NCBI RefSeq assembly: GCF_013340205.1
Contig: NZ_BJTG01000005.1
Span: 372,001-436,000, forward strand
Length of the DNA: 64,000 bases
Direction of reading: 5' to 3'
Origin: Anaeromyxobacter diazotrophicus
GTDB lineage: Bacteria; Myxococcota; Myxococcia; Myxococcales; Anaeromyxobacteraceae
In this document: piece after piece, positions 1 to 64,000 of the stretch
Layout of the letters: every line of letters starts with the position of its first letter
How positions within the stretch are numbered: the first letter of the stretch is position 1
The notes under the pieces: model-generated
What the model saw: the letters and a program-made list of their open reading frames with translations, nothing else
What the model was told of the DNA's origin: nothing
Database searches by the model: none
Made by a program: the position numbers and the translations under genes

Positions 1-1
1 C

Positions 2-328
2 TCGGAGGGCATGGGCTCGAAGGAGTACGTCGCGGCGCAGGAGCGGCTCCTCGCGCTCGGGGAGGACGGCTTCCTGGCCGCTATCGCGGAGAAGCGCTTC
101 GCCGACGTGGACGAGTGGCAGACCCAGATGCAGGTGAAGCCGATGAAGCTGGCCCGGGTGCACCTCTACACCCGCGGCCTCCGCCCGGGCGACCGCGCCC
201 TCACCGGCGTGCACCTCGTCGACTCGGTGGAGGAGGCGGTGCTGGCGAGCGTGCGCGCCAGCGGCGACCCCGCGGTGGCGGTCATCCCGGAGGGCCCGTA
301 CGTCCTGCCGGTGTACGCGGAGGCGTAG
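2..328 (+). CDS. LarA-like nickel-dependent racemase, C-terminal fragment
   Basis: This is the 3' end of a gene that begins before the window; the frame is open from base 2. About 108 residues are visible. The end of the protein carries the conserved [12 protein letters not shown] stretch near the C-terminus, preceded by [10 protein letters not shown], the pattern I associate with the C-terminal domain of the lactate racemase LarA/DUF2088 family. LarA enzymes use a nickel-pincer cofactor to racemise 2-hydroxy acids in the cytoplasm. The nickel-pincer and catalytic histidine region lies outside the window, so substrate and activity cannot be judged. It converges with the ABC transporter genes on the other strand. 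Confidence 0.75.
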
Positions 329-395
329 CCAGGACCGGCGGCCGGCGGAGGCTCGCCCTCCGCCGCCGCGCGGCGGTCCGCGATCGCGACCGCAG

Positions 396-416
396 GGCGG
401 GGGCTCGTCCCCCGCC
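396..416. terminator. hairpin between convergent genes
   Basis: A perfect 8-bp inverted repeat (GGCGGGGG, loop CTCGT, CCCCCGCC) lies between the end of the LarA-like gene at 328 and the end of the ABC ATPase gene at 422. There is no T-tract on either side. Its position suggests a shared terminator, which is an inference. Confidence 0.4.
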
Positions 417-421
417 GCGGC

Positions 422-1174
422 TCACCGCGGCAACACCTTGGCCAGGAAGTCGCGCGTGCGCTCGTGCTTCGGCGCAGCGAAGAACTCCGCCGGCGGCGCC
501 TGCTCCACGATGCGGCCGGCGTCCATGAAGAGCACCCGGTCGGCCACCGAGCGGGCGAAGCCCATCTCGTGGGTGACCACCACCATGGTCATGCCGCCGC
601 GCGCCAGCTCCAGCATGACGTCCAGCACCTCCTTCACCATCTCCGGGTCGAGCGCGCTGGTGGGCTCGTCGAAGAGCATGATGCGCGGCTGCATGCAGAG
701 CGCGCGGGCGATGGCGACGCGCTGCTGCTGGCCGCCCGAGAGCTGGCCGGGGTGCTTGGCCGCCTGATCGCCGATCCGCACCCGCTCGAGCTGCTGCATG
801 GCGCGCGCCTCGGCCTCGGCGAGCGGCAGCTTCAGCACGGTGTGCGGCGCGAGCGCCACGTTCTCGAGCACGGTGAGGTGGGGGAAGAGGTTGAACTGCT
901 GGAAGACCATCCCCACCTCGCGGCGGATGCGCTCGATGGCGCGCAGGTCCTCGCTGAGCTCGACGCCGTCCACCACGACCGTCCCGGCGTCGTGCTCCTC
1001 CAGCCGGTTGATGCAGCGGATGAGGGTGGACTTGCCCGAGCCGGAGGGCCCGCAGATGACGATGCGCTCGCCGCGGCCGACGTCGAGGTCCACCCCGCGC
1101 AGCGCCTGGAACTTGCCGAAGGCCTTCGCGACGCCGCGCAGCTGGATGATGGGGTCCGCCCCGGAGCCGCTCAC
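422..1174 (-). CDS. polar amino acid ABC transporter, ATP-binding protein
   Basis: Cytoplasmic ATPase of a polar amino acid importer (GlnQ/AapP type), 250 residues, the usual length. Visible motifs are Walker A GPSGSGKS at residues 42-49, Q-loop in [10 protein letters not shown], signature LSGGQQQR, Walker [13 protein letters not shown] and the H-loop in VVTHEMGFA. The GTG start is chosen because it overlaps the upstream permease stop as GTGA; ORF sequence further upstream is only the permease read in another frame. It is the last gene of a four-gene reverse-strand operon (binding protein, permease, permease, ATPase). The order matches the Aap/Bzt general L-amino acid transporters, so broad amino acid uptake is likely, but specificity cannot be read from the ATPase. 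Confidence 0.93.
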
Positions 1175-2259
1175 GCCCGCGCCTCCCGCGGGCGCCGGGC
1201 CCAGCCCCCGAGCCGCCGCTCCAGCCACTGGCTGTAGCGCGACAGCGCCAGGCACGCGACGAAGTAGACGGCGGCCACGAACAGGTACCCCTCCAGGAAG
1301 AAGCTGCGCCAGCGCGGGTCGCCGAGCGCGAGCCGCAGCGAGCCGGTGAGATCGTACATGCTGACCACGGTGACGAGCGAGGTGTCCATGAACATCGAGA
1401 GCAGGCTGTTCACGAAGCTGGGGATGACGAGCACCAGCGCCTGCGGGAGGATGACGCGGCGCTGCGTCTGCCAGTAGCCGAGCCCGAGCGACGCGGCCGC
1501 CTCGTGCTGGCCGCGCGGGAGCGCCTGGAGCCCGCCCCGGACCACCTCGGCCAGGTAGGCGGCCTGGAAGAGCGTCATGGCGATGCAGACGCGGCCGAGC
1601 GCGCCGAGGCCGAGCCCTTGCGGCAGCACCAGCGGGAAGACGAACGAGGCGACGAAGAGCACGGTGATGAGCGGCACCCCGCGCACCAGCTCGACGTACC
1701 CCGAGGCGAGGGTGCGGGCGAGCGGCAGCGGCGAGCGGCGCGCCAGCGCCAGCAGCACGCCGAGCGGGATGGAGGCGGTCATGGCCACCGCGGTGAGGAG
1801 CACGGTGAGCGGCAGCCCGCCCCACTCGCCGGTCTCGACGCGGCGCAGCCCGAGCGCGCCGCCGCCCATGAGGAAGAGGAAGGCGGCCATGACGAGCGCC
1901 CAGGCCGAGACGATCCAGCGCCGCCACAGCCGCGGCCAGGCGGTGGCGAGCAGCATGGCGAGGACGAGCGCGGTGGCGGCGAGCGGCCGCCACTGCTCGG
2001 CGTACGGGTAGCGGCCGAACAGGATGAGCCGGTGCTTCTCGGCCACGAAGCCCCAGCAGGCGGCGCGGTGGTCGAGCGCGAGGCAGGCGGCCTCGTCGGC
2101 CCGGAACACGGCACCGCCGACGGCCCAGTGGAACGCGCGGGCAGCCGCCCAGACCCCGAAGGCGCCGAGCAGCACCGTGCCGAACGCGCTCAGCGGCGTG
2201 GCGAACAGGTTCCGGCGCAGCCAGCCGGCGCGCGCGGGCGCGGCGAGGGGGTCGTTCAC
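1171..2259 (-). CDS. amino acid ABC transporter permease (AapM-like)
   Basis: Integral inner membrane permease of 362 residues. It has an N-terminal membrane segment, a soluble section, and a C-terminal BPD_transp_1 domain with the EAA loop ([14 protein letters not shown], about residue 253) that docks on the ATPase. This is longer than minimal HisM-type permeases and matches the extended AapM/BztC type. The GTG start overlaps the TGA of the preceding permease (GTGA), and its own stop overlaps the ATPase start in the same way, indicating translational coupling. Confidence 0.9.
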
Positions 2260-3416
2260 CGCTCCACCAGCGCCACCCGGCGGTTGTAGACGCCCATGCC
2301 GAGCGCGGTCAGGAGGTTCACGAAGAGGTAGACGGCCATGATGAGGACGATGCACTCCAGCGCCTGACCGTTCTGGTTGATGGCGGTGTTGGCGATCGAG
2401 ACGAGGTCGGGGTAACCGATGACGACCGCCAGCGAGGAGTTCTTGGTGAGGTTCAGGAACTGGCTCGTGAGCGGCGGGACGATGACCCGCAGCGCCTGCG
2501 GCAGGAGCACCAGCCGGAGCGCCTGGCGCCGGGTGAGCCCGAGCGCCGCCGCCGCCTCGGTCTGGCCGTGCGGCACGGCCAGCACCCCGGAGCGGACGAT
2601 CTCGGCGATGTAGGCGGCGGTGAAGCCGACGAGGCCGAGGAGCAGCGAGAGGAACTCCGGGGTGACGCCGCCGCCGCCCGCCACGTTGAAGGCGGTCACC
2701 TCGGGGACGTCGAGCGCGCGCGGCGCGCCGCCCAGCGCCCAGCCGGCGGCGGGGAGCGCCACGAGGAGCAGCAGCGCCGCCCAGCGCACCTGCGGCGTGT
2801 GGCCGGTCCGCTCGCGCCGGGCGCGCGCCCAGCGCAGGAGCGCCCAGGCCGCGCCGAGGCCCAGCGGGAGCGCGCCGAGCGCCAGGGCCCAGCCCCGCGC
2901 CCAGACCGGCGTCGGGTAGGCGAGGCCGCTCTTGGACAGGTAGACGTGCGGCGCGAGCTGGAGCGGGCTCGCCGCGTCGGGCAACAGCTCGGTGATGGAG
3001 ACGTACCAGGCGAGGAGCTGCACCACGAGGGGGACGTTCCGCAGCACCTCCACGTAGGCGGTGGAGAGCCAGCGGGCGAGCGCGTTGCGCGAGAGGCGGC
3101 CCAGGCCGACCACCGTGCCGAGCAGGGTGGCGAGGACGATCCCGACCGCCGCCACCCGCAGCGTGTTGCCGAGGCCGGCCAGGAACGCCCACAGGTAGCT
3201 GTCCTGGGGCGTGAAGGGGACGGGCCCCTCGCCGATGTCGAAGCCGGCCGGCTCGGCGAGGAACCCGAACCCCGAGCGGATCTGCCGCGCCGCGAGGTTC
3301 TCGCGGGTGGTGACCGCCGCGCCCGCGGCGAGCGCCACCAGCGCCGCCGCGAGCGCGAGCTGGTACAGGCGCGCCCGGCCGGAGCGCGTCCTGAACGAGA
3401 GCGATGCGACCTTCAC
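2256..3416 (-). CDS. amino acid ABC transporter permease (AapQ-like)
   Basis: Inner membrane permease of 386 residues, the first of two in this operon. An N-terminal segment (about residues 16-36) is followed by a periplasmic part, several membrane helices and the EAA loop [16 protein letters not shown] around residue 285, then [19 protein letters not shown], which is typical of polar amino acid permeases. The long insertion between the early and late helices (about residues 130-240) is characteristic of AapQ/BztB rather than HisQ. The GTG start five bases after the binding protein stop is the first plausible start; the ORF continues upstream only as a shadow of the binding protein gene. Confidence 0.9.
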
Positions 3417-3421
3417 CGCGG

Positions 3422-4453
3422 CTATCGAACGGGCGGCGCGTACATGAGGCCGCCCTGCGTCCACAGCTTGTTCACGCCGCGCGGCAGGCCGACCGGCGTC
3501 TTCGGGCCGAGGTTGCGCTCGAAGCTGTCGCCGTAGGTGCCGACCTGCTTCACGATCCGGTACGACCACTCCTTGTCGAGGCCGAGCAGCTTGCCCGTGT
3601 CCTCGCCCACGCCCAGCATGCGCTGCACGTCGGGCGACTTGCTCGAGGTCCGGAGCTGGTCGGCGGTGGCCTGGGTGATGCCGTCCTCCTCCGCCTCGAT
3701 CATCGCGAAGAGCGTCCAGCGGACGATCTGGAACCACTCGTCGTCGCCGCGGCGCACCGCCGGGCCGAGCGGCTCCTTCGAGATGACCTCCGGCAGCACC
3801 ACCCAGTCGGACGGGTTCTGGGCGTGGGTGCGCGCGCCGGCGAGGTCGGACATGTCGGTGGTGTAGGCCTGGCAGCGGCCGGAGAAGAAGGCGGCCTGGA
3901 TGGCCTCGGCGTTGTCGAACACCACCGACTTGTACTTGAGCCCGTGCGCGGCGAACCACTCGGCGACGTTCTTCTCGCTGGTGGTGCCCGCCTGCACGCA
4001 CAGCTGCGCGCCGCCGAGCTTCTTGGCGCTGTCCACCTTGAGCTTCTTCGGCACCATGAAGCCCTGGCCGTCGAAGTAGTTGATGCCGGTGAAGACGATG
4101 CCGAGGGAGGCGTCGCGGGTGAGCGACCAGGTGGTGTTGCGGGAGAGGACGTCCACCTCGCCCGACTGCAGCGCGGTGAAGCGCTGCTGCGAGTTGAGCG
4201 GCACGAAGCGCACCTTGTTCGCGTCCTTCAGCACCGCGGCCGCGACCGCCCGGCACATGTCCACGTCGAGGCCGGTCCAGCGGCCCTGGCTGTCGGTGCC
4301 GGAGAAGCCGGCGCCGGAGGTGTTGACGCCGCACACCACCTCGCCGCGGTGGCGGACCGCGTCGAGGGTCTTGCCGGCGCGGGCGAGGCCCGGGGCGGTG
4401 GTGAGCGCCGCGGCCAGCGCGGCGAGGGTGACGGTCCTGCGCGAGAGCTCCAT
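3422..4453 (-). CDS. periplasmic amino acid-binding protein of ABC transporter (AapJ-like)
   Basis: Substrate-binding protein of 343 residues with a signal peptide (residues 1-26, basic start, hydrophobic core, cleavage after LARA). The mature protein begins KTLDAVRHRGEVVCGVN, the standard opening of family 3 solute-binding proteins. Later features are LDVDMCRAVAAAV and GEVDVLSRNTTWSLTRD, both characteristic of general L-amino acid binding proteins (AapJ/BztA). It is the first gene of the aapJQMP-like operon, with an ATG start, and is divergent from the ferredoxin-like gene at 4616. The 162-bp gap between them should contain both promoters. The amino acids actually bound are not shown by the sequence. 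Confidence 0.93.
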   Translation of the reverse strand: MELSRRTVTLAALAAALTTAPGLARAGKTLDAVRHRGEVVCGVNTSGAGFSGTDSQGRWTGLDVDMCRAVAAAVLKDANKVRFVPLNSQQRFTALQSGEVDVLSRNTTWSLTRDASLGIVFTGINYFDGQGFMVPKKLKVDSAKKLGGAQLCVQAGTTSEKNVAEWFAAHGLKYKSVVFDNAEAIQAAFFSGRCQAYTTDMSDLAGARTHAQNPSDWVVLPEVISKEPLGPAVRRGDDEWFQIVRWTLFAMIEAEEDGITQATADQLRTSSKSPDVQRMLGVGEDTGKLLGLDKEWSYRIVKQVGTYGDSFERNLGPKTPVGLPRGVNKLWTQGGLMYAPPVR

Positions 4454-4615
4454 GGTCGTCTCCGTGAGCGTGCGCGCGCCAGGCTGCTCGCCTGGAGGGC
4501 GTGCGAGGAAGGGGTGCCGGGAGTCTATGTCACGGGCGTCCCGGTTGCGCCACCTCTCGACGGCGGGTCGACACCCCGCTGCGCGCGTGCTCTCCTCCCG
4601 GCGCGGAGGGGCGCC

Positions 4616-5458
4616 ATGTGCCAGTTCTGCGTGCAGCACGGCGACGGCAAGCGGTGGTACCGCAACGCGCGGAACTACGCCCTGGACCTCGAGTCGGACC
4701 TCCAGCGGCGCGGCTACGTGGTCTCGTTCGTGCGCGACTTCGAGCGCACCCGCCGGACCGCGCTGGCCGGGCTCGGCGCGCTCCGGTACCTGCCGCGCCC
4801 GCTGCGCGAGGCCGCGAAGGAGCGCGTGTCGCTGCGGCAGCAGGAGGTGCACTTCGGGCAACCGGTGCCGCTCGAGCAGTGCGAGGAGATGCTGAAGCTC
4901 GCCACCCACATCACCCGGCTCCCCTGCGTCTGCCGCGGGGCGCTGCGGCCCGGCTCGGACGCGCCGTCGTGCTGCATCGTCGCGACGGTCACGCCCCACG
5001 ACCAGCTCCTCGCCGACTGCTTCGCCGGCTACGCGGGCGGGCCGGCCTCCGAGGGGTTCGAGCGGCTCGACCTCGCGTGCGCCATGGCCTACCTGCGCCA
5101 GGCCGAGGAGCGCGGGCTCGCGCACACCGCCTGGACCTTCGGCACGCCCTTCATCGCCGCCCTCTGCAACTGCGACCTCCCGAGCGGCTGCCTCGCCCTG
5201 CGCATGCAGCTCCGCGAGGGCCTGCGGGTCATGTGGCGCGGCGAGGACGTGGCGCGCCTCGACCGCGAGCGCTGCAGCGGGTGCGGCCTGTGCGTCGAGC
5301 GCTGCCCGTTCGGCGCGCTGCGCCGGGTGGCCAAGGCGGAGGTCGCGCTCGACCGCGCCGCCTGCTGGGGCTGCGGCACCTGCCGCGCCGCCTGCCACCG
5401 CGGCGCGCTCGCGCTCGAGTCGCGCTCGGCGAGCGGGGACGTGGCGCGGCTCTGGTGA
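4616..5458 (+). CDS. 4Fe-4S ferredoxin-domain protein with extra cysteine motifs
   Basis: A 280-residue soluble protein, probably cytoplasmic. The C-terminus is a two-cluster ferredoxin module, CSGCGLCVERCPFG then CWGCGTCRAACHRGA. The preceding ~210 residues are unusually rich in cysteine: MCQFC at the very start, LPCVCRG, SCC, and CNCDLPSGC, suggesting further metal or cluster binding. The ATG has a good ribosome binding site (GGAGGGG). I do not recognise the N-terminal domain; similar proteins in anaerobic deltaproteobacteria are, to my knowledge, annotated only as 4Fe-4S binding proteins. An electron-transfer role is inferred. It stands alone, divergent from the ABC transporter and 81 bp before the exopolysaccharide genes. 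Confidence 0.8.
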   Translation: MCQFCVQHGDGKRWYRNARNYALDLESDLQRRGYVVSFVRDFERTRRTALAGLGALRYLPRPLREAAKERVSLRQQEVHFGQPVPLEQCEEMLKLATHITRLPCVCRGALRPGSDAPSCCIVATVTPHDQLLADCFAGYAGGPASEGFERLDLACAMAYLRQAEERGLAHTAWTFGTPFIAALCNCDLPSGCLALRMQLREGLRVMWRGEDVARLDRERCSGCGLCVERCPFGALRRVAKAEVALDRAACWGCGTCRAACHRGALALESRSASGDVARLW

Positions 5459-5539
5459 GCGGGGCCTCCCCCTCAGGGTGGCGGCCCCGTCGCAGGGGCT
5501 TGCTCGCCCGGCCGCCGGTGCACAATCCGTACGGGTCGC

Positions 5540-8500
5540 ATGCTCCGGCCCGCCCTCCTCCTCGCCCTCGTCGCGACGCTCCTCGCCTGCGCGGGCGCCG
5601 GCCCCTCGCGGGGGCGCGCCGCGCGCGCCCGCGACGCGGACGAGCTGTCGGCGCTCTGGAGCTACTACCGGTTCGCGTTCGTCGAGGCGGGGCGGGTGGC
5701 GGCGCGCGACGAGGGGGACATCACCACCTCGGAGGGGCAGAGCTACGCGCTCCTGCGCGCGGTCTGGGCCGGCGACCGCGCCACCTTCGGCGAGGTGTGG
5801 CGCTGGACCCGCGAGCACCTCCAGGTCCGCCGCGGCGATCGGCTCCTCGCCTGGAAGTGGAAGGGCACCGTCGTCGACGAGAACGCCGCCACCGACGCCG
5901 ACGTCGACGTGGCGCTCGCCCTGGTGCTCGCCGCGCGCCGCTTCTCCGACCCCGCTTACCAGCGCGAGGCGCTGGCGCTCCTGGACGACGTGTGGCGGCT
6001 CGAGACGGTGGAGGCCGGCGGCCGGCGCTGGCCCACCGCCGGGAACTGGGCGGCCGCCGAGCGCGTCCCCACGCTGCACGTCGGGTACCTCGCGCCCCAC
6101 GCCTATCAGGTGTTCGCCGCGGTCGATCCGCGCCACCCGTGGAAGGACCTCGTGGCGAGCGCCTACGACGTCCTCCACTTCATCTACCTGGAGCAGGGCC
6201 TGGCCCTGCCGCCGGAGAAGCTCTGGCTCGATCGCGCCACCGGCCGGCTCCTCCTCGAGCACCCGCGCACGCACGAGCGCGCGGCCTTCGGCTACGACGC
6301 CGTGCCGCTCTTCTGGCGCGTCGCGGTGGACGCGGCCTGGTGGCACCGCGGCGAGGAGGCGCTCCGGGAGAAGATGCTGGAGCCCTTCGCCGCCGCCTGG
6401 CGGCGCGACCGGCGCATCGCCGATCGGTACGCGGTGGATGGCCGGCCGCTCTCGCAGCTCGAGGGGCTCCCGCAGCTCGCCTCGGTGCACGCGCTGGCGC
6501 TGGTCGAGGACGGGGCGCTCGCCGCGGAGCTGCGCCAGGAGAAGCTCGATCCGCTCTTCGCCCGGGCGCTGGCCGGGGAGGCGACGCCCTACTACCTGCA
6601 CAACTGGCTCTGGTTCGACCGCGCCTTCGAGCTGGGGTCGGTGCGCCACTTCGACGAGGTGCTCGGCTTCCTGCGGCCGTTCGACTGGGAGGGGTTCCGC
6701 GACGCCTTCCCCGCCGTGCCGTTCACGCTCGTCCTCGCCCTCTACCCGCTGGCGCGGCGCTCCCGGCTGGCGCGGGCGCTCTTCGTGGCCGGGGCGCTCG
6801 CGCTCTGCGCGCGCTACCTCGCCTGGCGCGCCACGAGCACCCTCAACTTCGTCGAGCCGCTCGGCCTGGCGGTGAGCGGGAGCCTCCTCCTCGCCGAGCT
6901 GTACAGCTTCTCGACGGTGGTGCTCCTCCTCGTCCAGGTCGGCCTCTCGGGCGGCCGCTCGCGGCGGCCGCCGGCGCCCCCGCTCGGCGAGGGGGAGCCG
7001 CACCCCACCGTCGACGTGTTCGTCCCCATCTACTCCGAGTCGCTCGACATCCTCGACCGCACGCTCGCCGCCGCGACCGCGATGCGCTACCCGGCCTTCA
7101 CCGTCCACGTCTGCGACGACAGCCACCGCGAGGAGGTGGCCGCCCTCGCGCGCGAGCACGGCGCGCGCTACCACCGGGGCCCGAAGCAGCACGCCAAGGC
7201 GGGGAACCTCAACGCCGCGCTGGCCGCGACCGAAGGGGAGCTGGTGGTGGTCTTCGACACCGACCACATCCCCACCGAGAGCTTCCTGGCGCGGACGGTG
7301 CCGCTCTTCCGCGACCCGCGGCTGGGCGCCGTCCAGACGCCGCACCACTTCTACAACGCCGACATCTTCCAGCGCGCCTTCGGGGGCGCCGCGCCCAACG
7401 AGCAGGACCTCTTCAACCACGGGATCCAGGCCGGGCGCGACGGCTGGGGCGGCGCCTTCTTCGTGGGGAGCGGCGCCGTGTTCCGGCGTTCCGCGCTCGC
7501 CTCGGTGGGCAACTTCAACCTCCTCAGCATCACCGAGGACATCCACACCAGCCAGAAGCTGCACGCGAAGGGGTGGCGCTCGGCGTTCGTGGACGAGGAC
7601 CTGGCGGTGGGGCTCTCCGCCGAGAACCTGCAGAGCTACCTCGTGCAGCGGCGGCGCTGGATGCTGGGCTGCCTCCAGATCATGCTCCGCGACAACCCGC
7701 TCCTCCAGCGCGGGCTCACGCTCCGCCAGCGGCTCGGCTACTTCGCCTCGCTCTACTACTTCCTCTTCCCGCTGGCGCGGGTCGCGTTCTGGGCCACCCC
7801 GGCCTGGTTCCTGCTCTTCCACCTCCACCCGCTCTTCGCCGACCTCTCCGACCTGCTCGGCCACCTGCTGCCGGCGATGGTGCTCCTGCCGCTCGCCTCC
7901 ACCGCCCTCCTGCCGGGCTGGCCGCGGCTCCTGTGGGGGGTCGTCTACGAGTACCTGGTGTGCTTCCCGCTCCTGCGCGCCACCTTCGACCTCGTCCTCC
8001 CCAGGCGGCTCGGCTTCAAGGTGACGCCGAAGGGGATCGTCTCCGGCCGGCGGGCCTTCGACCTCGGGTCCTCGAGGCTCACCCTGGCCGCGGCGGCGGT
8101 GATGCTCCTGGCCATCGGCAAGGGCTTCGCCGAGCTCGCCTGGTTCGGCATCGAGAAGGACGCCTACTTCTTCAACCTCTCGTGGGCGATCGCGAACCTG
8201 GTCGCGCTCGGCGCCGCGCTGCTCGTCGCCTGGGAGCGGCCGCAGCGCCGCGCCGAGGAGCGGGTCGCCCTGCGCCAGCAGGCCACCCTGCACGCGGCGG
8301 GGGTCGCGCTGCCGGTGACCCTCACCGACCTCGGCCTCGGCGGCGCGGCGGTGGAACTGCCCGCCGAGGCGCGCTGGCCGGAGCGAAGCGAGCTCGCCGT
8401 GGCCGTGCACGGGCGCGCTTTCCGGTTCCCGGCGCGCCTCGTCCGGTGCGAGGCGCGGGGGCGGGTGGCCCGGGCCGGACTCGCCTTCGACGCCCTCGCC

Positions 8501-8947
8501 GCCGGGGAGCGGCGGGCGCTGGTGCGCGCGCTCTTCGGCCGCGCCGAGACCTGGGCCCACGCCCACGACGCGCGGCCGCGCACGAGCGCCGGCATGGCGC
8601 TCGGGCTCCTCGGCGGGCTCGGCCGCTGCTTCGTCCCCTGGCGCGAGCGGCGGCGCCGCTCCTCGCGCCGGCGGGCGCTGGCGCTCCTCGACCTCGTCTT
8701 CGAGGGGGGCGCGGCCCGCGCGCTGGCGGTCGATCGCGGGCCGGGCGGGCTGGGCCTCCTCGTCCTGGCGCGCCAGCTGCCGGAGCTCGGCGAGCTGCCG
8801 CTGCTCGGGGAGGGGCCCGCGCCGCGCGCGCTGCGCGTCGTGCACCGCCGCCGCCTCGCGCCGTTCCTGTGGCGGCTCGGCCTCGCCGCCGCGCCCGCGC
8901 CCGCCGCGGCCCCCGCCGCTCACCTCACCGCCTACCTCGCCGCCTAG
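5540..8947 (+). CDS. GH8 endoglucanase-cellulose synthase (BcsZ-BcsA) fusion with PilZ domain
   Basis: A 1135-residue fusion. Residues 1-17 look like a lipoprotein signal (LLAC). Residues ~35-385 resemble glycoside hydrolase family 8 (BcsZ): acid motif TSEGQSYALLRAV with Glu65, and DENAATDADVDVALAL around residue 119. Membrane helices start near residue 410. A processive GT2 domain follows with VFVPIYSES (~492), FDTDH (~571), TED (~665) and QRRRW (~703), the D, DxD, TED and QxxRW set of BcsA. Another helix group leads to a PilZ domain (~905-990) with RAEER and DLGLGG, a likely c-di-GMP site. So one polypeptide seems to combine trimming in the periplasm with synthesis and export of a beta-glucan. 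Canonical systems keep BcsA and BcsZ separate. The last ~140 residues are unrecognised. A BcsC-like gene follows 11 bp downstream. The product could be a glucan other than cellulose. Confidence 0.88.
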   Translation: MLRPALLLALVATLLACAGAGPSRGRAARARDADELSALWSYYRFAFVEAGRVAARDEGDITTSEGQSYALLRAVWAGDRATFGEVWRWTREHLQVRRGDRLLAWKWKGTVVDENAATDADVDVALALVLAARRFSDPAYQREALALLDDVWRLETVEAGGRRWPTAGNWAAAERVPTLHVGYLAPHAYQVFAAVDPRHPWKDLVASAYDVLHFIYLEQGLALPPEKLWLDRATGRLLLEHPRTHERAAFGYDAVPLFWRVAVDAAWWHRGEEALREKMLEPFAAAWRRDRRIADRYAVDGRPLSQLEGLPQLASVHALALVEDGALAAELRQEKLDPLFARALAGEATPYYLHNWLWFDRAFELGSVRHFDEVLGFLRPFDWEGFRDAFPAVPFTLVLALYPLARRSRLARALFVAGALALCARYLAWRATSTLNFVEPLGLAVSGSLLLAELYSFSTVVLLLVQVGLSGGRSRRPPAPPLGEGEPHPTVDVFVPIYSESLDILDRTLAAATAMRYPAFTVHVCDDSHREEVAALAREHGARYHRGPKQHAKAGNLNAALAATEGELVVVFDTDHIPTESFLARTVPLFRDPRLGAVQTPHHFYNADIFQRAFGGAAPNEQDLFNHGIQAGRDGWGGAFFVGSGAVFRRSALASVGNFNLLSITEDIHTSQKLHAKGWRSAFVDEDLAVGLSAENLQSYLVQRRRWMLGCLQIMLRDNPLLQRGLTLRQRLGYFASLYYFLFPLARVAFWATPAWFLLFHLHPLFADLSDLLGHLLPAMVLLPLASTALLPGWPRLLWGVVYEYLVCFPLLRATFDLVLPRRLGFKVTPKGIVSGRRAFDLGSSRLTLAAAAVMLLAIGKGFAELAWFGIEKDAYFFNLSWAIANLVALGAALLVAWERPQRRAEERVALRQQATLHAAGVALPVTLTDLGLGGAAVELPAEARWPERSELAVAVHGRAFRFPARLVRCEARGRVARAGLAFDALAAGERRALVRALFGRAETWAHAHDARPRTSAGMALGLLGGLGRCFVPWRERRRRSSRRRALALLDLVFEGGAARALAVDRGPGGLGLLVLARQLPELGELPLLGEGPAPRALRVVHRRRLAPFLWRLGLAAAPAPAAAPAAHLTAYLAA

Positions 8948-8958
8948 AGCCCGCCGCC

Positions 8959-11142
8959 ATGCCCGCCCGCCTCGCCGCTGCCGCCGCCACCCTCCTCCTC
9001 GCCGCCGCCCCGCTCACGGCCTCGGCCGGCGTGAGCGAGCAGTGGTACCTGCTCCGGGGCCGCTCCAACATGAAGATCCAGAACTACCGGGCCGCCATCG
9101 AGGCGTTCCAGAAGGCGTACGAGCTCGACCCCGCCAGCCGCGAGGCCTCGCGCGGCCTGGCGCTCGCCTACGAGAAGAACGGGGAGACCGACCGCGCCAT
9201 CGCCCAGCTCGATCGGTACCTGGCCCGCTTCGACGACGACCCCGAGCTGGCGTTCAAGCAGGCGCGGTGGCTGGGCTGGTCGCGCTACGGCTACCGGCGC
9301 GGCGACGCCATCCGGTACTACCGGATGGGCCTCGCGCGGCAGGACGATCCGGCGCGGCGCCGCGAGCTGGCGCGCCTGCTCGGGCGCGACCGCGCCACCC
9401 TCGACGAGGCGCTCGCCGCCTACCGCACGCTGCTCGCCGCGGCGCCGGGCGACGCGGCGCTCCGCGCCGAGTACCAGAAGCTGCTCCTGTGGGACCCGCG
9501 CCACCGGCCGGAGGCGATCGCGGAGCTCGGGCGCGACGCCGACGCCCACCCGGAGGACCCCGCGCGCGAGCTCCGGGTGGCCCGCCTCCTGGCCGAGGAG
9601 CCCGGCCGCGAGGTCGAGGCGGTCGACCGCTTCCGCCGCGCGCTGGCGCTCCGGGAGGACGCGCGGGCCGAGCTCGGGCTGGCGCGGGCGCTGGCGCGGG
9701 CCCACCGGCGCGGCGAGGCGCTCGACGCGTACGCGCGCGCGGTGGAGCTCGAGCCGCGCGACGCCAGCCTGCGGCTCGAGCGCGCCCGGGTGCTGGCGGG
9801 CGAGCGCGGGCGCCGCGCCGAGGCGCTGGCCGAGTACCGCCGCGTGCTCGAGGGGCGGCCCGGTGACAAGGCGCTCCGCCTGGAGTACGCGCGGCTCCTC
9901 GCCGCCGACGAGGGCGGGCGCGAGGCGGCGCTGGCGGAGACGCGGCGGCTCGCGGCCGAGGAGCCGCAGTCGCGCGAGGTGCGCCTCACCTACGCCCGGC
10001 TCCTCGGCGCGCGGCGCGAGACGAGCGAGGCGGCCATCGTCCAGTACGAGCGCGAGGCCTCGGCGCGACCGGAGAGCGTCGAGGCGCACGCGGGGCTCGC
10101 CCGCGCGTACGCCTGGAACGGCGACCCGGACCGCGCCCTCTGGCACGCCGACCGGGCGCTCGCGCGCGACCCGGAGCAGCCGGACCTGACCCGGCTCCGC
10201 GCCGAGCTGGGTCGGGGGCGGGAGAGCTGGCTGGGCGGCGCGGCGCGGGCGCTCTCCTCGCAGGCCGGCGGCAAGGAGCTGGCGGGCGTGCAGGGCGGGC
10301 TGCGCGGGTCGCGCGAGCTCACCCCGTTCGCCCGCGCCACGCTCGAGGGCGGCGGCGAGAGCTACGCCGGCGAGGGGCGCAGCGCCGCCGGGAGCCGGTT
10401 CGCGCTGGCGATGGAGGGGCGGCCGTCGACCGAGGCGCGCCTCGAGGGCGCGATCGCCTACGACGGGGTGCGCGCCGGCGCGGCGGCGGTGACCGGCCGC
10501 GTCGCCTTCGCCCGCGGCAGCGCCGCCGAGGGCTTCGGCCTCTTCGCCGAGCGGCGCGCGCGCCTCGACTCCTTCACCGCGTTCGCCGGCGCGCCCACCG
10601 GGCTCTGGGGCCTCGCCACCGAGAACGTCGCCGGCGCCTCGGTCGCCTTCCTGGCCGGGTCGCTGCAGGTGGAGCTGCGGCCGGAGGCGGGCGCGGTCAC
10701 CCACGCGCGAAGCCCGGCCAACGGCTACCTCGGCGGCACCGCCACCGCCGCCCTGCCCCTCGCCGCCGGGGGGAGCTGGCGGCTCGCCGCCGCCCTCGAG
10801 GCGCGGGGCGCCCACTACGGCGAGGACCGCTCGGCGGTGGCGGGCGACGCGCTCCCCTCCGACGGCTACTTCAGCCCGTCGCTCTTCCTGGGCGAGACGG
10901 CGCGGGCGGTCCTCGTGGCCGAGGCGCCGCTCCGCTGGCGGTTCGAGCTCGCCCTCGGGCCGGCGCTCCAGCTCGTCCAGGGCGCGCCGGGCGAGGGGGT
11001 CCACCTGGGCGGCGACGCGCGGCTCGCGCTCTGGTGGCGCGCCGGCGACCGCCTGTGGTGGAGCGTCGCGGCGAGCGGCGAGCAGGTGGGGGCGTCGTAC
11101 ACGAGGATCGGCGGCGAGGCGGCGCTGGCGGCCTACTTCTGA
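8959..11142 (+). CDS. TPR and outer-membrane barrel exopolysaccharide export protein (BcsC-like)
   Basis: Exported 727-residue protein. The signal peptide is residues 1-24 (cleavage after ASA). From about residue 30 there are tandem tetratricopeptide repeats, first NYRAAIEAFQKAYELDPASREASRGLALAYEKNG, going on to about residue 415. The last ~300 residues alternate small and aromatic residues in amphipathic strands and end in an aromatic (AALAAYF), as expected of an outer-membrane beta-barrel. This is the BcsC/AlgK-AlgE plan: a periplasmic scaffold plus exit pore. It starts 11 bp after the synthase fusion, so the two are almost certainly co-transcribed. It is shorter than E. coli BcsC, which has about 1150 residues. 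No bcsB homologue is visible nearby. Confidence 0.82.
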   Translation: MPARLAAAAATLLLAAAPLTASAGVSEQWYLLRGRSNMKIQNYRAAIEAFQKAYELDPASREASRGLALAYEKNGETDRAIAQLDRYLARFDDDPELAFKQARWLGWSRYGYRRGDAIRYYRMGLARQDDPARRRELARLLGRDRATLDEALAAYRTLLAAAPGDAALRAEYQKLLLWDPRHRPEAIAELGRDADAHPEDPARELRVARLLAEEPGREVEAVDRFRRALALREDARAELGLARALARAHRRGEALDAYARAVELEPRDASLRLERARVLAGERGRRAEALAEYRRVLEGRPGDKALRLEYARLLAADEGGREAALAETRRLAAEEPQSREVRLTYARLLGARRETSEAAIVQYEREASARPESVEAHAGLARAYAWNGDPDRALWHADRALARDPEQPDLTRLRAELGRGRESWLGGAARALSSQAGGKELAGVQGGLRGSRELTPFARATLEGGGESYAGEGRSAAGSRFALAMEGRPSTEARLEGAIAYDGVRAGAAAVTGRVAFARGSAAEGFGLFAERRARLDSFTAFAGAPTGLWGLATENVAGASVAFLAGSLQVELRPEAGAVTHARSPANGYLGGTATAALPLAAGGSWRLAAALEARGAHYGEDRSAVAGDALPSDGYFSPSLFLGETARAVLVAEAPLRWRFELALGPALQLVQGAPGEGVHLGGDARLALWWRAGDRLWWSVAASGEQVGASYTRIGGEAALAAYF

Positions 11143-11205
11143 GCGGCGGCGGCGCCCCCTCCGAGACGGGTGGTGGGGCGCCTCCGGCGCGAAAGGGAAC
11201 GTGGC

Positions 11206-11706
11206 GTGGCCGAGCCCCTGACCGAGACCGCGAGCGAGCGCGGCGTCCGCAAGGCCGTCTCGACCGGCTTCTCCGCCGTGCAGGACTTCGTCTACGTGGC
11301 GCTGGGCGTCCTCCTGTCGGTGGCGGCCGGGCTGCTGCTCGTGCAGGCCGCGGTGGCGATCCTGGCCGCGGCGCAGGCGCGGGACGTCCGCGCGGTCGTG
11401 AACGTGCTCGACCGCGTGCTCTTGGCGCTCATGATCGCGGAGCTGCTCTACACCGTGCAGGTGTCCTTCCGGGAGCACGCGCTCATGCCGCAGCCGTTCC
11501 TGCTCGTGGCGCTCATCGCGGCGGTGCGGCGCATCCTGGTCGTCACCGCCGAGTTCAGCGCGCAGACGCGCCTGCAGGACGAGGCGTTCCGGCAGGTCAT
11601 GTGGGAGCTCATGCTGCTCACGGCGCTCATCGTGGTGCTGGTCGGCGCCCTCGTCATCCTGCAGCGGAGCGCGCCGGAGCGGGCGGCGCGGTCGCATCAC
11701 GGGTGA
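11206..11706 (+). CDS. PsiE-family membrane protein
   Basis: A 166-residue inner membrane protein with four hydrophobic segments (roughly residues 27-58, 68-88, 100-117 and 135-155). The arrangement and the ALMIAELLYTVQVSF and ILVVTAEF stretches resemble the phosphate-starvation-inducible PsiE family, whose biochemical function is unknown. I chose GTG 11206 because AAAGGGA lies seven bases upstream; an in-frame GTG at 11170 would add 12 basic residues. It follows the polysaccharide genes by 63 bp on the same strand and may be co-transcribed with them, but no functional link is evident. Confidence 0.75.
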   Translation: MAEPLTETASERGVRKAVSTGFSAVQDFVYVALGVLLSVAAGLLLVQAAVAILAAAQARDVRAVVNVLDRVLLALMIAELLYTVQVSFREHALMPQPFLLVALIAAVRRILVVTAEFSAQTRLQDEAFRQVMWELMLLTALIVVLVGALVILQRSAPERAARSHHG

Positions 11707-11831
11707 GCGTGGGTCCGCTCGCGGGTCCGCGTCGGCCGCGCCGCGGGAGCACGCGGCGGGGATGCGAGCCTGGGCGCCGGGCTCGACGCGTCGTGACGCA
11801 GCGTGCAACATGGACGTGAAGGAGCCACGAC

Positions 11832-12722
11832 ATGCGCCTCCGCCTCGATCCGACCCTGGCCGCCCTTCTCGCCATGGCCTGCTCACACCCCGGTCCTTCC
11901 CTGGCCCCGGCCGCTCGCTCCGTGGCTGGAGAGCGCCTCTCCTTCGTGGAGGGCACCGCGGGCTCGCTGCGCGTCTCGGACGGCGGGCAGGGCGACCCGG
12001 CGGTCGTCTTCCTCCACGGGCTCGGCTCCGACCTCGAGGTCTGGCGCCCGCAGCTCGATCACCTGCGGGCGAGCCGCCGCGTCGTCGCGTACGACCAGCG
12101 CGGTCACGGCGCGTCCGGGAAGCCCCGCGACGGCGTCTACACGCTCGAGGCGCTGGCGGCGGATCTCGAGGCGGTGCGGCGCGCGCTCGGCCTGGAGCGG
12201 TTCGTCCTCGTCGGTCACAGCCTGTCGGGCGCGGTCGTGACGACCTACCTGGGCGCCCACCCGGAGGTGGTCGTCGGGGCCGTCTACGTGGACGCGGCCG
12301 GCGACTTCCACGGCGTCGCCCGCGAGCGGCTCCAGGAGGTCGTCGACCGCGAGGCATCGCCGTCGTTCGGGGCGAGCGCGCGGCGGGCCGACTTCGCCGA
12401 GGCGCTGGGCCCGCGGGCGCGGCCCGCCACGCGTCAGACGGTCCTGGCCTCGCTCGAGCGGATGGACCCCGCGGCCTTCGCGCCGCTGCGGCGCGCGCTG
12501 TTCGAGCTCCGCGACGCGCGCGCCCGCTTCGCGAGCCATCGAGGGCCGGCGCTGGCGATCGAGGCGGCGGAGAACCCCTACGCCTCGACGATGGCGGGTG
12601 CCGTGCTCGGGCTGCCGCGCGTCGAGGTCCGCGGCGTCTCGCACTGGCTGCAGCTCGACGACCCGGACGCCGTGAACCGCGCGCTCGACGCCTTCCTGGC
12701 GCGCCTCGCGAGCACGCCCTGA
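11832..12722 (+). CDS. alpha/beta-fold hydrolase, putative lipoprotein
   Basis: A 296-residue protein with a short lipoprotein-type signal (MRLRLDPTLAALLAMAC). The rest is an alpha/beta hydrolase: oxyanion region VVFLHGLGSDLEVW, nucleophile elbow GHSLSG with Ser near residue 128, and catalytic His in VSHWLQLDDPDAV near residue 269. RBS AAGGAG lies eight bases before the ATG. Substrate unknown; family members include esterases, haloperoxidases and lactonases. The signal suggests activity on the periplasmic side. It converges with the kinase-like gene at 12752. Confidence 0.85.
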   Translation: MRLRLDPTLAALLAMACSHPGPSLAPAARSVAGERLSFVEGTAGSLRVSDGGQGDPAVVFLHGLGSDLEVWRPQLDHLRASRRVVAYDQRGHGASGKPRDGVYTLEALAADLEAVRRALGLERFVLVGHSLSGAVVTTYLGAHPEVVVGAVYVDAAGDFHGVARERLQEVVDREASPSFGASARRADFAEALGPRARPATRQTVLASLERMDPAAFAPLRRALFELRDARARFASHRGPALAIEAAENPYASTMAGAVLGLPRVEVRGVSHWLQLDDPDAVNRALDAFLARLASTP

Positions 12723-12751
12723 GCTCGGGCGGCGGTTCCCTCTCCCCAGCC

Positions 12752-14107
12752 TCACCGGACCGCGACGCGGGCCTGCCGCGTGGCGCGCAGGGCCTCCTCG
12801 ACCGCCGGGCCGGTGCAGCGCCACTCGCTCCAGCTCGCGCGCGCGGCCGCCTGGGCCCGGGTGAGCTCGGGGAGGAGGCGGGGTTCGCGGAGGGCGGCGA
12901 GCCGCTCGGCGGCCGCGCGGCGCGTGTCGCAGCTGCCGGCGTGGAGCAGGTCGAGGGCGTAGACGCGGGCGAAGTCGATCCGGTCGCGCGCGCCGCGCGC
13001 CTCCAGCGCCCGCACCGCGTTCCAGCGCGGCCAGTACCGTGGGCTCCGCGTCAGCTCCGCGAGCGCGTCATCGAGGCCGGGGAGCCGCGCCAGCACCGCC
13101 GCCAGCGCGCGGCGGTCGTCGCCGCGCGCGGCGAGCGCGAGGGCGTTCTCGCGGAGCCGGGGGTCGCGGCCGAGCGCCGGTCGCGCCGCGAGCGCCGCCT
13201 CGTACCGCCGCAGGCACTCGCCGTAGGCGCGTCCCGCGCAGGCGACGTCGCCGCGCAGCTTCTCGGCGACGGGGCCGGCGCCGCCGCGGCGCTCGGCCTC
13301 GCGGAGCAGTCGGCGCGCCCCGTCGAGGTCGCGCGCCTCGAGCCGCGCGGCCACCGCCCGCTCCAGGGCGCCGGGGCGGCGCGCCAGCGCCAGGGCTCCG
13401 CCGGCCACGAGCGCCACCGCCGCGGCGGCGGCCAGGGCGCGCCGCCGGGTGGCGAGGCGGCGCAGCGCGAGCGCGCCCCAGGTGCGCGGCGCCGGCGCCG
13501 GGACCTCGACCGGTCGCGCGGGGCGAGCGGGCTCCGGGGCGCGGGCCTGGGGCGCGAGCAGGGGAGAGGAGCGCGCCCCCTGGGGTCGCCGGCTCGCCTC
13601 GCCGAGCGCCCGCGCCAGCGCCGCGGCGCTCGGGCGCCAGCGCGCGCGCCGCGAGCTGGCGCGGCGGAGCAGCCGCGCGACCCGCGGCGGCACCGCTGCG
13701 CCCAGCGCGAGCGCCGGGCGGTGCAGGCCGGCGTGCACCGCCTCCTCCACGCTCGCCGGCGTCTCCCGCGGGCGCCCCGCGAGGAGCTCCGCGACCACCA
13801 GCGCCAGCGCGTGGACGTCGGAGGCGCGGGTGGCGCCGCGCCCGCGCAGGAGCTCCGGCGCCGCGCAGGCGAGCGCGTCGAGGTCGGCCTCCGGCGCGGG
13901 CAGGGTGCCGGTCGGCGCAGGCACCTCCCGCAGCGCCAGCCTGCCACCCTCGCGGAGGACATTCCCGCGGTGGATCCGCCCGTGGACCCGACCCTCGCGG
14001 TGCAACGCCGCCAACGCCGCCGCGAGCTCGGCGGCGGCGGCGAGCGGATCCACGGGTGGCTCGGTCCAGAGCGGGCCCGCGCCATGGCTGAGCAGCGTGC
14101 CCCCCAC
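12752..14107 (-). CDS. degenerate Ser/Thr kinase-like membrane protein (pseudokinase)
   Basis: A 451-residue protein. Residues ~20-170 resemble the C-lobe of bacterial Ser/Thr kinases: HGRIHRGNVL (42-51) in the position of the catalytic loop, APEL (83-86) for APE, and ASDVHALALVVAELLAGRP for the F-helix. The catalytic Asp of HRD is replaced, no DFG motif is visible, and the N-lobe (glycine loop and VAIK lysine) is absent. A Pro/Ala linker leads to one membrane helix (~224-242), then a mostly helical C-terminal domain with paired cysteines, presumably extracytoplasmic. It is most likely a non-catalytic kinase-derived protein or a decayed gene. An in-frame open stretch directly upstream (14117-14323), ended by one stop codon, could be a lost N-lobe. 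The start used is GTG. Confidence 0.6.
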   Translation of the reverse strand: MGGTLLSHGAGPLWTEPPVDPLAAAAELAAALAALHREGRVHGRIHRGNVLREGGRLALREVPAPTGTLPAPEADLDALACAAPELLRGRGATRASDVHALALVVAELLAGRPRETPASVEEAVHAGLHRPALALGAAVPPRVARLLRRASSRRARWRPSAAALARALGEASRRPQGARSSPLLAPQARAPEPARPARPVEVPAPAPRTWGALALRRLATRRRALAAAAAVALVAGGALALARRPGALERAVAARLEARDLDGARRLLREAERRGGAGPVAEKLRGDVACAGRAYGECLRRYEAALAARPALGRDPRLRENALALAARGDDRRALAAVLARLPGLDDALAELTRSPRYWPRWNAVRALEARGARDRIDFARVYALDLLHAGSCDTRRAAAERLAALREPRLLPELTRAQAAARASWSEWRCTGPAVEEALRATRQARVAVR

Positions 14108-14503
14108 GCCGCGAAGCTAGGCGCTCGCCGCCCGCCCTGCATGCGACCGGGCGGGGGCTCGCTCGGAGTGGCTGCGCCCGATGGGGCGTCCCGGCGGGAG
14201 CTGGAGCTCCAGGGCCTCGCTGCGCGAGAGAGGCCCAGCGCGGGGATCACGCAGCGTGAATGCCCGGGAGCTGGTGCGGCGGCCGAGCGGTGCGAGGCGC
14301 TCGACGTCGCTGCCCGGCGGCAACGGACGGCGATCGCCTCTCTGCCGCGGCGCCGTTCGCGCGCTCGGAGCGCGCGCCTGGCGTGAGCGCCGCCGTACGT
14401 GCCCGCGCCGATCGACCCGGCCGCCGCGCGTCTTGGTGAGCGCATCCCTACGCTACGCCGTCGGCGCGGGCCGGCGGCCCGCGGCCGCGAAGGAGGTACG
14501 CAC
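14108..14503. other. intergenic region, 396 bp, divergent genes
   Basis: Non-coding between two divergent genes, so promoters for both should lie here. A 68-codon reverse-strand open stretch (14117-14323, TTG start) is in the same frame as the kinase-like gene and separated from it by one TAG. It begins DVERLAPLGRRTSSRAF and DPRAG, which weakly recalls a kinase glycine-rich loop. An AAGGAGG ribosome binding site for the exported protein is at the right edge. No convincing -35/-10 pair could be picked by eye. Confidence 0.4.
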
Positions 14504-15001
14504 ATGAGGTCGCTTCCGATGGGTAGGGCCGTCGCGCTGTGCGGGCTGTTCACGCTCGCGAACCCAGGCCGCGCCGCCGGCGCCCGCGAACCGAGCGCTG
14601 CCGGCGCGGCGCAGGGCGCCGGGGCGGAGCAGGAGGTGAAGGGGCCGGTGCAGCTCCTCGATCCCGCCACCCGCACGCTGCACCTCAAGAACAGCAGGCT
14701 CACGCTGCACCTCGACGGCGACACCCAGGTCACGCGGGACGGCCGGGTGGCGACCCTCGCCGAGGTGAACGAGGGGGACGAGGTGCGCGCCAGCTGCTCG
14801 GGCGCGGGCGACGACGTGAGCGTGAGCCGGCTCGAGCTCGGCAGCCCGGGGGCGGCGCCGCCGCTCGCCGGCGGACCATCGCGCGGCGAGGACCGCTCGG
14901 GCGCGAGGAGCGAGGTCGATCCGAAGCTCTCGGCGCCGAGCGGCTCGGTGTCCGGGCAGAGCGGCCGCCAGACCATGCCGGTGCAGGTGAAGCAGCGCTG
15001 A
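14504..15001 (+). CDS. exported protein with DUF5666-like domain
   Basis: A 165-residue secreted protein. Residues 1-26 form a signal peptide ending around GRAAGA. The central part (about 47-110) reads as a small beta domain, GPVQLLDPATRTLHLKNS followed by LDGDTQVTRDGR and VNEGDEVRASC, resembling DUF5666/OB-like periplasmic domains. The rest is Gly/Ser/Pro-rich and probably disordered. The start is well supported by AAGGAGG nine bases upstream. Function unknown. The gene converges with the ABC-F gene; the 49-bp gap contains the inverted repeat CCGCGG-GGGA-CCGCGG (15015-15030). Confidence 0.65.
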   Translation: MRSLPMGRAVALCGLFTLANPGRAAGAREPSAAGAAQGAGAEQEVKGPVQLLDPATRTLHLKNSRLTLHLDGDTQVTRDGRVATLAEVNEGDEVRASCSGAGDDVSVSRLELGSPGAAPPLAGGPSRGEDRSGARSEVDPKLSAPSGSVSGQSGRQTMPVQVKQR

Positions 15002-15050
15002 TCGCCGGGCCGGGCCGCGGGGGACCGCGGGCGTCGCGCGCAGCGACCCC

Positions 15051-16688
15051 TCAGCGCGCGACGGCGGCGGCGCGCAGCCCCGGCGCCTCGCGCCCGGTGC
15101 TCGCCACGTACTCGGAGTAGCCGCCGCCCCAGGCGCGCGCGCCCTCCGGCCCGAGCTCGAGGACGCGGTTCGAGAGCGCGGCCAGGAAGCGCCGGTCGTG
15201 CGAGACGAACAGCATCGTCCCCTGATAGCCGGCGAGCGCCTGGACCAGCATCTCCTTCGTGCCGACGTCGAGGTGGTTGGTCGGCTCGTCGAGGACGAGG
15301 AAGTTGGGCGGGTCGTAGAGCAGGTGGGCGAGGACGAGCCGCGCCTTCTCGCCGCCGGAGAGCACCCGGCAGCGCTTCTCGATCTCGTCGCCGGAGAAGC
15401 CGAAGCAGCCGGCCAGCGAGCGGAGCGAGCCCACCGAGGCGCGCGGGAAGGCCTCCTGCAGGCTGTCCCAGACGGTCTGGTCGGGGGAGAGCAGCTCCAT
15501 CGCGTGCTGGGCGAAGTAGCCCATCTTGACGCTCGCGCCGACCGCCACCGCGCCGGCGTCCGGCTCGACGGCGCCGGCGACGAGCTTGAGGAGGGTGGAC
15601 TTGCCGGCGCCGTTCGCGCCCAGCACGCACCAGCGCTCGCCGCGCCGGACGAGCAGGTCGAGCCCGTCGTGCACCTTGCGGCTGCCGTACTGCTTGGAGA
15701 CGCCGGCGATCTTGACCACGTCGTCGCCCGAGCGCGGCGCGGGCCGGAACTCGAAGACGGTGGTCTTGCGCGTCTTGGGCGGCTCGACCTTCTCGATCTT
15801 GTCGAGCTTCTTCACCCGCGACTGCACCTGCGCCGCGTGCGAGGCGCGCGCCTTGAAGCGCTCGATGAAGGCGAGCTCCTTCTTGAGCATCGCCTGCTGC
15901 CGGTCGAACTGCGCCTGCTGGTGGCGCTCGGCGATGGCGCGCTCGCGCTCGTAGAAGTCGTAGTCGCCCTGGTAGCTCGTGAGCTCGCCGGCGTCGATCT
16001 CGACGATGCGCGAGACCACCCGGTTCATGAACTCGCGGTCGTGCGAGGTCATGAGGATGGCGCCCTGGAACGCCTTCAGGAACTCCTCCAGCCAGATGAT
16101 CGACTCGAGGTCGAGGTGGTTGGAGGGCTCGTCGAGCAGCATCACGTCGGGCCGCATGAGGAGGATGCGCGCCAGCGCGACCCGCATCTTCCAGCCGCCG
16201 GAGAGCGCGCCCACGTCGCCGTCCATCATCTCGGGCGAGAAGCCCAGGCCGGCCAGGATCTCGCGGGCGCGCGCCTCGAGCGCGTAGCCGCCCAGCTCGT
16301 CGAAGCGCGCCTGCACGTGCCCGAAGCGCTCGACCAGCGCCTCCAGCTCGTCCGCCCGCTCCGGATCGGCGAGCGCCAGCTCGAGGTCGTGGAGCTCCTT
16401 CGCCACCTGCGACACCGGCCCGGCGCCGTCCATCGTCTCCGCCACCGCGGTGCGGCCGGCCATCTCGCCCACGTCCTGGCTGAAGTGGCCGATGGTGACG
16501 CCGCGGTCGATCGAGACCTGCCCCTCGTCCGGCTGCTCCTCGCGCGTGATGAGGCGGAAGAGGGTGGACTTGCCGGCGCCGTTCGGGCCGACCAGGCCGA
16601 CCTTCTCGCCGCGCTGGAGCGTGGCCGAGGCCTCGAGGAAGAGGATCTGCTGCCCGTGCTGCTTCGCGATGGCGTCGAGGCGGATCAA
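15051..16688 (-). CDS. ABC-F family ATPase (ribosome-associated type)
   Basis: A soluble protein of about 545 residues with two ABC domains and no membrane segments. Walker A motifs are GPNGAGKST and GANGAGKST; signatures are LSGGWKMR and LSGGEKAR; Walker B regions are VMLLDEPSNHLD and FLVLDEPTNHLD. A charged linker between the domains (YDFYERERAIAERHQQ and on) is the interdomain arm that reaches the peptidyl-transferase region in ABC-F proteins. Such proteins act on ribosomes in translation control or antibiotic protection. I chose TTG 16688 because it gives the family start IRLDAIAKQHG; an in-frame GTG at 16706 would add six residues. It is closest in plan to the YheS/Uup/EttA group, and subfamily assignment is uncertain. 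Confidence 0.9.
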   Translation of the reverse strand: MIRLDAIAKQHGQQILFLEASATLQRGEKVGLVGPNGAGKSTLFRLITREEQPDEGQVSIDRGVTIGHFSQDVGEMAGRTAVAETMDGAGPVSQVAKELHDLELALADPERADELEALVERFGHVQARFDELGGYALEARAREILAGLGFSPEMMDGDVGALSGGWKMRVALARILLMRPDVMLLDEPSNHLDLESIIWLEEFLKAFQGAILMTSHDREFMNRVVSRIVEIDAGELTSYQGDYDFYERERAIAERHQQAQFDRQQAMLKKELAFIERFKARASHAAQVQSRVKKLDKIEKVEPPKTRKTTVFEFRPAPRSGDDVVKIAGVSKQYGSRKVHDGLDLLVRRGERWCVLGANGAGKSTLLKLVAGAVEPDAGAVAVGASVKMGYFAQHAMELLSPDQTVWDSLQEAFPRASVGSLRSLAGCFGFSGDEIEKRCRVLSGGEKARLVLAHLLYDPPNFLVLDEPTNHLDVGTKEMLVQALAGYQGTMLFVSHDRRFLAALSNRVLELGPEGARAWGGGYSEYVASTGREAPGLRAAAVAR

Positions 16689-16803
16689 GGGCGCGCCATG
16701 TAGCACGCCGCGGCGGGCGGGGCCAGCCCGCGGGGGCGCCTACCGCGACGCCACCAGGCAGGCGGGCGGGCGCTGCCCCGGGGCGGCCGCCGCCGGCGGC
16801 GGG

Positions 16804-18015
16804 CTACCGCGCCGCCACCGCGCCGGCCGGCGGGTAGAGCGGCGCCACCGCCTCCGCCCACAGCCGGCTCATCTCGACCGCGCCGCGGTCGTCCGGGTGG
16901 AGGCCGTCCGCGAGCTGCTCGGGGTGGTCCCGGAACCAGGCGTAGAGGTCGGGGCCAGGGAGGAGGCCGAGCGTGGCGGTCACCTCGTCCACCACCGCGT
17001 TGAGCCGGGCCGGGTAGTCGACCGGCGAGCCGGGGCGGAACGGGATGCGCGGGACGATCGCGATCCGGCCGGCGGCGCGCACGCGGCGGATGGCCTCCAC
17101 GAGGTCGGCCCGGAAGGCGGCCGGGTCGCCGTCGTTCGAGCCGAAGCCGAGCACCACCACCCGCGCCTCCGGCAGGAGCGCCAGCACCTCGTCCACCAGG
17201 CGCGGCGCGTCGCGGTGGTGCAGGCTGCCCTGGCCGGCGGAGACCATGGCCGGGAAGTAGCCGGGGTGCCGCGCCGCCACCGCCTCCGCGAAGCTGGGCT
17301 GGTGCGCCGGGGCGCGGTCGAACACGGTCGAGGTGATGCTGTCGCCGAGGAAGACCCAGCCGTCGGTGCCGCCCCGCGACAGGTCGTGCACGTCGATCTC
17401 GTCGAGGAAGAGGCCCCAGGGGTTCATGGGCTCGGGGAGGCGCGTCACCACCAGCCGGACCCAGCGTTGATGGTGGAAGTCCAGCGCGTGGGCGCGGGCG
17501 CGCACCGGGTTGCCGGTCACCGACACGGCGGTGCGCCAGTGGCCGTCCGCGCCGTCGCGCGAGTCGGCCGAGGTCTCGATGCGGTAGTCGGCGGGCGCGC
17601 CGTTCACCTGGTCGCGCCAGTCGTGGTTGCCGGAGGAGGTGAAGGAGAGGAGCAGCCGGTCGTGGCCGCCGCCCACCTCGATCGCCACCCACGCCGGGGC
17701 CGCCGGCGTGGGGTGCCCGCCGCACCAGACGGCGGAGGTGCGGTAGCGGCCGTCCACCAGCACCTCGCCGCCCGGCGGGCGCGAGGCGACGCGGCGGCCG
17801 CGCGAGACGAGCGGCGCCGGCGCGAGCGGCCCGCCGAAGCGATCCGGCGGGGGCGGCGGGGCGTAGGGGGGGAGCCGGCCCGCCCAGGCCCCGACCGCCG
17901 CCGCGAGCGCGAGGCCCAGCGCGAGCGCGGCGAGGGACCGCGCGCGCCGCGGCGCGGCGGGCGGCCGCGGGCGGAGCACCTGCCCGCCGCGGCCGGTCGA
18001 GAGCGCCGGGCGCAC
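16804..18015 (-). CDS. SGNH/GDSL hydrolase, membrane-anchored
   Basis: A 403-residue protein with one N-terminal membrane helix (about residues 27-45), then a Pro-rich linker. Residues ~70-215 look like a beta-sandwich carbohydrate-binding-like region (AWVAIEVGGGHDRLLLSFTSSGNHDWR). The C-terminal half is an SGNH hydrolase: block I FLGDSITS with Ser near residue 225, the block II Gly in SAGQGS, block III GFGSND, and block V DGLHPDDRG with the Asp-His pair. Likely an esterase or carbohydrate deacetylase acting in the periplasm; substrate unknown. It begins four bases after the stop of the CcsA gene on the same strand, so may be part of that transcript. Confidence 0.85.
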   Translation of the reverse strand: MRPALSTGRGGQVLRPRPPAAPRRARSLAALALGLALAAAVGAWAGRLPPYAPPPPPDRFGGPLAPAPLVSRGRRVASRPPGGEVLVDGRYRTSAVWCGGHPTPAAPAWVAIEVGGGHDRLLLSFTSSGNHDWRDQVNGAPADYRIETSADSRDGADGHWRTAVSVTGNPVRARAHALDFHHQRWVRLVVTRLPEPMNPWGLFLDEIDVHDLSRGGTDGWVFLGDSITSTVFDRAPAHQPSFAEAVAARHPGYFPAMVSAGQGSLHHRDAPRLVDEVLALLPEARVVVLGFGSNDGDPAAFRADLVEAIRRVRAAGRIAIVPRIPFRPGSPVDYPARLNAVVDEVTATLGLLPGPDLYAWFRDHPEQLADGLHPDDRGAVEMSRLWAEAVAPLYPPAGAVAAR

Positions 18016-18019
18016 CCCG

Positions 18020-19813
18020 CTAGGCCGGCTTCACCGCGCCGGGCCGGCCCTGCACCGCCGCCGCCCAGAAGCGCCGCGGCGCGAGGCAGAGCGCCATGAG
18101 CACGAGCTGCGTCCCGATGAAGGCGGCCAGCGCCCAGAACGCCTTGTCCATGAAGCCGTAGGAGTGCAGGCCGACGCCGAGCATGTTCACGCCGAACCAG
18201 GAGAGGCTGGTGATGACGTTGCCGAAGATCGCCATCGCCATGATCCCGCGCTCGCGCACGTAGCCGCCCCAGCGCGCGTGCAGGATGATGGCGTTCCACA
18301 GCACGATGAGCAGCGCGCCGTTCTCCTTGGGGTCCCAGCCCCAGAACCGGCCCCAGGACTGGTCGGCCCAGATCCCGCCCAGCACGGTGCCGATGAAGCT
18401 GAAGAAGAGCGCGAAGCAGATGATGCCGTAGGCCATGGCGACGAGCGTCTTCGAGGTGGCCGGCTCGACGCGCGGCGCGAGGTGCTGGCGCAGCGTGTAG
18501 AAGATGGCGATGGCGCCGGCGAGGAAGGTGCCGCTGTAGCCGATGGTGATGGTCACGACGTGGGTGGCGAGCCAGAAGTTCGAGTCGAGCACCGCCCGCA
18601 TCATCTCCATCGTGTCGCCGTCGCCGGAGAGGTGGTGCGCCACGATGAGCGAGGCGAAGCCGCTCGCCGCCGCCACCGCGGTGCCGAAGCCCTTGCGGTA
18701 CATCCGCTCCAGGACGACGCCCAGCACCACCGCCCCCCAGCCCACGAACACGGCCGAGGAGTAGAGGTTCGTCACCGGCGGGCGGCCCTGCAGGATGACG
18801 CGCGAGACGAGGCCGAGCGTGTGGACGAGCGCCCCGGCCACGAGCAGCCCGAAGGCGGCGCGCTGGAAGAAGGCCGGCTTCCACAGCCAGGAGACGAAGA
18901 CCGCCAGCAGCGCCAGCACGTAGATGACCATGCCCACGTAGAAGGGCTGGGCGCGGTTGAAGATCACCTCGTGGCCGGTGAGGCGGAGCGCCTCCGGCTG
19001 CGCCGAGGAGACGAGCGCGGTGAGCTCGGTCACGGCGCCGTTGAAGGTGGGCGCGTCCTGCCGCGCCCAGGCCTCCCCGAGCCGCCCCCAGGCGGCGAGC
19101 TGCGGGTCGACCGCCGGGGCGGCGGCCCCGGTGCGGAGCGCGTCGCCGACGCTGCGCCACACCTCGGCGCGCGCCCCCGCCGCCGGCAGGATGGGCCGGA
19201 AGAAGGCCACCTCCGCGAGCTCCTGCTGCCGGGCGGCCGCGCCCGGCGAGGCGCGCCCGGCGATCTCGGCGGTGAGGCCGGGGGTGCCGGCGAGCTGCAT
19301 GGTGTTGCGCAGCTTCCAGTACAGGAAGACGCGGTCGAACAGGTTCACCACCGCCGACTGGAAGCGCGTGCGCTGCTTCGCGTCGATGGCGTGGGCCGCC
19401 TGGGCCTGGCGCTGGATCTCCTCCAGGTGCGGGGCGATGACGGCGAAGGAATAGTACCGCTCCGCGGTCTGCTGCAGGCCGAGCAGGCCCAGCACCTCCG
19501 GGTCGTTGATGACGAAGGAGGGCATCCGGTCCGCCTCCTGCGGCCGGAACATGAGGTCGAGCAGCCACTCGTCGGCGGAGACGGTGCGCCCCTCGAAGCG
19601 GAAGCTCTGCTGGCTCCGGATCATGAGGAGCGAGTTGCGCGCCACCGAGTCCACCGGCTTGAGCCGGCCGCCTTCCAGCACCGGCAGGCGCGAGAACCCG
19701 TCCTGATCGGTCCCGGCCACGCGCCCGGGGGGCGCGACCACCACCAGCGCCGCCGCGAGCGCGAGGCCGCCCGCCACCCAGGGCGCGAGCTTCACGAGGT
19801 CGAGCTTCTTCAT
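18020..19813 (-). CDS. ccsA: cytochrome c biogenesis protein CcsA
   Basis: An integral membrane protein of 597 residues. The C-terminal half has the system II haem-handling core: the tryptophan-rich WGWDPKENGALLIVLW (WWD-like) followed by conserved His in NAIILHARWGGY, and other conserved His in VTITIGYSGTF-adjacent helices. The N-terminal ~270 residues add a first helix and a large soluble region, longer than minimal CcsA proteins. With ResB (next gene upstream) it would export haem and attach it to CXXCH motifs of periplasmic cytochromes c, for instance the nine-heme cytochrome in this window. The ATG start lies one base from the ResB stop. Confidence 0.92.
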   Translation of the reverse strand: MKKLDLVKLAPWVAGGLALAAALVVVAPPGRVAGTDQDGFSRLPVLEGGRLKPVDSVARNSLLMIRSQQSFRFEGRTVSADEWLLDLMFRPQEADRMPSFVINDPEVLGLLGLQQTAERYYSFAVIAPHLEEIQRQAQAAHAIDAKQRTRFQSAVVNLFDRVFLYWKLRNTMQLAGTPGLTAEIAGRASPGAAARQQELAEVAFFRPILPAAGARAEVWRSVGDALRTGAAAPAVDPQLAAWGRLGEAWARQDAPTFNGAVTELTALVSSAQPEALRLTGHEVIFNRAQPFYVGMVIYVLALLAVFVSWLWKPAFFQRAAFGLLVAGALVHTLGLVSRVILQGRPPVTNLYSSAVFVGWGAVVLGVVLERMYRKGFGTAVAAASGFASLIVAHHLSGDGDTMEMMRAVLDSNFWLATHVVTITIGYSGTFLAGAIAIFYTLRQHLAPRVEPATSKTLVAMAYGIICFALFFSFIGTVLGGIWADQSWGRFWGWDPKENGALLIVLWNAIILHARWGGYVRERGIMAMAIFGNVITSLSWFGVNMLGVGLHSYGFMDKAFWALAAFIGTQLVLMALCLAPRRFWAAAVQGRPGAVKPA

Positions 19814-19814
19814 G

Positions 19815-20996
19815 TCACGCCCCCTGCGCGGCGGCGCCGCGCCGCCTCATGGACCGCCTGAGCGCGATCCCGAAGTGCACCACCAGCCCGGCCGCCACCA
19901 GCACGCACGCGATGTACGGGATGAGCCAGCCGGGGTTGTCCACCACCTGCAGGATCGACAGGGTGTCGCCCTTGCCGAAGCTCGCCTGGTAGAAGGCCTT
20001 CCCGTCGTAGCGCAGCGGCTGGTTCATGTAGATGAGGACGTCGCGCTCCTCGCCGCGCCGCGGGTTCGACAGGTGCACCAGCGAGGAGAAGTTCTTGGGG
20101 ATGTCGGTCCCCGGGTAGACGTCGTGGCTGAACTTCTTGAGCGTGATGGCGTAGGGCAGGTACTGGCGCTGCTGCCGGAGCTGCAGCCGGTAGGTGCGCC
20201 CCTCGTGGATGAAGGCCTGCGGGGCGCCGAGCACGTTCGACACGAGCCAGGTGCCGTAGCTGCGCCCGCCCGCCACCGGCTCCACGTAGGCGGCCGAGCG
20301 GTTCATGTCGTCGTCGCTGGTGACGGGCGGCATCTCCCGCACCGCCACCCCCACCCCGACCCCGGCGGTGGCGGGCGTGGGCGGGTCGGCCGGGCCGCGG
20401 TTCACGAGCTCCGCGTTCTGGTACCAGCCCTTCACCCGCAGGGTGAGCGGCGTGCCCGGCACGGCCACGTCGCCGCCGCGCGCGAGCAGCGCCTCCGGGA
20501 CGCCGTAGACGTCGTCGTGCGCCGGGTCGGTCACGTCCACCACCGCCAGCTCGAGGCCGCGCTGCCGCTCGACGAAGTTGAGGGTCTGCCCCTGCTCGAT
20601 GGCGAGCCGCGACTCGACCTGGAAGGCGCTGGTCGCGAACTCGCCGGCGAAGAGCAGGATGAGCCCGGCGTGGACGATCCAGAGCCCCGCCTTCCTCCAC
20701 GACAGCTCGAGCCGCCGGCCCTGGGCGACGATGAGGTTCGCCGCCAGGACGAGCCCCACCAGCGCGCCGCCGGGGAAGACCGCCACCGACCAGCCGGTGC
20801 CCGGCACCTCGGCCCAGACGAGGAAGCTGCGGATGTACTGGTTCACCGCGCCGTAGGTGCCGAGGCTCACCTGCGCCAGCGTGCAGGCCACCACCAGCAC
20901 CATGAGCGCCGCCAGGCACACGATGGTGAGCTTCAGCGAGGTGAGGACGTCGAGCAGCGTCCTCGCCACCGACTTCAGGCTAGCTTGCGTCGTCAA
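19815..20996 (-). CDS. resB: ResB-type cytochrome c biogenesis protein
   Basis: System II cytochrome c maturation partner of CcsA, 393 residues. It has three N-terminal membrane helices (about 22-42, 65-86, 103-122), a large periplasmic domain, and a C-terminal helix (about 355-375). The conserved region before the last helix reads IYMNQPLRYDGKAFYQASF, typical of ResB. ResB and CcsA together form the haem lyase. TTG 20996 gives a 17-base overlap with the upstream lipoprotein gene; GTG 20969 is a possible alternative. Gene order lipoprotein-resB-ccsA suggests one operon. Confidence 0.9.
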   Translation of the reverse strand: MTTQASLKSVARTLLDVLTSLKLTIVCLAALMVLVVACTLAQVSLGTYGAVNQYIRSFLVWAEVPGTGWSVAVFPGGALVGLVLAANLIVAQGRRLELSWRKAGLWIVHAGLILLFAGEFATSAFQVESRLAIEQGQTLNFVERQRGLELAVVDVTDPAHDDVYGVPEALLARGGDVAVPGTPLTLRVKGWYQNAELVNRGPADPPTPATAGVGVGVAVREMPPVTSDDDMNRSAAYVEPVAGGRSYGTWLVSNVLGAPQAFIHEGRTYRLQLRQQRQYLPYAITLKKFSHDVYPGTDIPKNFSSLVHLSNPRRGEERDVLIYMNQPLRYDGKAFYQASFGKGDTLSILQVVDNPGWLIPYIACVLVAAGLVVHFGIALRRSMRRRGAAAQGA

Positions 20997-21597
20997 GGCG
21001 GAGGCTCTCCAGCAGGCGGAGGAACTGGGCGCGGGCGGCCGACACCGGCTGCTCGTCGCCCGTCATCTTGAGGAACCAGGTGCTGCCGCCGGCCTCGGCC
21101 AGGCCGGCCACGACGCGGCTCTTCTGCTGGCCGTCGCTGGTGAAGTCGTAGACGGCGAGCGGCCCGGCCTTGGTCGAGACCGTCCGGCGCGCCTTCGCCA
21201 TCGCGGCCTCGTCGAGCGGCGGCAGGCCGATCTGGTTGCGCCAGCGGTTCACGTTGGCGAGCTCGCCGCCGGCCGGGCCGGGCAGCACCACCACCGAGAC
21301 GTCGAGCTTGCCCGTGACCGGGGTCTTGAGGGTGGCGTAGCGCATCCCGCCGGTGAGCGACTGCGTCCAGCCGGACGGCAGGGTCCAGGTGAGCCGCGCC
21401 GCGCCCGACGGCGGCGGCGGGGGCGGCACGTCGCCCGCCATGCCGGGCGGCGCGGAGGTGACCGCGGCCGAGGTGAGGCCGGCCGGCGCCTCCTCCTTCT
21501 CCTTGGGTACGCGGTAGTGGGTGACCTCGTCCCTGCGGCACCCTCCGGCGAGGAGGAGCGCGAGCGCGGCGGCGGAGCTGGCGGCTTTGACGTTCAT
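20980..21597 (-). CDS. putative lipoprotein upstream of resB-ccsA
   Basis: A 205-residue lipoprotein; the lipobox is LAGGC with Cys20. A Pro-rich linker (VPPPPPPSGAA) precedes a domain of about 125 residues starting LTWTLPSGWTQSLTGGMRYATL, found in myxobacterial-type lipoproteins of unknown function. ATG 21597 is preferred over TTG 21600 because GAGG lies upstream at the right distance. It is the first gene before resB and ccsA and overlaps resB, so a role in cytochrome maturation is possible but only by association. Confidence 0.75.
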   Translation of the reverse strand: MNVKAASSAAALALLLAGGCRRDEVTHYRVPKEKEEAPAGLTSAAVTSAPPGMAGDVPPPPPPSGAARLTWTLPSGWTQSLTGGMRYATLKTPVTGKLDVSVVVLPGPAGGELANVNRWRNQIGLPPLDEAAMAKARRTVSTKAGPLAVYDFTSDGQQKSRVVAGLAEAGGSTWFLKMTGDEQPVSAARAQFLRLLESLRLDDAS

Positions 21598-21822
21598 CAA
21601 ACCTCAACAACGTGGGAAGGCCTTGGTTTCTTCACGCGTCGCCGCGGGCCGCCCCGGCGCTGAGGCGGCGGCGGCCGAGCGTGGGCTTTCTAGTCCGGAC
21701 AGGTCGATGATGCTGGTACGCCTTTGTACCTGGTTTGGGCCGCCGAAGGCCAGCGGTGGGCGCGCCTGTCGGATGCCCCGGGTCGGGTGCGCGTGTCGGC
21801 GCCGGGCAGTGAACGTGCGAAG

Positions 21823-22767
21823 ATGCTGGACTCGCCCGTGAACCAGGCCAACGCTCGCCCGCTCCCCGCACCGCCCGCCGGTGCCTCGGACTCCCATCCG
21901 GGGCCTCCGCGCGGCCGCGCGCTCGGCATCGTCTACGTGGTCGCCTCGGGGCTCTGCTTCGGCAGCATGCCGCTCTTCGCGCGCCTCGCGGCGCGGGACG
22001 GCGTGGACACGCCCACGCTCCTCCTCCTGCGCTTCTCCGCCGCGGCGGCGGTCATGTGGGCGCTCGCCGCCTGGAAGCGCGCCGCGATCCCGCGCGGCCG
22101 CGCCCTCGCCACCCTCGTGGCCATGGGCGCGGTGGGCTACGCCGGGCAGGCGTTCTGCTACTTCACCGCGCTCGAGCTCGCCTCCGCCGGGCTGGTGGCG
22201 CTGCTCCTCTACCTCTACCCGGCGCTGGTGGCGCTGCTCGCCCGCGCCGTCTTCCACCACCCGCTCACGAAGGCGCAGCTCGGCGCGGTGGCGCTGGCGC
22301 TCGCGGGCAGCGTCCTCACCGTGGGGCGGCCGGGGCCGGGCACCTCCCTCGGGGTCGCCTTCGGCCTCGCCGCGGCCTTCATCTACTCCGGGTACATCCT
22401 GGCCGGGAGCCGCCTGCCGCGCTCGGTGACGCCCACCGCCTCGACCGCGGTGGTGACCACCGCCGCCGCGATGGTCTACGGCGCGGCGGTGGCGACGCGC
22501 GGCGCGCACCTTCCGGCCACGTCCGCGGGCTGGGTGGGGGTGGCCGGCATCGCGCTCGTGGGGACGGTGCTCGCCATCGGCTTCTTCCTGGCCGGGCTGG
22601 AGCGGGTGGGGCCGGTGCGCGCGTCGGTGTACTCGGCGGTCGAGCCGGTCTTCACGCTGCTGCTCGCCGCCGCCTTCCTGGGCGAGGCGGCCACCGCGCT
22701 CCGGCTCGCGGGGGGTGCGCTCATCGTCGGCGCGGTGGTGCTCCTGGCGCGCGCCGACGGGCGGTAG
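21823..22767 (+). CDS. EamA-family (DMT) transporter
   Basis: An inner membrane protein of 314 residues with about ten hydrophobic helices arranged as two EamA repeats, the first starting ALGIVYVVASGLCFGSMPLFARLA and the second GVAFGLAAAFIYSGYI. The late SVYSAVEPVFTLLLAAAFLGE matches the conserved helix 9 region. Members export metabolites or drugs; substrate unknown. ATG 21823 is used; GTG 21838 or an ATG far upstream (21724) are alternatives. The ~25 residues before the first helix are Pro-rich. It is divergent from the cytochrome maturation operon across a 225-bp gap. Confidence 0.85.
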   Translation: MLDSPVNQANARPLPAPPAGASDSHPGPPRGRALGIVYVVASGLCFGSMPLFARLAARDGVDTPTLLLLRFSAAAAVMWALAAWKRAAIPRGRALATLVAMGAVGYAGQAFCYFTALELASAGLVALLLYLYPALVALLARAVFHHPLTKAQLGAVALALAGSVLTVGRPGPGTSLGVAFGLAAAFIYSGYILAGSRLPRSVTPTASTAVVTTAAAMVYGAAVATRGAHLPATSAGWVGVAGIALVGTVLAIGFFLAGLERVGPVRASVYSAVEPVFTLLLAAAFLGEAATALRLAGGALIVGAVVLLARADGR

Positions 22768-22820
22768 CCCCCCCGTCGCGCGTCGACGGCGGCGGCCGGC
22801 TCGGCTATCATGCCGCGCGC

Positions 22821-22979
22821 ATGCGCCTGCTCCGCCGCCTCGATATCGCCGCCCAGCTCCCTCCCCCGGGGCCCGCTCGCGCGGCCGTGATCGGCTCGCT
22901 CGTCCTCGGCGCCATCGCGGCCACGGCGCTCACGACGCTCATCGCGATCTTCCTCGTCACCGCCTTCGGCTCCCGATAG
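22821..22979 (+). CDS. small single-helix membrane protein
   Basis: A 52-codon open frame starting ATG, 53 bp after the EamA gene. The N-terminus is basic (MRLLRRLDIAAQL), and one hydrophobic helix covers about residues 24-47 (VIGSLVLGAIAATALTTLIA). This is the charge pattern of a small inner-membrane protein. No family recognised and no strong ribosome binding site seen; it could be a chance reading frame. Confidence 0.4.
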   Translation: MRLLRRLDIAAQLPPPGPARAAVIGSLVLGAIAATALTTLIAIFLVTAFGSR

Positions 22980-23222
22980 CGCTCCGGCGCGCGAGCTCCC
23001 CGCGCCGTCACCGCTGCGCCACATGACCCGCTCCGCCGCGCGCGCGGCGTGAGTTGACCCACCCCCGCGACCCGGAGCGCCCGCCCGCACGGCGTCGCCG
23101 GCGCGTAACTGCCCGTACCTGGCCGCCGCCGACCCATGCGCGGCTCCGCGCACGCCTGGCATCGTAATCGCACCTCCTGCGCCAGCCAGGTTTCGGGATG
23201 CGGCGGGTTGGGGGTCGCCCCG

Positions 23223-24896
23223 GTGAAGAGGCTGTCGACAGGCGCGGAGGCGATCGGTCGGGGCGCGGCCGAGGGGGGCGTGTCGCTCGTCTCGGGCCGG
23301 CCGTGCTCCCCGCCGCTCGCGGCGGTGCTGGCGGCCGCGGCCTGCGAGGGCGTCCGCACCGAGCGCGCCCCCTCCGAGCGCGCCGCCGCGGTGGCGGCGC
23401 TGGGCGCCAGCCTCGCCGGCGCCCGGGCGCTGGCGGTCCTCTCCGGGCTGGAGGGCGCGGCCGATGCCCTCCACGCCGCCGCGCTGGCGGGGGCGGCCGG
23501 CGGCCTGGTGGTGCTGGCGATGGACGACCCCGGGCTGGCGCTCGGCCCGGTGCGCAGCGACAGCCGCGCGCTGGCGCGCGCGCTGGAGCTGCCCTGCCTC
23601 GAGCCGTCCGACGCGCGCGAGTGCCTCGCGCAGCTCGCCGCCGCCCTCGAGCTCTCGGAGCGCTGGGCGACCCCGGTGGTGCTGCGCGTCACCGCGCGCC
23701 TCCTGCTCGAGGCGCGGCCGATCGAGCTCGGCGCGCCCGCGCCGCGCCCCGCGGCCGGGCTGCGGCGCGACCGCGCCCGCCGCGTGCTCGTCGCCGAGCA
23801 CGGCGGCACGCTCGCCGCACGGCTGGAGGAGCGGCTCGGGCAGCTCGCCGCCGAGGGGGTGGACAGCGCGCTCAACCGGGTCGAGCTCCGCTCGCGGGCG
23901 CTGGGGGTCGTGACGAGCGGCCCGACCTACCAGTACGTGCGCGAGGCGCTGCCCGAGGCCTCCACCCTGAAGCTGGGCCTCTCCTTTCCCCTGCCGAGCG
24001 AGCTCGTGCGCGACTTCGCGCGCGCGGTGGACCGGGTTGCGGTGGTGGAGGAGATGGAGCCCGTCCTCGAGTCCGAGGTGCGCGCCGCCGGCATCCCCTG
24101 CCGCGGGAAGGACGGCCTGCCGCGTCTGGGCGAGCTCTCGCCCGAGCTCGTCGGCTGGGCGCTCTCCGGCGTCGCGCGGCCGGCGCGCCCCGAGCCGCCG
24201 GCCCCGCCGCGCCCCCGCGAGGCGTGCCCGGGCTGCCCGCGGCGCGCGCTCTTCCAGGCGCTGAAGCGCGCCCGCGCCGGCGTCGTGGCCGACCTCGCCT
24301 GCTCCGCCCCCGGCGTCTTCCCGCCGCTGGCGGTGGTGGACGCGGCGCTCGCGCCCGGCGCCGCGCCCGCGCTGGCCCACGGCGCGGCGGCGGTCCTCGG
24401 CCCGCGCGTGCGGGGGCGGCTCGTGGCGCTCACCTCCGAGGAGAGCTTCCTCCACTCCGGCGCCCTCGCCCTGGCGCAGGCGGCCGAGGACGGCCACGGG
24501 GCGGTGGTGGTGCTGGAGGACGGCGCGGCGCCGCCGGGCGAGCGCCGCGCGGACCTGGCGCAGCTCGCGCGCGCCCTGGGCGCCGCGCGGGTGCGCGAGG
24601 TGCAGGTGGGCGAGCTCGCCGCCTGCGAGGCGGCGCTGCGGGAGGAGCTGGCGGCCTCCGGGCTCTCGGTGCTGGTGGCGCGCGGGCGCTGCCCCGCCGG
24701 CGCGCGGAGCGGCGCGCCGTTCCGCGTCGCGCCCGAGCGGTGCAACCGGTGCGGCGCCTGCCTCCGCCTCGGGTGCCCGGCCCTGGCGGAGGGGACGGCG
24801 GCCATGGCCATCGACGGGCCGCGCTGCGCCGGCTGCGGGCTCTGCGCCCAGGTCTGCCGGGCGGGCGCCATCGCGCGCGGGGAGGCGCGGGCGTGA
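23223..24896 (+). CDS. indolepyruvate oxidoreductase alpha-like protein with altered TPP site
   Basis: A 557-residue protein with the plan of IorA: a pyrimidine-type domain (TGAEAIGRGAAEGGV), central domain with GPTYQYVREAL, TPP-type domain (CPGCPRRALFQALKRA), and two 4Fe-4S motifs, CNRCGACLRLGCP and CAGCGLCAQVCRAGA. IorAB oxidises aryl pyruvates to acyl-CoA with ferredoxin. Here the TPP/Mg motif is changed: the usual GDSTF is SEESF (in TSEESFLHSG), and LDN..TAMTG is LEDGAAPPG. GDIGCY is ADLACS. Either cofactor binding is lost or substantially remodelled. GTG 23223 is used because it gives the family N-terminus. The next three genes overlap or follow closely. Catalytic activity is uncertain. 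Confidence 0.78.
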   Translation: MKRLSTGAEAIGRGAAEGGVSLVSGRPCSPPLAAVLAAAACEGVRTERAPSERAAAVAALGASLAGARALAVLSGLEGAADALHAAALAGAAGGLVVLAMDDPGLALGPVRSDSRALARALELPCLEPSDARECLAQLAAALELSERWATPVVLRVTARLLLEARPIELGAPAPRPAAGLRRDRARRVLVAEHGGTLAARLEERLGQLAAEGVDSALNRVELRSRALGVVTSGPTYQYVREALPEASTLKLGLSFPLPSELVRDFARAVDRVAVVEEMEPVLESEVRAAGIPCRGKDGLPRLGELSPELVGWALSGVARPARPEPPAPPRPREACPGCPRRALFQALKRARAGVVADLACSAPGVFPPLAVVDAALAPGAAPALAHGAAAVLGPRVRGRLVALTSEESFLHSGALALAQAAEDGHGAVVVLEDGAAPPGERRADLAQLARALGAARVREVQVGELAACEAALREELAASGLSVLVARGRCPAGARSGAPFRVAPERCNRCGACLRLGCPALAEGTAAMAIDGPRCAGCGLCAQVCRAGAIARGEARA

Positions 24897-25510
24897 CCGC
24901 CATGGCCGTCATCCTGTGCGGGGTGACCGGCCAGCCGGTGGTGGAGACGTCGCGGCTCCTGGCCGAGGCGGCGCTCGTGGCCGGGCTCGACGTGAGCCTC
25001 TCCGAGGCCCCGGCCCCCGCCTGCGGGCAGGGCGGGGTGCTGGTACACGTCCGCATGGGCGACGAGGTCCGCTCGGCGGTGGCGCCGGAGGGCAGCGCCG
25101 AGGTCCTCGTCGGCTTCGAGCCGCTCGAGGCGCTGCGGGCGGCGGCGCTCCTGGCGCCGGGCGCCTTCGTGGCGCTGAACGAGCACCCCGCGCCCACCTG
25201 GCGCATGCGGGCCGGCCTCGAGCCCCCGCCGCGCGACGCCGCGGCGCGGCTCGAGGCGCGGCCGGCGCGGGTGGTGGGGGTGCGGGCCGAGGCGCTGGTG
25301 CGGCGGGTGGACGGGGCGCCGCTCTACGGGCTCGCGCTCCTCGGGCTCGCGTCCCCGCTCCTGCCGGTGCCGCGCGCCGCCTTCGAGGCCGCGCTCGCCC
25401 GGGGCGGGCCGCCGGACCTCGAGGCGCGGCGCCACGCGTTCGCGCGCGGCGTCCGGCTCTTCGAGGCGCTGCCGCGCCGGCTCGCGGCGCGCGACGGGGC
25501 GGTGCGGTAG
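24893..25510 (+). CDS. indolepyruvate oxidoreductase beta/gamma-like subunit, divergent
   Basis: A 205-residue soluble protein. Length, position next to the IorA-like gene, and the opening ILCGVTGQPVVETSRLLAEAAL match the IorB/POR gamma domain, whose usual motif is GVGGQG..ASR.LA; here it is GVTGQP. EAPAPACGQGGVLVHVRMGDEV also fits the family. GTG 24893 overlaps the TGA of the previous gene; ATG 24902 is an alternative. It is probably the partner of the IorA-like protein. Both subunits have drifted at the same time, which suggests a changed role and not random decay, since the frames are intact. Confidence 0.7.
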   Translation: MTAMAVILCGVTGQPVVETSRLLAEAALVAGLDVSLSEAPAPACGQGGVLVHVRMGDEVRSAVAPEGSAEVLVGFEPLEALRAAALLAPGAFVALNEHPAPTWRMRAGLEPPPRDAAARLEARPARVVGVRAEALVRRVDGAPLYGLALLGLASPLLPVPRAAFEAALARGGPPDLEARRHAFARGVRLFEALPRRLAARDGAVR

Positions 25511-25559
25511 AACGAGGAGCCGCCCCGGCCCCGGAGGACACCTGGTTCCCATCCGCTCC

Positions 25560-26459
25560 ATGCGCGAGCTCGTCGAGCGGGCCATCCAGGCCGGCCCGGG
25601 CCGCGTGGTCGTGCCCGGCGCCGAGGCGGAGAGCGCGCTCGACGCCGCGGTCGAGGCGCGCCGGCGCGGGCTGGCCGAGCCGCTCCTCCTCGGCGCCGCC
25701 GCCGCCATCCGCGCGGGGCTCGCCGCCGCGGGCGAGGCCCCGGACGCCTGGGCCATCGAGGACGTGCGGGATCCGGCCCAGGCGGCGCGCCGCGCCGTCG
25801 AGCGGGTCCGCGCCGGCGAGGCGGAGATCATCCTCAAGGGCGGGCTCTCGACCGGCGAGCTCATGCGCGCGGTGCTGGACCGGGAGCGGGGGCTCCGCGC
25901 CGGGCGCCTCGTCTCCGACGTGCTCGTCACCCAGGCCGGGGTGGGCGAGCCGAGGCTGCTCGGGGTGACGGACGGCGGCGTGAACGTGGCGCCGACCCTG
26001 GCCGAGAAGCGCGCCATCCTGGAGAACGCGGTGGAGGTGTTCCACCGGCTCGGGGTGGCGCGCCCCCGGGTGGCGGCGCTGTGCGCGCTCGAGACGGTCT
26101 CGCCCGCCATGCCCCACACCGCCGAGGCGGCGGAGCTGGCTGCGCTCTCCGCCCGCGGCGAGCTCCCGGGGTGCGAGGTCTTCGGGCCGGTGGCGCTCGA
26201 CGGCGCGCTCTCGGTGGAGGCGGCGCGGCACAAGGGGCTCACGCACCCCGCCGCCGGGCAGGCGGACCTGCTGCTCGTGCCGGCCATCGAGGTCGGGAAC
26301 GCGCTCGGGAAGGCGTTCACCTGGCTCGCCGCCCGCCCGGTGGCGCACGTGGTCTGGGGGGCGCTGGCGCCGGTGCTCATCCCGTCGAGGGCGGAGGGCG
26401 CGATGGACAAGCTGTGCTCGATGGCGCTCGGGGTGCTGGTGGCGCGGGGGGGCCGGTGA
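25560..26459 (+). CDS. ptb: phosphate butyryltransferase-like acyltransferase
   Basis: A 299-residue cytoplasmic enzyme of the phosphate acetyl/butyryltransferase family: acyl-CoA plus phosphate gives acyl phosphate plus CoA. Visible family features are RVVVPGAEAESALDAAVEA, ILKGGLSTGELMRAVLD, GVTDGGVNVAPTLAEK and the C-terminal HVVWGALAPVLIPSRA. Length agrees with Ptb. It is followed by a butyrate kinase gene with a GTGA overlap, the standard Ptb-Buk pair that converts acyl-CoA to acid with ATP formation. The upstream IorAB-like genes suggest acyl-CoA from branched or aromatic amino acids, an inference. Some family members are annotated as phosphotransacetylases; the kinase partner supports butyryl or branched-chain preference. 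Confidence 0.88.
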   Translation: MRELVERAIQAGPGRVVVPGAEAESALDAAVEARRRGLAEPLLLGAAAAIRAGLAAAGEAPDAWAIEDVRDPAQAARRAVERVRAGEAEIILKGGLSTGELMRAVLDRERGLRAGRLVSDVLVTQAGVGEPRLLGVTDGGVNVAPTLAEKRAILENAVEVFHRLGVARPRVAALCALETVSPAMPHTAEAAELAALSARGELPGCEVFGPVALDGALSVEAARHKGLTHPAAGQADLLLVPAIEVGNALGKAFTWLAARPVAHVVWGALAPVLIPSRAEGAMDKLCSMALGVLVARGGR

Positions 26460-27538
26460 GCGCGCCCGCCGCGGAGCCGCTCGTCCTCGCCGTGAACCCG
26501 GGCGCCGGCTCGACCAAGCTCGCCCTCTTCCGCGGCGAGCACGAGCTGGTGGAGACGACGCTGCGCCACGCCGAGGAGGAGCTGCGGCGCTTCGCCCGCG
26601 TGGGCGACGAGCTCCCCTGGCGGCTCGCGGCGGCGCGCGGGTGGCTCGCCGGCCAGGCGCTCCGGCCCGGCGCGCTCGCGGCGGTGGTGGGGCGGGGCGG
26701 CCTCTTCAAGCCGGTCGCGAGCGGCACCTACCTCGTGGACGAGGCCATGCTGGCCGAGGCGGCGCGCGCCGCCCGCGGCGAGCACGCCGCCAACCTGGGC
26801 GCGCCGCTCTCGCACGCGCTCGCGGCCGAGCACGGCTGCCCCGCCTTCGTGGTGGACCCGGTCTCGGTGGACGAGCTCGCGCCGGTGGCGCGCTACTCCG
26901 GGCTGGCCGGCATCGAGCGGACGAGCCTCTGCCACGCGCTCAACATGCGGGCGGTGGCGCGCCGGCACGCCGCGGCCGGCGGGCGGCGCCTCGAGGAGCT
27001 GCGGCTGGTGGTGGCGCACCTCGGCACCGGCGCCTCGCTCTGCGCGCTCGAGGGCGGGCGGATGGTGGACGTCGTGAACCCGATGGACGAGGGCCCGTTC
27101 TCGGGCGACCGCGCGGGCGGGCTCCCCGCCACCGCGCTCCTCGCGCTGGCCTCCGCGCCGGGCGCCGACCTGGCCGCGCTGCGGCGGCGGCTGTTCGGCG
27201 ACGGCGGGCTCTTCTCCTACCTCGGCACGCGCGACGTGCGCGAGGCGGCGGCGCGCGCCGCGGCGGGCGACGCGCGGGCCGGGGAGGTGCTGGCGGCGAT
27301 GGCCTACCAGCTCGCGAAGGCGATCGGCGAGATGGCGGTGGCGCTGGCGGGCCGGGTGGACGCGGTGCTGCTCACCGGCGGCGCGGCGCGCTGCGAGCCG
27401 CTCGTCGAGGCGGTGAGGGCGCGGGCGGCCTTCGTCGCGCCGGTGATCACCTACCCGGGCGAGGACGAGCTGCGCGCGCTGGCGGAGGCGGCGCGCCGCG
27501 CGCTCACCGGGGAGGAGCCGGCGCGGCGTTACGGCTGA
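26456..27538 (+). CDS. buk: butyrate kinase
   Basis: A 360-residue enzyme of the acetate/butyrate kinase (ASKHA) family, which makes ATP from acyl phosphate. Features: LAVNPGAGSTKLALF at residues ~9-23 (first phosphate motif), VSVDELAPVARYSGL, AHLGTGASLCALEGGRMVD (second motif), NPMDEGPFSGDRAGGLP, and LLTGGAARCEPLVE. These are typical of Buk, not AckA. The GTG start overlaps the ptb stop. The 3' end overlaps the convergent DedA gene by 35 bp. It is the last gene of the operon starting at 23223. Confidence 0.9.
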   Translation: MSAPAAEPLVLAVNPGAGSTKLALFRGEHELVETTLRHAEEELRRFARVGDELPWRLAAARGWLAGQALRPGALAAVVGRGGLFKPVASGTYLVDEAMLAEAARAARGEHAANLGAPLSHALAAEHGCPAFVVDPVSVDELAPVARYSGLAGIERTSLCHALNMRAVARRHAAAGGRRLEELRLVVAHLGTGASLCALEGGRMVDVVNPMDEGPFSGDRAGGLPATALLALASAPGADLAALRRRLFGDGGLFSYLGTRDVREAAARAAAGDARAGEVLAAMAYQLAKAIGEMAVALAGRVDAVLLTGGAARCEPLVEAVRARAAFVAPVITYPGEDELRALAEAARRALTGEEPARRYG

Positions 27539-28121
27539 CCGCGCGCCCCCGCTGCCACTTCACCAGCACCACCACCGCCGCCGCGACGATCGCCCCCACC
27601 AGCACGAGCAGCTCCGCCTCGTGCACGCGCTTCTTCACCTCCTCGAGGTGCGCGGCGAAGAAGTAGCCGAGCGACACCACCAGCGGCACCGAGAGCAGGG
27701 CCGAGCAGGCGTCGGCGAGCACGAAGGTGCGCGGGCGGACGCCGTGCAGCGCGGCCAGCGCGTAGGCGGCGAGCCGCAGGCCCGAGAGGTGGCGGGCGAC
27801 GACGATGGTGAGGAAGGCGTGCCGGTCGAAGTGCCGGTCGAGCACCGCGCGCCGCGCCGGGGTGAGCACCCGCGCCACCGCCCGCCGCTCGAGCAGCCGC
27901 GGCCCCTGCTGGCGGGCGAGGTGGAAGAAGAACGCGTCCCCGGCGACGATCCCGACGTACGCGGCCGCCATGGCGAACGGGAGCCAGAGCGGGCCCCGGC
28001 GCGCCAGGTAGCCGGCGGTGAGCTGGACGAGCTCCTCGGGGACCGGGAAGCCGAGCCCGCCCAGCGTGAGCAGGCCGGCGATGGCGAGGTAGCCGAAGTG
28101 GGTGAGGAGCCGGAGCAGCAC
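27504..28121 (-). CDS. DedA/SNARE-associated family membrane protein
   Basis: A 205-residue inner membrane protein of the DedA (VTT) family. Family marks: GLGFPVPEELVQLTAGYLARRG near residues 20-42, AYVGIVAGDAFFFHLARQQG, and FDRHAFLTIVVARHLSGLRLAAYALAAL (the arginine-rich motif following FxRH). DedA proteins are involved in undecaprenyl-phosphate or phospholipid translocation and membrane homeostasis. GTG 28121 gives the hydrophobic start LLRLLTHFGYLAI; upstream in-frame sequence is Pro/Arg-rich and not conserved in character. The 3' end overlaps the butyrate kinase gene by 35 bp in convergent orientation. Confidence 0.85.
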   Translation of the reverse strand: MLLRLLTHFGYLAIAGLLTLGGLGFPVPEELVQLTAGYLARRGPLWLPFAMAAAYVGIVAGDAFFFHLARQQGPRLLERRAVARVLTPARRAVLDRHFDRHAFLTIVVARHLSGLRLAAYALAALHGVRPRTFVLADACSALLSVPLVVSLGYFFAAHLEEVKKRVHEAELLVLVGAIVAAAVVVLVKWQRGRAVSRNAAPAPPR

Positions 28122-28437
28122 CGCCGGAAGGATAGGCCTGCGCGTCCGCGGCGTCGCGGGTTCGATGGAGACAACCAGCGGGCGGCGGCGACCCGGCTCG
28201 TGGCCACCGCCGCCCGCTGACCCGAACCGTGCCCGGCTCGCAACCCGGCTCGTGGCCGCGAGGGGACAGCGCGAGCGATGCCCTCCGGGTTCGCAAGACG
28301 CGGGCCAGCGGGAGATCCACAGGGGCGGCGCGGCGGTAGGCGCCGGAGGGGGGCGCGCGCCGGGCTCCACCGCAAGGAACTTCGAGGCGGAGCGGGGTCG
28401 CTTTCTAAAGGAACCTGCCAGCGTACCTCGGCGGCCG
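28122..28437. other. intergenic region, 316 bp, upstream of dedA
   Basis: Non-coding gap between the dedA start and the end of the response regulator gene, both on the reverse strand. It should contain the dedA promoter and a terminator for the regulator gene. It holds a long inverted repeat (28177-28218) and a direct repeat, ACCCGGCTCGTGGCC, seen at about 28191 and 28242. Confidence 0.5.
28177..28218. repeat. 12-bp perfect inverted repeat with 18-base loop
   Basis: AGCGGGCGGCGG (28177-28188) is exactly complementary to CCGCCGCCCGCT (28207-28218). No T-run follows. It lies about 55 bp upstream of dedA. The role is unknown; a regulatory hairpin or a remnant of a dispersed repeat are both possible. 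Confidence 0.5.
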
Positions 28438-29826
28438 TCAGTCCCAGCGCGACAGGTCGATGCCGTAGTCGGCGATCTTCTTCAGCACGGTCGGGTAGGA
28501 GACGCCCATCCAGCGGGCGACCTGGCTGCGGTTTCCCTTCGCTCGATCGAGGAGCCCCGCCAGGTAGGCGCGCTCCATCTCCTCGAGGGTGGGCGGCTCG
28601 CCGGCCTCGGGGGGCGCGGGGGCGTCCGGGCGCGGCCGCGCCTCGTCGCGCAGCAGCACCGCCTCCGGCGAGAGGGTGTCGCCGGTCTCGAGGATGACCC
28701 CGCGCTCCACCACGTTGCGCAGCTCGCGCACGTTGCCCGGGAACGGGTAGGCGAGCAGGCGGCGCTCGGTCTCGGGCGCGAGCCCGCGGATCTCCTTGCC
28801 GGCGCGCGACGCCAGCTCCGCGAGGAAGAAGCGCGCCAGCGGCAGCACGTCCTCCGGCCGCTCGCGGAGCGGCGGGATGTGGATGTGGAACACGTCGAGC
28901 CGGTGGAAGAGGTCGAGCCTGAACCCGCCGTCCGCCACCGCCGCCTGGAGGTCGCGGTGGGTGGCCGAGACGAAGCGGACGTCCGCGCCCAGGTCGCGCG
29001 TGCCGCCGAGGCGCCGGAACACCTGCGTCTCGAGCACCTTGAGCAGCTTCGCCTGGGTGGCGAGCGGCATGTCGCCCACCTCGTCGAGGAAGACGGTGCC
29101 GCCCTCCGCCTGCTCGAGCAGGCCCGGCTTGGCGCGCTTCGCGTCGGTGAAGGCGCCGCGCTCGTGCCCGAACAGCTCCGCCTCGAGCAGGGTCTCCGGG
29201 ATGGCGGCGCAGTTGAGCTCGACGAAGGGCGCCTCGCTCCGCTGCGCCGTGCGCAGGTGGAGCAGGCGCGCCACGAGCTCCTTCCCGGTGCCGCTCTCGC
29301 CCTCGATGAGCACGGTGGTGTCGGGCGAGGCGGCCACCTTCTCCGCCAGCTCGACCACCCGCCGCATCGCGGCCGACTCGCCGAGGCACAGGCCGCGCTC
29401 CACCCGCCGCCGCGCCGTGCCGGAGAAGCCGTCCGCGCGGCGCCGAAGCCGCCGCGCCTCCAGCGCCCGCTTCACGGTGAGGACGAGCGCCGGGAGCTGG
29501 ATGGGCTTCGTCAGGTAGTCGAAGGCGCCGAGCTTCACCGCCTGGACGGCGTTCTCGATCTCGCCGTAGGCGGTGGCCATCACCACCAGCGGCTCGTCGC
29601 CGTGCCCGTCGGCGCGCAGCCGCTCCAGCACGGCCAGCCCGTCGGCGTCGGGGAGGTTCCGGTCGAGGACCACCACCTCGGGCCGGAGCTCGCGCGCGAG
29701 CGCCAGCCCCTCGCCGGCCGAGGCGGCGCTGCGCGCCTCGAACCCCTCGGCGGCGAGCGCGGCCTGCGCCACCACCCGGAACGTCTTCTCGTCGTCGATG
29801 ACGAGGATCTTGGCGGGAGGGCTCAC
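28438..29826 (-). CDS. sigma-54-dependent response regulator (NtrC family)
   Basis: A 462-residue transcription activator. A receiver domain (residues ~6-120) has the phospho-acceptor Asp in VVVLDRNLPDADGL and the Lys in YLTKPIQL. The AAA+ domain (~150-375) has Walker A GESGTGKE, Walker B GGTVFLDEVG, and the sigma-54 contact loop GAFTDA in place of GAFTGA. The Fis-type helix-turn-helix is at the C-terminus (GNRSQVARWMGVSYPTVLKK). It is co-transcribed with the histidine kinase: its GTG overlaps the kinase stop. The pair is divergent from the nitric oxide reductase gene, so it could control that gene, but this is positional inference only. Confidence 0.93.
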   Translation of the reverse strand: MSPPAKILVIDDEKTFRVVAQAALAAEGFEARSAASAGEGLALARELRPEVVVLDRNLPDADGLAVLERLRADGHGDEPLVVMATAYGEIENAVQAVKLGAFDYLTKPIQLPALVLTVKRALEARRLRRRADGFSGTARRRVERGLCLGESAAMRRVVELAEKVAASPDTTVLIEGESGTGKELVARLLHLRTAQRSEAPFVELNCAAIPETLLEAELFGHERGAFTDAKRAKPGLLEQAEGGTVFLDEVGDMPLATQAKLLKVLETQVFRRLGGTRDLGADVRFVSATHRDLQAAVADGGFRLDLFHRLDVFHIHIPPLRERPEDVLPLARFFLAELASRAGKEIRGLAPETERRLLAYPFPGNVRELRNVVERGVILETGDTLSPEAVLLRDEARPRPDAPAPPEAGEPPTLEEMERAYLAGLLDRAKGNRSQVARWMGVSYPTVLKKIADYGIDLSRWD

Positions 29827-31463
29827 GGCGGGCTCCAGGTGGCGGCGGACCGCCGGGCGAGGGGGAGGGTGCGCGTGAGCGGCAGCGCGACGCGCATCAC
29901 CGTGCCGCCGCCCTCGCGGTCGGCCGCCTCCAGGCGGCCGCCGTGCGCCTCGACCACCCGGCGCGCGATGGCGAGCCCGAGGCCGGTGCCGGTGCGCTTC
30001 GTCGTCACGAACGGCTCGAAGAGGCGGGCGCGCACCTCGGCCGGCAGGCCCGGGCCGCGGTCGGCCACCTCGACCACCGCCTCGCGCCCGCGCTGCGAGA
30101 GCCCGAGCTCCAGCCGCCGCTCGCGGGCCGGCGCCGCCTCGCCGAGCGGCTCGCCGAAGGCGCCCGGGCCCATCGCCTCGAGCCCGTTCCGCACCAGGTT
30201 GGAGAGGGCGCCGAGGAGCTTCTGGGCGTCCCCCCGCACCTCCACCGGGCCCGGGCCGGAGGGCAGCGCGACCGCCACCTCGGCCCTGCAGTCGTGGGCG
30301 AGATCGGCGCTGAGCGCGGCGGCCCGCCGGCACAGGTCGGCGAGGTCCACCTCGCCGAGATCGAGCCGGGGCGGGGCGGCGAAGAGCGTGAGGTCGTCGG
30401 CGACGCCCTTGAGGCGCGCCAGCTCGGAGCGCGCCTGCGCGTGCACCTCCGTCACCGCGGCGGGCGGGGCGCGCCCCTGCGCGAGCAGGTCGAGCGCCAC
30501 CGACAGCCCGTTGAGCGAGTTCTTCACCTCGTGGGCGATGGCGGCGGCGGTCTTGCCCATGGCGGCGAGCTCGCCCTGGCGGCCCAGCTCCACCTCGGCG
30601 CGCTCGAGCCGCCCGATGGCGACCGCCAGCGCCGCCCCCACCACCACCGCCAGGAGGAGCGCCCCCGCCACGATGGCGATGAGCGTCCGCAGGGACTCCC
30701 ACACGGCGGCCTCGAGCCGCGAGGCGGGCTCCGCCAGGCGCAGCAGGAGCGGGCGGTCGCCGAGCGGCGCCTCGGTGACGAGCCAGCGGCTCCCGTCCTG
30801 CGCCTCCACCCAGCGCTGCCCGCCGCCCGCGGCGAGGTCGGGGCGGGCGGTGCCCGCCTGCGCCACCCGGACGGGCGCGCCGGCGCGCGAGCTCTCGACG
30901 AGCAGCGCGAAGCCGCCCCGCCGGACCGCCCGCAGGACGCCCTCGCCGAACAGGTCGCGGCTCTGCGTGCTCACCTGCCCGACGATGGCCCCGCGCCCGG
31001 CGATCGGCGCCGCGACCTGCAGCGCGCCTTCCCGGTAGGCGAGCACCGTGCCCCCCTCGCCCCGCGCCTCGCCGAGGAGCTTGGCGGCGGGTCCGGAGAG
31101 CGCCGCCCCCTGCGGCTCCGCCCAGAGCACCTCGCCGCGCTCGCCGAGGATGAAGATGGCGGCCGAGAAGAGGGTGGTGTCGCGCCGCGCGATCCGCAGC
31201 ACGCGCTTCTCCGGCTCCAGGTTCTGGTCGGCGAGGTCCACCTCGGCCAGCTTGGAGAGGCGCTGCATCTCGGACACGAGCCGCCCCACCTCGTCGTCGA
31301 GGAGCCGCGCCTGCAGCGAGACGAGCAGCGCCTGGCGGTCGGCCAGGGCCGCCAGCGCGGCGGCGCGGTAGCGCGTGAGGAGGAGCCCGCCGGTCGCCCC
31401 CACCGCCACCGCCGCGAAGAGCGTCAGCGCGAGGACGAGGTAGCCGGGGCGGAGGCGGGGCAC
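29823..31463 (-). CDS. sensor histidine kinase
   Basis: A 546-residue membrane sensor. Helix 1 is about residues 8-30, then an extracytoplasmic sensor domain of ~220 residues resembling a Cache-type fold (FILGERGEVLWAEPQG), then helix 2 (~252-275). The H-box AIAHEVKNSLNGL has the phospho-acceptor His near residue 312. The ATPase domain has an N-box NLVRNGLEAM, then DRGPGLP, and TGTGLGLAIARRVVEAHGG. The start is GTG. It forms an operon with the sigma-54 response regulator immediately downstream (4-bp overlap). The stimulus is unknown; divergence from the nitric oxide reductase hints at a nitrogen-oxide or redox signal. Confidence 0.9.
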   Translation of the reverse strand: MPRLRPGYLVLALTLFAAVAVGATGGLLLTRYRAAALAALADRQALLVSLQARLLDDEVGRLVSEMQRLSKLAEVDLADQNLEPEKRVLRIARRDTTLFSAAIFILGERGEVLWAEPQGAALSGPAAKLLGEARGEGGTVLAYREGALQVAAPIAGRGAIVGQVSTQSRDLFGEGVLRAVRRGGFALLVESSRAGAPVRVAQAGTARPDLAAGGGQRWVEAQDGSRWLVTEAPLGDRPLLLRLAEPASRLEAAVWESLRTLIAIVAGALLLAVVVGAALAVAIGRLERAEVELGRQGELAAMGKTAAAIAHEVKNSLNGLSVALDLLAQGRAPPAAVTEVHAQARSELARLKGVADDLTLFAAPPRLDLGEVDLADLCRRAAALSADLAHDCRAEVAVALPSGPGPVEVRGDAQKLLGALSNLVRNGLEAMGPGAFGEPLGEAAPARERRLELGLSQRGREAVVEVADRGPGLPAEVRARLFEPFVTTKRTGTGLGLAIARRVVEAHGGRLEAADREGGGTVMRVALPLTRTLPLARRSAATWSPP

Positions 31464-31570
31464 GCCCCCATTGTATCGGCCTGGTCGCGAGAGGCCGAGG
31501 GTTCGTCCTCGGCGGGGCGCCCCCTCTGGACGCCCTGGCGCGGGCGCCGGGCGTAGTAAGCGGGACCTCC

Positions 31571-33901
31571 ATGAGCGACGGCGATCTGGAGCGGCGGCCT
31601 CTCTCCCCCTGGTGGCGCCACGGCGTCATCCTGGTCATGATCTTCGGCTTCTCCGGGCTGGGGGTCGTGACCGCCCTCACCTACCGCGACGCGCCGCCCA
31701 TCCCCGGGCGCGTGGTCGATCCGGCCGGGGACCTGCTCTTCACCGGCGAGGAGGTGGAGCAGGGCCAGGAGATCTTCTTCAAGCACGGCCTCATGGAGCA
31801 CGGGACGCTGTGGGGCCACGGCGCCTACCTCGGGCCGGACTACACGGCCGAGTACCTGCACCGGGAGGTGGAGATCGCGCGCGACGGCGTGGCGCGGAGC
31901 CGCTACGGCCAGCCCTTCGCCGCGCTCCCGGCCGACGCGCAGCTCCTCGTGAGCGGCGCGACGCAGGCGGAGCTCAAGGCGAACCGGTACGACCCCGCGA
32001 CCGGCGCGCTCGTCTTCTCGCAGGGCGAGGCGGACGCCTTCCGGCAGCTCGAGGCCTACTGGGCCGACTACTTCTCCGCTCCCAACCGGGCGCCCGGGCT
32101 GCCGGCGAAGACCATCGCCGACGCGACCGAGCTGCGGCGCCTCAACGCCTTCTTCTCCTGGGCGACCTGGGCCACGGTGACGAACCGCCCGGGCAAGGCC
32201 TACACCTACACGAACAACTGGCCGTACGACCCGGAGGCGGGCAACCACCCCTCCACCGAGGCGTACGTGTGGAGCGCGCTCAGCCTGGTGTCGCTCCTCG
32301 GCGGGCTCGGGCTCGTGCTGCTCATCTTCGGCAAGTACCACTTCCTCGGCTGGCACGGCGAGGAGGCGGACGCGCCGCCCTCGCGGCCCGCGCGCGCCGC
32401 CGTGTTGCTCACGCCGAGCCAGCGCGCGGTCGGGAAGTACCTGGCGGTGGTGGCGGTGCTCTTCCTCCTGCAGACGCTGGTGGGCGGCGGGCTCGCGCAC
32501 TACCGGGTCGAGCCGTTCTCGTTCTACGGCCTCGACGCGGTCGCCCGCCTCTTCCCCTACCACCTGCTCCGCACCTTCCACCTCCAGCTCGCCATCTTCT
32601 GGATCGCGACCGCGTGGGTGGCGGGCGGGCTCTTCCTCGCGCCCTGGGCCGGCGGCGGCGAGCCGCCCCGCCAGAAGCTCGGCGTGGACGTGCTCTTCTG
32701 GGCGCTCGTGGTCGTGGTCTTCGGCAGCCTCGGCGGCGAGGTCCTGAGCCTGGGCGGGCGGCTCGACCGCCTCTGGTTCTGGCTCGGCCACCAGGGCTCC
32801 GAGTACCTCGACCTGGGCCGCTTCTGGCAGCTCCTCCTGGCGGCGGGGCTCCTCTTCTGGCTCTTCCTCATGTTCCGGGCGCTCCGGCCCGCCATCCACA
32901 AGGAGGGCAAGGGCGAGATCTCGGCCCTCTTCCTCTACGCCGCCACCGCCATCCCGGTGTTCTACCTGCCGGCGCTCTTCTACGGGCCGCGCACCAACTT
33001 CGCGATCATCGACAACTGGCGCTTCTGGATCATCCACCTCTGGGTGGAGGGCTTCTTCGAGCTCTTCGCGACCGTGCTGGTCGCGATCATGTTCCGGCAC
33101 ATCGGGCTCGTCAGCACCCGCACCGCCACCCGGCTCGTCTACCTCGACGCCATCCTCTTCCTGGTGGGCGGCATCATGGGCACCGGGCACCACTGGTACT
33201 TCACCGGCCAGGGCACCCTCAACATGGGCCTCGCCGCCTGCTTCTCGGCGCTCGAGGTGGTGCCCCTCACGCTCCTCACGCTCGACGCCTCCGGCTTCAT
33301 CCAGCTCGGCAAGGGCACTTCCCGGCAAGCGTCGAGCGATCCCGACAACCTGGCCGCGAAGCAGAAGTGGGCCATCTACTTCTTCATCGCGGTGGGCGTC
33401 TGGAACTTCATCGGCGCCGGCATCTTCGGCTTCCTCATCAACACCCCCATCGTGAGCTACTACGAGGTCGGGACGGTGCTCACCGCCAACCACGGGCACG
33501 GCGCCATGTTCGGCGTGTTCGGCATGCTCGGCCTCGGCGTGCTGGTGTTCTGCCTGCGGGCGCTGCAGGGGGACGCCGCCTGGCGGACCACCGAGAAGTT
33601 CGTGCGCGTGGGCTACTGGGGGCTCAACGCCGGCCTCGCCCTCATGATGCTGGTGGATCTCTTCCCGGCCGGCGTGCTCCAGCTCTGGGACGTCCTCCAG
33701 CACGGCTACTGGCACGCCCGCCGGCTCGACTACGCGATGCAGGGGCTCTTCCACCGGCTGGAGTGGGCGCGCGCCGCCGGCGACACCGTGTTCCTCGTCC
33801 TGGGGGTCCTCCCCATCGCCGCCGGCACGCTGCGCGCCACGATCCTGCGGCCGCGAGGCGGCGAGGGGGCCGGGGAGACGCTGGCGCCCGGCCCGGGGTA
33901 G
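31571..33901 (+). CDS. norZ: quinol-dependent nitric oxide reductase (qNOR, NorZ type)
   Basis: A 776-residue inner membrane enzyme that reduces two NO to N2O with quinol. The first ~220 residues are the NorC-like periplasmic part, with helix 1 (17-37), GQEIFFKHGLMEHGTLWGHGAYLGPDYTAEY, and no CXXCH, as expected for qNOR. The rest is the NorB core of about 12 helices with the haem and FeB ligands in LLRTFHLQLAIFW, IIHLWVEGFFELFATV (His and Glu), GTGHHWYFTG and TANHGHGAMFGVFG. It is a single gene with no cytochrome norC partner, 108 bp from the divergent sensor kinase. It gives the organism NO detoxification or the NO step of denitrification; other denitrification genes are not in the window. 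Confidence 0.96.
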   Translation: MSDGDLERRPLSPWWRHGVILVMIFGFSGLGVVTALTYRDAPPIPGRVVDPAGDLLFTGEEVEQGQEIFFKHGLMEHGTLWGHGAYLGPDYTAEYLHREVEIARDGVARSRYGQPFAALPADAQLLVSGATQAELKANRYDPATGALVFSQGEADAFRQLEAYWADYFSAPNRAPGLPAKTIADATELRRLNAFFSWATWATVTNRPGKAYTYTNNWPYDPEAGNHPSTEAYVWSALSLVSLLGGLGLVLLIFGKYHFLGWHGEEADAPPSRPARAAVLLTPSQRAVGKYLAVVAVLFLLQTLVGGGLAHYRVEPFSFYGLDAVARLFPYHLLRTFHLQLAIFWIATAWVAGGLFLAPWAGGGEPPRQKLGVDVLFWALVVVVFGSLGGEVLSLGGRLDRLWFWLGHQGSEYLDLGRFWQLLLAAGLLFWLFLMFRALRPAIHKEGKGEISALFLYAATAIPVFYLPALFYGPRTNFAIIDNWRFWIIHLWVEGFFELFATVLVAIMFRHIGLVSTRTATRLVYLDAILFLVGGIMGTGHHWYFTGQGTLNMGLAACFSALEVVPLTLLTLDASGFIQLGKGTSRQASSDPDNLAAKQKWAIYFFIAVGVWNFIGAGIFGFLINTPIVSYYEVGTVLTANHGHGAMFGVFGMLGLGVLVFCLRALQGDAAWRTTEKFVRVGYWGLNAGLALMMLVDLFPAGVLQLWDVLQHGYWHARRLDYAMQGLFHRLEWARAAGDTVFLVLGVLPIAAGTLRATILRPRGGEGAGETLAPGPG

Positions 33902-34035
33902 CGGCCTCGGCGGGGCCTCGACCGGGCCCGAGGCGGCGGCGCCGGACGGCCCGCGCCGGATTCGGTTGCGCCCGCCTGCCGCGCTGCGCAAGATTGCGCT
34001 CGCGGGTGATTGATTCTGGAGTCAACGGAGGCGTG

Positions 34036-34839
34036 ATGGCCCTCAAGATCCTGGTGACCGCGAAGCGCGTCGAGGACCCCGAGTCGAAGATCCGCGTCCG
34101 GCCGGACGGCGCCGGGATCGTGACGGAGGGCGTGAACTACAAGGTGAATCCCTTCGACGAGATCGCGGTCGAGGAGGCGCTGCGCCTCAAGGAGAAGCAC
34201 GGCGGCGAGGTGGTGGTGGCCTCGATCGGCGGCGACAAGGCGATGACCGAGATCCGCGCCGCGCTGGCCATGGGCGCCGAGCGCGGGCTGCTCGTGCGGC
34301 ACGACGGGCCGCTCGACCCGGTGATCGTCTCGGCCATGCTGGCGAAGCTGGTCGAGCGCGAGAAGCCCGACCTCGTCATCCTGGGCAAGCAGTCCATCGA
34401 CGACGACCAGAACCAGACCGGCCAGTACCTGGCCGAGCGGCTCGGCTGGCCACAGGCCACCTTCGCCTCCAAGCACGACAGCCTGGAGAGCGAGGCGGAG
34501 CAGAAGAAGCAGCCCGGCCTCGCCCTCGCCGCCGACGGGAAGGCGCTCGCGGTGGTGCGCGAGGTGGACGGCGGCGTCGAGACGCTGGAGGTGGTGCTGC
34601 CGGCGGTGGTGACGACCGACCTGCGCCTCAACAAGCCGCGCTTCGCCTCGCTGCCCGGGATCATGAAGGCGAAGAAGAAGGAGGTGAAGGAGCTCCCGTC
34701 GGCCGAGCTGGGCGTGGACCTCGCGCCGAAGGTGGTGATCCGCAAGCTCTCCGAGCCCCCCAAGCGGCAGGGCGGGGTGAAGGTGGCGGACGTGAACGAG
34801 CTGTGGGCGAAGCTGCACGACGAGGCGAAGGTCCTCTAG
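34036..34839 (+). CDS. etfB: electron transfer flavoprotein beta subunit
   Basis: A 267-residue cytoplasmic protein. MALKILVTAKRVEDPESKIRV is the standard EtfB opening, and VNPFDEIAVEEALRLKEKHGGEVVVASIGG and LVILGKQSIDDDQNQTGQYLAERLGWPQ are hallmark stretches that bind AMP and contact partner dehydrogenases. With EtfA it carries electrons from acyl-CoA dehydrogenases to the quinone pool through ETF-quinone oxidoreductase. No bcd or fix genes are adjacent, so a bifurcating role is not supported by context. The etfA gene starts 25 bp downstream. Confidence 0.96.
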   Translation: MALKILVTAKRVEDPESKIRVRPDGAGIVTEGVNYKVNPFDEIAVEEALRLKEKHGGEVVVASIGGDKAMTEIRAALAMGAERGLLVRHDGPLDPVIVSAMLAKLVEREKPDLVILGKQSIDDDQNQTGQYLAERLGWPQATFASKHDSLESEAEQKKQPGLALAADGKALAVVREVDGGVETLEVVLPAVVTTDLRLNKPRFASLPGIMKAKKKEVKELPSAELGVDLAPKVVIRKLSEPPKRQGGVKVADVNELWAKLHDEAKVL

Positions 34840-34864
34840 CCGCGGCGCGAACGGAGATCACGAC

Positions 34865-35821
34865 ATGGCGAACGTCCTCATCGTGGCGGAGCAGCGCGGC
34901 GGCACCCTCAAGAAGGCCACCTACGCGGCGCTCGGCGCCGGCCAGGCGCTGGCGCGCCGCACGGGCGGCAAGCTCACCGCGCTCGTGCTGGGCCAGGGCG
35001 TCGGCGCGGCGGCGAAGGAGCTCCAGGCCTACGGCGACGTGCTCGTCGCCGACGGGCCGGCGCTGGAGCACGGTGTCGCCGACGCCTGCGCCCCGGTCAT
35101 CGCCGAGGCGGCGAAGCAGGTGCAGGCGACCTTCGTCGGCGCGGCCGCCACCGCCTTCGGCAAGGACGTCCTGCCGCGCGCGGCGGCGCGGCTCGGCGCG
35201 GCCACGGCGACCGAGGTGCTCGGCTTCGGCGGCGACGGCGCGCAGGTCACCTTCCGCCGGCCGATGTGGGCCGGCAACGTGCTGGCCGAGGTGGAGCTGG
35301 CGACGCCGGTGAAGGCGTTCACCGTCCGCGCCACCGAGTTCCCCGCCGCCGAGCGGGCGGCCGCGCCCGGCCAGGTCACCGCCGTCGGCGCCGGGGCCGA
35401 GACCGGCCGCACCCGCTTCGTCTCCTTCGAGGAGGTGAAGAGCGCGCGCCCCGAGCTCACCGAGGCGCGGGTGGTGGTCTCGGGCGGGCGCGGCACCAAG
35501 GGCGACTTCAAGGAGGTCGAGGCGCTCGCCGACGAGCTGGGCGCGGCGGTCGGCGCGAGCCGCGCCGCGGTGGACGCCGGCTGGGTGCCGAACGACTGGC
35601 AGGTGGGGCAGACGGGCAAGGTGGTCGCGCCCGAGCTCTACGTGGCGGCCGGCATCTCCGGCGCCATCCAGCACCTCGCCGGCATGAAGGGCTCGAAGGT
35701 GATCGTCGCCGTCAACAAGGACCCGGAGGCGCCCATCTTCCAGCTCGCCGACTACGGGCTGGTCGCCGACCTCTTCAAGGCGCTGCCGGAGCTGCGCGCG
35801 AAGGTGAAGGCGGCGAAGTGA
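34865..35821 (+). CDS. etfA: electron transfer flavoprotein alpha subunit
   Basis: A 318-residue FAD-binding subunit of ETF. The C-terminal FAD domain is clear: [27 protein letters not shown], then [36 protein letters not shown], then [24 protein letters not shown]. The length is the classical one, without an extra N-terminal ferredoxin. It is translated from ATG with GGAGAT upstream, in an operon with etfB. The following metallo-hydrolase gene starts 10 bp after the stop and is likely on the same transcript. Confidence 0.96.
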
Positions 35822-35831
35822 GCGCCGCCTC

Positions 35832-36836
35832 GTGACGGAGCGCGACCTCGCGCCGCTCGGCGTCCACCGCATCGCCGTCCCGGTCCCGTTCCCGCAGGCG
35901 GGCGGGCCGGTCAACGTCTACCTGGTGGAGGAGCCCGGCGGCGGGCTCCTCATGTTCGACTCCGGGCTGGGCTCGCCGGAGGGGCTGGCGGCGGTGGAGG
36001 AGGGCTTCGCGCGGCTGGGGCGGCGCCTCTCCGAGGTGAGCCGGATCGTCCTCTCGCACGGCCACGTCGACCACTACGGCGCGGCGCAGACGCTCATGGA
36101 GCGCGCCGGCCGCGCCATCCCGGTCTACGCCCACCCCGCCGACCTCCCCAAGGTGTCGGCCCGCGGCCCGCGCTGGAAGGAGCTCATGCCCTTCTACGGC
36201 GCGTACCTCGCGAAGCTGGGCGCGCCGGCCGAGACCCTGGCCGCCATCGCGGCCGAGGTGGGCGGGGGGTTCAAGCTGGCGCGGCGGATCGACGAGGTGC
36301 TGCCGCTCGCGCCGGGCGAGCTCCTCCAGGGCGCGCACGTGACGCTGGAGGTGCTCCACATGCCCGGCCACACGCCCGGGCTCTGCTGCCTGTACGACCG
36401 CCGCCGCGGCCTCTTCTTCGCCGCCGACCACCTGCTGGAGAAGGTCTCGCCGAACCCCATCATCGAGCTCGGGCCCGGGGGCGAGGAGGGGCGCTTCCAC
36501 CCGCTCGTCGCCTACCTCGACTCGATCCGCCGGCTGCGCGCGCTGGAGGTGGAGCTGGTGCTGCCGGGGCACGGCGCGCCGTTCCAGGACCACCGGCGCG
36601 TCATCGACGGCCTCACCGGCTTCTACGAGAAGCGGCAGGGGAAGATCCTGGCGGCGCTGGCCGGGGGGCCGCTCACCGGCTACGAGGTCACCCGGGCGCT
36701 CTTCCCCTGGGCGCGACCGGGCGACCTCTTCCTGGTGATCTCGGAGTCGATCGCGAACCTCGAGGTCCTGGAGGCGCGCGGGGCGGTCCGCCGCGAGCTC
36801 GAGGGCGGCGTCTACCGGTTCCGGCCGGCGGCCTGA
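35832..36836 (+). CDS. metallo-beta-lactamase-fold hydrolase
   Basis: A 334-residue soluble protein. The metal-binding motif is [11 protein letters not shown] (HxHxDH, residues ~75-80), with another His in [13 protein letters not shown] and Asp in FFAADHLL; the last ligand is in [10 protein letters not shown]. The C-terminal ~80 residues ([22 protein letters not shown]) resemble the winged-helix-like tail of LACTB2/glyoxalase II-type enzymes. It could act as a thioesterase or endoribonuclease-like hydrolase; substrate unknown. GTG start, 10 bp after etfA, which suggests co-transcription. Confidence 0.85.
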
Positions 36837-36896
36837 CCGCGGCGCGCGGCTCGTACCCGCGCGACAGCCCGGGGCCCCGCGGGGTATGAAGCGCCC

Positions 36897-37802
36897 GTGG
36901 CCGACCTCGCGCTCCTCCTCCTCACCGCGCTGTGGGGGACGACCTTCCTCCTCGTCAAGAACGCGCTCGTCCAGGCGTCGACGGGCGTGTTCCTGCTCCT
37001 GCGCTTCGCGCTCGCCGCCGCGGCGGTGGCGCTCGTGGCGGTCGTGCGGCGCGATCGGCCGACGCCGGGGCTCCTGCGACAGGGGGTCCTCCTCGGCCTC
37101 GTCATGTTCGCCGGCTTCGCCCTGCAGACCCTGGGGCTGCGCTCGACCACCCCGGCCCGCTCCGGCTTCCTCACCGGGCTCTCGGTCCTCATCGTCCCGT
37201 TCCTGGCGCGCTTCCTCCTCCGCCGGCCGGTGCACGCGGCCGCCTGGGCGGGCGTCGTGCTGGCGGTGCTCGGGCTCGTCTGCCTCACCCGGCCCTTCGC
37301 GGGCGACCTCTCCTCGGAGGTGCGCGCGGGCGACCTCCTCACCGCCGGGTGCGCGCTCGCCTACGCCCTCCAGATCACCTTCATCTCGGAGTGGTCGTCG
37401 CGCCACCCGCTGGCGCTCTTCACGCTGGTGCAGGTGGGCACCACGGCGGCCTTGGCGCCGCTCCTCTTCGCGCTCGAGCCGGCGCGGCTCGAGCCCACCC
37501 CCGGCCTGTGGGGGACGGTCGCCTTCACCGGCCTCGCCATGACCGCCGGCGCCTTCTTCGTCATGAACTGGGCGCAGCGCCACACCACCGCGGTGCGCGC
37601 GGCGCTCATCTTCTCGCTCGAGCCGGTGGGCGCGGCGCTCTTCTCGCACTTCGTGGGCGGCGAGCCGCTCGCCCCGCTCGACTGGACGGGCGGCGGGCTC
37701 ATCGTGCTGGGGGTGGTGGCGGGCGAGGTGGGGGGCGCGCTCGAGGGGCGCGCGCGGCAGGCGCGGGCCACCCGCGCGGCGAGCCCCGCCGCGGGGGCGT
37801 GA
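36897..37802 (+). CDS. EamA-family (DMT) transporter
   Basis: An inner membrane protein of 301 residues with ten predicted helices in two EamA repeats: LALLLLTALWGTTFLLVKNAL starts the first and DLLTAGCALAYALQITFISEW the second. IFSLEPVGAALFSHFVGGE is the conserved late motif. It is probably an exporter of an unknown metabolite. The start is GTG 36897. It is distinct from the EamA gene at 21823 and lies 60 bp after the hydrolase gene. Confidence 0.85.
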   Translation: MADLALLLLTALWGTTFLLVKNALVQASTGVFLLLRFALAAAAVALVAVVRRDRPTPGLLRQGVLLGLVMFAGFALQTLGLRSTTPARSGFLTGLSVLIVPFLARFLLRRPVHAAAWAGVVLAVLGLVCLTRPFAGDLSSEVRAGDLLTAGCALAYALQITFISEWSSRHPLALFTLVQVGTTAALAPLLFALEPARLEPTPGLWGTVAFTGLAMTAGAFFVMNWAQRHTTAVRAALIFSLEPVGAALFSHFVGGEPLAPLDWTGGGLIVLGVVAGEVGGALEGRARQARATRAASPAAGA

Positions 37803-37836
37803 TCGCTGTCGGTGCGCCGAGGTAAGAAGGTCGCCG

Positions 37837-38823
37837 ATGAGGCGCCTGCCGATCGAGCTCTCGCAGGGCCAGCTCCGGGTCTCCGAGAGCGGGCTCTTCC
37901 TCGACGCCCACCGCAAGGCGGCCTGCGCCTTCGTCAGCCACGCCCACGGCGACCACATCGCCCGGCACGAGCGGACCATCGCCACCGCGCCGACCGTGGC
38001 GCTCATGCGCCACCGGCTGGGGTCGAAGGTGAAGGGCGACGCGCTGTCGGTGGGGTACCGCAAGCCGTTCGGCCTCGGCGACCTCACCCTGGAGCTCTTC
38101 CCGGCCGGCCACGTGCTCGGCTCGGCGCAGCTGCGGGTGACGCGCCACGGCGTCGCGCTCGGCTACTCGGGCGACCTGTGCCTCCAGCCGACGCTCACCG
38201 CCGAGCCGGCCGAGGTGGTCGAGTGCGACGTGCTCGTGCTCGAGTCCACCTTCGGGCTGCCGCGCTACGTCTTCCCGGACAAGGGCGAGGTGCTGGCGGA
38301 GATCCGCCGCTTCGTGGACGGCGCGCTCTCGGAGGGCGCGACCCCGGTCCTGCTCGGCTACGCGCTGGGGAAGGCGCAGGAGGTCCTCAAGTTCCTGGGC
38401 GAAGCCGGGTACCGCTGCCGCGCGCACCCGGTGGTCCACGCGGTGAACCGGGTCTACGAGGCGCAGGGGGTGCCCTTGCCCAACGTCGAGCTGCTCGGGC
38501 CGGAGGGGCCGCTCGCGGGCGAGGTGGTGGTGGCGCCGCCGCACCTCGCCCGCACCTCGCCCATCCTGCGCATCAAGGACCGGCGGACGGCGGTGCTCAC
38601 CGGCTGGGCCGTCGACGGCCGCCGCGGCTTCCGCGGCGCCGACGCGGCCTTCCCGCTCTCCGACCACGCCGACTTCCCCTCGCTGGTGCGCTACGCCAAG
38701 GCCACCGGCGCGGCCCGCGTCCTCACCGTCCACGGCTACGCCCGCGAGCTCGCCTCGGCCCTGCGCCAGGAGGGGATCCGCGCCGAGCCGCTGGTGGAGC
38801 GGGAGCAGCTCGAGCTGCTGTAG
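37837..38823 (+). CDS. MBL-fold nuclease-like protein (beta-CASP/exonuclease type)
   Basis: A 328-residue protein. The metal motif is FVSHAHGDHIARH (HxHxDH), preceded by the Asp in GLFLDAHRKA. Further elements are FPAGHVLGSAQLRV (His), GYSGDLCL (Asp), VLVLESTFGLPRYVFP, and a late SDHADFPSLVRYAKATGA with VLTVHGYARELA. This set matches CPSF/YSH1-like nucleases and the ligase-associated DNA exonucleases. The partner ligase and helicase genes of that system are not adjacent here. Nuclease activity on RNA or DNA is therefore likely, but the target is unknown. Confidence 0.8.
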   Translation: MRRLPIELSQGQLRVSESGLFLDAHRKAACAFVSHAHGDHIARHERTIATAPTVALMRHRLGSKVKGDALSVGYRKPFGLGDLTLELFPAGHVLGSAQLRVTRHGVALGYSGDLCLQPTLTAEPAEVVECDVLVLESTFGLPRYVFPDKGEVLAEIRRFVDGALSEGATPVLLGYALGKAQEVLKFLGEAGYRCRAHPVVHAVNRVYEAQGVPLPNVELLGPEGPLAGEVVVAPPHLARTSPILRIKDRRTAVLTGWAVDGRRGFRGADAAFPLSDHADFPSLVRYAKATGAARVLTVHGYARELASALRQEGIRAEPLVEREQLELL

Positions 38824-38827
38824 GGCG

Positions 38828-38903
38828 CTCGCGGCTCGCGGCTCGCGGCTCGCGGCTCGCGGTCGGGTCGAGGTCGAGGTCGAGGTCGAGGTCGGGGTCG
38901 CCC
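38828..38903. repeat. tandem heptamer and hexamer arrays
   Basis: Five perfect tandem CTCGCGG units (38828-38862) are followed by TCGGG and then TCGAGG x4 and TCGGGG (38868-38897). The hexamer family is the same as the longer array at 39602-39720 on the other side of the four-helix-bundle gene, in the same orientation. Confidence 0.9.
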
Positions 38904-39029
38904 GCAAGCGGGAGGAGGTCGGGGAGGCGCCTGGGCTCGGGCTCTCCTCGGTTCCCAGCAGGCTCGCGCCAGCCTGCGGCTGGCACTGCGCCTGCTCTGG
39001 TAGGTCGCCCTCGCAGGTGGGGCGTGGAG

Positions 39030-39082
39030 CGTTCATGGCGTCGGCCCCTTCCAGTGAGTGAAAGGGGCCGACGCCATGAACG
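39030..39082. repeat. 21-bp perfect inverted repeat, 11-base loop
   Basis: The arm at 39030-39050 (starts CGTTCATGGCGTCGG) is exactly complementary to 39062-39082 (ends GACGCCATGAACG). This is by far the longest uninterrupted short-loop hairpin seen in the window. It lies about 95 bp beyond the 3' end of the four-helix-bundle gene. There is no T-run, so a simple terminator is not obvious. It may be a mobile or REP-like palindrome. Confidence 0.9.
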
Positions 39083-39177
39083 ACACGCTTCGTCCGGTTG
39101 CTTCTCTCCCGCATCGGACGCGAGCGCGGCCAGCGCCGCCGAGGTGGGGCGGCTCGCCTCGCGGGTGGTGGCGCTGC

Positions 39178-39546
39178 TCACGCCGCTCGTGCGGTGAGCG
39201 CGCGGAGCATCCGCTTCACGCGGACCGCGAGCGCCTGGGCCCGCCGCAGGGGTTCGGGCGCCAGCGCGCCGATGGCGTGCGCGAGGTCGAGGGCGCCGAC
39301 CACCTCGTGCAGCGAGCCGTTGGCGAGCGCGAAGTGCTTGCGGCGCATGGGCCCGCTGTCGCTGGGGAGCCCTTCACAGAGATTGAGAAACACGGACTTC
39401 GCGGCCCGGGTGGCCTGGTCGCGCAATTCGGGGTCCGCGATGCTCGCGGCGTGCACCAGCGCCGCAAGCTCGCGAGCAGCGACGTAAACGTCGAGGGACT
39501 GAAACGCGAGCGCCTCGACCTCGACGGCGATTGGATGCTGAGCCAT
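39178..39546 (-). CDS. four-helix-bundle protein (S23/IVS-type family)
   Basis: A 122-residue all-helical protein: VEALAFQSLDVYVAARELAALVHAAS, DPELRDQATRAAKSVFLNLCEG, KHFALANGSLHEVVGALDLAHAIG, and RRAQALAVRVKRMLRALTA make four helices. The FLNLCEG element and overall size match the four-helix-bundle family first seen in 23S rRNA intervening sequences and related to the accessory protein Avd of diversity-generating retroelements. No rRNA gene, reverse transcriptase or template repeat is nearby. The ATG and its SD (GAGGAGG) lie inside a perfect 15-bp hairpin, and repeat arrays bracket the gene. Function unknown; nucleic acid binding is plausible for the family. Confidence 0.82.
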   Translation of the reverse strand: MAQHPIAVEVEALAFQSLDVYVAARELAALVHAASIADPELRDQATRAAKSVFLNLCEGLPSDSGPMRRKHFALANGSLHEVVGALDLAHAIGALAPEPLRRAQALAVRVKRMLRALTARAA

Positions 39547-39583
39547 TTCCGCCTCCTCACCCGAAGGGGGAGGCGGAAATGGC
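39542..39583 (-). promoter_or_regulatory. hairpin sequestering RBS and start codon
   Basis: GCCATTTCCGCCTCC (39542-39556) is exactly complementary to GGAGGCGGAAATGGC (39569-39583), with a 12-base loop. Read on the reverse strand, the 3' arm contains GGAGG and the ATG of the four-helix-bundle gene (start at 39546). The messenger would therefore fold with both its ribosome binding site and its initiation codon paired. This suggests translational control; what would open it is unknown. Confidence 0.7.
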
Positions 39584-39601
39584 GCGGGTCAGCGTGAGCC
39601 G

Positions 39602-39720
<119 letters not shown>

Positions 39721-39786
39721 TCGAACTCAATGCATTCGCGCCCCCCCTCGTACCCGCGCGCCGCCCTCCGTAGTACAACCCCCCCC

Positions 39787-40770
39787 GTGCTCGAGATGAA
39801 GGTCAGCGCCGACGCCGCCGGGCAGCGGCTCGACAAGTTCCTGCGCCGCGCCCTGAAGGACGTCCCGCTCAGCCACATCTTCAAGCTCCTGCGCACGCGC
39901 AAGGTCCGCGTGAACGGCGCGCGCGGGAAGGCGGAGCAGGTGCTCGCCGAGGGCGAGGTGGTGGTCGTGCGCGGCGACGAGGAGAAGCTCCTCGCGCGCG
40001 GCGAGGAGGGCCCCGCGCCGCACGGCGGGGTGAAGCCCACCTTCCGCGTGCTCTACGAGGACGAGCACCTCCTCGCGGTGGACAAGCCGTCGGGGCTGGC
40101 GGCGCACCCGGGCACCGGGATCACCGGCGCCACCCTGGTGGAGGAGGCGCGCGCCTACCTGAAGGTGCCGGCGAACCTGCCCTCGACCGAGTTCAAGCCC
40201 TCGCCGGCGCACCGGCTCGACCGCGAGACCTCGGGCGTGGTGCTGGTCGCGAAGACGCGGCGCTGCATGGCGGCGCTCACCGAGATCTTCACCTCGGGCG
40301 ACGTCCGGAAGACCTACCTCACGCTCGCCAAGGGGAAGCTGCCGCGCACCGAGGGCGTCATCGACCTGCCGCTCTCCGAGCACGAGCAGACCTCGCGCTC
40401 GAAGGCGCAGCGCGGGGTGAACTTCCAGGAGGCGCTGACCCGCTACCGCGTGCTCTCGTCCATGCGCGAGGCCTCGCTCCTCAGCGTGCGCATCGAGACC
40501 GGCCGCACCCACCAGATCCGGCGCCACCTGCAGTCCACCGGCCACCCGGTGGCGGGCGACGGCCGGTACGGCGACTTCCCCTTCAACCGGCTCGCCAAGA
40601 CGCGCTGGGGCCTCAAGCGGATGTTCCTCCACGCCTGGAAGCTCGAGATCCCCCACCCCATGACGGAGCGCCCGCTGCGGGTGGAGGCGCCGGTGCCGGA
40701 GGACCTCCTGGCGGTGCTGCGGAAGATGAACCTGGCGCCGCCGCCCGGCGCGGCCGCAGCGGAGCGTTGA
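39787..40770 (+). CDS. RluC/RluD-family pseudouridine synthase
   Basis: A 327-residue protein that isomerises uridines in RNA, most likely 23S rRNA. An S4-type RNA-binding region (about residues 15-70, GQRLDKFLRRALKDVPLSHIFKLLRTRKVRVNG) precedes the catalytic domain. The active-site motif is AHRLDRETSGVVL with the catalytic Asp; later RTHQIRRHLQSTGHPVAGDGRYG and MFLHAWKLEI are conserved. The start is GTG 39787 or ATG 39796; the 57 bases upstream in the same frame from 39730 read as low-complexity sequence. RluC versus RluD specificity cannot be assigned. It starts 66 bp after the hexamer array. Confidence 0.92.
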   Translation: MLEMKVSADAAGQRLDKFLRRALKDVPLSHIFKLLRTRKVRVNGARGKAEQVLAEGEVVVVRGDEEKLLARGEEGPAPHGGVKPTFRVLYEDEHLLAVDKPSGLAAHPGTGITGATLVEEARAYLKVPANLPSTEFKPSPAHRLDRETSGVVLVAKTRRCMAALTEIFTSGDVRKTYLTLAKGKLPRTEGVIDLPLSEHEQTSRSKAQRGVNFQEALTRYRVLSSMREASLLSVRIETGRTHQIRRHLQSTGHPVAGDGRYGDFPFNRLAKTRWGLKRMFLHAWKLEIPHPMTERPLRVEAPVPEDLLAVLRKMNLAPPPGAAAAER

Positions 40771-40806
40771 TCCGCGCGCGGAGCCGGGCCTAGATTCGTG
40801 CCCCAG

Positions 40807-43362
40807 ATGATCCCCCCCAAGGCCCCCGCCCCGAGAGAGCAGCCGCTCGGCGCGCCCGCTCCCCCTCCGCCGCCGCCCGCGCCTCCGGCGCGCCGCCGCT
40901 CGCTGCTCGGCCGGCTGCTGGCGGGGTTCCTCGTGCTGGTGCTCCTCGCGGCGGGCGCCGCGGCGCTGGTGGGCCTCGTCGCCTACCGCCGCTTCGCGAG
41001 CGGGCTGCCCGACATCCCGTCCCTCGCCGAGTACCGCCCGCCGGTGGTGACCGAGCTCGTGTCGGCCGACGGCCAGCTCGCCGGCGAGCTGTTCGACGAG
41101 CGCCGCAAGGTGGTGCCGTACGAGCGCATCCCGAAGCGGCTGGTCGAGGCGCTCCTCGCCTCCGAGGACAAGAACTTCTTCGAGCACGGCGGCGTCGACT
41201 GGCTCGGGACCCTGCGGGCGGCGGTGAACACCTACGTCCTGCGCCACAAGGTGCAGGGCGGCTCCACCATCACCCAGCAGACGGCGAAGTCGCTGCTCGT
41301 CTCGGCGGAGGGGTTCGAGGAGGGCACGAAGCGCAACCTGCGGCGCAAGCTGCGCGAGCTCATCCTGGCGCGGCGGCTGGAGGCCGCCTTCGACAAGCGC
41401 GAGATCCTCTGGCTGTACCTGAACGGCGTCTTCCTCGGCCACCACAGCTACGGGGTGCAGGCGGCGGCGGAGAACTACTTCCGCAAGAACGTGGAGGACC
41501 TCACGCTGGCCGAGGCGGCGCTCCTGGCCGGCCTGCCGCAGGCGCCGAGCAAGTACTCTCCGTTCATGCACCCGGACGCCGCCAAGGCGCGCCGCCGCTA
41601 CGTGCTCCGCCGCATGTACGAGGAGCGCATGATCTCCGCCGAGGAGCGGGTGGCGGCGGAGGAGACCGAGGTGAGGGTCTACCCGGTCGACGACGTCTTC
41701 CGCGAGACGGCGCCCTTCTACGCCGAGCAGGCGCGGCGGCTGATCGTCGGCCGGTACGGGGACCAGCGGGTGCTGCACGACGGCCTGCGGGTCGAGCTGG
41801 CGATGGACCTCGAGCGGCAGCGCGGCGCCCAGGCGGCCATGCTGGCCGGGCTCATGGAGGTCGATCACCGGCAGGGGTTCCAGGGGCCGGTGGCGCACGT
41901 CGAGGGCCAGGAGCGCGACGCGCTGCGGGCGCGGCTCGCCAAGGTGTGGCCGGCGGGCGCGCTCGAGCCGGGCGACTACGCGGTGGGGGTGGTGGGCGAG
42001 GTGGACGACCGCGCGGCGCTGGCGCGGGTGTCGGTGGGCGCGACCCAGGGCCTCCTGCCCATCGCCGGGATGCGCTGGGCGCGCCGCCCGAACCCGGAGC
42101 AGAGCTACCCGGACGCGCTCATCTCCCGCCCCTCGACCGCGCTCCACGCCGGCGACGTGGTGCTGGTGCGCCGGGTGACGCGGGAGGAGCTCGTGAAGCG
42201 CGAGCCCCCCGAGCGGCAGAAGCTGGTGCCGGACGCGGAGGTCCTGTTCGCGCTGGAGCAGGAGCCGAAGCTGCAGGGCGCGCTCGTCTCCATCGAGCCC
42301 TTCACCGGCTACGTCTCGGCCATGGTGGGCGGCTACGACTTCGACGCCTCCGAGTTCAACCGCGCGTTCCAGGCCTGCCGCCAGCCCGGCTCCGCCTTCA
42401 AGCCCATCGTCTACTCGGGCGCCATCGAGAAGCTCAACTACACCCCCGCCACGCTGCTCACCGACGCGCCGGTGGTCTACCGCGACGAGAGCGCGGGCGT
42501 GTCGTGGAAGCCGGAGAACTACGGCGGCTCGTTCAAGGGCGAGGTGACGCTGCGCGACGCGCTCGTCCACTCCATGAACCTGCCGGCGGTGAAGGTGGCG
42601 GCGGCGCTGGGCGTGGACCAGCTCGTCTCCTGGGCGGCGGCGCTCGGCCTCGAGACGCCGGTGAAGCGCGAGCTCGGCAGCGCCATCGGCTCCTCCTGCA
42701 CCACGCTGTGGAGCCTCGCCAACGTCTACGCCCTCCTCGACCGCTACGGCGAGAAGCGGCCCTCCACCTTCGTGAAGCGGGTGCTCGACCGCGACGGGCG
42801 GCTGCTCGAGGACCACAGCGCCCCCACCGACCCGTGGGTGCCGCTCTCGACGCGGCTCGCCGCCGCCGCCGCGCAGGTGACGACGCCGGTGGAGCGCGTC
42901 ATGGACCCCCGCTCCGCCTACATCACCGTCTCCCTCCTGCACGAGGTGGCGACGGTGGGCACCGGCGCGCAGGCGGCCAAGCTCGGCAAGCCGGCCGCCG
43001 GCAAGACCGGCACCACCAACGACTCGTTCGACACCTGGTTCATGGGGATGACGCACGACCTCTTCGCCGGGGTCTGGCTCGGCTACGACCACAACGAGAT
43101 GCCGCTCGGCCGCTTCGAGACCGGCGGCCGCGCCGCGCTGCCCATCTGGCTCTCGTACATGGAGTCGTCGCTGCGCGACCGGCCGCAGCCCGACTTCCCG
43201 CAGCCGGACGGCATCGAGCTCGTCCGCATCGACCCCACCACCGGCAAGCTCGCGCCCGAGGGCGGACGCGGCGTGCTCGAGCCGTTCAAGCTCGAGGCGA
43301 AGCCGGTCGAGAACCCGCCCGACCAGCCGCGGGTCGAGGTGCAGGACCTCTTCGGCCAGTGA
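40807..43362 (+). CDS. penicillin-binding protein 1A (bifunctional)
   Basis: A class A PBP of 851 residues that polymerises and cross-links peptidoglycan. A Pro-rich cytoplasmic tail is followed by one membrane helix (about 37-62). The GT51 glycosyltransferase domain has SEDKNFFEHGGVDW, GGSTITQQTAKSLL and ILWLYLNGVFLG. An inserted OB-like region covers roughly residues 320-470. The transpeptidase has GSAFKP (catalytic Ser in SxxK), SMN, and GKTGTTND. ATG 40807 is used; GTG 40798 upstream is also possible. A single gene, 36 bp after the pseudouridine synthase. Confidence 0.93.
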   Translation: MIPPKAPAPREQPLGAPAPPPPPPAPPARRRSLLGRLLAGFLVLVLLAAGAAALVGLVAYRRFASGLPDIPSLAEYRPPVVTELVSADGQLAGELFDERRKVVPYERIPKRLVEALLASEDKNFFEHGGVDWLGTLRAAVNTYVLRHKVQGGSTITQQTAKSLLVSAEGFEEGTKRNLRRKLRELILARRLEAAFDKREILWLYLNGVFLGHHSYGVQAAAENYFRKNVEDLTLAEAALLAGLPQAPSKYSPFMHPDAAKARRRYVLRRMYEERMISAEERVAAEETEVRVYPVDDVFRETAPFYAEQARRLIVGRYGDQRVLHDGLRVELAMDLERQRGAQAAMLAGLMEVDHRQGFQGPVAHVEGQERDALRARLAKVWPAGALEPGDYAVGVVGEVDDRAALARVSVGATQGLLPIAGMRWARRPNPEQSYPDALISRPSTALHAGDVVLVRRVTREELVKREPPERQKLVPDAEVLFALEQEPKLQGALVSIEPFTGYVSAMVGGYDFDASEFNRAFQACRQPGSAFKPIVYSGAIEKLNYTPATLLTDAPVVYRDESAGVSWKPENYGGSFKGEVTLRDALVHSMNLPAVKVAAALGVDQLVSWAAALGLETPVKRELGSAIGSSCTTLWSLANVYALLDRYGEKRPSTFVKRVLDRDGRLLEDHSAPTDPWVPLSTRLAAAAAQVTTPVERVMDPRSAYITVSLLHEVATVGTGAQAAKLGKPAAGKTGTTNDSFDTWFMGMTHDLFAGVWLGYDHNEMPLGRFETGGRAALPIWLSYMESSLRDRPQPDFPQPDGIELVRIDPTTGKLAPEGGRGVLEPFKLEAKPVENPPDQPRVEVQDLFGQ

Positions 43363-43477
43363 GCGGTGGGCGCCCTCGCCTCGGCGCTGTCCCGAGGGGA
43401 GGGGACGCCGGCGGGGGGCCGCTTCCTTGATCGCCTGGGGGCGCTCGCGTATCGTCGGCCTGGCGCCGTAAGCCCCT

Positions 43478-43494
43478 GAAAAGGGAGCCTTTTT
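43478..43494 (+). terminator. weak terminator-like hairpin after PBP1A gene
   Basis: AAAAGG-GAG-CCTTTT followed by T, about 115 bp after the PBP1A stop and 30 bp before the chemotaxis receptor start. The stem is only 6 bp, so it may instead be part of the receptor promoter or leader. Confidence 0.25.
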
Positions 43495-43525
43495 CCATAC
43501 ACCGGCGCCCGAGGCCCGCGCGACC

Positions 43526-45628
43526 ATGCTCCAGCTCATCGACAAGCTCGGCCTGAAGCGCGCGCTCAACATCCTGTTCGTGGCCGCGCTGGTGCTCATG
43601 GTGGCCGGGACCGGCTTCGCGGTGAACCAGGTCGTCCGCCGCGAGCTCGAGGACGGCTGGCGCCACCGCGCCGAGGACGACGCGCGCCGGATGGCGACCT
43701 GGGTGGCGGCGCCGCTCACCGCCGGCTCGGACGACCTGGTGGCGGCGGTGGTGGAGGGCGCGCTCCACGAGAGCGGCGACGCCTACCTCATCGTCGAGCG
43801 CGCCGACCGCTCGGTCGCGGCGCGGGTGGTGAAGCCAGCCTACGCCGACCGCATCCAGGCGGTGCTGGCGCTGCAGGAGCGCCACCCCGAGACGACCTCG
43901 GTCTCCGCCGACGGGGTGTACGCGCTCTTCGTGCCGGTGCGCAGCGAGGGGAAGGCGGGGCCCCGGACCGCCGCCGCCGCCGGCGCGGCCGGCCCGGTGG
44001 TGGGGTACGTGGTGTACGGGCAGGACACGGGCCGCCTCGGCGACCAGCTGGCGCGGGTGCAGCTCGTCATCCTGGCGGTGCTGCTGGCGGGCGCGCTCCT
44101 CGTCTACGCGCTCCTCTGGTGGCTCACCCAGCGGCTCGTGATGCGGCCGCTCACCGCGATGAGCCGGGTGGCGGGGCGCGTCTCCGAGTGCGACCTCGCC
44201 GCGCGCGCCGAGCAGCTCTCCGACGACGAGCTGGGGCGGCTGGCGGGATCGCTGAACCTCATCGGCGAGAACCTCACCACCACCCTCTCCCGCGTGCGCG
44301 GCGTCTCGGAGGGCGTGGGGCAGGTGATCGAGCGCATCGCCCGGACCGGCGCCCAGGTGGCGGAGGGCACCGGCACCGTCTCCGCCCGCGTGGCCGAGAC
44401 CGGCGCCTCGATGGGCGAGATGATCTCGTCGCTCAAGGGCATCGCCGACAACGTGGAGGTGCTGGCGCAGTCGGCGGACGAGTCCTCCTCCTCCATCCTG
44501 GAGATGGCCGCCACCAACAACGAGGTGGCGGAGAACATCCAGGCGCTGGCCGCCAGCGTCGAGGAGACCACCGCCGCCATCGAGCAGATGACCTACTCGA
44601 TCAAGGAGGTGGCGAAGAACGTCGAGGACCTCTCCGCCACCGCCGAGGAGACGAGCTCGTCCATGAACGAGATGGACGTCTCCATCAGCCAGGTCGAGTC
44701 GAACGCCAACGAGACCGCCAAGCTCTCCGAGCAGGCCATGAAGGACGCCGAGCTCGGGACCGAGTCGCTCGGCCGCACCCTGGCCGGCATCGCGCGCATC
44801 AAGGAGTCCTCGAAGGAGGCGGCGGTCGTCATCGACTCGCTGGGGAAGAAGATCGGCACCATCGGCAACATCCTCAACGTGATCGACGAGGTGGCGGAGC
44901 AGACGAACCTCCTCGCGCTCAACGCCGCCATCCTGGCCGCCCAGTCGGGCGAGCACGGCAAGGGCTTCGCGGTGGTGGCGGACGAGATCAAGGACCTGGC
45001 CGAGCGCACCGGCGCCTCCACCAAGGAGATCTCCGAGCTCATCCGCTCGGTGCAGGACGAGAGCGCCAACGCCGTCTCCGCCATGGACCGCGGCGTGAAG
45101 AACGTCGAGGAGGGCGTGCGCCTGGGGCAGGAGGCGGAGAGCGCGCTCAAGAAGATCCAGGCCTCGAGCGTGAAGTCGACGCAGATGGTGAAGGCCATCG
45201 CCCGCGCCACCATCGAGCAGGCGCGCGGCTCGAAGCAGGTGACGATGGCCATCAACCGGATCGCCGAGACGGTGCAGCAGATCGCCACCGCCACCTCGGA
45301 GCAGGCGCGCGGCTCCGAGCAGATCATGAAGAGCGCGGAGAAGATGAAGGTCATCACCAAGCACGTCGAGCGCTCCAGCCAGGAGCAGGCGCGCGGCTCG
45401 AAGCAGATCACGAAGGCCATCGAGTCGATCAGCGAGATGGTGAACCACCTCAACCGGGCCCAGAAGGACCAGACCAAGGGCTCGGAGCTGGTCATGGGGG
45501 CGGTCGACCAGATCAAGCAGGTGGCCGAGGCGCAGACCTACTCGGTGAAGGACCTCGAGGCGTCGATCATCGACCTGGCGCGGCAGGCGGACGTGCTGCG
45601 CGGCGAGGTGAAGCGCTTCAAGATGTGA
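43526..45628 (+). CDS. methyl-accepting chemotaxis protein
   Basis: A 700-residue transducer. Helix 1 spans ~12-33, a periplasmic sensing domain ~34-172, helix 2 ~173-200, a HAMP domain ~200-255 (LVMRPLTAMSRVAGRVSECDLAARAEQL), then a long coiled-coil signalling domain. The hairpin tip is LAAQSGEHGKGFAVVADEIKDLAERTGASTKEI. After the tip the coiled coil contains repeats of EQARGSKQ/EQARGSEQ (about residues 568, 590, 615). It signals to a CheA/CheW array that is not encoded nearby. The ligand is unknown. The orphan position is common for myxobacterial receptors. Confidence 0.93.
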   Translation: MLQLIDKLGLKRALNILFVAALVLMVAGTGFAVNQVVRRELEDGWRHRAEDDARRMATWVAAPLTAGSDDLVAAVVEGALHESGDAYLIVERADRSVAARVVKPAYADRIQAVLALQERHPETTSVSADGVYALFVPVRSEGKAGPRTAAAAGAAGPVVGYVVYGQDTGRLGDQLARVQLVILAVLLAGALLVYALLWWLTQRLVMRPLTAMSRVAGRVSECDLAARAEQLSDDELGRLAGSLNLIGENLTTTLSRVRGVSEGVGQVIERIARTGAQVAEGTGTVSARVAETGASMGEMISSLKGIADNVEVLAQSADESSSSILEMAATNNEVAENIQALAASVEETTAAIEQMTYSIKEVAKNVEDLSATAEETSSSMNEMDVSISQVESNANETAKLSEQAMKDAELGTESLGRTLAGIARIKESSKEAAVVIDSLGKKIGTIGNILNVIDEVAEQTNLLALNAAILAAQSGEHGKGFAVVADEIKDLAERTGASTKEISELIRSVQDESANAVSAMDRGVKNVEEGVRLGQEAESALKKIQASSVKSTQMVKAIARATIEQARGSKQVTMAINRIAETVQQIATATSEQARGSEQIMKSAEKMKVITKHVERSSQEQARGSKQITKAIESISEMVNHLNRAQKDQTKGSELVMGAVDQIKQVAEAQTYSVKDLEASIIDLARQADVLRGEVKRFKM

Positions 45629-45644
45629 TCCGCGGGACCGCCGG

Positions 45645-46436
45645 TCAGAGCCGGAGCACCCACCGGACCCCCGCCGCCCCGCCCGCCAGCGGCGCCAGCG
45701 TCCACGACCCCTCCCGCGGGCTGCGGTGGAGCAGGAGCGGGACCGCCATCCCCAGCGCGGTGCCCACGGCGGCGGAGGCCACGACGTCGGTGAGCCAGTG
45801 CTCGTCCGCCGCCATGCGGAGGTAGCCGACGGTGGCCGCGACGCCGAAGCCGACCGCGTAGACCGCCGGCCACGCCGGGTAGCCCCGCATCCGCGCCACG
45901 GTGCCGAACGCCGCCGCCGCGGCGAAGGCGGTGGCGGCGTGCCCCGAGAAGAACGCGCGGTCGTCCTCGGGACCGGTGCGCACTCCGGTCGCCCAGGTCG
46001 CGGGCCGCCTCCGGGCGACGGCGCTCTTCGCGAGCTGGGTGGCGGCGGCGGCGAGCGCGACCGCCTCCATCGCGACGAGCACGTCCTCGGAGGCGCGGCG
46101 CAGGTCCCGCCCCGCGGAGAAGAAGTCCGCGCCGGCCAGCGAGGCCGGGAGCGCGAACTCGAGGACGTCCGAGAGGAGCGCGGCCGCGCGCCGATCCGGC
46201 CAGACCACCGCCGCGCGCACGCGGCGGTCGAGCGCGGGGGGCGTGCACCAGCGGCAGGAGCTCGGGGTGAGCTCCCCCTTCGCCAGCTCCATCGCGCCCC
46301 ACAGGGCCAGCCCCGCGCCGGTCACGGCGGCGGTGACCGGCACGTCGACCGCGAGCGGCGGCGCCTCCTCGGGCCAGGCGGGGAAGGCAGCGGCGACCAG
46401 CGCCGCGGCGACCGGAGCGCGCAGCACGAGCCCCAC
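45645..46436 (-). CDS. PAP2-family membrane phosphatase
   Basis: A 263-residue protein with a hydrophobic N-terminus and about five membrane helices. The three-part PAP2 signature is present: KSAVARRRP, FFSGHAATAFA, and RMAADEHWLTDVV (Arg, catalytic His and Asp). Family members dephosphorylate undecaprenyl pyrophosphate, phosphatidic acid or lipid A. There is an additional cysteine pair (SSCRWC, about residue 60) in a loop. GTG start. It converges with the chemotaxis receptor gene, 16 bp apart. Confidence 0.88.
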   Translation of the reverse strand: MGLVLRAPVAAALVAAAFPAWPEEAPPLAVDVPVTAAVTGAGLALWGAMELAKGELTPSSCRWCTPPALDRRVRAAVVWPDRRAAALLSDVLEFALPASLAGADFFSAGRDLRRASEDVLVAMEAVALAAAATQLAKSAVARRRPATWATGVRTGPEDDRAFFSGHAATAFAAAAAFGTVARMRGYPAWPAVYAVGFGVAATVGYLRMAADEHWLTDVVASAAVGTALGMAVPLLLHRSPREGSWTLAPLAGGAAGVRWVLRL

Positions 46437-46451
46437 CTCACGCCGCCGCGA

Positions 46452-46895
46452 TCAGAACCGCTCCTTGCGCCGCAGCCCGCCCGTCCGCGCGATGATGCCG
46501 GAGAGCTCGACCAGGTCCTGCCACTCGGCCGGCGAGAGCGGCACCACCGACAGCCGCCCCTGGCGGAGCAGCGCCGAGCCGGCGAAGGCGGGCTCGAGCT
46601 TGAGCGCCTCGAGCGGCACCGGCGCCGGCAGCGGCTCGGCGGCGCGCAGATCCACGCACACGAGCGGCTCGCCGCGGGCGCCGGGGTCGGGGTAGGCCGG
46701 CTTCACCACCTCGGCGACGCCGACCGCGCGGCGCTCGCCGGAGTGGTAGATGACGGCCCGATCCCCCGGCTGCATCGCCCGGAGGCTGGCCTGGGCCTGC
46801 GCGTTGCGGACGCCCGACCAGGCGGTCGTCCCCTCGCGCACGAGGTCCTCGAACGCGTAGTCGTCCGGCTCGGTCTTGAGCAGCCAGTAGGCCAC
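46452..46895 (-). CDS. EVE-domain protein
   Basis: A 147-residue soluble protein made of one EVE domain (PUA-like fold): YWLLKTEPDDYAFEDLVREGTTAWSGVRN at the start, MQPGDRAVIYHSGERRAVGVAEV in the middle, and LVCVDLRA later. EVE domains bind modified nucleobases in DNA or RNA. The gene lies 15 bp upstream of the PAP2 gene start on the same strand and may be co-transcribed with it. It is divergent from tatB. GTG start. Confidence 0.9.
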   Translation of the reverse strand: MAYWLLKTEPDDYAFEDLVREGTTAWSGVRNAQAQASLRAMQPGDRAVIYHSGERRAVGVAEVVKPAYPDPGARGEPLVCVDLRAAEPLPAPVPLEALKLEPAFAGSALLRQGRLSVVPLSPAEWQDLVELSGIIARTGGLRRKERF

Positions 46896-46989
46896 CAGAG
46901 CACGTTACGGGTGCGCCGGAACGGACGCAACGTCAGAGGGGGGGCGCCCGCCGGCACAAAGGCGGGCCGGCGCGTGTTATATCCAGCGC

Positions 46990-47412
46990 ATGTTCGGCCT
47001 CGGCATGGGCGAAGTCGTCATCATCCTGGTGCTCGCCCTCATCCTGCTCGGACCCCAGAAGCTCCCCGACGCCGCCAAGCAGCTCGGGAAGGGCCTGCGC
47101 GAGTTCCGCAAGGCGACCGACGACCTGAAGCAGCAGTTCGAGACCGAGCTCTACGCCGCCGACCCGACCAAGCCCCCCAAGCCCACGCTGGTGGAGCCGC
47201 CGCGGCCGCCGGCGGAGGGTGAGGCGCCGCCCGCGGTGCCGGCGGGCGGGGTCCCGGCCCAGGCGCAGGGTGAGGTCCCGGCCGCGACTGCCCAGAACGT
47301 GCCCGGCCTCGAGCTGGCCCTGGCCGAGCCGAAGCCGGCCGCACCCGCCCCGGCCGCGCCCCCGGTCGAGGCCGCCGCCCCGGTGGCGGAGGCCGCGCCG
47401 AAGGCGTCATGA
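46990..47412 (+). CDS. tatB: twin-arginine translocase subunit TatB (TatA/B family)
   Basis: A 140-residue protein with one N-terminal membrane helix (FGLGMGEVVIILVLALILLG), the hinge GPQKLP and an amphipathic helix DAAKQLGKGLREFRKATDDLKQQ. The C-terminal ~80 residues are Pro/Ala-rich. Pairing directly with tatC (ATGA overlap) and the longer helix suggest TatB; TatA cannot be excluded because a separate tatA is not in the window. Together with TatC it forms the receptor that accepts folded exported proteins carrying RR signals. Confidence 0.88.
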   Translation: MFGLGMGEVVIILVLALILLGPQKLPDAAKQLGKGLREFRKATDDLKQQFETELYAADPTKPPKPTLVEPPRPPAEGEAPPAVPAGGVPAQAQGEVPAATAQNVPGLELALAEPKPAAPAPAAPPVEAAAPVAEAAPKAS

Positions 47413-48224
47413 CCGAGCCCGCCACGAAGTCGCTCCCGCCGCCCGAGAAGCCGGCGGAGCCGGAGAGCGAGGTCAGGCTGAGCTTCTTCGAGCACCTGCA
47501 GGAGCTGCGCAAGCGGCTCATCCGGGCGCTGCTCGGCGTCGCCGTCGGCATGGCGCTCGTCGGCTCCTTCTGCGAGCGCATCTTCCGCTGGGTGATGCAG
47601 CCGGTGCTGAAGTCGCTGCCCGAGGGGCAGCAGTACCTGCACTACACGGGCTACATCGAGCCCTTCATGGTGTACCTGAAGGTGGCGCTCTACGGCGGCA
47701 TCTTCGCGGCGGCGCCGTACGTCCTGTACCAGTTCTGGCAGTTCATCGCGCCCGGCCTCTACAAGAAGGAGCGGAAGATCGTCTTCCCGTTCCTCGCCTC
47801 GGCCACGCTCCTGTTCTACGGCGGCGCCGCCTTCTGCTACTTCCTCGTCATGCCGTACGCCTTCCCCGCGCTGGCGGCGATCGCGGGCGAGGACATGAAG
47901 CCCATCCTCACCATGACCGAGCAGCTCTCGCTGGTGCTCGCCATGCTGCTCGGCTTCGGCATCATCTTCGAGGTCCCGGTCATCATCGCGTTCCTGTCGA
48001 TGATCGGGCTCGTCTCGGCCGACTTCCTCGCCAAGTACCGGCGCCACGCCATCGTGGCGAACGTGACCCTGGCCGCGATCATCACCCCCACCGGCGACCC
48101 GTTCAACCTGGCGCTCATGGCGGTGCCGATGATCCTCTTCTACGAGATCGGGATCGTGCTGGCGCGCATCCTCGGGAAGAAGAAGAGCGCCGCCGACGTC
48201 GCGGACGACGCGATGGCGAAGTAG
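47409..48224 (+). CDS. tatC: Sec-independent protein translocase TatC
   Basis: A 271-residue inner membrane protein with six helices. Conserved marks are FFEHLQELRKRLIRALLGV near residues 24-42, LKVALYGGIFAAAPYVLYQFWQFIAPGLYKKERK, and FGIIFEVPVIIAFLSMIGLVS. TatC binds the twin-arginine signal. The ATG overlaps the tatB stop by four bases. The C-terminus ends in a basic tail. A hairpin just after the stop probably ends the tat transcript. Confidence 0.95.
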   Translation: MTEPATKSLPPPEKPAEPESEVRLSFFEHLQELRKRLIRALLGVAVGMALVGSFCERIFRWVMQPVLKSLPEGQQYLHYTGYIEPFMVYLKVALYGGIFAAAPYVLYQFWQFIAPGLYKKERKIVFPFLASATLLFYGGAAFCYFLVMPYAFPALAAIAGEDMKPILTMTEQLSLVLAMLLGFGIIFEVPVIIAFLSMIGLVSADFLAKYRRHAIVANVTLAAIITPTGDPFNLALMAVPMILFYEIGIVLARILGKKKSAADVADDAMAK

Positions 48225-48227
48225 GCT

Positions 48228-48249
48228 CCGGGGCGGAGCCCCGCCCCGG
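48228..48249 (+). terminator. hairpin after tatC
   Basis: CCGGGGCGG (48228-48236), loop AGCC, CCGCCCCGG (48241-48249): a perfect 9-bp stem starting four bases after the tatC stop. No T-run follows, as is frequent in very GC-rich genomes. Confidence 0.45.
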
Positions 48250-48269
48250 CCGCGCGGCCTCCCGCCCGC

Positions 48270-48920
48270 ATGCGCACCTTCAACCTCCTCGTCGCGCTCT
48301 TCGCGGTGGTCCAGGCGCTCCGCTACGCGCGGCGGGCGCTCGTCTTCGTCGCCCCGGCGGTGCGGGTCACGGGCGAGCCGGGCGAGCCGCCCCGCTCCGC
48401 GCCCCGCCTGCGGCTCGGGGCCGAGCTGGAGCGGCTCGGCTTCGTGCCCCTGGGGCTCCTTCACGAGCGCGCCCCGCTCGGCGCCGTCGCGCGCGAGGTG
48501 GACGCCTACGCCGACGCCTCGCGCGGCACCTTCGCCGACGTCTGGCAGGAGCGGGGCGAGGCGGACGCGCCGCGGCTCGTCTTCTACACGCCCTTCCCCG
48601 ACGGTGCGTACGTACTCACCGCCAACCACCCGCGCCGGGCGGTCGCGAGCGCGCGGGCCCAGGCGGGCGCGGTGGTGGGCGCGGCGCCGGAGGCGCAGCT
48701 GGCCGCGCACGAGATCGCGGTGGAGCGCTTCGCCGCCCGGCACGGGACGCCGGCGGTGGCGCTCGACCTCGGCGCCCGCCTCGCCGCCGCCCGCGCCTGG
48801 TACGCCGGCGAGGGCCGGCGCGAGCTCCGGCGCGGCGCCGCGCTCCCGTTCGGGATCGCGGCCTTCGCGCTCGTGCTGCTCGCGTCGGCCGTGAACCTCC
48901 TCCTGCACGGCGCTAGATAG
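48270..48920 (+). CDS. unknown protein with N- and C-terminal hydrophobic segments
   Basis: A 216-residue protein of no family I recognise. It has a short hydrophobic start (residues ~5-33), a soluble domain of about 140 residues (RLRLGAELERLGFVPLGLLHERAPLG, DAPRLVFYTPFPDGAYVLTANHPR), and a C-terminal membrane helix (~193-211). The soluble part is presumably exposed on one side of the membrane. The start is ATG; no strong ribosome binding site is visible. It lies between the tat genes and a thiolase gene with no evident functional link. Confidence 0.65.
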   Translation: MRTFNLLVALFAVVQALRYARRALVFVAPAVRVTGEPGEPPRSAPRLRLGAELERLGFVPLGLLHERAPLGAVAREVDAYADASRGTFADVWQERGEADAPRLVFYTPFPDGAYVLTANHPRRAVASARAQAGAVVGAAPEAQLAAHEIAVERFAARHGTPAVALDLGARLAAARAWYAGEGRRELRRGAALPFGIAAFALVLLASAVNLLLHGAR

Positions 48921-48969
48921 CCCTCTGCCCCGCGGCCGCTCGCGTCCCCCGCCGCGGAGGAGGAGCCTC

Positions 48970-50166
48970 ATGCGCGCCGCCACCCCCCACGACGTCGTCT
49001 TCCTCGCCGCCCGCAGGACCCCTTTCGGGACTTACGGCGGCTCGCTCAAGGACCTCTCCGCCACCGACCTCGGGGTGCACGCCGCCCAGGCGGCGCTGGC
49101 GCAGGCCGGCGTCTCGCCCGAGCGGGTCGACCACGTGGTGTTCGGGAACGTGGCGCAGACCTCCTCCGACGCCATCTACCTCGCCCGCCACGTCGGGCTC
49201 CGCGCCGGCGCGCCGGTCTCGACGCCTGCGCTCACCGTGAACCGCCTGTGCGGCTCAGGCTTCGAGGCGGTGGTGCAGGGGGCGCGGCTCCTCGCCGGCG
49301 GGGAGGCGGAGCTCGTCCTCGCCGGCGGCACGGAGTCCATGAGCCAGGCGCCGCTCGTCCTGCGCGGGACGCGGTGGGGCTTCCCCCTGGGCAAGCCTCC
49401 CCCGCTCGAGGACATGCTCTGGTCGGCCCTCACCGACAGCTGGGCGGGCATGCCGATGGCGCTCACCGCCGAGAAGCTCGCCGAGCAGTACCGGATCGGC
49501 CAGGACGAGGTGGACGCCTACAGCGTGCTCTCGCAGCGGCGCTTCGCGGCGGCGCAGGAGGCGGGGCGCCTCGCCGAGGAGCTCGCGCCGATCGAGCTCC
49601 CCACGCGGAAGGGCCCGGTGAAGTTCGCGCGCGACGAGCACCCGCGCCCCGACACCACCGTCGAGTCGCTGCGGAAGCTCCCCAAGGTGTTCAAGAAGGA
49701 CGGGGTCATCCACGCGGGCGCGGCGAGCGGCGTCTCCGACGGCGCCGGGGCGCTCCTGCTCTCGACCCGCGCCTTCGCCGACGCGCACGGGATCCGGCCG
49801 CTGGGGCGCCTGCTCAACTGGGGGTTCGCGGGGGTCGACCCGACCATCATGGGCATCGGCCCGGTGGCGGCGTTCAAGAACGCGCTCGAGCGCGCCCAGG
49901 CGAAGCTCTCCGACTTCGACCTGTTCGAGGTGAACGAGGCCTTCGCGCCGCAGTACCTGGCGGTGGAGCAGGAGCTGGGGCTCCCGCGCGACCAGACCAA
50001 CGTCGACGGCGGCGCCATCGCGGTGGGTCACCCGCTCGCGGCGAGCGGCGCCCGCATCACGATGCACCTCCTGTACGAGCTGCGCCGGCGCGGCGCGCGC
50101 TACGGGCTCGGGGGGGCGTGCATCGGCGGCGGGCAGGGCATCGCCGTGATCGTCGAGGCGCTCTAG
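48970..50166 (+). CDS. acetyl-CoA acetyltransferase (thiolase)
   Basis: A 398-residue cytoplasmic thiolase. The nucleophile region is NRLCGSGFEAVVQG (Cys near residue 92), and the C-terminal motifs are VNEAFAPQYLAVEQELG, GGAIAVGHPLAASGARI (His) and GGACIGGGQGIAVIVE (second Cys). The enzyme joins or splits acetyl-CoA units in short-chain or beta-oxidation metabolism; biosynthetic and degradative forms cannot be separated by sequence alone. GGAGGAGG precedes the ATG. Together with etfAB and ptb-buk it fits an organism using acyl-CoA metabolism, though these loci are not contiguous. Confidence 0.94.
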   Translation: MRAATPHDVVFLAARRTPFGTYGGSLKDLSATDLGVHAAQAALAQAGVSPERVDHVVFGNVAQTSSDAIYLARHVGLRAGAPVSTPALTVNRLCGSGFEAVVQGARLLAGGEAELVLAGGTESMSQAPLVLRGTRWGFPLGKPPPLEDMLWSALTDSWAGMPMALTAEKLAEQYRIGQDEVDAYSVLSQRRFAAAQEAGRLAEELAPIELPTRKGPVKFARDEHPRPDTTVESLRKLPKVFKKDGVIHAGAASGVSDGAGALLLSTRAFADAHGIRPLGRLLNWGFAGVDPTIMGIGPVAAFKNALERAQAKLSDFDLFEVNEAFAPQYLAVEQELGLPRDQTNVDGGAIAVGHPLAASGARITMHLLYELRRRGARYGLGGACIGGGQGIAVIVEAL

Positions 50167-50215
50167 CCGCGGCGACTTCCTTGCGGGGCGGCGCCCGGCC
50201 CGCTACCGTGGTCGC

Positions 50216-50422
50216 GTGGAACGGCCCATCCCGAGCTTCACCGGCGTCAAGGTCTTCTCCACCACGCTCGCCCGCGACCGCGAGGCGCTCTCGGAGCGCA
50301 TCACCCAGTGGCTGCGCGAGAACGCGCAGCTCGAGATCGTGGACAAGGTCGTGACGCAGAGCTCCGACAAGGAGTTCCACTGCCTGAGCTTCACCTTCTT
50401 CTACCGGGAGCGCGCGCGCTGA
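50216..50422 (+). CDS. small conserved-looking protein
   Basis: A 68-residue protein with GTG start, 49 bp after the thiolase gene. It is balanced in composition, unlike the Pro/Arg/Ala shadows in other frames: SFTGVKVFSTTLARDREALSERITQWLREN, then LEIVDKVVTQSSDKEFHCLSFTFFY, a beta-strand-rich end. This pattern looks like a real folded alpha/beta protein. I do not recognise a family. Confidence 0.65.
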   Translation: MERPIPSFTGVKVFSTTLARDREALSERITQWLRENAQLEIVDKVVTQSSDKEFHCLSFTFFYRERAR

Positions 50423-50514
50423 GGCCGCGGCCCGCGGGCCGGGCGGCGGGGCGAGCGCTCCCGGGCGAGCCGTGGCGCAGCCCCCGGTGAGCCCTTATCT
50501 TGGTGCGACCTCGC

Positions 50515-51246
50515 ATGCGCGGCGCGCGGAACTCCATCGGCGACGTCTTCACCTTCGGCGGGCGCGTCCCGTCGACCGTCGGCGCGCTCATCAGCGCCAT
50601 CGTGGTGGCGAGCCTGCTCGGCGCGCTGGGCCGCGGCGTGGGCTTCGTGGACGCGGCGGCGCTGGTCCCGGCGCTCGTGTGGCAGGGCCAGCTGTGGCGG
50701 CTCGTCACCTGGGTCTTCTTCGAGACCGACCCGCTCTCGCTCCTCTTCGGCGCGCTGACCCTCTACTGGTTCGGCAAGGACCTCTGCTACGCGTGGGGCG
50801 CGCGCCGGTTCGTCGTCACGTTCTTCGGGTTCGCGGTGCTGGCGGGCGCGGTCACCTGCCTCGTCGGGCGGTTCGCCTGGCCGGCCGTGTACGTCTCCGG
50901 CTGGACCGGCTCGTGGCCGGTGCTCTCGGCGCTCATCATCGCCTGGGCCATGCTCTTCCCGGAGCGGCAGATCCTCTTCATGATGGCGCTGCCCATCTCG
51001 GGCCGCGCGCTCCTCTGGCTCACGCTCGGCGGCACGCTCCTGTACGGCGTCTTCGGGCGGCTCCACGCGTACGTGCCGCACCTGGCGGCGCAGCTCGGGA
51101 TGCTGGCCTACGCGCGCGGCTGGTCCCTGCGCGGCTTCTGGCAGACGCTCCGCATCAAGCAGTACGAGCGCCGGGCCCGCCGCCGCGCGCGCGCGAGCCA
51201 CCTCAAGGTCATCAAGAAGGAAGACCCGCCCCGCTGGATGAATTGA
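50515..51246 (+). CDS. rhomboid-like membrane protein lacking catalytic serine
   Basis: A 243-residue protein with about six membrane helices. GQLWRLVTWVFFETDPLSLLFGALTLYWFGKDLCYAWGARRFV matches the helix 1-2 region of rhomboid/Derlin folds. At the place of the serine protease motif GxSG it has GWTG (in VSGWTGSWPVLSAL), so Thr replaces the nucleophile. A histidine is kept in PHLAAQLGMLAY, corresponding to helix 6. The usual helix 2 HxxxN is absent. A basic cytoplasmic tail ends the protein. It is probably a non-proteolytic rhomboid relative. ATG 50515 is used; TTG 50500 and GTG 50503 upstream are possible. Confidence 0.75.
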   Translation: MRGARNSIGDVFTFGGRVPSTVGALISAIVVASLLGALGRGVGFVDAAALVPALVWQGQLWRLVTWVFFETDPLSLLFGALTLYWFGKDLCYAWGARRFVVTFFGFAVLAGAVTCLVGRFAWPAVYVSGWTGSWPVLSALIIAWAMLFPERQILFMMALPISGRALLWLTLGGTLLYGVFGRLHAYVPHLAAQLGMLAYARGWSLRGFWQTLRIKQYERRARRRARASHLKVIKKEDPPRWMN

Positions 51247-51300
51247 GGCGGCGCTGGTGGGAGGGGGCCCCGCGCGGCGAGGGAGGGGCGGAGCCCCGCT

Positions 51301-53550
51301 CTACGACACCGTCACCTGGCGTACGGATGCGCGGTAGACCCAGATCCGCGCGGTGTGCGTGCGGGTGTCGGCCGGCACCATGAAGAAGCCGACGCGCTCC
51401 GGCGCGTAGTCGGGGCTGAAGCCGGCCACCTGGCGCCCGTCGCGGAAGGTGACGCGCACCTTCTTCCCCTCGGGCGCGGGCGGCGGCTCGCCGGTCCCCA
51501 GCATGAAGAAGATGGCCTTCACCCGCTCCGCGGGCAGGGGCTCGGAGGCGCCGCCCGGCTGCGAGAGGAGCTCGAGCTGCGGGCCGTCGAGCGCGGCGTC
51601 GCGCAGGGTCCCGCGCTTCACCTGGCCGTCGGAGGTGTGGACGACCACCCGGTGCGCGCCGGCGATGAAGCACGTCGGCGCCGCCGGGGCGGCGGGGGGA
51701 GCGGGGGGCGGCGGGGCGGCGGCCGGCTCCTCGGCGGCAGGCTCGAAGAGCTCCGCGCCCGCGAGCGGCGCGGCCTCGGCCTGGGGTACGGCCGGGATGG
51801 GCGCGGGCGCAGCCGGCGGGGCGGCAGCCACGGGCGCGGCGGGCGCGGGGGCGACGGCGGCGATCGCGGGAGCCGGCGCGAAGAAGTCGAGCGGCTCGAA
51901 CGCGACGGCCGCAGCCGCGGGCGGCGCGGGCGGCGCGGGCTCGTCGGCGGGGATCTCGACCACCTCCTCGCCGACCTCCAGGATGGCCTCACCCGGCGGT
52001 GGCGCCGGCGGCTCCTCGGGCGCGCCGAGGTCGAAGGGGCCGGCACCCGACTCCGGCACGAGGTCGAGCGGCGCGGCGGGCGGGGCGGCGAGGTCCCACG
52101 GGTCGGGCGCCGGCGCGCTGGCCGGCTCGGCGGCCGGCTCCTGGACCGGCTCCAGGAAGAGCGCACCGTCGAGCGGCTCTCCGAGGTCGCCGAGGTCCGG
52201 CGGCGTAGCCTGAGGCGTGGGGAGCGGGGCGGCGTCGCCGAGGAGCTCGCCGGGCGGCGCGAAGGAGGCCGGAGCGGCGGCAGACGACGGGCGGGTGGGG
52301 AGCCCCCACATCGCGGTGCCGTCCGGCGGCCGCTCGGACTGAGGCGCGGCGTCGAAGCTCGTGAGGTCGACGCCGTCGTCGCCGAGCGGCACGGCGTGCT
52401 CCGCCCAGGAGAGGTCGAGCTCGAGCGCCGGCTCCGGGGCGGCGGTAGGCGCGGCGGCGACCGGCGCGGCCTCGGGCGCCTCCAGGTCCAGATCGAAGGG
52501 CAGGGGCTCGGCGGGCGGGGCGGCGGCGGCCGGCGCGGGCGCAGGCGGCTCGTCCTCCACGAAGCCGAGGTCGATGGCGAGCTCGGGCTCGGGGGACGGC
52601 GCGCTCAGGTCGAGGGCGGGCAACGGGAGCGGGTCCGCCGCGGCGCTCGCCGGCGGCGGGGGGGCCGCGGCCGGCGCGTCGCCCGGCGCCTCCAGGTCGA
52701 GCGCGGGCAGCGCCCGGGAGAGGTCGTCGAGGGCGTCCGCGGCGGCGGACTCGGGCGCGGCCGCCAGATCGCCGATGGGCGCGGTCGGCTCGTCGAAGGA
52801 CCCCCCGCTGGCGAGCTGGAAGTCGTCGAGGCGGCCGCGCTCGTCGCCGGACCAGACGGCGGGGGACTCGGGCGGCGGCGCCGGCTCGACGGCGGCGGGC
52901 GGGGGATCGGCCGGCAGGAGCTCCCAGATGGCGCTGCCGCCGTCCACCACGCCTGGCGTGAGATCGACCGGGACCGCGCCGGGGGCGGGCTCGTCGCCCG
53001 CCGAGACGGGCCCGAACGCCAGGTCGTCGAGCGGGGCGTCGTCGAACGTGAACGGATTCGCCTGCGCGGGCGCCGGCTGGGCGGGCGCCGTCGCCTCGCC
53101 CAGCTCGAGATCGAGCGCGAACGGGGGCGCGGCGAGGGCGGGCTCGGTGATGGCGGTGCGCTCGGGCTCCGGCGCCGCCGCCAGGTCGAGCTCCGGCGCG
53201 GGTACCGGCTCGGGCTCCGGCTCCGGCGCGAGGGGCGCGCCGTCGACCGCAGCCTCCGCCGCGGGGGCCTCGGCGGCTGGCTCCGCGGCGGCCGGCTCGG
53301 CCGCCTGCTGGGCCGCGAGCGCGGCCGGGTCGATCCCCTGCTCGGAGTAATAGGCGGCCCACGCCACGGCGTTCGCGTCGGCCGGATCCCAACCGTAGTC
53401 CGCCGCGGACCACGGCCCCGCGAGCGCCGGAGCTGCGGGCTCGAGCTCGGCGCGGACGCCGGCCGCGGCGGCGTTCACGTCGAAGCCGGGCGACGGTTGC
53501 GCCTCCGCGAGCGGGGCGGGCTCGTTGGCGGGGTTCACGGGATCGGACAT
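51301..53550 (-). CDS. long acidic Pro/Ala-rich protein with C-terminal globular domain
   Basis: A 749-residue protein. The first ~630 residues are low complexity: Pro, Ala, Glu and Asp rich, with recurring short motifs such as LDLEAPE, LDLSAPS, FDLGAPE and xxDLGxxx, and a few aromatic islands (YGWDPADANAVAWAAYYSEQG near residue 50). The last ~120 residues look folded: AHRVVVHTSDGQVKRGTLRDA, then VKAIFFMLGTGE, VRVTFRDGRQVAGFSPDY, and FFMVPADTRTHTARIWVYRASV. That domain resembles DUF6982-type or PilZ-adjacent modules I associate with myxobacteria. No signal peptide, so cytoplasmic. Function unknown; an elongated acidic scaffold with a binding head is one reading. It converges with the rhomboid-like gene. 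Confidence 0.75.
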   Translation of the reverse strand: MSDPVNPANEPAPLAEAQPSPGFDVNAAAAGVRAELEPAAPALAGPWSAADYGWDPADANAVAWAAYYSEQGIDPAALAAQQAAEPAAAEPAAEAPAAEAAVDGAPLAPEPEPEPVPAPELDLAAAPEPERTAITEPALAAPPFALDLELGEATAPAQPAPAQANPFTFDDAPLDDLAFGPVSAGDEPAPGAVPVDLTPGVVDGGSAIWELLPADPPPAAVEPAPPPESPAVWSGDERGRLDDFQLASGGSFDEPTAPIGDLAAAPESAAADALDDLSRALPALDLEAPGDAPAAAPPPPASAAADPLPLPALDLSAPSPEPELAIDLGFVEDEPPAPAPAAAAPPAEPLPFDLDLEAPEAAPVAAAPTAAPEPALELDLSWAEHAVPLGDDGVDLTSFDAAPQSERPPDGTAMWGLPTRPSSAAAPASFAPPGELLGDAAPLPTPQATPPDLGDLGEPLDGALFLEPVQEPAAEPASAPAPDPWDLAAPPAAPLDLVPESGAGPFDLGAPEEPPAPPPGEAILEVGEEVVEIPADEPAPPAPPAAAAVAFEPLDFFAPAPAIAAVAPAPAAPVAAAPPAAPAPIPAVPQAEAAPLAGAELFEPAAEEPAAAPPPPAPPAAPAAPTCFIAGAHRVVVHTSDGQVKRGTLRDAALDGPQLELLSQPGGASEPLPAERVKAIFFMLGTGEPPPAPEGKKVRVTFRDGRQVAGFSPDYAPERVGFFMVPADTRTHTARIWVYRASVRQVTVS

Positions 53551-53696
53551 GGGGGACTGGACCGGGAGGCGAGGAGAAGGCGAAAAGGGCAGCGACGGCG
53601 GCCGCTCCCGATGATACCCCGCCCGGAGCGGCGGCGCGAAACGCCCGCCTCGCCTGTTGATCCCCCGACGCGCCGCCAGCATGTAAGGAATCCGCC

Positions 53697-55601
53697 GTGA
53701 GCCACCGACCGACCGCGAGCACACCACCAGCCGCCCGCTTCCTCCCCACGACGCGGGAGGAGATGCGCGCGCGCGGCTGGGAGGAGCTGGACGTGCTCCT
53801 CGTGTCGGGCGACGCGTACGTGGACCACCCGAGCTTCGGGACGGCGGTGATCGGCCGCGTCCTGGAGGCGCAGGGGCTGAGGGTGGGGGTGGTGGCGCAG
53901 CCGGACTGGCGGTCGACCGCCGACATCGCGCGGCTGGGCCGGCCGCGGCTCTTCGCGGGGATCACCTCGGGCGCGATGGACTCGATGGTGAACCACTACA
54001 CCGCCCACAAGCGGCGCCGCTCCGACGACGCCTACACGCCGGGCGGGGCCGCGGGGCGGCGGCCGGATCGCGCCACCGCCGTCTACGCCCGGCTGGCGCG
54101 CCAGGCGTTCGGCGACGCGTGCTGCCTGGTGGCGGGCGGGGTCGAGGCGTCGCTCCGGCGGCTCGCGCACTACGACTACTGGGACGACCGCGTGCTGCCG
54201 TCGCTCGCCGCCGCGAGCCAGGTGGACCTCGTCGTCTACGGCCAGGGGGAGCGGCCCATCCTCGAGATCGCGCGCCGGCTGGCGGCGGGGGAGGACCCGT
54301 GCGGCCTCACCGACGTGGCCGGCACCGCGCTCGTCCCGAAGGACCTGGCGCTGGCCGGCCTCGAGGCGCGCGAGCGGGGGGTGCTGGCGCTGCCGGCCTT
54401 CGAGGAGGTGGCGAAGGACAAGCGCGCCTTCGCGGACTTCTCGCGGCTCTACCACCTCGAGCACAACGGGGCGAACGCGCGGACCCTCACCCAGCGTCAC
54501 GGGACGGGCGCGGCGGCCCGGACGGTGGTGGTGAACCCGCCGGCGGCGACGCTCACCACCGAGGAGCTCGACCGGATCGCCGAGCTGCCCTTCGCCCGCG
54601 ACGCGCACCCGTCCTACGGCGGCGCGCACATCCCGGCGCTGGAGCAGATCCGCTGGTCGATCCAGATCCTGCGCGGCTGCAGCGCCGGGTGCTCCTTCTG
54701 CTGCATCACCGAGCACCAGGGGCGCGAGGTGACGAGCCGCTCCGAGGGGTCGGTGCTGCGCGAGATGCGGGAGATGGCGGCGCGGCCCGACTTCCGCGGC
54801 ACGATCACCGACCTCGGCGGCGCCACCGCCAACATGTGGCAGATGTACTGCTCGTCCGAGGAGGCGCACGCCGTCTGCCGGCGACTCTCCTGCGTGTACC
54901 CGAAGATCTGCAAGTTCTGGAAGACCGACCACGCCCCCCTGGTGCAGCTGTACCGCAAGGCGCGCCAGGTGAAGGGCGTGAAGCACGTCTTCGTCGGCTC
55001 GGGCCTGCGCTACGACCTCGCGCACCACGACGCGGAGCACGGTCAGGAGTACCTGAAGGAGCTCATCGCCCACCACGTCTCCGGCCAGCTCAAGGTCGCG
55101 CCCGAGCACGCCGCGCCCGACGTCCTCCAGATCATGAAGAAGCCCGGGATCGAGGAGTTCGAGCGCTTCCGCGGCGAGTTCCAGCGGTACACGAAGGAGG
55201 CCGGGAAGGAGCAGTACCTCGTGCCGTACTTCATCTCCTCGCACCCAGGGTGCACGCTGGAGGACGGGGTGAAGCTGTACGAGTACCTGGAGAAGAATGG
55301 CTGGCGGCCGCAGCAGGTGCAGGACTTCACCCCCACCCCCATGACCCTCGCCTCCGACATGCACTGGTCGGGCTACCACCCGCTCACGATGAAGCCGGTG
55401 CACGTGGTGCGCGACCTGCACGAGAAGAAGATGCAGAAGGCGCTCCTGCGCTGGGGCGACCCCGAGCTGCGGCCGCTGGTGGAGGAGGCGCTGCGCCGCA
55501 CCGGGCGGCTCAAGCCCGGCAAGCGGCTCGTGACGCGGGGGGTGCCGTGGAAGCGGAACGCCGGCTGGCGCCCCGCCCCCCGCGCCGGCCGCAAACCCTA
55601 G
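53697..55601 (+). CDS. YgiQ-family radical SAM protein
   Basis: A 634-residue radical SAM protein. The N-terminal ~290 residues form the YgiQ-specific domain (VLLVSGDAYVDHPSFGTAVIGRVLEAQGLRVG, LVAGGVEASLRRLAHYDYWDDRV). The radical SAM cluster motif is CSAGCSFCC near residue 330, and a second conserved part is HHVSGQLKVAPEHAAPDVL, then YLVPYFISSHPGCTLED and DFTPTPMTLAS. YgiQ proteins are widespread but have no established reaction. GTG start. The start side is 147 bp from the divergent acidic protein gene. Confidence 0.93.
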   Translation: MSHRPTASTPPAARFLPTTREEMRARGWEELDVLLVSGDAYVDHPSFGTAVIGRVLEAQGLRVGVVAQPDWRSTADIARLGRPRLFAGITSGAMDSMVNHYTAHKRRRSDDAYTPGGAAGRRPDRATAVYARLARQAFGDACCLVAGGVEASLRRLAHYDYWDDRVLPSLAAASQVDLVVYGQGERPILEIARRLAAGEDPCGLTDVAGTALVPKDLALAGLEARERGVLALPAFEEVAKDKRAFADFSRLYHLEHNGANARTLTQRHGTGAAARTVVVNPPAATLTTEELDRIAELPFARDAHPSYGGAHIPALEQIRWSIQILRGCSAGCSFCCITEHQGREVTSRSEGSVLREMREMAARPDFRGTITDLGGATANMWQMYCSSEEAHAVCRRLSCVYPKICKFWKTDHAPLVQLYRKARQVKGVKHVFVGSGLRYDLAHHDAEHGQEYLKELIAHHVSGQLKVAPEHAAPDVLQIMKKPGIEEFERFRGEFQRYTKEAGKEQYLVPYFISSHPGCTLEDGVKLYEYLEKNGWRPQQVQDFTPTPMTLASDMHWSGYHPLTMKPVHVVRDLHEKKMQKALLRWGDPELRPLVEEALRRTGRLKPGKRLVTRGVPWKRNAGWRPAPRAGRKP

Positions 55602-55613
55602 CGCCTCGACCGC

Positions 55614-55623
55614 ACCCAGAGTA
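55614..55623 (-). repeat. decamer TACTCTGGGT, inverted copy
   Basis: ACCCAGAGTA, the reverse complement of the decamer found six times elsewhere in this window (56856, 56903, 56927, 60672, 60695, 60731). It lies 12 bp after the YgiQ stop. Confidence 0.75.
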
Positions 55624-55727
55624 CCGCGCTGCGGCCGGTGGGTCCGCGGTGCAGACGGCCGCTGCAGCGGCGCGTGCACGCGGACCAGGGGTTTTCGGGC
55701 GGCACATGCGTTGCCTTGCCCCGCCTC

Positions 55728-56621
55728 ATGAAGGCGCCCCGGCAAGTCCTCCCCGGCACCACCTACCTCGTCACGCGCCGCTGCTCTCAGCGGCAGTTCC
55801 TCCTCCGCCCCTCGAAGACTACGAACGCCATCTTCCTCTACGTCCTAGCGGTCGCCACCCGCCGGTTCGGGATGAAGATTCACGCGTTCTGCGTGCTCTC
55901 CAACCACTTCCACCTCGTCCTCACCGACCCCTCGGCACGCCTGCCGGCCTTCGAGCAATATCTCGACTCGCTCGTCGCGCGCGCCATCAACGCCACGCTT
56001 GGCAGATGGGAGTCCTTCTGGGCGCCATCGAGCTACAGCGCCGTCGCGCTCGCCTCGCCCGCGGACATCGTCGACAAGACCGCCTATGTGCTGGCCAATC
56101 CGGTCGCCGCTGGGCTCGTCCGCCGCGCCCGCGATTGGCCGGGGCTCTGGTCCGCTCCGGCGCTCATCGGCGGCGCGAGCCTGCATGCCGTGCGGCCAGC
56201 CGCGTTCTTTCGCGATGACGGGAGCATGCCGCCAACCGCCGAGCTCCAGCTCGTGGCACCCGAGGGGTTCGAGTCACCCGTCGCGTTCCGCGACCAGGTC
56301 ACCGGGGCGCTCGTCGCCGCGGAGGCTCGCGCCGGCAGCGCGGTCGAGCGCCGCGGCCGCGGCTTTCTCGGACGGGCGCGGGTCCTCTCGCAGAATCCAC
56401 TGGCCCAGCCCGCCACTGGTGAACCTCGCCGTCAGCTCAACCCGCGGGTCGCCTCGCGGGACAAATGGAAACGGGTCGAGACGCTCGCGCGGCTCCTCGA
56501 GTTCGTGGAACGTTATCGAGCGGCAAGGCGCGCGAGGCGCGCCGGCCAGCGCGACGCGCTCTTCCCGCCGGGCACGTACCTCTTGCGCATCGCGCACGGC
56601 GTTGCCTGCGCGCCTGCCTGA
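55728..56621 (+). CDS. REP-associated tyrosine transposase (RAYT/Y1_Tnp)
   Basis: A 297-residue protein. The first ~150 residues are a HUH single-strand transposase: PGTTYLVTRRCSQRQFLL at the start, the metal-binding HxH in VLSNHFHLVLTDP near residue 65, and a candidate catalytic Tyr in KTAYVLANPVAAGLV near residue 121. This matches IS200/IS605-related RAYT proteins. The C-terminal ~140 residues are basic and less typical. ATG 55728 fits the family start. The gene appears intact. Composition is less GC-biased than its neighbours. Decamer repeats lie on both sides, inverted relative to each other, and a terminator follows at 56702. Confidence 0.88.
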   Translation: MKAPRQVLPGTTYLVTRRCSQRQFLLRPSKTTNAIFLYVLAVATRRFGMKIHAFCVLSNHFHLVLTDPSARLPAFEQYLDSLVARAINATLGRWESFWAPSSYSAVALASPADIVDKTAYVLANPVAAGLVRRARDWPGLWSAPALIGGASLHAVRPAAFFRDDGSMPPTAELQLVAPEGFESPVAFRDQVTGALVAAEARAGSAVERRGRGFLGRARVLSQNPLAQPATGEPRRQLNPRVASRDKWKRVETLARLLEFVERYRAARRARRAGQRDALFPPGTYLLRIAHGVACAPA

Positions 56622-56701
56622 CGAGGCCGCCGCCCACGTTCAGCAGCTTGCTACGGTACGGCGCACGTGGCGTCGGATCGTTCGCTGACCTTGTCCGGTG
56701 A

Positions 56702-56731
56702 GGCCCGCGCTCAAGCGAGCCGGGCCCTTTT
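56702..56731 (+). terminator. Rho-independent terminator after transposase gene
   Basis: GGCCCGCGCTC, loop AAGC, GAGCCGGGCC with one unpaired base, followed by CTTTT. It is 80 bp after the transposase stop and one of the few hairpins here with a T-run. Confidence 0.65.
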
Positions 56732-56855
56732 GCGCCCCGCTCCTGGGCGCGCCGGCCCGCCAGCGGTAATTCCGGCACCGAATGGGCACGCGCTGTCCTC
56801 CGAGGGGGGGGCGCGCGCCGCGTGGCGGAAGGACGGTACCTTTCGTTTCTGCCGC

Positions 56856-56937
56856 TACTCTGGGTCAGGCCTGAACGAACCGATACTCTCTGTTCGCCTA
56901 ACTACTCTGGGTCGGCGTTCGGCAAGTACTCTGGGTC
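56856..56937 (+). repeat. three direct copies of TACTCTGGGTC
   Basis: Exact copies at 56856-56866, 56903-56913 and 56927-56937; the last two are spaced 24 bp apart with a shared flanking GTTCG. A degenerate copy is at 56884. The orientation is opposite to that of the copy at 55614. Confidence 0.85.
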
Positions 56938-56963
56938 GGGCGAAAGAGCACCCTGGAAATGGA

Positions 56964-56995
56964 GAGGCCCGCCAGCGCGGACGCTGGCGGGCCTC
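56964..56995 (-). terminator. strong hairpin after cytochrome gene
   Basis: GAGGCCCGCCAGCG (56964-56977), loop CGGA, then its exact complement (56982-56995): a 14-bp perfect stem with a tetraloop, 24 bp beyond the cytochrome stop at 57020 on the reverse strand. The T-run is weak (ATTT after 8 bases). Confidence 0.7.
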
Positions 56996-57019
56996 GAGCT
57001 GCTTCGATCTACGTCGGGA

Positions 57020-60000
57020 CTACTTCGGCAGCCCCGGCGAGTCGAGGTTGTTCACCATCGCGCTCAGCATCGCGTCGACGAACGGGATGTTGTGGACGCC
57101 CTTCGAGTTGTCGTTCTCGAGGAGCGCGTAGTCGTACATCGACTTGGCGACCTTGCCGTAGACCTTGTCCGTCCCGGACACCGTGTACAACACCGGGGTG
57201 CTGCCGGACATGATCTTGTCGATGTTGCAGCCCGCGACGACGTCGCCGTTCGAGAACGTGAAGTCGAGGGTCAGCGGACGGTCACCGCTGACGACGACCT
57301 TGGAGATGGTCACGCCAGCGGCCGGGGTGTAGTCCGCGGCGGTGGTGGCCGCGCCGAGCTTGCCGTTCACCACCGTGATGCCCGCACCCTTGAGCACGTT
57401 CGCCAGGCTCGTCAGGTACTGCGGCAGCATGCGGTTCATCACGATCTCACGCGACGCGATGTACGCCGTGCCCGTGCCGTGGCAACCGGCGCAGGTGCCC
57501 TCGTCCACGTTGAAGGTGTGGTTCGAGGGCGTGCCCTTCGTAGCGGTGCTGAGCCGCTTCACGTGGCACTCCGCGCAGGTGTCCGCGAAGTAGGTCGGGT
57601 TCTGGTGCGGATTCGGCGTGGTCGGCATGGGGCAAGCGCCCGAGGCCGAGCCGCTGTTGCAGAGCAGGTACCCGTTCCCCGCGAAGTACACGTCGGCCTG
57701 GGCCGCCGAGTGCGGGCCAGTCATGGTGAAGTTGGCGGACGTGAGCGGCGTCGCGTCGTTGTGCTGCATCGGCGTGCCAGCCACGGCGACGGTCCCCTTG
57801 TCGGAGATCGGGGACTTCGCGCCGACGATGCCGTTGCGGGAGTTGTGGCAGCTCGCGCACAGCGCGCCCGACCCGGCGTTGTAAATCTTGAAGCCACCGG
57901 CGAGGAGCATGCCGTTCGCGGTGTCGGCCGGCTTGATGCGGACCTCGAGCGAGTGCGGATCGTGGCAGGTCTGGCACGTGATGGCGTCGATGTTCTGCGC
58001 CGTCACGAGGCCCGTCGTCTGAGCCGTCGGGCAGGCGTCCTTGGTGCCGTCCGTCGTCCCCGGGGCGCACAGCAGCGGGGTGACGAGAGCGGTCGTCGGG
58101 GCCCCGACGGGCGCGGCGTTGCCGAGCTTGTCCGGGTTACCGCTCACGATCGCCTGCGAGTACATCATGTAGCCCTGGGCGAAGTGGCACCGGCCGCAGT
58201 GCGTCTGGTCGCGGCCGTGCAGCGGGCCCTCGTTCTGCGCGTCCGTCAGGTTGGCGTGGCCGTGCAGCGGGGCGGCCGTGGTGCCCGCCGTCGACGCCCA
58301 CTGCTCGAACTGCGGGTCGTGGCCGTTGTGGCACGTGCCGCAGATCCTGGAGCTCATGGACGCGGTGTGGTTCGGGCTGTTCGGCGTCGGGCCGTGGCAG
58401 CTCGTGCACTGGACGTTGACGAGCGCGGCGGCGGGGGCGTTCTTCGCGGCCAGGTCGGCCAGGAAGAGCGTCGAGTCGCTGCCTTCGAAGAGGAAGTCGT
58501 TGGTGTACGTGCCGAGCGCGTCGGAGAAGCCCTTGTTGCCCACCGGCAGATTCGTGTCGTAGCCGGTCGTGTGGCAGCTGCCGCACGCCTGGAGCGTGAA
58601 GTGCGTGTTCGACGCGCCATCGACGATGGCCTTCGAGTGCTTGCTCTCCAGCCAGCCGGTGGTCGGCTCGGTGGGGCCGAGCTCGTAGCACGGCGTCACG
58701 CCGTCGTTCGGAGTATTCGGGCACACCGTCTTGTCGTAGGCGACCGGCTCACCGGGCGCGATGTGGCAGCCGGCGCAGCTCTCGATGGGGTTGCCCGCGC
58801 TGTCCTTCTGGCCGCGCTGATCCCAGCTACCCCAGATCTGCGGCTTCACCGGGATGTTCGGCGTCATGGTGGCGGCGATCTGGTCGCTCGTAAGGTAGAG
58901 CGTCTTGCCGACCGTCCAGTTGGCGAACACCCAGCCGGGGTGCGCGGTGAGCTGCGCGTTGGCGTTCGTGCTGTCGGTGTTGGTGCCGCAGGTGCCGCTG
59001 TAGATGTCGGACGCCCCGGTGCAGAACTTGAAGTTCGCGCCGGCGGGGCCGTCGAGGACGACGACGACGTTGGGCGGGATCTGGACGGCGTTGTGCGCGC
59101 GCCAGGTGCTGCCGTCGGGGTTCGTGCCCGGCGGGTACATGTTGGCGTTCTTGGTGTCGGCACCAGCCGCCCACAGCGGGCCGGTGACGCCGGGGAGGCC
59201 GTTCGCGGCGCCCTTGTAGGAGGCCATCTTGAACGGCTCGCCGCGGAGCGCTGTGGCGACGTTGGCGTTCACCGCCGCGACCATCGGGATCTTCACCGAG
59301 GTGGTCGCGCCGTTCAGCGCGCACTTCGCGGTGTAGGCGAGCGACCCCGCCTGCGTCTGGTTGATCGAGACGATGCCGGGGCGGCCCTCGGTGGTGGGGG
59401 CGAGCACGGCGGTGACGCTCGCGTCGCCGAGGGTGACCGTCGTGAAGGTGGAGTTGCCGTTCGCGTCGGGGACGGAGACGGAGGGCGAGCCGGGGCCGGT
59501 GACGGTCACCGTGCCGCCCACGCCGCAGCCGACGGTGACGGTCGCGCCGAAGCCGACCACGCCCGTCGGGCTGACCGTGACGGTCGGGGGAGCGACCGGC
59601 GCGACGTAGGTGCTCGCGCGCGCGACCGCGATGTCGGTCTGCCGCACGAGGCAGCCCGCGCCCATCTGGCCAGCGGTCGGAACCCAGTAGCCCTGCTTCG
59701 CGCCGCCGAGGAAGCAGGAGCCGGCGGGATCGGCCACGCCGTCCGGGACCGGGACGGTCACGGCGACGCCAGCCGCGGCCGCGTACTGCGTGTTCGCGAC
59801 GGTCTGCAGGGTGTAGCTGCCCGGCGCGATCTCGAAGACATAGGCGCCGTTGGCGTTGGTCGTGGCGGAGAGCGAGCCGAGGGTCACCTTGACGCCCGCG
59901 GCGCCGGCGGTGCCGTCCTTCACATAGCCGTACACGCGGCCGACCGTGGTCGGCGGGAGCGGCTGGCTCTTGAAGGTGGCCGAGACCGAGTAGTCGGCGG

Positions 60001-60349
60001 TGCCGGCGAGGGTGCAGGTGGTGGTCGTCCCGGCGCAGTCGCCGCCCCAGGAGACGAAGGCGTAGCCGTCGGCGGGCTTCGCGGTCAGGACGACCGGCGT
60101 GGCCCAGGCAGTGAACTTCGTCTGGTGGTACGCGGCGTCGCCGCAGCCCGTGCCCGACGACTGGCAGTTGATGGAACCGTCACCCGACACGATGGTGCCG
60201 CCGGCCGCCGGCGCCACGGTGACGTAGAAGGACTCCCCGCTGACGCCCTTCGCGGGGCCAGCCGGGGGCTTGGAGCTGCTGCCCCCGCCGCATCCCACGG
60301 CGGCGATGGCGCAGACTGCGAGCGCCCATCCCAAAGACCAACGACGCAT
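57020..60349 (-). CDS. nine-heme c-type cytochrome lipoprotein
   Basis: A 1109-residue exported protein. Lipobox AAVGC near residue 19 followed by GGGSSS marks an outer-membrane or periplasmic lipoprotein. Residues ~35-105 resemble a bacterial surface repeat domain (GYAFVSWGGDCAG), and ~113-165 a carboxypeptidase regulatory-like beta sandwich (GRVYGYVKDGTAGAAGVKV, ANGAYVFEIAPGSYTLQT). Nine CXXCH haem sites fill the C-terminal half: CAGCH, CGSCH, CTSCH, CGTCH, CGRCH, CQTCH, CASCH, CAECH, CAGCH, with extra His for axial ligands. Such proteins carry electrons across or outside the cell envelope, for example to metals. GGAGG lies eight bases before the ATG. No porin or second cytochrome gene is adjacent. 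Less GC-biased than its neighbours, with repeats on both sides. The CcsA/ResB pair of this window could mature it. Confidence 0.93.
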   Translation of the reverse strand: MRRWSLGWALAVCAIAAVGCGGGSSSKPPAGPAKGVSGESFYVTVAPAAGGTIVSGDGSINCQSSGTGCGDAAYHQTKFTAWATPVVLTAKPADGYAFVSWGGDCAGTTTTCTLAGTADYSVSATFKSQPLPPTTVGRVYGYVKDGTAGAAGVKVTLGSLSATTNANGAYVFEIAPGSYTLQTVANTQYAAAAGVAVTVPVPDGVADPAGSCFLGGAKQGYWVPTAGQMGAGCLVRQTDIAVARASTYVAPVAPPTVTVSPTGVVGFGATVTVGCGVGGTVTVTGPGSPSVSVPDANGNSTFTTVTLGDASVTAVLAPTTEGRPGIVSINQTQAGSLAYTAKCALNGATTSVKIPMVAAVNANVATALRGEPFKMASYKGAANGLPGVTGPLWAAGADTKNANMYPPGTNPDGSTWRAHNAVQIPPNVVVVLDGPAGANFKFCTGASDIYSGTCGTNTDSTNANAQLTAHPGWVFANWTVGKTLYLTSDQIAATMTPNIPVKPQIWGSWDQRGQKDSAGNPIESCAGCHIAPGEPVAYDKTVCPNTPNDGVTPCYELGPTEPTTGWLESKHSKAIVDGASNTHFTLQACGSCHTTGYDTNLPVGNKGFSDALGTYTNDFLFEGSDSTLFLADLAAKNAPAAALVNVQCTSCHGPTPNSPNHTASMSSRICGTCHNGHDPQFEQWASTAGTTAAPLHGHANLTDAQNEGPLHGRDQTHCGRCHFAQGYMMYSQAIVSGNPDKLGNAAPVGAPTTALVTPLLCAPGTTDGTKDACPTAQTTGLVTAQNIDAITCQTCHDPHSLEVRIKPADTANGMLLAGGFKIYNAGSGALCASCHNSRNGIVGAKSPISDKGTVAVAGTPMQHNDATPLTSANFTMTGPHSAAQADVYFAGNGYLLCNSGSASGACPMPTTPNPHQNPTYFADTCAECHVKRLSTATKGTPSNHTFNVDEGTCAGCHGTGTAYIASREIVMNRMLPQYLTSLANVLKGAGITVVNGKLGAATTAADYTPAAGVTISKVVVSGDRPLTLDFTFSNGDVVAGCNIDKIMSGSTPVLYTVSGTDKVYGKVAKSMYDYALLENDNSKGVHNIPFVDAMLSAMVNNLDSPGLPK

Positions 60350-60794
60350 GTGTTGCCTCCTGGTCGCGCGCCTCGGCGCGCGCAGCAATGCCGATCGCTT
60401 CGTGAGCTCACTCGACAGCAGCTACCCCTCGAGGCGGATGCCTCGGCGGCGCACGCCGCCTGGAACGGACCGACTGACTCCGTGGCCGTGCGGAGCAACA
60501 TCCGTACCCAGAGGGGCTGCTGGTACCCTCGCGGATTACGCGTAGTTACAGGCGAGGTGCGTTCACGGAGGTGCGCCAGATCCCCCAATAAATGCCCCCA
60601 TTGGGTGAGTCATGGGGCACATGACACCCGGCCCCCGCCTCGGGGTTGGGAGGGGCGCCTCGCGGTTCAATTACTCTGGGTAGGGACGCGCAATTACTCT
60701 GGGTAGGGACGCGAGGGTAGGGACGCGAATTACTCTGGGTAAGGCACGCGCGCGGGGTGGCCTCCGCGATCGCGCGGCGCGGACCCGGCCAGCC
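60350..60794. other. intergenic region, 445 bp, upstream of cytochrome gene
   Basis: Must hold the cytochrome promoter on the reverse strand. It also contains an inverted partial decamer (ACCCAGAG, 60507-60514), CCCAAT..ATTGGG (about 60585-60606), and the 23-bp tandem array at 60668-60750. No gene seen. No promoter could be assigned confidently by eye. Confidence 0.6.
60668..60750 (+). repeat. tandem 23-bp repeats containing TACTCTGGGT
   Basis: Two exact 23-bp units (60668-60690 and 60691-60713), each CAAT + TACTCTGGGT + AGGGACGCG with the T of CAAT followed by the decamer, then a 14-bp partial unit (60714-60727), then a near-copy ending AAGGCACGCG (60728-60750). Decamers are at 60672, 60695 and 60731, in the same orientation as those right of the transposase. 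Confidence 0.9.
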
Positions 60795-61286
60795 CTAGAA
60801 CGTGACCGTGACCCGCGCCTCGCCCTTGGCGCTCTTGCTCGCCGGCACGAGGTGCGCCTCCATCTTCCCCGACAGCGACGGCTTCAGCGCCTCGTGCCCG
60901 CCGGCGACGTTCGCGACCTGCGTGAGCGTGACGGTCACGTCGCCCCGCCGCTCCTTCTTCCCCTTCACCGCGCTGAAGGTCGCGTGGTGAGGCCCGGTGA
61001 GCAGCACCTGGGCGGACGCGAGCCGGTCGAACGGGTAGACCTGCGCCTGCACCGGCGCGGGCAGCTCGAACTCGCCCGGGAGCATCGCCTTCACGGTCTT
61101 CGGCAGCTTCTCCGGGGTGACGAGCACGCGCACCGCACCGTCGCCGCGGGCGAGGAACGAGATCCTGCACCGGAAGGACGCCTGGACCGCGCCGGTGATC
61201 GCGATGGAGCACGCCTGGTCCGCCGCGCGGGCGGGCGTGAGCGGGAGCGAGAGGGCGAGGGCGAGGAGCGCGCTGCGGACGGACAT
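60795..61286 (-). CDS. exported protein of unknown function
   Basis: A 163-residue protein with a clear signal peptide (residues 1-21, cleavage after ARA). The mature part begins ADQACSIAITGAVQASFRCRISFLARGDG, with one cysteine pair likely to form a disulfide, then beta-rich sequence (VLLTGPHHATFSAVKGKKERRGDVTVTLTQV) and a final strand ARVTVTF. It resembles small beta-sandwich periplasmic proteins, but no family is recognised. ATG with GGAG nearby. It is divergent from the SGNH hydrolase gene across 178 bp. Confidence 0.75.
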   Translation of the reverse strand: MSVRSALLALALSLPLTPARAADQACSIAITGAVQASFRCRISFLARGDGAVRVLVTPEKLPKTVKAMLPGEFELPAPVQAQVYPFDRLASAQVLLTGPHHATFSAVKGKKERRGDVTVTLTQVANVAGGHEALKPSLSGKMEAHLVPASKSAKGEARVTVTF

Positions 61287-61464
61287 GGTGGAGGACTCCG
61301 GGGGAGAAGGTCGACTGGAGCCGGGGAGACTACTCCACCGCGCCGCCTCCGCGCAGCCGCCGCGGCGCGGCCCGCGGCGGGCCGCCCGCCCGAGCGCCCG
61401 CCGTGCCGGCCCGATGTCCGGAGTCGCCCCGGCCGCGCCGCCGGCCCGGGCCTAGATTCCCGGG

Positions 61465-62160
61465 GTGTCCCCCCTCCTCGCCGCCCTCGCGCTCGCCATG
61501 ACCAGCTCCGCCGAAGCCCCCACCTACCTCGCCCTGGGCGACTCGACCGGCGTCGGGGTCGGCGCCGATCGCGGCGGGGGGTATCCGGCGCGGCTCGCCG
61601 TTCGCGCCGCGCGCGAGGGCGCCAGCGTGCGGCTCGTGAACCTCTGCGTCTCGGGGGCGCGGGTGGCGGACCTCGTGGCCGGGCAGCTCGCGCCGGGCCT
61701 GGCCGGAAAGCCCGACCTCGTCACCCTGGGCGTCGGCATCAACGACGTGACCTGGGGCACCGACCCGGAGGCGTTCGCGCGCGACTACGAGCGAGCTGCG
61801 GCGGCGCTCGCGCGCCTAGGGGTGCCGGTCGTGGCGGTGAACGTGCCGGACCTCACCCGCTCCCCGCTCGCCGCCGGAGAGGAGGCGAAGCGCACGCTCG
61901 GCGCCCGCATCGCGGCGGTGAACGCCCGCATCGCCGCGGCGGCGGCGCGGCACGGCTTCGCGCTGGTGGACCTCTTCTCCGCCACCTCCCACGAGCTGCC
62001 CTTCCACCCAGAGCTCCTGGCCGCGGATCGCTTCCACCCCTCCGACCTCGGCTACGAGCGCTGGGCCGACGCGATGCAGCCCGCCTTCGAGCAGGCGCTC
62101 GCCGCCGCCCGGAGGGCGCCGCGGCCGGCGGCGTTGTCCCGGGGCCGGACGCTGCGCTAG
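61465..62160 (+). CDS. SGNH/GDSL hydrolase
   Basis: A 231-residue esterase-like protein. A short hydrophobic N-terminus (LLAALALAMTSSAEA) may be a signal peptide. Block I is YLALGDSTGVGVG with the catalytic Ser near residue 27; block II is CVSGARV; block III GVGIND; block V DRFHPSDLGYERWADAM with the Asp-His pair. This is a compact member of the TesA-like group acting on lipids or acyl esters; the substrate is unknown. GTG start. It lies 12 bp upstream of bioA on the same strand, so it may share the biotin transcript; BioH/BioJ-like pimeloyl-ester roles belong to another fold, so no such role is claimed. Confidence 0.85.
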   Translation: MSPLLAALALAMTSSAEAPTYLALGDSTGVGVGADRGGGYPARLAVRAAREGASVRLVNLCVSGARVADLVAGQLAPGLAGKPDLVTLGVGINDVTWGTDPEAFARDYERAAAALARLGVPVVAVNVPDLTRSPLAAGEEAKRTLGARIAAVNARIAAAAARHGFALVDLFSATSHELPFHPELLAADRFHPSDLGYERWADAMQPAFEQALAAARRAPRPAALSRGRTLR

Positions 62161-62172
62161 CGTCCGCCCACC

Positions 62173-63564
62173 ATGACCGACGCCGAGCGCCTGGAGCGGC
62201 ACCGCCGCCTGTGGACGTCCGACCACCAGCACCTGTGGCACCCGTTCACCCAGATGCAGGACTGGCTGGCCGAGGAGCCGCTCATCGTCGACGCCGCGGA
62301 GGGCGTCCACCTCGTCGACACGAAGGGGCGCCGCTACCTCGACGGCGTGTCCTCCCTGTGGTGCAACGTCCACGGGCACCGCGTGAAGGAGCTCGACGAC
62401 GCCGTCCGCGCCCAGCTCGACCGCGTGGCGCACTCGACCCTGCTCGGGCTCGCCTCCACCGCCTCCATCGAGGCGGCGGAGGAGCTCCTCCGCTGGACGC
62501 CGAAGGGCCTCACCCGCGTCTTCTTCTCCGACGCCGGCGCGACCGCGGTCGAGGTGGCGCTCAAGATGGCCTACCAGCACCACCAGCTGCGCGGCGACAC
62601 CGGCCGCAGCGAGTTCGTGGCGCTGCGCGGCGGCTACCACGGCGACACGCTCGGCTCGGTGGCGGTGGGCGGGATCGACCTCTTCCACCGCATCTTCAAG
62701 CCGCTCCTCTTCCCGGTGCACCACGCGCCGCAGCCCTACTGCTACCGCTGCCCGCTGGGGAAGGAGCGCGCGAGCTGTCACCTCGAGTGCGTGGACGCGG
62801 TGGAGCAGGTGTTCGCGGAGCGGCGGGGCAAGGTCGCGGCGCTCGTGCTGGAGCCCCTGGTGCAGGGGGCGGACGGCATGATCACGCAGCCGCCCGGCTA
62901 CCTGAAGCGGCTGCGCGAGCTGTGCGACCGCGAGGGCGCGCTGCTCGTCTGCGACGAGGTCGCGACCGGCTTCGGCCGCACCGGCACGATGTTCGCCGTG
63001 GAGCAGGAGGGCGTCCTCCCGGACCTCATGACGGTGGCGAAGGGGATCACCGGCGGCTACCTGCCGCTCGCGGCGACGCTCGCCACCGAGCGGGTGTTCG
63101 AGTCGTTCCTGGGGCCGTACCCCGATCAGAAGACCTTCTTCCACGGCCACACCTACTGCGGGAACCCGCTCGCCTGTGCCGCGGCGGTGGCGAGCCTGAA
63201 CCTCTTCCGCTCGCGGCGGATCCTGGAGGCGCTGCCGGGCCAGGTCGCGGCGCTCTCGCGCGCACTCGCGGCGGCCGCCGAGCACCCGCGCGTGGGCGAG
63301 GTGCGCCAGCGCGGGCTCATGGTGGGGATCGAGCTCGTGCGCGACCGCCGGACGAAGGAGCCGTACCCCTACGCCGCGCGCGCCGGCGACCGCGCCTGCC
63401 GCGAGGCGCGCGCGCTCGGCGCGGTGCTGCGCCCGCTCGGGAACGTGCTCGTGCTCATGCCGCCGCTGGCGATGACCGAGGCGCAGCTCGGGGAGCTGGC
63501 GGGGATCGCCCTCACGGCGCTCGACCGCGCCACCGGGGCGCTGGATCGGGAGCTGGCGGCGTGA
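62173..63564 (+). CDS. bioA: adenosylmethionine-8-amino-7-oxononanoate aminotransferase
   Basis: A 463-residue PLP enzyme of biotin synthesis that converts 7-keto-8-aminopelargonate to 7,8-diaminopelargonate using S-adenosylmethionine. Typical BioA stretches: [12 protein letters not shown] near residue 20, [68 protein letters not shown] (PLP-binding Asp), and [17 protein letters not shown] with the PLP Lys near residue 282. The ATG is used. Its stop overlaps the bioD start (GTGA). bioF and bioB are not in the window. Confidence 0.96.
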
Positions 63565-64000
63565 GAGGCCTCTTCGTCACCGCGACCGACACCGGCGTCG
63601 GCAAGACCGAGGTCGCCTGCGGGCTCGTCCGCGGGCACCGCGCGCGCGGGCTCGACGTCGCCGCGATGAAGCCGGCGCAGTCCGGGCACGAGCCGGGCGA
63701 GGCCTCCGACGCGGAGCGGCTCCGGGCCGCCGCGGGAGACCTCGACCCGGCCGAGCTCGTCTGCCCGTACACCTTCGCCGCGCCGCTCGCGCCGGCGGTG
63801 GCGGCGCGGGTGGAGGGGAAGAGCGTCTCGCTGCCGCGCATCCTGGAGGCGGCCCGGGCGCTCGGCGCGCGCCACGCCGCCCTGGTGGTGGAGGGGGCGG
63901 GCGGGCTCATGACCCCCCTCACCGATCGTGAGACGTACGCCGACCTGGCGGTGGCGCTGGGCCTGCCGGTGCTGGTGGTCGCCCGGGCGGGGCTCGGCAC
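63561..64000 (+). CDS. bioD: dethiobiotin synthetase, 5' part
   Basis: The first ~146 residues of BioD, cut by the window end. BioD closes the ureido ring of dethiobiotin with CO2 and ATP. The P-loop FVTATDTGVGKTEVACGL is at residues ~5-22, the conserved Lys in MKPAQSG near residue 37, then PYTFAAPLAPAVAAR and VVEGAGGLMTPLTD, all standard BioD motifs. GTG start overlapping the bioA stop, indicating coupled translation in a bioAD operon. Confidence 0.95.
   Translation, partial: MRGLFVTATDTGVGKTEVACGLVRGHRARGLDVAAMKPAQSGHEPGEASDAERLRAAAGDLDPAELVCPYTFAAPLAPAVAARVEGKSVSLPRILEAARALGARHAALVVEGAGGLMTPLTDRETYADLAVALGLPVLVVARAGLG

Follow-up and report, generated by a model that had tools for sequence, protein, structure and literature searches.

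The ten-base word TACTCTGGGT that recurs around a transposase gene in the window, the 64,000-nucleotide stretch of Anaeromyxobacter diazotrophicus DNA analysed here, is very probably, judging by comparison among relatives, the core of the terminal inverted repeats (TIRs) that bound a small one-gene RAYT-type transposon of ~1.27 kb. A TIR-flanked RAYT transposon together with arrays produced by its own activity is the likely explanation of the locus as a whole. A sequence-only reading had reported seven exact copies of the word, at 55614 (inverted), 56856, 56903, 56927, 60672, 60695 and 60731, and none elsewhere in the window, and this count was reproduced. Seven copies compare with 0.03 expected, and that number was reached in none of 100 shuffles; when one mismatch was allowed, the sole additional match in the window lay at 22384. 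Across the 4.83 Mb genome the word occurs 14 times and a reversed control word not at all, which is not a chance-level frequency. The 14 copies form three clusters, on contigs C5 (which carries the window), C15 and C6, and a protein search of the genome with the window transposase found three full-length relatives and no more, one on each of these contigs. Enrichment near RAYT copies thus holds genome-wide, with 14 of 14 words within 5 kb of one of the three paralogs, and the distance from the inverted copy on the left to the first copy on the right is 1,242 bp in the window and on C15 alike. Genomes that lack the transposase contain the word 0 times (G013-G016) or twice (G001), below the reversed control, and a variant word, ACTCTCGGTCGG, is present in 36 copies in genome G005 (control, 0).

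The transposase gene (55728-56621, + strand) encodes a RAYT/TIRYT-type HUH-Y1 protein of 297 aa with H60, H62 and Y120 as catalytic residues. Its earlier identification as a RAYT was upheld in the sense of RAYT-like. In an alignment of 57 proteins both histidines are invariant and the tyrosine is conserved in at least 90%, and the best PDB fold match of the predicted structure (mean pLDDT 86) found by Foldseek is 4er8, E. coli TnpA-REP, with a TM score of 0.72 on the target. The protein also has about 150 additional residues at its C-terminus, absent from 4er8, and it scores below the cut-offs of both NCBIfam REP_Tyr_transpos (62.6 bits; cut-off 80) and Pfam Y1_Tnp (19.6; cut-off 23). It is a divergent relative of the RAYT or TnpA-REP-like HUH Y1 transposases.

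In the window, the left terminal inverted repeat (LE; 55605-55626, − strand) has its core, ACCCAGAGTA, at 55614-55623, and the first right terminal inverted repeat (RE1; 56853-56874, + strand) has its decamer at 56856-56865. The outer tip of LE is predicted at ~55605, 4 nt beyond the stop codon of a ygiQ-like gene (55599-55601), by the +10 rule described below; with this predicted tip, the element measures about 1.27 kb from LE tip to RE1 tip. Two more right-end copies (decamers at 56903 and 56927) and a degenerate one near 56884 follow at 56875-56946 (+ strand), an array that is older and diverged. Between the right end and the stop codon of the neighbouring cytochrome gene lies a perfect 14-bp inverted repeat, GAGGCCCGCCAGCG/CGCTGGCGGGCCTC (56964-56995), probably a transcription terminator.

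Sixty full-length transposase relatives were taken with their flanks from Anaeromyxobacteraceae genomes and oriented by the gene. Where the exact word is present, most relatives have an inverted copy 110-125 bp upstream of the start codon, and a direct copy follows about 224-316 bp past the stop; relatives lacking the exact word have variants at equivalent places. For most of the 60 copies LE falls between -111 and -127 and RE between about +200 and +260, with some right ends missing or unrecognisable, and the conserved TIR core reads CCnGACC[C/G]AGAGtA. The two ends of an element agree with each other at 9.91 of 11 positions, as compared to 9.01 for shuffled pairs, a value reached in 0 of 5000 permutations; loci L098 and L106, for instance, have GTCCCAGAGACGTT on the left and its complement on the right. 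Distant relatives in other Myxococcota have different inverted repeats at comparable spacing, such as GAACCAGGATAGTTT at -129/+212 (L197) and TCCTCCCGAGGGCCG at -83/+194 (L198). This co-variation of left and right ends, together with the distinct repeats of distant relatives, indicates that the word is a TIR core evolving with its transposase. The earlier idea of a non-palindromic target therefore survives in part: the word does belong to the transposase and probably lies within its site of action, but what had been taken for a dispersed target word is the element's own TIR core plus partial copies of its ends.

The statement that the repeats are not REP hairpins was borne out by covariation, folding and GTAG tests. 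Two candidate hairpins in the left end were rejected, as their compensatory changes were no better than those of shuffles. Left ends are modestly more foldable than shuffled sequences and right ends no more so, and GTAG is not conserved at the element ends among the relatives. Separately, one distant RAYT relative (L204, G140:C112) has a palindromic GAAGGTGYCWGRCACCTTC word on both sides, possibly a hairpin type of end within the same protein family.

By its copy record the element behaves in an IS-like manner, being multi-copy and including one near-identical pair with unrelated flanks. Most family members carry 3 to 20 RAYT copies per genome, and those at different places in G005 are 86-95% identical to one another. 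The pair is found at L107 (G022:C22:136344-147585), where two full elements 4.3 kb apart are 99.9% identical over 1,258 bp and the flanking sequence is unrelated directly outside ...GGGGCCTC; by this measure the locus is the best candidate for an active element. The three copies in the window genome are only about 75% identical at the DNA level and are therefore old. A clean empty site was found neither for the L058 flanks in five genomes nor for G022 copy A, and the empty site that the sequence-only reading had proposed seeking at the ygiQ-cytochrome junction did not appear as a clean uninterrupted site in 24 genomes. Since no clean empty site was found, we infer insertion from the copies. 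The element had no match among phage records and only distant transposases among plasmid records.

The extra decamers belong to partial copies of element ends, arranged in tandem. The limits of these units were compiled for 47 array ends and 108 repeat pairs, with positions counted from the end of CTCT[G/C]GG. The outer unit limit falls at +9 to +13 nt in 71 of the 108 pairs and at +10/+11 in 50, and many of the outer limits that fall short of +9 come from one TIR copy matching a separate one. Inner limits are spread between -49 and +6 and peak at -3 (23 cases), between CTCT and [G/C]GG. The inner limits vary more than the outer ones within a locus (Wilcoxon p=6e-4; 22 loci for and 9 against, among 35), and the dinucleotide at the outer limit is not constant. 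Repeat starts are concentrated at the element ends as compared to nearby control sequence (RE, 650 vs 83; LE, 696 vs 123). Because the +10 limit is also where the recently duplicated full element of G022 ends, we infer that this limit is the element tip, and the near-constant outer limit in these alignments predicts the cutting position of the enzyme.

Unit size spans a wide range, from 13-nt units up to copies with half the gene. The smallest units, of 13-14 nt, run from just after CTCT (beginning GGG...) to the +10/+11 limit. Longer copies retain one end: in G002, the left end plus residues 1-105 form a copy directly ahead of the full element; G007 has two copies with the left end and residues 1-117; and copies in G005 and G010 have the right end with residues 47-294, 134-294 or 206-299. 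At L084 (G005:C2:15000-25000), right-end-anchored, 5'-truncated RAYT fragments cluster around a full copy, a pattern that recalls truncated retroelement copies, though the enzyme acts on DNA. At L053 (G007:C1:2624420-2638300), a repeat of ~3.26 kb that carries left ends and truncated RAYT genes adjoins a full copy.

The second array of the window (60668-60750, + strand) fits the unit geometry of the other array ends. Its four units (60668-60690, 60691-60713, 60714-60727 and 60728-60750) comprise two of CAATTACTCTGGGTAGGGACGCG, one truncated to GGGTAGGGACGCG (60714-60727) and one diverged, GGGTAAGGCACGCG (60728-60750), and the first three end alike in ...GGGTAGGGACGCG. A degenerate inverted end, TCCGTACCCAGAG (60501-60513, − strand; 92% complementary), faces this array, and the two may together form a gene-less MITE-like element of about 250 bp.

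That the transposase itself makes such arrays, either by transferring one end of a strand again and again or by copying that aborts, is about as likely as not. In the proposed scheme, the enzyme would act on single-stranded DNA and cut at two places: the tip, which lies 10-11 nt outside CTCT[G/C]GG, and just after CTCT, 13-14 nt inward of the tip. HUH enzymes leave a 3'-OH and a 5'-phosphotyrosine. Cuts at the two positions followed by joining between copies would yield the 13-14-nt units, and the longer ones would result from copying that began at the tip and stopped early. Repeated one-ended transfer or aborted copying would add partial ends, one behind another, at the boundary of the element. 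The same activity, over a short range, would have produced gene-less solo arrays such as 60668-60750. The more general proposal, that a RAYT enzyme recognises an inverted repeat that is not a hairpin, mobilises its own gene as one unit and starts single-strand transfer or copying at a fixed tip, aborted events leaving nested partial ends, is put forward tentatively, with the odds somewhat against it. If true, the arrays would be a natural record of cutting sites, and RAYTs would be linked to one-ended, rolling-circle-like transposition.

It is unlikely that the arrays stem from ordinary slippage during replication or from unequal recombination between short repeats, with the transposase supplying only the TIR. 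The units are short and tandem, some left ends have simple-repeat flanks (L022, L069, L105), and slippage at protein-bound ends could yield tandem units too. However, a near-fixed outer limit at +10/+11 across genomes with differing flanks is not what slippage predicts, and neither are the inner peak at -3 and the partial copies, hundreds of bases long, that keep one end intact. The 13-14-nt size of the smallest units would also suit a target duplication or footprint, in which each insertion beside a TIR makes a staggered cut of that length and loss of the insert leaves the duplicates with end residues. This is improbable, since no HUH/Y1 enzyme is known to make 13-14-nt target duplications, no direct repeat was seen by eye beside the two recent G022 copies, and the long units have no second end.

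The large gene between the two end arrays (57021-60349, − strand) had been called a nine-heme cytochrome, and its nine CxxCH motifs agree with this. It had also been proposed that transposase and cytochrome were moved or retained together as a cassette. A composite in which that gene was mobilised jointly by the RAYT element and by the array on its far side would suit its position between two end arrays and the weak matches, and no better ones, that it has in the other 23 family genomes. Such a composite is nonetheless very improbable: a multihaem ORF lies within about 3 kb of only 1 of 60 RAYT copies; on C15, an equal spacing from RAYT to array spans other ORFs, which from their sequence resemble proB/proA housekeeping genes; and RAYT copies with no cargo also have solo arrays nearby. 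The cytochrome was judged a bystander and its link to the repeats a coincidence.

In the window genome, neither solo array is more than 5 kb from a RAYT copy. For G002-G004, the share of solo clusters within 30 kb of a RAYT is 5 of 9, as compared to 3-5% by chance, with G002 and G003 not independent of each other; in G007, 0 of 5 are. Gene-less inverted pairs resembling MITEs are present in G017, G008 and G007 (L122). Those of G017 (L125, L126, L127, L128, L178, L179) are about 75-110 bp apart and have inner words in common, e.g. GGCCTGATTCC and GCGTCAT, resembling a MITE family. Solo decamers also occur at the same place in related strains (L110/L113 and L111/L114/L130), and thus some are old and stable. 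Such constant places would suit a regulatory or replication-related host site that attracts elements, but this is the least probable reading of all, since the word varies in step with the element's other end and is nearly absent from genomes without the transposase.

As a RAYT transposon with non-hairpin ends, the element shares features with several known systems. With IS200/IS605 elements (IS608, ISDra2) it has in common a single-gene organisation, an HUH/Y1 enzyme and a Foldseek match. The ends of IS200/IS605 elements are subterminal hairpins, not inverted repeats; those of the window family are inverted repeats with no conserved hairpin, and structure at RE is no better than in shuffles. 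One-ended transposition of IS91 and Helitrons, as described in PMC4778049, likewise gives HUH-enzyme products with one fixed and one variable end, but their enzymes are much larger (with a helicase in Helitrons), and the window family uses either end as the fixed one, with products in tandem at the element. REPtrons and TnpA-REP (4er8) have the same catalytic fold, and E. coli TnpA-REP cuts at CT (PMC8266576), the inner hot spot here also following CT, in CTCT; unlike REPtrons, the window family has no supported hairpin or conserved GTAG, and it has few repeat copies and many gene copies.

The closest arrangement is the TIRYT/TIRtron, a RAYT-like HUH/Y1 gene between TIRs unrelated to GTAG REPs, whose TIRs form moderate families that include dimers and clusters (Di Nocera 2013, PMC3733652). 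The window family is alike in having a RAYT-like gene flanked by TIRs unrelated to REPs and in having TIR copies elsewhere in the genomes as singles, dimers or clusters. It differs in that its core, CCnGACC[C/G]AGAG, is by inspection without GGGGWSAS on either strand, a motif common to some, not all, TIRtrons (PMC3733652). TIRtrons were later tied to Y1 subclass 2.1, which had yielded no REP-like sequences (PMC6006769). Of the subclass 2.1 motifs (NH[YF]H, W[EQ], Y[IV]HLNP), the first is matched by NHFH of the window family; its W followed by A, and its tyrosine motif YVLANP, do not fit. Because its catalytic motifs fit subclass 2.1 poorly, the family was assigned to the TIRYT kind as a variant. 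No earlier description of this protein family for Anaeromyxobacter was found in the literature at the level of main texts, and the TIRtron main text does not contain the co-variation of ends, a recent full copy or outer-anchored partial copies (PMC3733652). The TIR-flanked RAYT arrangement is thus known from TIRtrons, and outer-anchored partial copies were not found described in the main texts. RAYTs are usually described as single-copy, domesticated genes tied to REP hairpins, with the mechanism of dissemination unknown (PMC8266576). The window family adds relatives that are multi-copy and recently mobile, have inverted ends and carry what looks like a record of cutting positions, which makes the RAYT mechanism testable with one protein and short oligonucleotides.
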